In this document: piece by piece, positions 1 through 25,214 of the stretch
Layout: every line of letters starts with the position of its first letter
Position numbering within the stretch: position 1 is the stretch's first letter
IMG/VR virus record: IMGVR_UViG_3300030060_001137
Location: 1,213-26,426 of that record
Source of the DNA: a virus
Length of the DNA stretch: 25,214 bases
Strand: one strand, 5' to 3'
Translations under genes and position numbers: made by a program
The notes under the pieces: generated by a model
Database searches by the model: none
What the model saw: only the letters and a program-made list of their open reading frames with translations
Told to the model about the DNA's origin: nothing

Positions 1-2
1 CA

Positions 3-269
3 TTGTTGGAACATATCAAGGCCATCAATGCAGAAGCATATGCAAAGATGGAAGCAACAAAAGGTCTTGTGATTGGCATGATCACGGAAGACCTTGACCA
101 CTGGGCGGGTTATGGTATCAGTACACCTAGCCAACTTGATAGGTACTTTACGGAACAAGCCGTATACAATATACACAAAGACGTGTACGGTGTACGGTGC
201 AAGTATTCTCGTCTAACTGAAATGTCGGACGAAGAACTTGACAATGAATTGAAAGGACTGACAAGATGA
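3..269 (+). CDS. Hypothetical phage protein, probably 5'-truncated
   Basis: The frame is open from the left window edge to a TGA that overlaps the next ATG (ATGA). The first codons seen are TTG TTG, with no room to see a ribosome site, so the true start is probably outside the window. The visible 88 residues are soluble, with mixed charge and an acidic C-terminal stretch (MSDEELDNELKG). I recognise no domain. The overlap with the next gene marks it as the first visible member of a tightly coupled early-type operon. Confidence 0.6.
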   Translation: MLEHIKAINAEAYAKMEATKGLVIGMITEDLDHWAGYGISTPSQLDRYFTEQAVYNIHKDVYGVRCKYSRLTEMSDEELDNELKGLTR

Positions 270-502
270 AGCACGTTCCAACTTTATATATAGACGGTAA
301 AGAAACACCGTTCCAGTACGAGGACGGAAGTATCGAAGGAGTTAGGAACGACCGTTTGAACGGTTTTCAACGTGTCTTTGTCATGGGACACGATTGCAAG
401 GGTAGATACTGTCGGGTGGGCAGTATCAGTTTACCGCTGGGCATGGTTGAACTTGGTGGTACTTGCAAGATGAATGGCAAGTCTTATAGTATAAAACGAT
501 AG
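266..502 (+). CDS. Hypothetical small phage protein
   Basis: This is a 78-residue product whose ATG overlaps the previous stop by 4 bases, suggesting translational coupling. It has two central Cys (GHDCKGRYC) and one near the C-terminus, with alternating hydrophobic residues that suggest a small beta-rich fold. There is no signal peptide or membrane segment, and I recognise no family. It belongs to the cluster of small early-type genes filling the first 5 kb. Confidence 0.65.
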   Translation: MKHVPTLYIDGKETPFQYEDGSIEGVRNDRLNGFQRVFVMGHDCKGRYCRVGSISLPLGMVELGGTCKMNGKSYSIKR

Positions 503-523
503 TAGCACAAAAGGACTGATGCA

Positions 524-1204
524 ATGAAAGACTTACCTCGTTGGACAGAAGACATAGGCATGTTCGCCACGGACAGGCCAATCAACGACACAGAAAACCA
601 TGCAGGTACGTGTGACCATCGAACACCGTACTGTGACGATACGTGTTACAACGTCAAGCTGTACAAAATGTATCCCAACATGGCAAAGCGGGACGACCGC
701 TGTGAGACTGAATGGCAATCTATTACGCCAGAGAATGTGTCTATGATTCCTAAATACTTTGCAAAGAAACGTAAGCAAACCAAACGTATACGGTTCAATA
801 CGAGAGGTGAGGCAATCAAGGACATTACAGACGTATACCGTGTCAAGGCAATCGTTCAGTCCATGCCTGACACTATATGGTGGTTGCCCACTAGAGCGTG
901 GCGCAATACCCTACTCAAGGAACTGATCCAGATCGAATTGTTTCCGTTGGAAAACATTGCTATCAATGCAAGTCTCGATCCATCAAACACGCCTGACGAG
1001 TGGCGTATGCTGGAACAAGATGGCTGGAACATAATGTTCTTTGGTGATGATAATCTGACACACAGTCCTGCTACAGGCGAGAGATTGTTTGCATGTCCTA
1101 AGACACACAAGAAAATGAAGGGACACTGTGAAGTATGTAAGGCTGGCTGTTTCAGTCAGGCTACAATCAAGAAACAAAAACTTGTACATCTATCACAACA
1201 CTAA
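524..1204 (+). CDS. Gp88-like cysteine-rich phage protein
   Basis: The 226-residue product resembles the mycobacteriophage 'gene product 88' family of unknown function. Two Cys clusters are visible: C30-x6-C37-x3-C41 near the N-terminus and C191...C202-x2-C205-x3-C209 near the C-terminus, with a single C60 between. A central stretch (about 86-130) with RIRFNTRGEA and LPTRAWRN matches the family's core pattern. The paired clusters suggest bound iron-sulfur or zinc, which is inference. The first cluster is not the classic radical-SAM CX3CX2C. AAGGA at 508-512 supports the ATG. It is the first gene here with a recognisable family. Confidence 0.7.
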   Translation: MKDLPRWTEDIGMFATDRPINDTENHAGTCDHRTPYCDDTCYNVKLYKMYPNMAKRDDRCETEWQSITPENVSMIPKYFAKKRKQTKRIRFNTRGEAIKDITDVYRVKAIVQSMPDTIWWLPTRAWRNTLLKELIQIELFPLENIAINASLDPSNTPDEWRMLEQDGWNIMFFGDDNLTHSPATGERLFACPKTHKKMKGHCEVCKAGCFSQATIKKQKLVHLSQH

Positions 1205-1217
1205 GAGGAGAAAGCAT

Positions 1218-1406
1218 ATGGCTTTCAACAAATACTACACCAAAGTAGAATACTCCAAGCGTCCTGATGGACGTTGGAACAAGTGGGAGCAATGGTCTGC
1301 CGCTAACTGGTATGGGTGGGACTTCTCATCCTATGAGGATGATCTTCGTTCACTGTGGGACTATCCCAAGTGGGTGTTAGTGGACGTTGTAGATAGGAAA
1401 GGATAA
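1218..1406 (+). CDS. Hypothetical small Trp-rich protein
   Basis: The start is set at the ATG preceded by AGGAG at 1206-1210; a longer in-frame opening upstream lies inside the gp88-like gene and has no ribosome site. The 62-residue product is very rich in aromatics, with nine Trp and several Tyr, and has no Cys. It shows no membrane segment or known motif. The aromatic content suggests a small interaction protein, possibly aimed at a host target, but no function can be assigned. Confidence 0.65.
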   Translation: MAFNKYYTKVEYSKRPDGRWNKWEQWSAANWYGWDFSSYEDDLRSLWDYPKWVLVDVVDRKG

Positions 1407-1410
1407 GATA

Positions 1411-1572
1411 ATGATGACTGATATGGAGAAAGATATCGAAGAACGTATTAAAGAATGGTATCAAAGTATTGACGATCCATTCTTTCAACACAAGCCTTGG
1501 CAACATCTGTTCGATGAAGAAAAACAGATGCTCGCTGAGATGTATTGGGAAACTAAAGGAATAAGACAATGA
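1411..1572 (+). CDS. Hypothetical 53-residue protein
   Basis: ATG ATG at 1411 follows AAAGGA (1398-1403). The frame runs 53 codons to a TGA overlapping the next gene's ATG (ATGA at 1569-1572). The product is acidic and helical, rich in Glu, Lys and Trp. I recognise no family. Its exact fit between neighbours, stop/start overlap and ribosome site support a real gene despite its size. It is probably translationally coupled to the next gene. Confidence 0.6.
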   Translation: MMTDMEKDIEERIKEWYQSIDDPFFQHKPWQHLFDEEKQMLAEMYWETKGIRQ

Positions 1573-1772
1573 GTGAATACGAAGTAACGGTATACCGTAC
1601 CGTCCAGCAATCGACTGTGATTACAATTCATAATGATCATCCCTTTACAAAAACTGAACGCCACTTTATTGCTATACAAGCAGAGGATGAAGCAGAAGAC
1701 TTAAATGATTTCAATTGGGATACTCTTGATATTCAAATTGAATACGATGACACACAAATAAAGGTAGTGTAA
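1569..1772 (+). CDS. Hypothetical acidic small protein
   Basis: The 67-residue product starts in an ATGA overlap with the previous gene. The N-terminal half alternates hydrophobic and polar residues (YEVTVYRTVQQSTVITI), suggesting a beta-hairpin, and the C-terminal half is strongly acidic. I recognise no family. Small acidic early phage proteins are often inhibitors or DNA mimics, but nothing here proves this. Confidence 0.65.
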   Translation: MSEYEVTVYRTVQQSTVITIHNDHPFTKTERHFIAIQAEDEAEDLNDFNWDTLDIQIEYDDTQIKVV

Positions 1773-1776
1773 GACA

Positions 1777-1932
1777 ATGAGTAAATCAATCAAACAAATT
1801 CGGCGCGAACTACAAGATAGTGGCGACTCACACCTTCAGAATATGGAGGCGGCATTAGATGACAAGCAAATTATATTGCTGGTCAACGCCGTTAATAATC
1901 AAAGGCAAATAGAACTACTGGAAGAGGAGTAA
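1777..1932 (+). CDS. Hypothetical 51-residue protein
   Basis: ATG at 1777 lies four bases after the previous stop, and 51 codons run to TAA at 1930-1932. The sequence begins basic (MSKSIKQIRREL) and ends acidic (ELLEEE), which suggests an amphipathic helical protein. There is no recognised domain. The GAGGAG that encodes its C-terminus doubles as the ribosome site of the following gene, a typical compact phage arrangement. Confidence 0.55.
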   Translation: MSKSIKQIRRELQDSGDSHLQNMEAALDDKQIILLVNAVNNQRQIELLEEE

Positions 1933-1937
1933 GAGTG

Positions 1938-2198
1938 ATGGGTGAAAGCTTAACATTTACTTGGTCTGATGTTTACGGTGAGGCACGACCCTCACCAACA
2001 ACAAAGAAAAGACTTGAGGAGTGGCGCGACACCGCGAAAGAGGCGCGTGGAAACTTTTATAAATTAGACATCTACCAATTAGACTTTCTCTCCGATGTCA
2101 TAGGTGAGTTACAAAATATCTATGACGAAATGTTAACCAAACCTGATGAAGTAGAGAAAGATGTTGGGTGGTATCCTATTATAAACTTTAAGGAGTAA
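1938..2198 (+). CDS. Hypothetical phage protein
   Basis: GAGGAG at 1924-1929 sits 8 bases before ATG 1938; an in-frame GTG at 1935 is possible but closer than usual. The 86-residue product is soluble and helical in the middle (EEWRDTAKEARGNFYKLDIYQLDFLSDVIGELQNIYDEM). No family is recognised. It is flanked by other small early-type genes in the same direction. Confidence 0.65.
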   Translation: MGESLTFTWSDVYGEARPSPTTKKRLEEWRDTAKEARGNFYKLDIYQLDFLSDVIGELQNIYDEMLTKPDEVEKDVGWYPIINFKE

Positions 2199-2203
2199 AG
2201 AAT

Positions 2204-2422
2204 ATGACGATTCGTACAGGTGAGTTGCCGGTGCATGGCGTAAAGTCAGTGGAACTGTTGCAAGAAAAAGTTCCATGCAATCACAATTCGGCTGGATACT
2301 TTTATGCAGTGAGCGTTGTGGTTGAGGACGAGGATGGTGAAAGGAAAAAGATTGCCACCCTCTATGATTTAGGCGATAATAATAAGATCAAGATGAGAAC
2401 TTGGACAGACGGAGGAATATAA
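2204..2422 (+). CDS. Hypothetical small protein
   Basis: AAGGAG at 2191-2196 precedes ATG 2204 at good spacing. The 72-residue product has a probable beta fold (GYFYAVSVVVEDEDGER followed by IATLYDLGDN). It contains a single Cys, has no membrane segment and no recognised domain. One base separates its stop from the next gene's ATG. Confidence 0.65.
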   Translation: MTIRTGELPVHGVKSVELLQEKVPCNHNSAGYFYAVSVVVEDEDGERKKIATLYDLGDNNKIKMRTWTDGGI

Positions 2423-2423
2423 A

Positions 2424-2654
2424 ATGAGCATTGATCCTATTGATCCTATTTCAGCACTCATACCAGTTCACATGCTGAAGACGTTCACTGTAACCCCATT
2501 GAAAAACGGGGAAGCTGTTGAACATGCAGTACAATCTACCATAATCAATGGTGATGGTAGAACTATATCCGTAAGCCAGTCAGTCCTTACTGTGTATGAT
2601 AGGTTTGCTAACTTACAAACTATACCACCACAAAGTAAAGGCGAACTAGTATGA
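2424..2654 (+). CDS. Hypothetical small protein with IDP repeat at N-terminus
   Basis: The 76-residue product begins with a short duplication (IDPIDPIS) from a tandem 9-base repeat ATTGATCCT. GGAGGAATATAAA lies just upstream and is one of several similar initiation sites in this window. The rest is polar with beta propensity and no recognised domain. Its TGA overlaps the ATG of the small membrane protein that follows. Confidence 0.65.
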   Translation: MSIDPIDPISALIPVHMLKTFTVTPLKNGEAVEHAVQSTIINGDGRTISVSQSVLTVYDRFANLQTIPPQSKGELV

Positions 2655-2809
2655 CATGGCTTTTTATTATAATTGGTGGACTGTGCCTTGTAGCAGGTAT
2701 AGGTGGTACGTATGCCCTATCAGGACAAGAGCATTGGCAATCTGTTTGCATAATGTTATATGGTATTGTATTACTTGTATGTTCTAGCCTAAGCAGGAGG
2801 ATAAAATAA
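2651..2809 (+). CDS. Small two-helix membrane protein
   Basis: The 52-residue product has two hydrophobic segments (about residues 3-22 and 33-46) separated by a short polar loop (SGQEHWQS), ending in a basic tail (SRRIK). This predicts a hairpin in the inner membrane with a cytoplasmic C-terminus. It starts in an ATGA overlap with the gene before. Its last codons include AGGAGG, the ribosome site for the next gene. Function is unknown: small two-helix phage membrane proteins include holins and exclusion proteins, but the lysis genes here lie near 21 kb. Confidence 0.6.
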   Translation: MTWLFIIIGGLCLVAGIGGTYALSGQEHWQSVCIMLYGIVLLVCSSLSRRIK

Positions 2810-2810
2810 A

Positions 2811-2972
2811 ATGCTGACGTTCTATGAGTGGAGAGATGAACAAGAGAGGCGCTATGATGTCATGCCCCGTTGGTATTGGGACACGGCAACATGCCGCGAT
2901 AAGTACAACCAGTACTGCGAGCGATATGAAGATCACTTAAATGGAACCGGAGGGTATTATGAAAAGCATTAG
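2811..2972 (+). CDS. Hypothetical aromatic-rich small protein
   Basis: AGGAGG at 2795-2800 precedes ATG 2811. The 53-residue product is rich in Tyr, Trp, Arg and Asp (for example RWYWDTATCRDKYNQYC) and contains two Cys. I recognise no domain. The 3' end overlaps the next gene's start by 14 bases, so the two are probably translated in a coupled way. It resembles the aromatic-rich product of 1218-1406 in composition only. Confidence 0.6.
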   Translation: MLTFYEWRDEQERRYDVMPRWYWDTATCRDKYNQYCERYEDHLNGTGGYYEKH

Positions 2973-3117
2973 TCTGTTACTAGCACTCACCTTATTGAGT
3001 GGGTGCTTCACTCCTATTCTGGCAGTAGGTAGTGCAATCAGTAGCACTACCAATTATATTCAGCTAGAAGAGATTAAAGATAGGATTGATAACTTAGACA
3101 AAAAGAATGACACGTAA
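2959..3117 (+). CDS. Small predicted lipoprotein
   Basis: The 52-residue product starts with a short basic N-terminus and hydrophobic stretch (MKSISLLLALTLLSGC). LSGC at residues 13-16 is a good lipobox, predicting signal peptidase II cleavage before Cys16. The mature 37 residues are mostly polar, with a charged helix (LEEIKDRIDNLDKKND) at the end. Position +2 is Phe, not Asp, so outer-membrane sorting is likely in an enteric-type host. GGAGGG at 2949-2954 gives a ribosome site. Phage lipoproteins of this size include superinfection-exclusion proteins and o-spanins. The window has a separate spanin pair, so exclusion is the better guess. Confidence 0.6.
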   Translation: MKSISLLLALTLLSGCFTPILAVGSAISSTTNYIQLEEIKDRIDNLDKKNDT

Positions 3118-3343
3118 TATGGAAGTGTGGTATAAGATAATAATCTACAAAGCACCTGATTATTATCTTACTACCATGTATGATGTTCATCCATCGAACA
3201 TCTCTAAGTTTAATAAGAGTTTCAACTTACGTTCTTGGATGGCTAATGGAATAAGAGAGGTGCAAGGAACCAGAGATAGAATTGAAATTGAAAAGTACAC
3301 CGCCAATACTAAAGAACTTATCTTTAAGATGGAGGGAGAATGA
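3107..3343 (+). CDS. Hypothetical protein
   Basis: The 78-residue product begins inside the end of the lipoprotein gene (11-base overlap) and ends in an ATGA overlap with the next gene. An alternative start is the second ATG at 3119. It is basic to neutral with a Tyr-rich N-terminus and a charged C-terminus. There is no membrane segment and no recognised domain. Confidence 0.6.
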   Translation: MTRNMEVWYKIIIYKAPDYYLTTMYDVHPSNISKFNKSFNLRSWMANGIREVQGTRDRIEIEKYTANTKELIFKMEGE

Positions 3344-3537
3344 CCTGTAGAATGACCAAAAAGAACGAGGATAATGTAGTACCTGTCCAAGATTTTTGGC
3401 AACTAAAAGTTAATAAGATCAATACCTTATATGCTTATGGTGCCATCAATACGGATAAGTATATTGAAGAGTTGGTAAGGCTTGGCTTTACCAAGAAACA
3501 AATCTTAGATGATCTTAACGACAACGAGGAAGACTGA
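3340..3537 (+). CDS. Hypothetical protein, possible small helical domain
   Basis: The 65-residue product begins in an ATGA overlap. Its C-terminal half (INTLYAYGAINTDKYIEELV then LGFTKKQILDDLND) looks like a short helical repeat similar in style to SHOCT-like or scaffold-binding modules, but I cannot assign a family. The start at 3340 or the ATG at 3352 are both possible. GAGGA inside its last codons serves the next gene. Confidence 0.6.
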   Translation: MTCRMTKKNEDNVVPVQDFWQLKVNKINTLYAYGAINTDKYIEELVRLGFTKKQILDDLNDNEED

Positions 3538-3538
3538 A

Positions 3539-4453
3539 ATGTTAGAGCAACTTACTACTACCAATGATCGTGAAATTTTCTTTCCTGTTTACGAGCAGGG
3601 TGTATTGGGTAACACTACCCAAACATGGGCAGCAAACAAGAAGATGTTAACCCGTGGACCTAATGATCCTGCTGGATCACTATCAGATGAAACGTATTTG
3701 TCTGTAGTAAATAGCAACTATAGAGTAGTAGAAAACAAAGAACTGTTCATGCCATTACAAGAACAGATGGTTAATCACTTTGATCCTCAAGTATTGGAGG
3801 ACATTCAGATTAAAGATCATGTCTTGAAGGGTGGAGCAGTCTGCTTTGCAGAGTACATTCTACCTAAGATAGCGAAGCCTGTTGAGACAAGGACAGGACA
3901 CAAGACAGAGATTGGTCTTCGATACATTATGAAGAACAGTCACGATGGCAGTAGCAGTGCGTTGATGTACAGTGGAGACATAGATTTCTTTTGTACTAAC
4001 GGACAGATCAATGGACAGTTTGATGTTGCACGTGCAAGGCACACAAAGAACTTTACCATTGATGGTTTCATACGTGCCTTTGATCAGAGTTTGCTTACAC
4101 ACATGCAATCAGTACAGCAGTACCAAGTGTGGGCAGATACGCAGTTGACTAACAGTGTAAAGATTAAGGAACTATTTAAGAAGTTAGTTAACCCTTCTAT
4201 TAATGTAGAAGATAAACCTAAGAAAGCTAATGGTTTAGCTGACAGGTTGTTTGCCCAGTACACTGATGAGGTACAACAACGAGGTAACAATGTCTTCGCT
4301 CTTGTCTCAGCCATGACACACTTCGCATCACATGATGATGAAAGGTTTGGGTTGACTAGGGCAGGTGATAATGGTACACTATTTAAGCGTCAACAGACGG
4401 TTAACGGATGGATAAAATCTCAGACATTCAATGACTTTCTTGAGACGGTATAA
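3539..4453 (+). CDS. DUF932 family phage/plasmid protein
   Basis: The 304-residue product matches the DUF932 family found in phages and plasmids. The family core is visible at residues 133-155: NSHDGSSS followed by a strand and then FFCTNG, the 'HDGS...CtNG' signature. The N-terminus (about 1-60) contains the typical region ending in LSVVNSNYRVVEN. I chose ATG 3539 because GAGGA lies about 10 bases upstream; ten further in-frame residues upstream overlap the previous gene and lack a ribosome site. The molecular role of the family is not established; it is common among early or replication genes of phages. Length is near the usual 270-400. Confidence 0.8.
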   Translation: MLEQLTTTNDREIFFPVYEQGVLGNTTQTWAANKKMLTRGPNDPAGSLSDETYLSVVNSNYRVVENKELFMPLQEQMVNHFDPQVLEDIQIKDHVLKGGAVCFAEYILPKIAKPVETRTGHKTEIGLRYIMKNSHDGSSSALMYSGDIDFFCTNGQINGQFDVARARHTKNFTIDGFIRAFDQSLLTHMQSVQQYQVWADTQLTNSVKIKELFKKLVNPSINVEDKPKKANGLADRLFAQYTDEVQQRGNNVFALVSAMTHFASHDDERFGLTRAGDNGTLFKRQQTVNGWIKSQTFNDFLETV

Positions 4454-4479
4454 GTAACCACAACTAAAGGATTAGTATA

Positions 4480-4674
4480 ATGGCTGAAAGACATTACGAC
4501 TATCAATGTCACACCGAAATTCCTAACCATATGCGTGCATATCTAATGGATGTAGTCGATGCAGACTACCTAGAAGCGGTGGATATTGAAGACATCAATG
4601 ATTTCTTAAATGGTTTGGTGGACTGGAACGATGACTATGAACCACTACCAAATTACCTAACACATATTCATTAG
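4480..4674 (+). CDS. Hypothetical acidic small protein
   Basis: AAAGGA at 4465-4470 precedes ATG 4480. The 64-residue product is strongly acidic (many Asp and Glu), with His and Tyr residues scattered through it. No domain is recognised. It is followed by the hairpin-containing gap at 4675-4736, so it may end a transcript segment. Its acidity would fit a DNA mimic or inhibitor, which is speculation. Confidence 0.6.
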   Translation: MAERHYDYQCHTEIPNHMRAYLMDVVDADYLEAVDIEDINDFLNGLVDWNDDYEPLPNYLTHIH

Positions 4675-4680
4675 TTGTAC

Positions 4681-4720
4681 TAGGGTGGGTCTATTACACC
4701 AGTGTAGTAGATTCACCCTA
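4681..4720 (+). promoter_or_regulatory. Strong 17-bp RNA hairpin upstream of the 4737 gene
   Basis: TAGGGTGGGTCTATTAC (4681-4697) can pair over its full length with GTAGTAGATTCACCCTA (4704-4720), with loop ACCAGT. Three of the 17 pairs are G-U or U-G wobbles (4688/4713, 4689/4712, 4694/4707), so the complement is complete only as + strand RNA. No T-run follows; instead AAAGGAGG (4723-4730) and ATG 4737 come directly after. This suggests a leader stem, an RNase processing site or an mRNA stabiliser rather than an intrinsic terminator. TAGGGT at its 5' edge also recurs in two other leaders. Confidence 0.6.
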
Positions 4721-4736
4721 CCAAAGGAGGAAAGAA

Positions 4737-5042
4737 ATGATAGTAAAAGAACTTCCCACTAAGGTAGCACGTGTTCAACTTGAAATACACAACGATGGAC
4801 TTTACATTGGAGTTTATGACAATGAAGATTATCAGGGTGTACGTAACTTATTTAAAGTAGCACTAGAAGATTTAGTAAAAGATCATTTAAAAGATTCTAT
4901 TCTTAATTCCAGTGAACTTAAATCAGATTTATTATTTGAATTAGATTGTCTTTTAAATTATGCAGCGAGTTTCAAAAAGAATTCTGTAAAAGAATTTAAA
5001 GACTCAGGATTTACTGATGACTTCGGAGTAAATATGGAATAG
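4737..5042 (+). CDS. Hypothetical acidic protein
   Basis: The 101-residue product has a perfect ribosome site (AAAGGAGG, 6 bases before ATG) right behind a 17-bp hairpin. The N-terminus looks like a beta hairpin (ARVQLEIHNDGLYIGVYDN) and the rest is helical and acidic. No family is recognised. Base composition here is much more AT-rich than in the first 1.3 kb (15 G/C in 60 bases at 4861-4920). The isolated leader suggests separately tuned, possibly high, expression. Confidence 0.65.
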   Translation: MIVKELPTKVARVQLEIHNDGLYIGVYDNEDYQGVRNLFKVALEDLVKDHLKDSILNSSELKSDLLFELDCLLNYAASFKKNSVKEFKDSGFTDDFGVNME

Positions 5043-5051
5043 GATAATCAA

Positions 5052-5342
5052 ATGTTATTAGATGACATTAAAAAACTTCTGAAGGAAGTATCCGCACCGG
5101 GGATTGTTCACATCGATCCTCAAAGAGTAAAGATACATCTTGTAGGATTAATAGAACTTGAGGAAAGAAGAATGACTCACTACAAAACAGGTGTAATTCC
5201 TAACTTAATAAAAGATTTAAATGAATTAATAGACACGGCCAATGATATAATACCTGCAACCTCACATCAAGAGGATCAGCTTTTTAATTTAGCACAAAAT
5301 ATTTCTATTGTTCGCAACATTGTAATAAAGGAATTAATGTAA
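5052..5342 (+). CDS. Hypothetical helical protein
   Basis: The 96-residue product follows nine bases after the previous stop, with only a weak ribosome site (ATAGGAT). It is predicted to be largely helical, with leucine-rich stretches (DDIKKLLKEV; LVGLIELEERRMTHYK; LIKDLNELIDTANDII). There is no Cys and no membrane segment. The final TAA overlaps the next ATG (TAATG). No function is recognised. Confidence 0.6.
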   Translation: MLLDDIKKLLKEVSAPGIVHIDPQRVKIHLVGLIELEERRMTHYKTGVIPNLIKDLNELIDTANDIIPATSHQEDQLFNLAQNISIVRNIVIKELM

Positions 5343-5557
5343 TGTCTGGAGCAGCACAAGATGTAGTGGTCATTAACACTTTAAATTGTCAGCTATCATT
5401 AGCTAAAAAAGAAATAAGTGAATTAAACAAACAGTTATATGATCAATACAAAAAAGTAAAAGACTTGACTGAACAAGTAAACTATTTGAAAGAGAAACTT
5501 TTTCTAACTGAAGCGGAACTAGAAACATTATACGAAAGAAAACTAAATGCAAGTTGA
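5342..5557 (+). CDS. Small coiled-coil protein
   Basis: The 71-residue product has a short hydrophobic N-terminus and then about 55 residues of heptad-like sequence (LSLAKKEISELNKQLYDQYK onward to AELETLYERK), a likely parallel or antiparallel coiled coil. Its end overlaps the start of thyX by 11 bases. No enzyme motif is seen. It may act as an oligomeric adaptor; the function is unknown. Confidence 0.65.
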   Translation: MSGAAQDVVVINTLNCQLSLAKKEISELNKQLYDQYKKVKDLTEQVNYLKEKLFLTEAELETLYERKLNAS

Positions 5558-6221
5558 ACTTATCTCTTGTCTGGGTACAGACTTAACTGTAGTTAATGCA
5601 GCACGTGTATCCTTTGATAAGGAAAGTGATTGGGAAGTTAACCATAGTGTAAGGCAGGAACTATCTAGCCAAGATCAAGCATTGGTTCGATATCTTGCCA
5701 AGCATAATCACTTTACACCCTTCACTCATTGCGTGGTAACTCTGCGAGAAACTATCCCTATCTTTGTAGCAAGACAAAGGTTCAAACATACCATAGGATT
5801 TACTTACAATGAGGTAAGTAGAAGATACGTAGATGATATGCCAGAGTTTTATTTTCCTGATGAGTGGAGAAGTAGAGCAGACAATGCAAAGCAAGGTAGT
5901 GGGGAAGAGGTAATAGATATCAATACAAGATCAGCTATGGTTGATGACTACCATCATGCAATACAGAAATGTAAGTGGACATACCAACAACTCATACGTA
6001 AAGGAGTGTGTCCAGAGCAAGCAAGGATGGTATTACCTCAATCAATGTATACCAGCTACTATGTTACTGGTTCTTTGTCTGCTTTTGCACGTGCTTATAA
6101 GTTACGTATTGACAAGCACGCACAAAAAGAGATACAAGAACTAGCAGAGAAATGGAACGCAATCATTAAGGATTTATATCCTGTATCGTGGGAAGCATTA
6201 ACAGAGGAACAAGACAAATGA
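5547..6221 (+). CDS. thyX: Flavin-dependent thymidylate synthase ThyX
   Basis: ThyX makes dTMP from dUMP using FAD, NADPH and methylene-tetrahydrofolate, feeding phage DNA synthesis. The 224-residue length is typical. Visible signatures are the N-terminal VNAARVSFDK, HFTPFTH (56-61), the motif region RQRFKHTIGFTYNEVSRRY (76-94), ARMVLP (159-164) and HAQKEIQ (191-197). The classical RHR-X7-S motif is degenerate here: Lys80-His81-Thr82 replaces RHR, with eight residues before Ser91. NEVSRRYVDD and EFYFPDEWRSRADN resemble a phage-type subfamily as I remember it. It overlaps the previous gene by 11 bases and the next by four. The nearby ribonucleotide reductase serves the same pathway. Confidence 0.93.
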   Translation: MQVELISCLGTDLTVVNAARVSFDKESDWEVNHSVRQELSSQDQALVRYLAKHNHFTPFTHCVVTLRETIPIFVARQRFKHTIGFTYNEVSRRYVDDMPEFYFPDEWRSRADNAKQGSGEEVIDINTRSAMVDDYHHAIQKCKWTYQQLIRKGVCPEQARMVLPQSMYTSYYVTGSLSAFARAYKLRIDKHAQKEIQELAEKWNAIIKDLYPVSWEALTEEQDK

Positions 6222-6391
6222 AAAACTTATGGGAAAAAGATCGTAAGACAATCTTCAGAGAATTAAAACAAATGTATCTTGAAGAGGGATATTCTCACAA
6301 GGAAGCTAAACGATTAGCGACTGAAGAAACAAATGAAATTAAAGATGCAGACATGATGTTTGTTAATAAGTTAATGTGCGATGAAGAATAA
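6218..6391 (+). CDS. Hypothetical small charged protein
   Basis: ATG 6218 overlaps the thyX stop (ATGA) with GAGGAAC upstream; a longer upstream opening in the same frame lies inside thyX. The 57-residue product is highly charged and helical (FRELKQMYLEEGYSHKEAKRLATEE). GYSHKEAKRLA resembles a short helix-turn-helix-like stretch but is too short to call. No family is recognised. Confidence 0.6.
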   Translation: MKNLWEKDRKTIFRELKQMYLEEGYSHKEAKRLATEETNEIKDADMMFVNKLMCDEE

Positions 6392-6533
6392 AGATACACT
6401 TAAAAACCGTGATCCAAATTGGAGATGGTTGCGTGCACTAGGACATAAGAAAGTCAGAGACAAGACTATCTACATGAGAAAAATTAAACACAAGGGTAAA
6501 GATGATGTATCAGATACTAAAGAAAACTTATAG
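6381..6533 (+). CDS. Hypothetical 50-residue basic protein
   Basis: ATG at 6381 lies inside the end of the previous gene, and 50 codons run to TAG at 6531-6533, overlapping the following gene by 32 bases. The product is basic and Trp-containing (NRDPNWRWLRALGHKKVRDK), suggesting nucleic acid or membrane-surface binding. There is no clear ribosome site. The call rests on the fact that it fills an otherwise empty gap in a tightly tiled operon. Confidence 0.5.
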   Translation: MKNKDTLKNRDPNWRWLRALGHKKVRDKTIYMRKIKHKGKDDVSDTKENL

Positions 6534-6717
6534 GAAGTATCTTCTTGTAGAAGAATTTGATAATCTTGAGGATGCCAAGGATACAATGGAAGGTATGAAA
6601 CTATTATACTCTCATTTAAAATTCAATATTAAAAATTCTATACAAACACAATCTTCAGAATATTTTTCTGTTAACTCTAAACCACGTGCTTATTTTAAGA
6701 TGGTAGAAAAATTATGA
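6502..6717 (+). CDS. Hypothetical small protein
   Basis: The 71-residue product starts at ATG 6502 or the adjacent ATG 6505 and ends in an ATGA overlap with the cupin gene. The pattern YQILKKTYRKYLLVEEFDNLEDAKDTMEGMK resembles the small beta-alpha phage proteins that begin 'yrIlkk...F.sleeAk..me', but no named family can be given. There are no Cys and no membrane segment. Confidence 0.6.
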   Translation: MMYQILKKTYRKYLLVEEFDNLEDAKDTMEGMKLLYSHLKFNIKNSIQTQSSEYFSVNSKPRAYFKMVEKL

Positions 6718-7109
6718 AGCGAAGATGGGGAGAGTGGAAAGTTTTATCTTGTCGTACCCCTGACAATACCAAAGATGTACCCATTGTAAAAACCAAAGAG
6801 TTATATGTAGACAATGGTAAAAGTTTAAGTATGCAGCGCCATGAAGATAGAAGCGAGTTATGGTTTATTGCTGAAGGAACTGCTACAGTCTATACGTTAG
6901 ACGAGGGCAGAACATTTAAAAAATTATTAGGGGTATATAATAAGTTTGACATGGTGATTATTCCATGCTATTCATGGCATCAGCTTGTCAACGAAACTAA
7001 AAAACCTTTAATAGTTATTGAAATACAATACGGAAATAGATGTATTGAAGAGGACATTGAAAGGTTTGATGACTATGTATCACCACCACAAAGAAGTAAC
7101 GATTGTTAG
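6714..7109 (+). CDS. Mannose-6-phosphate isomerase-type cupin (type II PMI C-terminal domain)
   Basis: The 131-residue product matches the C-terminal isomerase domain of type II phosphomannose isomerase/GDP-mannose pyrophosphorylase, which interconverts fructose-6-P and mannose-6-P. The family opening RRWGEWKVL (3-11), KELYVDNGKSLSMQRH (28-43), the cupin metal ligands Q41, H43, E48 and H89, G55, P84 and the ending VIEIQYG...EEDIERFDD (101-120) are all visible. Motif 2 has Tyr86 where PxG is usual. The nucleotidyltransferase half is absent, so this is a standalone isomerase domain. It overlaps the primase-helicase start by 41 bases. Together with Gmd at 11866 it implies phage handling of GDP-mannose-derived sugar. 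An alternative is another sugar-binding cupin. Confidence 0.82.
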   Translation: MKRRWGEWKVLSCRTPDNTKDVPIVKTKELYVDNGKSLSMQRHEDRSELWFIAEGTATVYTLDEGRTFKKLLGVYNKFDMVIIPCYSWHQLVNETKKPLIVIEIQYGNRCIEEDIERFDDYVSPPQRSNDC

Positions 7110-8730
7110 CAAAGGTCCATGTTCTGCATGTGACTCTAGCGATGCGTGCGCCACTTATTCGGATGGACACGCTTGGTGTTATTCATGTAATACTTATTTT
7201 AAACTAGAAGGAAATGAAATGCAGCAAGTGCAACAACGCAATTCAGTTAAGCCTATGACTAATCCACAAGGAAAGATTACAGACATACCAGACAGGAAGA
7301 TAGCGGAAGCTACGTGTAAAAAATATAACGTGCGTACAGTGCGTGATAACTCTAACAAAATTCTACAACATCTTTATCCTTACTACGATAACGATGGAAA
7401 CCATGTGGGTGATAAGGTTCGCACCCTACCTAAGACTATCCATTCAACAGGAAGCGTTGGCAATGGTACGCTATTCGGACAACATTTATTTACAGGTGGT
7501 GGTAAGTATGTAACCATTTGTGAGGGCGAACTAGATGCTATGGCAGCGTATGAAATGCTTGGCAGCAAGTGGCCTGTCTTATCCATCAAAGACGGTGCAG
7601 CGTCTGCCTTACGAAACTGCAAGGCTAACCTAGAGTATCTATCGAAGTATGATAACATCGTGTTGTGTTTTGATGCAGATGATTCAGGACGCAAGGCAGC
7701 AAAGCAGGTCGCATCTTTGTTTGAACCTGATCAATGTAAGATTGTAAACCTTACTGATTATAAAGATGCATGTGATTACTTAGTCAATGGTAAGCGGGAA
7801 GACTTTACCCGTGCGTGGTGGAACGCTAAGATGTATACGCCAGCAGGTATTCTTAATCTTGCCGACATGGGCGAAGCATTGTATGAAGAAGGAGATTACA
7901 AGACTTGTCTCTATCCTTGGACAGGAATGAACGATAAGTTGTACGGGATACGTACAGGAGAGTTAGTAACTTTTACAGCAGGTACAGGTACAGGAAAGTC
8001 TAGTGTTATCAGAGAGTTACAGCATCATATACTTAATAACACAGAAGAAAACATAGGTGTTATATCTTTGGAAGAGAATGTACGTTCAACTATCTTTCAT
8101 CTTATGTCAGTAGAAGCTAACGCTAGGCTGTACATCAGAGAGGTACGTGAACAGTTTAGTAGGGGTGACTTAGAGAGGTGGCAAGAAGCTACGGTAGGTA
8201 CACGCAGGTTCTATGCCTTCGATCACTTTGGTAGCATGAAGACTGATGAGATACTTGCACGTATCAGGTACATGATCAAAGCCTTGGACTGTAAATGGAT
8301 ATTCCTTGATCACCTATCGATCCTTGTATCAGGATTGGAAGGTGATGATGAACGTAGAAACATTGACAACCTGATGACTAAGCTACGATCCATCGTGGAA
8401 GAAACTAATGTAGCACTGTTGCTTGTGTCTCACCTACGTAGGACAGGCGCAGACAAGGGGCATGAAGACGGTAAGGAAGTTAGCCTCGCTCATCTTAGGG
8501 GTAGTCAGAGCATAGCACAACTAAGTGATGCAGTGGTGGCTATGGAACGCGACCAGCAATCTGATGATCCAGCTATTGCTAACACTACTACCATTCGAGT
8601 CTTGAAGAATAGGTACAGTGGTGACACTGGTTCAGCATGTCATCTTTATTTTAATGGAGACACAGGACGCTTGACAGAGGTAGATACTCTAGGCGATAAT
8701 GAAGGAGATGAAGAAGACTTGGAGATATAA
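7069..8730 (+). CDS. T7 gp4-like DNA primase-helicase
   Basis: This is a bifunctional replication enzyme that unwinds DNA 5'-3' and lays primers at the fork. The 553 residues (T7 gp4 has 566) show an N-terminal zinc-binding primase motif (C18-x2-C21, C37-x2-C40), a TOPRIM region with CEGELDA (151-157) and DADDSG (202-207), and a DnaB/RecA helicase with Walker A GTGTGKS (305-311), SLEE (333-336), Walker B FLDH (412-415) and LLLVSHLRR (450-458). The acidic tail (DNEGDEEDLEI) resembles the T7 gp4 tail that docks on the polymerase. ATG 7069 or 7075 are the likely starts, since GAAAGG lies just upstream. The DNA polymerase starts at the next base after its stop. Confidence 0.93.
   Translation: MTMYHHHKEVTIVSKGPCSACDSSDACATYSDGHAWCYSCNTYFKLEGNEMQQVQQRNSVKPMTNPQGKITDIPDRKIAEATCKKYNVRTVRDNSNKILQHLYPYYDNDGNHVGDKVRTLPKTIHSTGSVGNGTLFGQHLFTGGGKYVTICEGELDAMAAYEMLGSKWPVLSIKDGAASALRNCKANLEYLSKYDNIVLCFDADDSGRKAAKQVASLFEPDQCKIVNLTDYKDACDYLVNGKREDFTRAWWNAKMYTPAGILNLADMGEALYEEGDYKTCLYPWTGMNDKLYGIRTGELVTFTAGTGTGKSSVIRELQHHILNNTEENIGVISLEENVRSTIFHLMSVEANARLYIREVREQFSRGDLERWQEATVGTRRFYAFDHFGSMKTDEILARIRYMIKALDCKWIFLDHLSILVSGLEGDDERRNIDNLMTKLRSIVEETNVALLLVSHLRRTGADKGHEDGKEVSLAHLRGSQSIAQLSDAVVAMERDQQSDDPAIANTTTIRVLKNRYSGDTGSACHLYFNGDTGRLTEVDTLGDNEGDEEDLEI
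8671..8700 (+). promoter_or_regulatory. Possible internal sigma-70-like promoter before DNA polymerase
   Basis: TTGACA (8671-8676) is followed after 18 bases by GATAAT (8695-8700), giving 11 of 12 matches to the consensus boxes, about 30 bases before the polymerase ATG. It lies inside the helicase coding sequence, so it may be chance. It would allow separate expression of the polymerase. This is sequence evidence only. Confidence 0.3.
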
Positions 8731-10452
8731 ATGGATGTAGTTCTTGACATAGAAACTGACAGCTTAGATGCTAATGTTATTCACTGTATCGTAGCCAAAG
8801 AAAGAGAGTCAGGAAAGTTCCACATTTGGAAAGAAGAAGAGTGTTATAAATATTTTCCATTGTTTGCGAAGAGAGTTAATAAGTTTATTATGCACAATGG
8901 AATATCGTTTGATGCTCCTGTTCTTAATAGGTTAACTGGGACACGTATTAGATTGTCACAAATAGAAGACACTATGATCTTGTCTCAGTTAACTGATCCA
9001 GTACGCGAAGATGGTCATTCACTTCAAGCATGGGGAAACAGATTTGATTTCCATAAGATAGAGTTTAAAAACTTTACCCATCTTTCAGATGAAATGATCA
9101 CCTATTGCAAAAGAGATGTGGATATAACTGAACGTGTTTGGATTAGTCTTCAAGATGATATAAAAAATATTGACAGACGATCCATTGATCTTGAATACAC
9201 AATAAGATTGTTGGTGAGTAAACAAGAAAGGAATGGCTTTACTCTTAATTTAGAAAAAGCTATGGGTCTTAATGCAAAGTTACAAGATAAATCAGATCAA
9301 TTAGAAAAAGAAGTACAAGAAAGTTTTACTCCTAGACCTATACCAATAAAAGAAATAAACCCTCGTTATAAAAAAGATGGTAGTTTATCTCTTGTTGGCT
9401 TGAAACATATCAAAGACCCTAGTACAGTAGCAGGTCCGCATACTTCGATTGACTATCAAACATTTAATCTGTCTTCTCGCCAACAGATTGTTAGTAGACT
9501 CATTAAATGTGGATGGGAACCACAAAAATTTACAGAGAAGGGACATGCAATAGTAGATGAAGGAGTATTGAGAGATGTAAATATTCCTCAAGCACAAATG
9601 ATTGCAGATTATTTAACTCTTAAGAAACGTATAGCACAAGTTAAATCTTGGGTTGATGCGGTAGATAAGGATGGTAAAGTACATGGACAAGTTCTTACAT
9701 TACGTGCAATCTCTGGAAGGATGGCGCATCATTCGCCAAACATGGCACAAGTTCCTGCAAGTTATTCACTCTACGGTAAGGATTGTAGAGAATGTTGGAC
9801 AGTGGGAAACGAGTCTAATATTCTTGTTGGTTGCGATGCTTCTTCTCTGGAGTTAAGGGCATTAGCACATTACCTTAAGGATAGTAAGTTTACTAATGAA
9901 GTAGTAGAGGGAGATATTCATACTGCCAATCAGAAAGCTGCTGGATTAGAGACACGCGATCAAGCCAAGACATTTATTTATGCCTTCATTTATGGTGCAG
10001 GTGCAGCTAAGATAGGCAGTGTAGTAGGTGGTACTGCACAGGATGGGCAACGTCTTATAGATACATTCCTTTCTAATGTACCTGCATTAGCAGTACTCCG
10101 AGAAAGAGTTGACAAGGCAAGCCAGAGAGGTTATCTTCTTGGTCTTGACGGCAGACATTTAAAAGTTCGTAACCAACATGCAGCAGTTAACTTATTAATT
10201 CAAGGAGCAGGTGCAGTAATTTGTAAGCAATGGTTAGTAGACATAGATATTCTAGCCAGAAAAAATAAACTTAACTATAAATTGGTAGCATCTATTCACG
10301 ATGAATACCAACATGAAGTGTTAAAAACACATGCTAAAATATTTGGAGAGTTAACTAAACAGGCTATGAAGGAAACAGAAAGGAAGTTAAAAATTAAATG
10401 TCCACTAGACAGCGAGTACAAGATCGGCCAGAACTGGTCCGAAACGCACTGA
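8731..10452 (+). CDS. Family A DNA polymerase (T7-like) with 3'-5' exonuclease
   Basis: This is the replicative polymerase. The proofreading domain at 1-140 shows DIETD (D6, E8), HNGISFDAP (D61) and YCKRDVD (Y125, D129). Polymerase motif A is VGCDASSLELR (D369), motif B is RDQAKTFIYAFIYG (R409, K413, Y417, Y421) and motif C is SIHDE (H523-E525). Motif B is nearly identical to T7's, and Y417 sits at the E. coli position 762, so the Tyr variant is present. At 573 residues it is about 130 shorter than T7 gp5 (704), including a shorter exonuclease region. GGAGATATAA precedes the ATG. It works with the adjacent gp4-like helicase. Confidence 0.95.
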   Translation: MDVVLDIETDSLDANVIHCIVAKERESGKFHIWKEEECYKYFPLFAKRVNKFIMHNGISFDAPVLNRLTGTRIRLSQIEDTMILSQLTDPVREDGHSLQAWGNRFDFHKIEFKNFTHLSDEMITYCKRDVDITERVWISLQDDIKNIDRRSIDLEYTIRLLVSKQERNGFTLNLEKAMGLNAKLQDKSDQLEKEVQESFTPRPIPIKEINPRYKKDGSLSLVGLKHIKDPSTVAGPHTSIDYQTFNLSSRQQIVSRLIKCGWEPQKFTEKGHAIVDEGVLRDVNIPQAQMIADYLTLKKRIAQVKSWVDAVDKDGKVHGQVLTLRAISGRMAHHSPNMAQVPASYSLYGKDCRECWTVGNESNILVGCDASSLELRALAHYLKDSKFTNEVVEGDIHTANQKAAGLETRDQAKTFIYAFIYGAGAAKIGSVVGGTAQDGQRLIDTFLSNVPALAVLRERVDKASQRGYLLGLDGRHLKVRNQHAAVNLLIQGAGAVICKQWLVDIDILARKNKLNYKLVASIHDEYQHEVLKTHAKIFGELTKQAMKETERKLKIKCPLDSEYKIGQNWSETH

Positions 10453-10970
10453 TAGTATTAAATGCTACGGAGTTAAGAGTAAGTAAATTTATAGGTACGT
10501 CTCGTAACACACAGAACCGAGGCGCAGGTATATATGATGCTGCGGTAGCAGAGACAGGTAAGATAGATATACTAGGGGCAGAAGCAGAGTTAGCATTTGC
10601 GAAAATGTGTAACATATACCCTACAGATTTTATGGTCTTACAACCTAAGTCAAAAGCTAAAGGAACTGATGATGGTGATTTAGTAGTAGATGGTATTGTT
10701 ATCGATGTTAAAACAACTGTACACGAAAAAGGAATGCTGTTGTCTACATCAAAACATACCTCTGGCATAGACTTATTTGCTTTAATAATAAAGAAAGGAG
10801 AAGACACGTTTCAACTTAAAGGATTTATGCTTGCATCTGAACTGGCTAAAAAAGAAAGATATGGCAGAGCAGGAGGCAAGTTAAAACGAGCAGCTTATGT
10901 AGCTACGCAAGATGAATTGTATGACTACAAAGATGCATTAAAGAAATTAAAAAAAGATGTTGACACCTAG
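10398..10970 (+). CDS. PD-(D/E)XK superfamily nuclease-like protein
   Basis: The 190-residue product shows a plausible PD-(D/E)XK core: E62 or E64 in LGAEAELAFAK (59-69), DDGDLVVDG (91-99, D94) and IDVKTT (102-107, D103-x-K105), followed by HTSGIDLFALI. Such small phage proteins next to replication genes are predicted nucleases or Holliday-junction enzymes. The start at 10398 makes a 55-base overlap with the polymerase gene; AGGAAG lies about 11 bases upstream. A later non-ATG start is possible, since the next in-frame ATG would remove the domain start. A Lys-rich C-terminus may aid DNA binding. Confidence 0.7.
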   Translation: MSTRQRVQDRPELVRNALIVLNATELRVSKFIGTSRNTQNRGAGIYDAAVAETGKIDILGAEAELAFAKMCNIYPTDFMVLQPKSKAKGTDDGDLVVDGIVIDVKTTVHEKGMLLSTSKHTSGIDLFALIIKKGEDTFQLKGFMLASELAKKERYGRAGGKLKRAAYVATQDELYDYKDALKKLKKDVDT

Positions 10971-10988
10971 TTGGTGTTAGTGTAGAGT
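10960..10988 (+). promoter_or_regulatory. Sigma-70-like promoter candidate for the SSB gene
   Basis: TTGACA (10960-10965), a 17-base spacer and TAGAGT (10983-10988) lie at the end of the nuclease gene and in one of the few real gaps of the window, 55 bases upstream of the SSB ATG. The spacer contains GGTGT and GTGTAG, also present between the boxes of the Hsp20 promoter candidate at 17305. This would give SSB, needed in large amounts, its own promoter. It is inferred from sequence alone. Confidence 0.5.
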
Positions 10989-11006
10989 ATCAAAATTAAA
11001 TATCAA

Positions 11007-11022
11007 GCCACAACAGAGTGGC
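11007..11022 (+). promoter_or_regulatory. Small leader hairpin before SSB
   Basis: GCCAC (11007-11011) and GTGGC (11018-11022) form a 5-bp stem with a 6-base loop AACAGA, 9 bases before the ribosome site AAAGGAG. No T-run follows, so it is not a terminator. It may stabilise the SSB mRNA or host an operator, as single-stranded-DNA-binding proteins sometimes autoregulate. It is a weak signal because the stem is short. Confidence 0.3.
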
Positions 11023-11042
11023 ATAACCAAAGGAGAATATAA

Positions 11043-11513
11043 ATGGACGTTAATATTATTTCTGGTAAAGCATATTGGGCAAGCATCACTTCACCAAATA
11101 CTACATACGAACCAGTATGGAGTGTAGATGTATGTCTTGATAAAGACTCTAAGAAAAAGATTGAAAGCTTGGGTCTTGCTGTTCAGAATAAGGGTGATGA
11201 TCGTGGAGACTTTGTTAAGATTAAACGCAAGGTTAACAAGAAGGATGGCAACCCACGACAATCACCTGTCATTAAGGATTCTCAAAATAATGATTGGGAT
11301 GGTAGCCTTGTAGGTAATGGTAGTCTCGTTAATGTTAAATTTTCTACCTATGATTGGACCTATGCTGGCAAAAGCGGTGTGGCAACAGACCTGATGGGTG
11401 TGCAGGTTGTTGATCTAGTCCCGTATGGTGGGGATGGATCAAACTTTGATGCTGTAGATGGTGGTTATACAGTGAAAGCTTCATCGGAAGAAGGAGAAGA
11501 AGTACCGTTCTAA
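11043..11513 (+). CDS. Single-stranded DNA-binding protein (gp2.5-like)
   Basis: The 156-residue product begins with a beta-rich core (VNIISGKAYWASITSPN, YEPVWSVDVCLD, FVKIKRKVN) typical of an OB-fold phage SSB. It ends in an acidic tail closing with EEGEEVPF, very close to the bacterial SSB tail DDDIPF and analogous to the T7 gp2.5 tail that contacts the polymerase and helicase. Central basic residues (KIKRKVNKKDGNPRQ) would contact DNA. It coats single strands at the fork. Its leader has a promoter candidate, a small hairpin and AAAGGAG, fitting strong separate expression. Position in the replication block agrees. Confidence 0.8.
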   Translation: MDVNIISGKAYWASITSPNTTYEPVWSVDVCLDKDSKKKIESLGLAVQNKGDDRGDFVKIKRKVNKKDGNPRQSPVIKDSQNNDWDGSLVGNGSLVNVKFSTYDWTYAGKSGVATDLMGVQVVDLVPYGGDGSNFDAVDGGYTVKASSEEGEEVPF

Positions 11514-11632
11514 ATCGTTACACTAGGGTCTACTAGTCTTTTTCCATAATAACTTTTGAAAAGACAATGGGTAGAATTTGTAGCAGGTGTGGAGAGGGAC
11601 TGCTATTTAATTTAAATAACTGGAGAATATAA
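11514..11632 (+). other. 119-base spacer with competing hairpins and a tiny Cys-x2-Cys ORF
   Basis: This is the longest gap between same-direction genes. ACTAG (11522-11526) and CTAGT (11533-11537) can form a short stem followed by CTTTTT, a weak terminator form. GTCTTTT (11536-11542) can instead pair with AAAAGAC (11559-11565), which would exclude the first stem. From ATG 11567 to TAA 11632 a 21-codon frame encodes a peptide with CSRCGEG, ending directly before the next gene's ATG. TAGGGT at 11524 also occurs in two other leaders. None of these is proven. Confidence 0.35.
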
Positions 11633-11866
11633 ATGCTAATGGGTGTAGTTGCGTTAATGTTAAGCTTCTTTGTAGAAGTAGATGATAAATTCATAGCCAA
11701 TGCTTCCGAGAAAATAGAACAAGGATATAGCTGGGAGTATATTGGAAGAACCGAGTGGGATGAAACAAAAGGTCCAGCAATGTATCTAAAGACAGATGTA
11801 GATAATAAGTTTGTCTATTTTAAATTAGTAAAACAGGATGGTCCTGCTTCAGAGTCTCAAGAATAA
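11633..11866 (+). CDS. Hypothetical protein with hydrophobic N-terminus
   Basis: The 77-residue product has a short hydrophobic N-terminus ([16 protein letters not shown]), too short for a confident transmembrane helix but possibly a membrane anchor. A polar region follows with [13 protein letters not shown] and [10 protein letters not shown]. The initiation site GGAGAATATAAATG is identical to that of the SSB gene. Its stop overlaps the gmd start (TAATG). No family is recognised. Confidence 0.6.
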
Positions 11867-12897
11867 TGAAGACAGCTTTAATCATAGGTGGGTCAGGACA
11901 AGATGGATATTACCTAGCACAGTTACTTTTAAATAAAGGTTATCATGTACATTCTCTTGTTCGTAGATCGTCGGTAGATAACTTCACCAGAATTAATCAG
12001 TTAGAAAGCAAAGTAAATTTTGTTACATCTTATGGAGATTTAACTGAGACATCAGGATTGCTTAGAATAATTAAAGAAGTTAATCCTACGGAGATATATA
12101 ATCTTGGTGCACAGTCTGATGTAAGAATATCTTTTGACATTCCTGAATACACAGGTGATGTAGATGGGTTAGGTACAACTAGGTTACTAGAATGTATTAG
12201 AACTTTAGGAATGGTAGATACCTGTAAATTTTATCAAGCATCTACTTCAGAACTGTACGGCAAAGTTCAAGAAGTTCCTCAAACAGAAGAGACACCCTTC
12301 TATCCTCGCAGTCCTTATGGTGTAGCAAAACAATACAGTTACTGGATGGTTAAAAATTATAGAGAAGCTTACAATTTGTTTGCCTGTAATGGTATTCTTT
12401 TTAACCATGAGTCTCCTATGCGAGGAGATAATTTTGTCACACAGAAAATTGTTAAAGGTGTGATAGATATTATGTTTGGAAAAAAGGATAAACTTACAGT
12501 AGGGAATCTTAATGCTAAACGTGATTGGGGACATGCTGCCGATTACGTAAAGGGAATGTGGTTGATGATGCAGCAAGATAAACCTAATGATTATGTCTTA
12601 GCCACAGGCAAAACTCATTCAATAAAAGAATTGATTGAGTATGGTTTTAATAAATACATAGGTGTTCAACTACAATGGGAAGAGGAAGGAGTGAATGAAA
12701 TAGGGTTTGACATTAAAGAAAATTCAGAGTATAAAGGTGTTCTAGTAAATTGTTCTCCTGAGTTTTATCGCCCAACAGAAGTTGACTTATTGCTAGGTGA
12801 TCCTACTAAGGCAGAAAAAGAACTGGGATGGGAAAGAGAATATTCTTTCCATGATTTAATTGATGAAATGTTTGAGTATCAACTAGAAAGGAATTAA
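11866..12897 (+). CDS. gmd: GDP-mannose 4,6-dehydratase
   Basis: Gmd converts GDP-mannose to GDP-4-keto-6-deoxymannose, the precursor of GDP-fucose, GDP-rhamnose and GDP-perosamine. The 343 residues (E. coli 373) form an extended SDR enzyme. Visible are the NAD(P)-binding [11 protein letters not shown] (8-18, GxxGxxG), YNLGAQSDV (78-86), [16 protein letters not shown] (126-141), the catalytic YGVAK (151-155, Y and K), [10 protein letters not shown] (178-187) and later [15 protein letters not shown] and [12 protein letters not shown]. All catalytic elements appear intact, so an active enzyme is likely. It is placed among replication genes rather than in a sugar cluster, so it was probably acquired separately from the glycosyltransferases at 17.8-20.9 kb. 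Confidence 0.95.
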
Positions 12898-12902
12898 ACT
12901 GA

Positions 12903-13103
12903 ATGACTACTGATCAAAAAGTTCTCCGTGCATTGAAAAAAAGGATGCGTGTTACACGTAAGACTGCGATCCAACGGGGATGGGCAGAGAACCTAACTGC
13001 ATCTATCGCCTCGTTACGTAAACGTGGATATGAGATTGATACAGTAACAGCTTCAACTCCAGAGGGTGAAAGTTATACACGCTATCGTTTGAACGAAGCT
13101 TAA
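12903..13103 (+). CDS. Winged helix-turn-helix domain protein (HTH_39-like)
   Basis: The 66-residue product consists almost entirely of a small winged helix: VLRALKKRMRVTRKTAIQRGW, then LTASIASLRKRGYEIDTVTA and a wing ending in EGESYTRYRL. This matches the phage helix-turn-helix pattern 'iTr.eAl..g...l...I..LRkrGy.I.t....g..y..Y.L'. It may bind DNA as a regulator or act with the neighbouring nucleases. Start ATG 12903 is five bases after the gmd stop. Confidence 0.7.
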   Translation: MTTDQKVLRALKKRMRVTRKTAIQRGWAENLTASIASLRKRGYEIDTVTASTPEGESYTRYRLNEA

Positions 13104-13117
13104 AAAGGAATAACAGG

Positions 13118-13981
13118 ATGAGTAATAAAACAATAGATACATTGGTAGAAGATATATATTCACTCTTTACATCAGAGAAAGAAGTAGATATATCGCCTGA
13201 TGATATAGAAATCTTATCTAAAGAAATTACTCGTTCTGTTTCTTTTGCTCTTAATGAAAGTAGAAAGAAAAAGAAAACACTTCGCTTGTCTTTAATAGGT
13301 CACCCAGACAGAAAGATTTGGTACACTATTAATAATGACAAAGAGAATACTGGGGAAGACTTACAAGGTAGTGATTACATAAAGTTTTTATATGGTAATA
13401 TCCTTGAAAGTCTTCTCGTTTTTCTGTGCAAAGCAGCAGGACATTCAGTGACAGATCAACAAAAAGAATTAAAGGTAGAGGGAATTACAGGACATCAGGA
13501 TGCAAGAGTTGATGATGTTTTAATAGACTTTAAAAGTGCCTCAAGTTTTTCTTTCAAGAAATTTAAAGACGGCGCTATATTTAAAGATGATCCGTTTGGA
13601 TATATACCTCAGTTATCAGCTTATGCTCACGCTAATAGAGTAAAGGATGCAGGGTTTATTGTAATAGATAAATCTAGTGGAGAGATAGCCTATTGTCCAG
13701 TCCATCACATGGAGATGATAAATGCAGAAGAAAGAATTAACCATCTTAAAAAGATGGTCAAGTCTCCCATCATACCTGATAGGTGCTATGACGATGTGCC
13801 TGATGGCAAGTCTGGCAATCGGCGTCTTGCTGTTGGCTGTAGTTTTTGTGAGTATAAACGTGAGTGCTGGTCTTCTGCTAACAACGGTACAGGACTTCGG
13901 GAATTTAAGTATGCGAATGGTTCAAAGTTTTTCACACAAATAGAACGCACGCCTGATGTAGAGGAGATTATTAATTTTTGA
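13118..13981 (+). CDS. Cas4/RecB-like PD-(D/E)XK exonuclease
   Basis: The 287-residue product has the RecB/Cas4 nuclease pattern: E97 in LYGNILESLLVFL, GHQDA (125-129, D128), IDFKS (136-140, D137-x-K139) and the motif Q165-x3-Y169 (QLSAY). A C-terminal Cys cluster, C241-x2-C244-x5-C250, with C104 or C223 as possible fourth ligand, suggests an iron-sulfur cluster as in Cas4 and AddB. No cas genes or repeats are nearby. In this T7-like replication block it probably replaces the T7 gp6 5'-3' exonuclease in DNA degradation and recombination. AAAAGGAA lies upstream of ATG. Confidence 0.82.
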   Translation: MSNKTIDTLVEDIYSLFTSEKEVDISPDDIEILSKEITRSVSFALNESRKKKKTLRLSLIGHPDRKIWYTINNDKENTGEDLQGSDYIKFLYGNILESLLVFLCKAAGHSVTDQQKELKVEGITGHQDARVDDVLIDFKSASSFSFKKFKDGAIFKDDPFGYIPQLSAYAHANRVKDAGFIVIDKSSGEIAYCPVHHMEMINAEERINHLKKMVKSPIIPDRCYDDVPDGKSGNRRLAVGCSFCEYKRECWSSANNGTGLREFKYANGSKFFTQIERTPDVEEIINF

Positions 13982-14009
13982 AGCACTGTCACAGAAAGAA
14001 ATTAAACTT

Positions 14010-14459
14010 ATGGTAGAAAGATATAGGTCTAAAAGTGAACGGACTACAGCAGAATATTTAAAGAGTATAAAAGTTAAATATAAATTTGAACCATATTATA
14101 TTCCGTATATGTGGGTTGAATCTAAAAAATATCTTCCTGATTTTATCCTACCGTCAGGTATAATACTAGAAGTTAAAGGTAGGTTTACACTAGAAGATAG
14201 AAAGAAACATTTGTTTCTTAGAGAATCTAATCCTGATCTTGATATACGATTTGTGTTTGATAGACCAGCTAGTAAACTTTATAAAAGGAGTAAGACAACT
14301 TATGCAGACTGGTGTGACAAACATAATTTTAAATACTGTAAACTATCTGATGGTTTACCTGATAGTTGGTTAAATGAGACAAAGAGAAAGTCTTCTAGTA
14401 GAAATAGAAAGTCTAATAGAAAGTCAAAAGGCACCGCCTCAACAGCTACTATTTCTTAG
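14010..14459 (+). CDS. Endonuclease I, Holliday-junction resolvase (T7 gp3-like)
   Basis: The 149-residue product matches T7 endonuclease I, which cuts branched DNA and resolves junctions before packaging. RSKSERTTAEYL (6-17, catalytic Glu10) aligns with T7 RSGLEDKVSKQL; YLPDFILPSGIILEVKG (41-57) holds catalytic Asp44, Glu54 and Lys56; DRKKHLFLRESNPDLDIRFVF (63-83) matches the T7 DRKKHLLIREQHPELDIRIVF block. The last 25 residues are a basic Ser/Arg/Lys tail encoded over the start of the next gene in another frame. There is only a weak ribosome site before ATG 14010, and the frame stays open upstream without an ATG. Confidence 0.93.
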   Translation: MVERYRSKSERTTAEYLKSIKVKYKFEPYYIPYMWVESKKYLPDFILPSGIILEVKGRFTLEDRKKHLFLRESNPDLDIRFVFDRPASKLYKRSKTTYADWCDKHNFKYCKLSDGLPDSWLNETKRKSSSRNRKSNRKSKGTASTATIS

Positions 14460-14715
14460 CGTCTTACTACAAGCTATGTTAGATGCTACTAAACCAAAAC
14501 ATGATAAAGAATCTTATGAGTCGATTGTTTCCAGAGACAATGCGAGAGCATGGTTCTTTGCATCAGTCGGAGTAACTGCAGAAGATTTCCACACAGTCTG
14601 TGATGTAGCAGGAGTTGATCCTGACTACGTAAGAACATTTGCCTATAAAGTTATGAAGTCTAAAGAAATAAAATATGTACGAAAAAGAATCAACGCTGTC
14701 CTTACATTTGACTAG
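14374..14715 (+). CDS. Hypothetical phage protein overlapping endonuclease I
   Basis: The 113-residue frame starts 86 bases inside the endonuclease I gene and continues well past it. The later part (SRDNARAWFFASVGVTAEDF, then VCDVAGVDPDYVRTFAYKVM) resembles a small conserved phage/prophage protein often seen near replication genes, function unknown. The first 25 residues are helical (LLVEIESLIESQ) and are read from three AGAAAGTC repeats that encode the basic tail of endonuclease I in the other frame. A later start is possible at the ATG of QAMLDATK. Confidence 0.7.
   Translation: MRQRESLLVEIESLIESQKAPPQQLLFLSVLLQAMLDATKPKHDKESYESIVSRDNARAWFFASVGVTAEDFHTVCDVAGVDPDYVRTFAYKVMKSKEIKYVRKRINAVLTFD
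14385..14425 (+). repeat. Three direct copies of AGAAAGTC
   Basis: AGAAAGTC occurs at 14385-14392, 14406-14413 and 14418-14425, spaced 21 and 12 bases, both multiples of three. Read in the endonuclease I frame each copy gives a Lys-Ser step of the basic tail; read in the downstream gene's frame each gives Glu-Ser. The repeats therefore build low-complexity sequence in both overlapping genes. Confidence 0.6.
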
Positions 14716-14725
14716 GAGAAACAGA

Positions 14726-15040
14726 ATGGATAGAGATAAAGAGATTGCACAATTATATGCATCTCTTCCAAACTTTAAGTTTGATGAAGATGAGTATGTA
14801 GAAGAGATAAGAGACTACGTTACTTCTACTTATAAAGAGCATTATGCTAAAGGTAAATATCAAGCCACAGATATTATTTTAGATAGTGGTCATGGACAAG
14901 GATTTGTTATGGGTAATATATTGAAATACTGGAAAAGATATGGAAACAAAGAAGGAAAAAATAGGAAGGACTTGTTAAAGATTATTCACTATGCGATAAT
15001 CATGCTTTATGTCCACGATCATATCACCAAAGGAGTTTAG
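14726..15040 (+). CDS. DUF3310-like protein
   Basis: The 104-residue product (ATG 14726 with TAGGAG upstream) carries the DUF3310-like pattern: KEHYAKGKYQATDIILDSGHGQGFVMGNILKYWKRYGNK, then KDLLKIIHYAIIML, matching 'hY..g...e.idii...g...GNi.KYl.Ryg.K....DL.Ka..y'. This family is widespread in phages. I recall a link to T7 gp1.7 (a nucleotide kinase), which would suit the neighbouring ribonucleotide reductase, but that link is uncertain. Its last codons carry AAAGGAG, the ribosome site of nrdJ. Confidence 0.65.
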   Translation: MDRDKEIAQLYASLPNFKFDEDEYVEEIRDYVTSTYKEHYAKGKYQATDIILDSGHGQGFVMGNILKYWKRYGNKEGKNRKDLLKIIHYAIIMLYVHDHITKGV

Positions 15041-15044
15041 ATTT

Positions 15045-16730
15045 ATGCCCACCTTTCGTTCTAATGAAAATCCTATGTTCCGTTCTAAGTTTAGTGAAGA
15101 TATATTCAAACACAAGTATGCCCATCATGGTTGTGAAACATGGGCAAGTCTTGCATCTGTTCTCGTAGATGATGTTTGTTCTCTACATCTAACGCAAGAT
15201 GAAATAGATCAGTTAAAAGAATACATTACTGATTTAAAATTTATTCCCGGTGGAAGATATTTATACTATGCTGGGCGTCCTAATAAGTTTTTTAATAACT
15301 GCTACTTATTGAAAGCAGAAGAAGATACACGGGAAGATTGGGCAAACCTTTCATGGAAATCAGAATCATGCTTAATGACAGGTGGGGGTATTGGTGTAGA
15401 CTATTCAGTGTACCGTGAAGAAGGAAGAGTGTTGTCAGGTACAGGCGGTCTTGCCTCTGGTCCTATTCCTAAGATGATGATGATCAATGAGATTGGTCGA
15501 AGAGTTATGCAAGGGGGTAGTAGACGGTCAGCTATCTATGCCAGTATGAATTGGAAACATCCTGATATAAGAAAGTTTTTAGTAAGTAAGAACTGGTATG
15601 ATATGCCTGTAGGTACAACAGACTTTAGTATTGGTCAGATAAAAGAACAAGACTTTAACTTTGTTGCACCCTTGGACATGACTAACATAAGTGTTAACTA
15701 TGATACAGAATGGCTTTTAAATTATTGGGAGACAGGTGATGTTGGGGATACTTTTGCACAGAATACCAAACAGGCTTTACGAACAGCGGAACCGGGGTTT
15801 TCGTTTAACTTCTTTGATAAAGAAAATGAAACGCTTCGTAATGCGTGTACGGAAGTAACAAGTGATACTGGGGATGATGTATGTAACTTAGGATCAATTA
15901 ATCTTGGAAGGGTAGATACTCTCCAAGAGTTTAAAGATATCGTACAACTTGCCACTAAGTTTCTTATTTGTGGTACACTCAAAGCCAAACTACCTTACGA
16001 TAAAGTCTATGAAGTACGAGAAAAGAATCGTAGGCTTGGCCTTGGCTTGATGGGAATGCATGAGTGGTTAATTAAACGTGGGTCTAAGTATGAAGTTACA
16101 GAAGAACTTAATCAGTGGTTAGGAGTTTACAAAGGAGTTAGTGATGATACTTCTAAAAAGACTGCTGATGAAATGAATATTAGTAGACCAGTAGCTAACC
16201 GTGCTATTGCACCTACAGGTAGCATTGGTATTCTGGCAGGTACAAGTACAGGTGTAGAACCTATCTTTGCTGTAGCTTATAAGAGACGGTACTTAAAGGG
16301 TGGCACACGGTGGCATTACCAGTACGTAGTAGATAGTGCAGCACAAGAACTAATTGATTTGTATGGAACAAAACCAGAGAAGATTGAGTCTGCTCTTGAT
16401 CTAGCAGGAGATTATAAAAGACGAATAAAGTTTCAAGCTGATGTACAAGATTATGTAGATATGTCTATCTCTTCTACAATTAATTTACCAGCATGGGGAA
16501 GCAAATTAAATAATGAAGATACTGTTATGGACTTTACTCATACTCTTGCCTCTTACGCACATCGCTTACGTGGCTTTACTGTTTACCCTGATTCATGTCG
16601 TGGTGGGCAACCATTAACATCAGTTCCATATAATGAAGCGGTAGATAAACTAGGTGAAGAGTTTGAAGAAGGATTAGAGACACATGACATTTGTGATATT
16701 ACGGGACATGGAGGGAGTTGCGGAGTATAA
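15045..16730 (+). CDS. nrdJ: Class II (adenosylcobalamin-dependent) ribonucleotide reductase
   Basis: This enzyme reduces ribonucleotides to deoxyribonucleotides, using a cobalamin-derived thiyl radical. ATG 15045 follows AAAGGAG (15030-15036); a longer frame from 15009 overlaps the previous gene. In the 561 residues I see redox C86 (FNNCYLL), the active-site N266-x-C268-x-E270 (NACTEV), redox partner C280 (DVCNLGSINL), LGLGLMGMHEW (331-341), the phosphate-binding PTGSIGILAGTSTGVEP (390-406) and C-terminal cysteines C550 and C559. There is no ATP-cone and no NrdB gene in view, so class II is the better reading. It is shorter than L. leichmannii RTPR (739). The host would need cobalamin. Confidence 0.88.
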   Translation: MPTFRSNENPMFRSKFSEDIFKHKYAHHGCETWASLASVLVDDVCSLHLTQDEIDQLKEYITDLKFIPGGRYLYYAGRPNKFFNNCYLLKAEEDTREDWANLSWKSESCLMTGGGIGVDYSVYREEGRVLSGTGGLASGPIPKMMMINEIGRRVMQGGSRRSAIYASMNWKHPDIRKFLVSKNWYDMPVGTTDFSIGQIKEQDFNFVAPLDMTNISVNYDTEWLLNYWETGDVGDTFAQNTKQALRTAEPGFSFNFFDKENETLRNACTEVTSDTGDDVCNLGSINLGRVDTLQEFKDIVQLATKFLICGTLKAKLPYDKVYEVREKNRRLGLGLMGMHEWLIKRGSKYEVTEELNQWLGVYKGVSDDTSKKTADEMNISRPVANRAIAPTGSIGILAGTSTGVEPIFAVAYKRRYLKGGTRWHYQYVVDSAAQELIDLYGTKPEKIESALDLAGDYKRRIKFQADVQDYVDMSISSTINLPAWGSKLNNEDTVMDFTHTLASYAHRLRGFTVYPDSCRGGQPLTSVPYNEAVDKLGEEFEEGLETHDICDITGHGGSCGV

Positions 16731-17296
16731 TGCATACTTATTGTTGTTATAAGGAAGAGTTACCTAAAGAACTTTGTAAAGGTTTAGTCGATATAGGAAA
16801 ACAATTAAATAATGAAGAGGCTAAAGTCTTTAAAGAAGGTGATGATATTAAAATGCAAGAGGTAAGAAATAACCGTATTGCTTGGTTAGAAAATCCTGAA
16901 CTAACTAGTATCCTTCAACTGTATGCAGAGAAAGCTAATCAAGACGCTGGCTGGAATTTTAATATGAACTGTTATGAAACGCCGCAAGTTTCCTTCTATG
17001 GTAAAGGACAGTTCTATGATTGGCATATGGACACAGGGGTTGAAATGCCTTCTGATCCTTTCGTTAGAAAGTTATCACTAAGCATTACTCTTGATGATAG
17101 GTTTAAGGGTGGAGATTTTCAAGTTCAAGAATGGGTGCATCCTCAAGCCAGTAAAAAATTCTCTACTCTTAAAGATATGAGAAGGATAGGCAGCATTGTA
17201 GTCTTTCCTTCTTTTATTTTTCACCGTGTTACTAAAGTAAAAGAAGGTGAGCGGTGTTCGTTAGTCTGCTGGTTTCGAGGAGAAAAGTTTACCTAA
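16730..17296 (+). CDS. 2-oxoglutarate/Fe(II)-dependent oxygenase
   Basis: The 188-residue product has the double-stranded beta-helix oxygenase signature: iron ligands H99-x-D101 (YDWHMDTG) and H165 (FIFHRVTKV), with 2-oxoglutarate-binding R175 (GERCSLVCWFRG). GGDFQVQ (127-133) is also typical of the prolyl 4-hydroxylase/PKHD-like group. It would hydroxylate a protein, nucleic acid or small molecule; the substrate is unknown. ATG overlaps the nrdJ stop (TAATG), coupling it to deoxynucleotide synthesis. Cyanophages carry similar oxygenases. It ends the unit before the Hsp20 promoter. Confidence 0.88.
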   Translation: MHTYCCYKEELPKELCKGLVDIGKQLNNEEAKVFKEGDDIKMQEVRNNRIAWLENPELTSILQLYAEKANQDAGWNFNMNCYETPQVSFYGKGQFYDWHMDTGVEMPSDPFVRKLSLSITLDDRFKGGDFQVQEWVHPQASKKFSTLKDMRRIGSIVVFPSFIFHRVTKVKEGERCSLVCWFRGEKFT

Positions 17297-17304
17297 TTTT
17301 TTTC

Positions 17305-17333
17305 TTGACAAAGGTGGTGTATTGTAGTAGGGT
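17305..17333 (+). promoter_or_regulatory. Sigma-70-like promoter candidate for Hsp20
   Basis: TTGACA (17305-17310), a 17-base spacer and TAGGGT (17328-17333) lie just after the oxygenase stop and 60 bases before the Hsp20 ATG. The spacer shares GGTGT and TGTAG with the SSB promoter candidate at 10960, and both -10 boxes read TAGRGT. It is not a sigma-32 type site. A host sigma-70 holoenzyme is the likely reader, by inference. Confidence 0.5.
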
Positions 17334-17368
17334 GTGAGTTGTACGACCAATGTGGTGTACTAAATTAA

Positions 17369-17386
17369 CTCGCTTTAATAAAGGAG
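17369..17386 (+). promoter_or_regulatory. ROSE-like RNA thermometer hairpin over the Hsp20 ribosome site
   Basis: CTC (17369-17371) can pair with GAG (17384-17386), and CTTT (17373-17376) with AAAG (17380-17383), leaving G17372 as a single bulge and AAT as the loop. The whole ribosome site AAAGGAG (17380-17386) is buried. TCGCT (17370-17374) opposite AGGA fits the U(U/C)GCU bulged-G motif known from ROSE thermometers of bacterial small heat-shock genes. The gene downstream is Hsp20, the classic ROSE target. The stem is short (7 bp), so the call is tentative. Confidence 0.5.
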
Positions 17387-17392
17387 AACACA

Positions 17393-17824
17393 ATGAATGA
17401 TTTTCAAGTACGTACTTTTATAGATTATGTAAACAAACATCACAAAACATTACCAGATTATATGTTAGGATATAGTATCAATGATCTATTCAAAAGAATA
17501 CCCAGTAATGTTGGATCGTTTCCTCCACATGATTTAGAAAAAGAAGACAACCAGTATAAGCTAACATTAGCTGTAGCAGGGTATTCAAAAGAAAATATTC
17601 AACTAGAAATAAAAGATAATATACTCACCATCTCAGGTGATAGAGAAGACGATGATAAAAATTACATCGTATCTGGTATCGCCTCCCGAAAATTTCGCAA
17701 ATCATTTTCTTTATCAGACACAATGGAAGTAAGAGATGCAGACCTAAAGGACGGTCTTCTTTCTATTACTCTTGAAGAAGTAGTTCCTGAAGAAGAAAAA
17801 CCTCAGTTGATTCAAATTAATTAA
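17393..17824 (+). CDS. Small heat-shock protein, Hsp20/alpha-crystallin family
   Basis: The 143-residue chaperone would hold unfolding proteins during infection or virion assembly. The alpha-crystallin domain runs from about 43 to 132: FPPHDLEKEDNQYKLTLAVA, then NILTISGDRED, and the family motif ADLKDGLLSITL (116-127, A-x-x-x-n-G-x-L). A C-terminal I140-x-I142 anchor needed for oligomer assembly is present. It has its own promoter candidate and a thermometer-like leader, so it may be induced separately from the operon before it. Hsp20 genes are also common in marine T4-like phages. Spacing to the next gene is 19 bases. Confidence 0.93.
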   Translation: MNDFQVRTFIDYVNKHHKTLPDYMLGYSINDLFKRIPSNVGSFPPHDLEKEDNQYKLTLAVAGYSKENIQLEIKDNILTISGDREDDDKNYIVSGIASRKFRKSFSLSDTMEVRDADLKDGLLSITLEEVVPEEEKPQLIQIN

Positions 17825-17843
17825 AGGAATAGAGAAGGGTTAT

Positions 17844-18581
17844 ATGAGCAGACTACCTACAGTTTATATTGGCTATGATCCAAAAGAAGATTTATATTAT
17901 AGAGTATTAGAGTATTCCTTAAGAAAACATTCTTCTTCTCCTCTTAATATAATACCTATTAAACAAGATAAAGTTAGACAAATAGGAATGTATTATAGAA
18001 CGGGTGTGTTGGATAATGGTCAAGAGGTAGATGTGTTTGATCGTAAACCCTTCTCTACTGAATTTAGTTTCACAAGATTTCTTGTTCCTTTTCTAAATCA
18101 GTTAGAGGGACAAGCAATCTTTATGGACTGTGATATGTTTGTACGTGAAGATATAATGGAAGTATTTGAACGAAGTATAATTGATCCTATCTATTGCGTC
18201 AAACATTCTTATGCACCTAATCATCAAACAAAAATGGACGGCAAGCCACAACAAAATTATTATAGAAAGAACTGGTCTAGTTTTGTTTTGTGGAACTGTG
18301 ATCATCCTCAGATTAAAGAACTTACCGTTGCAGATGTTAATGTAAAAGCAGGAAGCTGGTTACATTCTTTTTACTGGTGTGAAAATATTGGAAGCTTAGA
18401 GGAAAAATGGAATTGGTTAGATGGACATTCATCTGAAAGCATTCAACCTAGTGCGGTACACTTTACTACAGGTGGACCACTCTTTAGGAACTGGGAAGGT
18501 AACAGAGAAATTGATAATGAGTATGCAAAAGAATGGCAAAACTTATGCCATGAAATGAAACAAGAAGAAAGGCACACATAA
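17844..18581 (+). CDS. GT8-like glycosyltransferase
   Basis: The 245-residue product begins VYIGYDPKEDLYYRVLEYSL (7-26), the typical GT-A start of GT8-like enzymes. It has a metal-binding DxD motif at 95-97 (AIFMDCDMFVREDI), FTRFLVPFL before it, and AVHFTTGGPLFRNW near the C-terminus, which matches the second metal or nucleotide-sugar binding region. It would move a sugar from a nucleotide donor onto an acceptor; both are unknown. It is followed two bases later by the three-domain glycosyltransferase-like fusion, so the two probably act in one modification pathway with Gmd. Confidence 0.8.
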   Translation: MSRLPTVYIGYDPKEDLYYRVLEYSLRKHSSSPLNIIPIKQDKVRQIGMYYRTGVLDNGQEVDVFDRKPFSTEFSFTRFLVPFLNQLEGQAIFMDCDMFVREDIMEVFERSIIDPIYCVKHSYAPNHQTKMDGKPQQNYYRKNWSSFVLWNCDHPQIKELTVADVNVKAGSWLHSFYWCENIGSLEEKWNWLDGHSSESIQPSAVHFTTGGPLFRNWEGNREIDNEYAKEWQNLCHEMKQEERHT

Positions 18582-18583
18582 AT

Positions 18584-20872
18584 ATGGTTAATTTTGTTAC
18601 CTCTTTCAGTGGAAAGAACTATGATATATATGCTAAGAGCATGTTGGAATCTGTAATAACACATTGGGAAGATGATTTAAAATTAGTAGCTTACTATGAT
18701 TCATGTAGCGAAGAACAGTTAGCAGACTTTCCAAAATCTCCTTTGATAGAGTACAGAGATTTAGATTTAGTAGAAGATCGGACTGCCTTTCTTGACAGAA
18801 TGAAAGGACATGATGGTACAGAGAACGGTAATATAGAATACAACTGGCGGCTAGATGCTTTGAAGTGGTGCCATAAAGTTTATGCACTCACTGAATACTT
18901 TATGGAAATTTCTGATAATGAAGTTAAAGGTGGCTGGTTAATCTGGATGGATGCCGATGTTATTACCCACAGTAAACTTAATCAAGAAATTTTATTCAAG
19001 GCTTTTCCAAAAGACACAGAGTTAGTTCATCTTGGTAGAACAGATATAGACTTTAGTGAAACAGGTTTTATTGGTTTTAATTTGGACTATCAACTACCAC
19101 ATTATTATCTGGCAGACATACGTGGGTGTTATGATATTGGCGAAGTAGTAGCATATCGTGAGTGGACTGATGCATTTATTATGACCCGCTTTATTAATAT
19201 CTATGCTGCTCACGGCATGAAGGTTCACAACTTAACACCAGAAGCAAAAGGTTTAGCGGTCTTTGAACAGTCCAGTCTTAATGACTTTATGATGCACTAT
19301 AAAGGTAATCGTAAGAATGAAGTTCTGTCTGAACAAGGCTTTTCTCCTGATGTGGTACTGCCACGCTATGGACAACTAGCAACCTTGGTTCGTTTTTATA
19401 AACCAGAAAAGATTGTAGAGATTGGTACGTGGAATGGTGGCCGTGCAATTGAAATGGCACTAGCATCTTTTGAAAGTGTAGACAAATTTCATTACATAGG
19501 TTTTGATTTGTTTGAAGATGCTACTGAAGAGACAGATAAACTCGAATTAAATATTAAACAACATAACACTTACGATGCAGTGTTCAATCGTCTCACTGAA
19601 TTTACAGAGAAGATGGCTGAAAAGAGTAAGACATTTACCTTTAAATTGCACAAGGGTAATTCAAGAGATACTTTAAGCAAAGCTAAAAAAGAATTAAAGA
19701 AAGTTCCTTTCGCTTTTATTGATGGTGGGCATAGTGAAGATACAATTAAAAGTGATTATGATAACTTAAAACATATTCCGGTAATTGTCTTCGATGATTT
19801 TTATTCTAAGGATGAACATGGACATACTGTTTCCCAAGAAAAGGTAGGAGTAAATAAACTTATTAGGGATGAGATGGAAGGTAAACGTATGCACGTGCTA
19901 CCGTCTCAAGATAAAGTGTCGGGTGGTGGTCTTGTTCATCTAGCAGTTCTTCTTAATAATCCAGACCTAGAAGATATTCCTGTTGAACTAAGACGCATAC
20001 CTATTATCGTACACCCTAAAGATTGTGTACCTAAAGATGATATTGTAGAAAATATTAATGTTAATCTGAAACTCATTAAGAGTTGGGATACAGTTCAAAA
20101 TTATTATGGTAATAAAGAAGATGTTATCATAGTGTCTGGTGGTGGGTCAGTTGACTTTGAAGAAGTAAAAAGAGTACAAAAAGAAACAGACAGTAAAATA
20201 ATCTGTGTAAAGCATAGCTATCCTAAGCTTTTGCAAGCTGGTATAAAACCTTGGGGTTGTGTTATACTTGACCCTCGCACTATTGAAGGAGAAAGTACTC
20301 ACGGAATTGTACGTAAAAGTTTGTTTGAAAAGATTGATCCAAGCACACGATTTTTTATTGCATCTATGACCGAACCTTCGGTAACTGAGTATATAACAGA
20401 ACGAACCTCTAATGTGTATGGTTGGCACGCTTACTCTGAAGCAATTAAAAATAGAATTAATAATAAAAAGGATTACCCTGAAGAAGAACAGATACAAATT
20501 GATGGGGATATAACATTTGTAACTGGTGGTACGTGTGCAGCTATGAGAGCAATCGGAATGTTTCATGTCTTTGGATTTAGAAACTTTCACTTGTTTGGAT
20601 TTGATTGTTCTGTACCTCATGTAACAGAAGAAGAACAAAAAGAAACTCTCTTTGATGGTAAAGTAAAGTACATGAAAGTAGAAACTAATGAAAAAGAATT
20701 TTGGACTACAGGAGAACTACTCGCAATGGCACAAGATTGTGAACAGTTATTTGATGCTCCAAATATTGATATGAATGTAAACTTCTACACCTCATACGAT
20801 ACATTAGCTTCTCAAGTTTATCAAACATCTCGACATGGAAAAAAGAAATATTACCATACTGCTTTTAACTAG
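18584..20872 (+). CDS. Three-domain fusion: glycosyltransferase-like, SAM methyltransferase, DUF115/MptE-like
   Basis: The 762-residue protein has three recognisable parts. Residues 1-245 look like a GT-A glycosyltransferase: VTSFSGKNYDIYAKSMLESV at the start and a D123-x-D125 motif in WLIWMDADV. Residues 260-460 look like a class I SAM-dependent methyltransferase: IVEIGTWNGGRA (277-288), FAFIDGGHSEDTI (376-388) and VIVFDDF (400-406). Residues 470-700 match DUF115 (MptE-like, also in Maf flagellin glycosyltransferases): VIIVSGGGSVD (514-524), ICVKHSYPKLLQAGIKPWG with LDPR (540-565), and TGGTCAAMRAIGMF...FHLFGFDCS (647-676). No stop or frameshift interrupts it. A sugar-transfer and methylation role on virion or cell-surface glycans is inferred from the domains. 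Confidence 0.8.
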   Translation: MVNFVTSFSGKNYDIYAKSMLESVITHWEDDLKLVAYYDSCSEEQLADFPKSPLIEYRDLDLVEDRTAFLDRMKGHDGTENGNIEYNWRLDALKWCHKVYALTEYFMEISDNEVKGGWLIWMDADVITHSKLNQEILFKAFPKDTELVHLGRTDIDFSETGFIGFNLDYQLPHYYLADIRGCYDIGEVVAYREWTDAFIMTRFINIYAAHGMKVHNLTPEAKGLAVFEQSSLNDFMMHYKGNRKNEVLSEQGFSPDVVLPRYGQLATLVRFYKPEKIVEIGTWNGGRAIEMALASFESVDKFHYIGFDLFEDATEETDKLELNIKQHNTYDAVFNRLTEFTEKMAEKSKTFTFKLHKGNSRDTLSKAKKELKKVPFAFIDGGHSEDTIKSDYDNLKHIPVIVFDDFYSKDEHGHTVSQEKVGVNKLIRDEMEGKRMHVLPSQDKVSGGGLVHLAVLLNNPDLEDIPVELRRIPIIVHPKDCVPKDDIVENINVNLKLIKSWDTVQNYYGNKEDVIIVSGGGSVDFEEVKRVQKETDSKIICVKHSYPKLLQAGIKPWGCVILDPRTIEGESTHGIVRKSLFEKIDPSTRFFIASMTEPSVTEYITERTSNVYGWHAYSEAIKNRINNKKDYPEEEQIQIDGDITFVTGGTCAAMRAIGMFHVFGFRNFHLFGFDCSVPHVTEEEQKETLFDGKVKYMKVETNEKEFWTTGELLAMAQDCEQLFDAPNIDMNVNFYTSYDTLASQVYQTSRHGKKKYYHTAFN

Positions 20873-20890
20873 TAAGGAAAGGAAATTAAT

Positions 20891-21130
20891 ATGCTAGAAA
20901 CCCTAAGTAGCAACAGTGAACTTATTATTTCTACACTCACAGGTATTATTGCAATCGCTAGTGTGTTTATTGCTGGCACACCTACCCCTAATCCTGATAC
21001 AATCTTAGGTAAAATCTACAAGGTTGTAGAATTTCTAAGTCTCACCATCGGTAAGGCTAAAGAGACAGGTAAAAAAGAAGAACCAGTTGAAGAAGTACCT
21101 GTAGTAAAAGGTAAGACAGAAAAGGTATAG
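20891..21130 (+). CDS. Small membrane protein, holin candidate
   Basis: The 79-residue product has one hydrophobic segment (about 11-29, LIISTLTGIIAIASVFIAG), a short amphipathic region (KIYKVVEFLSLTIGKAK) and a Lys/Glu-rich tail. GGAAAGGAA precedes the ATG. It sits directly before the spanin pair, a usual place for holins, which supports a lysis role. One-helix holins exist, but the fold alone does not prove it. No endolysin gene is seen in the window. Confidence 0.6.
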   Translation: MLETLSSNSELIISTLTGIIAIASVFIAGTPTPNPDTILGKIYKVVEFLSLTIGKAKETGKKEEPVEEVPVVKGKTEKV

Positions 21131-21132
21131 CA

Positions 21133-21354
21133 ATGTTATCTCTAGTATCTTCGATCTTAGGTTTCTTTACAAAAATATTACCTTTAATATTTGCTTTTAA
21201 AGCAGGTAAAGATAATGCAGAAAAGAAAGAACTAGAGACTGTAGTAGATAATGCAAAGGAAAGAAATAAAATTGAAAACGAAGTTGACAGGCTTTCTGAT
21301 GCTGATGTTTCTAAGCGGTTGCGGAAGCGTTGGAGGAGAGGCGGCATTCTGTAG
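21133..21354 (+). CDS. Predicted i-spanin (Rz-like)
   Basis: The 73-residue product has an N-terminal transmembrane segment (about 3-22, SLVSSILGFFTKILPLIFAF) and then a charged helical region (KAGKDNAEKKELETVVDNAK) ending in basic LRKRWRRGG, the layout of a small inner-membrane spanin. A lipoprotein gene of the o-spanin type overlaps its last 104 bases in another frame, the classic Rz/Rz1 arrangement, which is the main evidence. The pair would fuse inner and outer membranes at the end of lysis. It starts two bases after the holin candidate's stop. Confidence 0.72.
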   Translation: MLSLVSSILGFFTKILPLIFAFKAGKDNAEKKELETVVDNAKERNKIENEVDRLSDADVSKRLRKRWRRGGIL

Positions 21355-21457
21355 TTGGTCATTCCCAATTTTAATCAGTGATGCTGACTCTCTTTCCACC
21401 GGAACTGCTAGACAAGTATTAAGCCATAATCTTACATGGGAAAAATTTTGTGACTAA
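21251..21457 (+). CDS. Predicted o-spanin lipoprotein (Rz1-like), overlapping the i-spanin
   Basis: The 68-residue product has a lipoprotein signal (KLKTKLTGFLMLMFLSGC) with lipobox LSGC at 21-24. The mature part contains FCSWSFPILISDADSLSTGTA and QVLSHNLTWEKFC, matching a small phage lysis protein pattern (CsW..PI..s..D.Lt..Ta..il.HN....C) that I remember from similar overlapping spanin genes. It starts inside the i-spanin in the +1 frame and runs 103 bases beyond its stop. There is no clear ribosome site before ATG 21251, so translation may be coupled. The TAA overlaps the small-terminase start. Confidence 0.75.
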   Translation: MQRKEIKLKTKLTGFLMLMFLSGCGSVGGEAAFCSWSFPILISDADSLSTGTARQVLSHNLTWEKFCD

Positions 21458-21881
21458 GGAATTAAACCTTAAGCAGGAAAAGTTTTGCCAAGCCTATGTG
21501 CTATACCGTAACGCTACAGAGTCAGCTAAGATTGCTGGATACTCTGATACATCAGCACACACACAAGGACATAGGCTAGTCCAGCGTCCTGATATACAAG
21601 AACGTATAGAGGAATTAGAAAAAGAAATTGAAACTAATATTGATGTAGTAGCGGAGATTGAAAATCAATATACCTATGCCAAAAATAATGGTCATACTAA
21701 TAGCGCAATTAAAGCGTTGGAAGTTTTATCTAAGGTCAGAACATCTAAGGATGAAGAAGTTCCTAAATCAATTGTTGAACTAGAGGATGAGATAGTTAAA
21801 AATTTAGAAATTCTTGGAGAAGAAAGATCATCTAAGATTTTTCTCAAATGTCAGTGGTTTCAAGAGGAACAACCAGAATGA
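21450..21881 (+). CDS. terS: Small terminase subunit
   Basis: The 143-residue product has the terminase small subunit opening: LNLKQEKFCQAYVLYRNATESAKIAGYSDTSA, then HRLVQRPDIQERIEELEKEI. This is the helix-turn-helix that recognises the packaging site and leads into a coiled-coil oligomerisation region. The start is GTG 21450, inside the end of the o-spanin gene; no ATG fits. The large terminase subunit is not within the window, and the next gene is an HNH nuclease. Packaging genes are therefore split between this rightward unit and another part of the genome. Confidence 0.88.
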   Translation: MTKELNLKQEKFCQAYVLYRNATESAKIAGYSDTSAHTQGHRLVQRPDIQERIEELEKEIETNIDVVAEIENQYTYAKNNGHTNSAIKALEVLSKVRTSKDEEVPKSIVELEDEIVKNLEILGEERSSKIFLKCQWFQEEQPE

Positions 21882-22270
21882 AATGTGCATACTGCGGCGA
21901 CATTGCCGATAGTTTAGATCATGTTCTACCCCATTCTTATACTAGAATATTTCCAAAACAAAATAGAACTTACAATAAAAAAGAAGTAGTCCCTTGCTGT
22001 ACAGAATGTAATAGCCTTTTAGGTAATAAGCCTTACTTTACTGTGGCAGAGCGTGCAGCTTACTTAGCTGGTAAGTATGAGAAGAGATATAAAAAACTAC
22101 TTTCTATGCCGGTGTGGGAAGAAGAAGACATAGAAGAATGTGGGTATAATATAAAACTTTTTATAGAAAATTCTGTCCAAGAAAAAAAAGCTATTGAATT
22201 AAGAATTGATAACTGCTGTCTCGTAAGAGATATTGCTCCAAGTATAGAAGATATTCAGAAAGAATCTTAG
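21878..22270 (+). CDS. HNH endonuclease
   Basis: The 130-residue product begins MKCAYCGDIADSLDHVLPHS, with C3-x2-C6, the catalytic D14-H15 and H19. It continues VVPCCTECNSLLGNK (37-51) with zinc-binding C41-x2-C44 and N45, a complete HNH/zinc arrangement. ATG 21878 overlaps the terS stop (ATGA), with GAGGAA upstream. HNH nucleases next to terminase genes are known to aid DNA cleavage during packaging in several phages, which fits here. It could alternatively be a homing enzyme. It is the last gene of the rightward unit. Confidence 0.85.
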   Translation: MKCAYCGDIADSLDHVLPHSYTRIFPKQNRTYNKKEVVPCCTECNSLLGNKPYFTVAERAAYLAGKYEKRYKKLLSMPVWEEEDIEECGYNIKLFIENSVQEKKAIELRIDNCCLVRDIAPSIEDIQKES

Positions 22271-22338
22271 GGAGGCATTGGCCTATAAGGTGACGTTTTT
22301 GAGTAAAAAAATATAACAATTAGATCAATCTTTTTTTT
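22271..22338. terminator. Convergent junction with weak terminator-like elements
   Basis: The rightward and leftward units end here, 54 bases apart. AGGC (22273-22276) and GCCT (22281-22284) make a 4-bp stem; TTTTT at 22296-22300 follows 11 bases later. AGATCAATCT (22322-22331) runs into a run of eight T at 22331-22338, already inside the leftward gene. On the minus strand the A-run at 22305-22311 would read as T7 just past that gene's stop. No strong stem is present, so termination efficiency cannot be judged. Confidence 0.3.
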
Positions 22339-22693
22339 CTGAATTGTAATACTCCTTATCAATGATTGGATGTCTACCGTTATGCATGTGTTGTAAAATT
22401 TTTACTTCCTCTTGCAGCTTACTAATGTGTGCCTTGACCATCCCCTTACGCTTATGCTCTGAAGCTAAATTGTCTGGACTTAAAATATCTGACAATACTT
22501 TTATCTGTTGTCTTAAAACTGCAACACTATTTTCTGCCTCATCTAATTCTCTATTCAACTCATCTACGTGACTCTTGATTTCTTCTTGAGTTGCTTTTAA
22601 AGTATTAACTTGTGCACGTACTAATGCCCACGCGCCAGACAAAGATGCAACTACAGCACCTACTTGAAATAAAAATTGTGCGTCCATTTGCAT
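22325..22693 (-). CDS. Membrane-anchored coiled-coil protein
   Basis: The 122-residue product has one N-terminal hydrophobic segment (about 7-26, FLFQVGAVVASLSGAWALVR) followed by 60 residues of heptad-like sequence (QVNTLKATQEEIKSHVDELN onward) and a polar tail ending in KKD. This suggests a protein anchored in the inner membrane with a cytoplasmic or periplasmic rod, comparable in layout to XhlA- or spanin-like phage proteins. ATG 22693 lies one base after the stop of the large protein; an alternative ATG is at 22687. The function is unknown. Confidence 0.65.
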   Translation of the reverse strand: MQMDAQFLFQVGAVVASLSGAWALVRAQVNTLKATQEEIKSHVDELNRELDEAENSVAVLRQQIKVLSDILSPDNLASEHKRKGMVKAHISKLQEEVKILQHMHNGRHPIIDKEYYNSEKKD

Positions 22694-22694
22694 T

Positions 22695-25214
22695 TTAATC
22701 TACTATTGTTGTTCTAATCTCTTCTAGTGTATCTTCTATACTATCTACCATATCTTTTTTAGTATCACGTACTAAAGGAATTTGTCTTAAAAGAGGAATT
22801 AAATTTCCTATCTCTCTTGCTAATGCTCTTGGCTTATCATTTAAAACATACCCTGCTCCAGCTTCTGCTATATTAGAGGCTTGACTTAGTGCAGGTCCAA
22901 GAATAACTTCAAAGAAATTAGACCCATACTTTTGAGAATTAAGAGCATCAAATATAACTGTTCCCATTCCAAATATATTACTTCTACGTAATGCTTCCAT
23001 CATTTGATCTTTACCATCTAACTTATCAAAAGGACTTTCGTTATCTCCATAACGTATTTCATCTTTAATTCCTTGTATAAACATAGAAGCAGCAACAATT
23101 AAACTGAGAGCAATAGTATATTTCATTATCTCTCCAGCAGGAATACGACCACCATCTTGACCTGTAACTTGTTTAGTTAATGGTACACCTATTTCTCTCC
23201 ACATTCTTCCACCTACTATATTACCAAAGGTAGCTAAGAATCCTTTGAGTTGTGCAACCATCGCAAAGTGTGGATCACTCATCCATAAGGGACGATTAAC
23301 AGCATTTGGTGCCATAATAAATTCATCTACAGTTTTGGACATAGCTTTACCAATAATAGGTGGGTCAGCTTGGTTAGGGTCTAATGCCCAGTCTTGAACT
23401 ACTTCTGAATTAGGATTAATTATTCCCTGTTCCATTAATCTGCGTTTAGAGTCTAGGTATTCTCTAGTTTTTTTCTTTCCTCCACGATCATATTTATTAA
23501 TTATTTTTAAATCATTTCTCATCTGCATACGAGCAGCTTGGAAAGCCATGTCTCTACTAATCTGGGTAACAGTTGTCAGCATAGTTGTTCTAAAGAAAGC
23601 ATTAGTAATTTTTCTTGCTACAGTAACTCCTGATATATCTCCAAATCTATCTGCAAGGACACCATCCAAACCTTGTAGTATACCAGCAAAAGCTTTTTCA
23701 GATTGGTTCAAAGGAATTTTAGGAAATACTTTTCTTAGTCCATTCTTTAGACCATTAAAGGCAGCTTTACTTGCTCCAAATAAAGCGTATTTAGGACTTA
23801 CACGTGACAAAATAATAATCGGTTCAGTTAAAGCAGTAAGACCTACTAAAGGTAGAGTAAGAATATACTGAGAAGTGAGTACCCATTTCTGAAGACCTTG
23901 CCATCCTTTATCATTCAAACGATTATATCGTTGTTGGGTAGCTTGATATACCTTTTTAATTTGATCTATCTCAGCTTGATTAATGCCTCCTGCGTCAGCA
24001 TCTCCCATTTTGCGTAGATCATTTAATTGTGTGTTTAAATTATCAGCAAGATTTTTACTATGTATTTTTCTGTTGCCATCTAAAATATACTTATAAAGTA
24101 TGCCTTGTAAATCAGTCTCTACTAATCCAGCTTCTCTTAATTTCTTACGTATATTAGGAGTAATAGTTCTTTTTTCTTGTTGGGATATTCGTGCAGATGT
24201 AGCACGCGGTTGTGTCTGTGTCTCAACATCTATTTCTATATCGCTTTCATTAAGAATACCATCATTACCCTCAATCCTATCAACAGTAGTCTGTGCTTCT
24301 ACATTGCTAAAGCCATTATCTTGTAGAATCTTAGCCATTTTTCTTCTATTCAATGGTCCAGTTTTATAAACTGTAGGAAGATAACCATCTACAAAATCTA
24401 TATCTACCCCTGCATCTTGAAGGCGTTTAAAAAATCCAGTAGACTTAGGTTTAGCAATAACCCTATTATTTAATTGTTTAAAAGGTTTACTGTCTACAAT
24501 ATTTTTTAGAATACTTCGTCTTTCTGTAGGTGCTTCTCTTACTCTATTCATATAATCTAAACGCATAGGTTCAATTGTAGATTCTATCTGATTATATTCT
24601 TCTCTCGTAATTCTGCCTTCATCCAATGCTTTTTGTACTTTACTAGATACTTTATCACTTTTAATAGCAGTAATTAAATCTTTAGAAGTAAGAGTTATTG
24701 GCTTTGCAGCTTTACCTGTATTAGAATCAATTTCTACCGTGCCTAAAAATTTCTTAATGCTATTAGCCGCATCCCGAATAGCTGGACTTGAAGGTGCTTT
24801 ACCTTCTACTATTACTTGATATACCTCATCACTTACTTTTTTAGGAATAGCACGTTGAATAAAAGGAAGTTTAATATTTCTTTTTAAAGTATCAAAAGTT
24901 TCTTGTAATACAGAAGCATCTTGTCCTGTAGACTGACTTACTAAATTGGGAAAAGCAAGAAGAGATTGTACTACTGCTGCACCCTTATCTGACCTTCGTC
25001 CTAAATTAGCTAACGGTGCTACAGCCGTTCTAAAAAGACCAGATATTATACGAGAAGTAGTCATGGGTTTATCAGGTGTTAGCTTACCTTCATACATACC
25101 TCTTTCAGCTATATCAGTCTCTTGATTAGTAATTCCTTTTTGTAATTCTACTAAACCCTGATCTAATTCTTCTGCTCTATTAGCCAAAGATTTTCTCATA
25201 GCATTGCTGGCAAA
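22695..25214 (-). CDS. Large internal virion-type protein, C-terminal part (5' end outside the window)
   Basis: At least 839 residues are open to the right edge; a Met occurs at 25199 but codons upstream of it are also open, so the real start is likely further right. The sequence is helical, polar and Lys/Arg-rich, with a hydrophobic stretch near YILTLPLVGLTALTEPIIIL and another near IALSLIVAASMFIQGIKDEI. A segment reading NRPLWMSDPHFAMVAQLKGFLATFGNIV resembles the C-terminal region of giant 'polyvalent' or ejected internal proteins of marine podoviruses, which deliver DNA across the envelope. I am confident it is a virion-type giant protein fragment but not of its exact role. It opens the leftward unit. 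Confidence 0.7.
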   Translation of the reverse strand, partial: FASNAMRKSLANRAEELDQGLVELQKGITNQETDIAERGMYEGKLTPDKPMTTSRIISGLFRTAVAPLANLGRRSDKGAAVVQSLLAFPNLVSQSTGQDASVLQETFDTLKRNIKLPFIQRAIPKKVSDEVYQVIVEGKAPSSPAIRDAANSIKKFLGTVEIDSNTGKAAKPITLTSKDLITAIKSDKVSSKVQKALDEGRITREEYNQIESTIEPMRLDYMNRVREAPTERRSILKNIVDSKPFKQLNNRVIAKPKSTGFFKRLQDAGVDIDFVDGYLPTVYKTGPLNRRKMAKILQDNGFSNVEAQTTVDRIEGNDGILNESDIEIDVETQTQPRATSARISQQEKRTITPNIRKKLREAGLVETDLQGILYKYILDGNRKIHSKNLADNLNTQLNDLRKMGDADAGGINQAEIDQIKKVYQATQQRYNRLNDKGWQGLQKWVLTSQYILTLPLVGLTALTEPIIILSRVSPKYALFGASKAAFNGLKNGLRKVFPKIPLNQSEKAFAGILQGLDGVLADRFGDISGVTVARKITNAFFRTTMLTTVTQISRDMAFQAARMQMRNDLKIINKYDRGGKKKTREYLDSKRRLMEQGIINPNSEVVQDWALDPNQADPPIIGKAMSKTVDEFIMAPNAVNRPLWMSDPHFAMVAQLKGFLATFGNIVGGRMWREIGVPLTKQVTGQDGGRIPAGEIMKYTIALSLIVAASMFIQGIKDEIRYGDNESPFDKLDGKDQMMEALRRSNIFGMGTVIFDALNSQKYGSNFFEVILGPALSQASNIAEAGAGYVLNDKPRALAREIGNLIPLLRQIPLVRDTKKDMVDSIEDTLEEIRTTIVD

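Follow-up and report, generated by a model that had tools for sequence, protein, structure and literature searches.

Can a single phage gene encode a glycosyltransferase, a methyltransferase and a relative of the Maf flagellin glycosyltransferases, and if so, what does its product make? This question was raised by a sequence-only reading of a stretch of 25,214 nucleotides (the window) from an IMG/VR virus record of 26,426 bp. A 762-residue frame was proposed to join these three domains behind a GT8-like gene and to contribute to a methylated glycan on the virion or host surface. Pfam profiles, fold search and the phage neighbour genes supported the three domains and the phage origin, and the coordinates, length and motifs quoted for the frame were all exact. 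In our main interpretation, to which we assign a probability of roughly 0.55, a cytosolic multifunctional enzyme and its GT8-like partner build a short O-methylated glycan, with a virion protein as its most likely carrier.

Table 1. Features of the fusion gene and its neighbours (window positions).
Feature	Position	Strand	Remarks
Mannose-6-phosphate isomerase-type cupin	6714..7109	+	PF01050, E=2e-15
GDP-mannose 4,6-dehydratase	11866..12897	+	PF16363, E=4.6e-135; possible supplier of a GDP-6-deoxyhexose donor
PKHD-type 2OG-Fe(II) oxygenase	16718-17296		Three genes before the fusion; PF13640, E=3e-13
GT8-like partner glycosyltransferase	17844..18581	+	245 aa; DxD MDCDM
Fusion gene	18584..20872	+	762 aa, ATG to TAG; GT-A, O-methyltransferase and MptE-like/DUF115 domains
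GT-A domain (predicted)	18584..19333	+	Residues 1-250; Foldseek
W-M-DAD (DxD)	18944..18958	+	Residues 121-125
HYKGNRK (HxKGxxK)	19295..19315	+	Residues 238-244
Class I O-methyltransferase domain (predicted)	19337..19963	+	Residues 252-460; Pfam, Foldseek
EIGTWNGG, SAM-binding motif I	19418..19441	+	Residues 279-286
FIDGGHS	19715..19735	+	Residues 378-384; putative metal/catalytic D380, H383
D404-D405, putative metal ligands	19793..19798	+	Alignment
MptE-like/DUF115 (Maf-type) domain	19970..20869	+	Residues 463-762; Pfam, Foldseek, HHalign
SGGGS	20135..20149	+	Residues 518-522; GGPS motif of the family, aligned to GPS in Maf
LDPR	20267..20278	+	Residues 562-565; aligns with DPH of Maf
GGTCAAMR...LFGFDCS	20525..20611	+	Residues 648-676; aligned with Maf
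WTTGELLAMAQDCE	20702..20743	+	Residues 707-720; phage-family signature, near-invariant in 181 homologs
One-TM protein directly downstream of the fusion	20891..21130	+	79 aa; hydropathy peak 2.27
Terminase small subunit	21450..21881	+	PF03592, E=2e-17

One continuous reading frame

The frame is open over all 762 codons with zero stops, and its start codon lies two bases past the stop of the GT8-like gene, confirming the spacing given in the sequence-only reading. Such a frame could be an artefact of assembly or gene prediction, or an eroding pseudogene. Erosion would fit the one internal stop in the fusion of the relative L138 and the disappearance of methyltransferase catalytic residues in some lineages. 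Against this stand 174 distinct complete sequences with glycosyltransferase (GT), methyltransferase (MT) and MptE-like domains from independent contigs, purifying selection and a constant gene neighbourhood. The full-length homologs checked first were free of internal stops in 31 out of 31 cases, and together with the 174 complete proteins they dispose of an assembly join of separate genes, a possibility raised at the outset. In close pairs, an excess of third-position changes in all three domains indicates purifying selection. Between the window gene and its relative L004, 97/33/321 changes were counted by codon position, those at the third position dominating. For the window gene the artefact reading is already refuted, and we give it practically no credence. 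In L138 (2588-4933) the single in-frame stop divides the protein into a GT-MT and an MptE part; its methyltransferase is degenerate and NTN takes the place of DxD.

Three domains in one protein

A first AlphaFold model, based on 23 close homologs, was discarded (pLDDT 47.9). The AF2 model obtained with 95 sequences had a mean pLDDT of 91.3 and a pTM of 0.61, the latter leaving the arrangement of the domains relative to one another uncertain. All three folds were recovered from this one full-length model. Foldseek against the PDB matched the whole model to GT-A enzymes, O-methyltransferases and, as the fourth-ranked match, 5MU5, the Maf glycosyltransferase of Magnetospirillum; phmmer with the fusion protein gave zero matches in the PDB. 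Among viral structures, the model matched A0A6J7X5Q0 best, followed by several phage proteins labelled 'MptE-like'.

Foldseek matches of the N-terminal domain were LARGE1, alpha-1,3-galactosyltransferase (GT6), glycogenin and XXYLT1, all of retaining types. The DxD motif is intact in 177 out of 181 homologs and reads NTN in 3. H238, K240, G241 and K244 of the HxKGxxK motif, which we take to be that of GT8-type enzymes, are nearly invariant across 95 sequences. The N-terminal 250 residues had no Pfam match. On the strength of the modelled fold, the DxD and the HxxGxxK pattern, this domain is a predicted GT-A glycosyltransferase of GT6/GT8-like type that falls under no Pfam family profile. In the subfamily comprising L162, L160, L241 and L138, the change of DxD to NTN goes along with loss of D380/H383 in the methyltransferase. 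Judged by these residues, this subfamily possibly carries two silent enzyme domains beside a conserved MptE-like domain.

The central domain matched PF13578 (Methyltransf_24) over residues 278-397 (E=3e-8, 34.9 bits against a cut-off of 26.3) and, weakly and below its cut-off, TylF (PF05711). Its Foldseek matches were the O-methyltransferases 5n5d, 3duw and 3tfw. D380 and D404-D405 align with the D..DN of COMT-type enzymes and presumably share its metal-binding role. Profile, predicted fold, motif I and the acidic metal set identify this domain as a putative class I SAM O-methyltransferase. Motif I and the acidic D..DD/DN set are common to it and to TylF/Methyltransf_24 and COMT-type enzymes, from which it differs in sitting between two other domains. 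Among the 174 MT-bearing homologs, D380 is present in 149, H383 in 141 and D405 in 136, and 136, among them the window protein, retain the full residue set. On a tree built without the methyltransferase columns, the domain or D380 was lost at least three times, and seven times if any of seven residues is counted. Since D405N may be harmless, COMT-type enzymes having DN, three is the cautious count. In the window's clade the methyltransferase is intact and under selection. From these alignments, we read the methyltransferase as an optional module and the GT-A and Maf-like domains as the likely core.

The third domain matched PF01973 over residues 487-677 (E=4.3e-15, 56.3 bits against a gathering cut-off of 34.6), as did all of the 36 family members tested. 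It is retained in all 181 homologs, and 64 out of 280 columns show at least 98% identity. LDPR is invariant in 180 out of 181 sequences, with one gap, and VSGGGSVD of the window protein is an unusual form, the third G being replaced by P in 92 out of 181 members. NCBIfam gave a weak match of residues 490-612 to PseD, a Maf-type flagellin modification protein. Because the match to 5MU5 was a long multi-domain alignment with an rmsd of 17.5 and no clean domain superposition, the relation to Maf was re-checked by sequence. The family profile of the third domain runs in register with 5MU5 at the GPS and LFG.D motifs (E about 1). HHalign to bacterial Maf proteins from genomes gave a probability of 89% over 242 columns, a span that includes the N-terminal helix and the GPS, DP and G.D motifs. 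The proposed DUF115/Maf relation is thus supported by the fold match and the profile alignment.

Ser/Thr residues of flagellin are O-glycosylated by Maf proteins, whose PF01973 domain is similar to the sialyltransferase Cst-II (PMC11339370). The fusion shares with the Maf family the central PF01973 domain with its GPS (GGS in the window), DP and G.D motifs, as well as the LGF...LFG.D motif in its C-terminal domain. In contrast, it does not have the Maf arrangement of a degenerate Rossmann N-domain, a central domain and a helical C-domain; GT-A and MT precede the PF01973 domain, only about 85 residues follow it, and the sequence similarity is remote. Maf proteins also come with nonulosonic-acid synthesis genes, whereas no NeuB or sialic-acid pathway was detected in 38 fusion contigs. 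Hence, nonulosonic acids, the usual donors of Maf, do not seem to be made by these phages, and the Maf link has to be corrected in that a NeuB sialic-acid-type pathway does not accompany the domain.

PF01973 was named for MptE, and the family holds both diphosphokinase and glycosyltransferase activities. The third domain could accordingly be a nucleotide-dependent diphosphokinase or nucleotidyl-type enzyme that, like archaeal MptE, prepares a substrate for the other domains by activation or phosphorylation, and the highly conserved blocks WTTGE...QDCE and VKHSYP, which are specific to the phage family, would leave room for this. We consider it unlikely, as the top fold matches include a Maf glycosyltransferase and the 242-column alignment with bacterial Maf proteins takes in the N-terminal helix and the GPS, DP and G.D motifs.

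Occurrence of the fusion

After duplicate removal our collection comprised the 174 complete GT-MT-MptE proteins and 7 GT-MptE proteins without methyltransferase, together the 181 homologs or loci referred to here, as well as 36 stand-alone homologs of the GT domain. Full-length identity to the window protein goes down to about 40%. The initial search found close relatives in more than 30 viral contigs, domain profiles drew in many more, and a scan using a diverse alignment detected relatives in at least 595 IMG/VR contigs.

Among 84,980 species genomes, the fusion was found at two loci only, both on viral-looking MAG contigs with phage ribonucleotide reductase (RNR) and holin genes, one of them also with terminase and structural genes. 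These phage-like contigs are labelled Sneathiella (L241, PAKP01000072.1) and Flavobacteriaceae (L242, PANU01000007.1). An occurrence in bacterial genomes was rejected: because phage genes are carried and PF01973 was not found in the other 25 genomes of one MAG host's order, both contigs are read as probably misbinned phages. The fusion was absent from 50,697 phage records, two of which have the GT domain alone, and across cultured phages and plasmids the GT-A domain occurred alone in 2 phages and 4 Rhizobium plasmids, again with no fusion. From the search of species genomes, the fusion looks virus-only. One stand-alone GT-A homolog (L239, 3263-4024 of MW202713.1) comes from a circular podovirus genome that was deposited without annotation; genes for a tibC-like glycosyltransferase and a methyltransferase are found close by.

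According to the sequence-only reading, the trio is not known as a described phage enzyme. This stood in so far as our literature search on DUF115/MptE in phages found no paper describing it. The trio is not unique, having hundreds of viral members, and database entries do exist, namely phage 'MptE-like' entries and a full-length homolog in UniProt/BFVD. The latter, A0A6J7X5Q0 of an uncultured Caudovirales phage (714 aa), aligns over 763 columns with 30% identity (E=3.8e-65) and apparently belongs to this three-domain family; its label, 'Methyltransferase domain containing protein', covers the methyltransferase only. The fusion represents a new, undescribed and widespread family of enzymes made of known folds, which is apparently virus-specific.

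The nearest characterised system is the chlorovirus protein A064R of PBCV-1, a GT-GT-MT protein whose O-methyltransferase acts on a deoxyhexose in the synthesis of methylated capsid N-glycans (PMC9614988). Like the fusion, it is one viral protein with two glycosyltransferase(-like) domains and an O-methyltransferase. It differs in domain order, GT-GT-MT against GT-MT-Maf-like, and in belonging to a eukaryotic giant virus. The likeness is one of function, and we take A064R for an analogue rather than a relative.

The partner gene and the genomic context

At 180 out of 181 loci, the gene immediately upstream of the fusion is a homolog of the GT8-like gene; this includes all 176 loci with at least 900 bp of upstream sequence (median alignment gap 32 bp). 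Next to stand-alone GT-N homologs it was found at only 1 out of 35 loci, namely Mosig_00189. From this difference it follows that the GT8-like gene belongs with the fusion as an obligate tandem partner, a link that the sequence-only reading had suggested. The Glyco_transf_8 profile did not match the window's partner and matched 20 out of 31 homologs weakly (E up to 0.1, best 2.9e-4). In the cultured Pelagibacter phage Mosig, the GT8-like partner and the N-terminal GT have neighbouring homologs, Mosig_00188 and Mosig_00189, which in contrast to the fusion are two separate genes in reversed order with no MptE-like domain. The methyltransferase genes beside Mosig_00189 were considered as an unfused version of the system and ruled out, since they are not homologous to the fused methyltransferase.

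The pair stands beside the terminase gene and borders on the structural genes; the small subunit lies downstream of the fusion at 167 out of 181 loci, with a median gap of 525 bp. Homologs of the 79-aa one-TM protein were present at 47 out of 181 loci. Neither the fusion nor the GT8-like protein has a transmembrane stretch. Phage genes of the window encode primase/helicase, DNA polymerase, thymidylate synthase, RNR, Hsp20, endonuclease I and a virion structural protein, and relatives also have a holin. The DNA polymerase shares 47% identity with those of Pelagibacter phages HTVC104P/115P. The GDP-mannose 4,6-dehydratase and the M6P-isomerase-type cupin encoded in the window speak in favour of the main interpretation. 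The dehydratase is encoded in 10 out of 38 large fusion contigs, all of the window's clade; as it is missing elsewhere, it is not a universal partner of the fusion. Defence-system models gave no match, promoter-like matches were at chance level and terminator-like matches within the shuffle range.

DNA is a frequent substrate of phage glycosyltransferases, and a 2OG-Fe(II) oxygenase gene two genes upstream of the GT8-like gene might suggest that glycosyltransferases and methyltransferase decorate modified bases of the phage DNA. This oxygenase matches PKHD-type hydroxylase families and has homologs near only 78 out of 181 fusion loci; no hydroxymethyl-pyrimidine synthase was recognised and the window encodes a thymidylate synthase. 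Methyltransferases of the Methyltransf_24/TylF type act on sugars and small molecules. Taken together, these points make a DNA hypermodification system very unlikely.

Proposed function

The fusion probably is a soluble, cytosolic glycan-assembly enzyme of lytic-type podovirus-like phages. In our main interpretation, the GT8-like partner and the GT-A domain would each add one sugar with retention (Mn2+/DxD), and the Maf-like domain would be an additional glycosyltransferase. Like Maf, which acts on Ser/Thr of flagellin, it is possibly the domain in contact with the protein acceptor. The methyltransferase may O-methylate one sugar of the glycan. In the window's clade this is plausibly a 6-deoxyhexose derived from GDP-mannose via the GDP-mannose 4,6-dehydratase that the phage itself encodes. 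This would yield a short O-methylated oligosaccharide, in which methyl capping would come last and be optional, some lineages having given it up.

Of this mechanism, the target is the least secure part. We favour a virion protein, presumably glycosylated in the cytosol ahead of assembly, since the enzymes are soluble and their two genes lie at the border with the packaging and structural genes. A scan of the ORFs of two relatives for S/T-rich acceptor regions gave nothing striking (at most 15 out of 30). The same chemistry could instead be directed at LPS or exopolysaccharide of the host, e.g. blocking re-adsorption or superinfection. Bacterial LPS is built by cytosolic glycosyltransferases of the GT8/GT6 type, and the weak profile matches of the GT8-like partner include the O-antigen enzyme WbbM. 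However, no neighbour of the fusion was recognised as a membrane or flippase component (GtrA/B-like), and the phages look lytic, with terminase, portal, DNA ejection proteins and holin, whereas superinfection exclusion via glycan remodelling is best known from temperate phages. We therefore regard a host-surface target as somewhat unlikely and retain the virion protein as the preferred one.

A more specific version, which we put forward as a tentative possibility, is a Maf-related, self-contained protein O-glycosylation system of podovirus-like phages, in which the MptE-like domain would place the first sugar on a virion protein while still in the cytosol, the GT-A domain and the GT8-like partner would extend it and the methyltransferase would cap it. 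If this is true, bacterial viruses possess an analogue of the chlorovirus capsid-glycan machinery. If the fusion glycosylates virions, phage-made methylated sugar coats would be common among uncultivated phages: the gene pair occurs in hundreds of virus contigs, yet no isolate with the fusion is among the phage records searched. Such a coating would bear on host recognition and on escape from surface-based defences. The repeated loss of the methyltransferase, with the other two domains kept, offers a natural comparison for the effect of methyl capping.

Further observations

In two relatives, the replication genes are common with HTVC115P and no recognised structural genes are shared; one of the two encodes terminase, portal, major head protein, internal lysozyme and DNA ejection protein. 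The combination of an HTVC115P-like replication module with structural genes lacking an HTVC115P match (L426/L429) may reflect module exchange between phage groups. The RNR-like protein of the window (15009-16730, 573 aa) has a Pfam match broken into three stretches and is only distantly similar to the HTVC115P RNR (25%). The RNR form of the two MAG contigs has 650-670 aa, with phrog_367 as its best match over the whole length. Another contig, IMGVR_UViG_3300025168_000039 (106,894 bp), carries two different cassettes of GT8-like gene and fusion near 43.5 kb and 98.7 kb (L023, L345), possibly because two phage genomes were joined in assembly.
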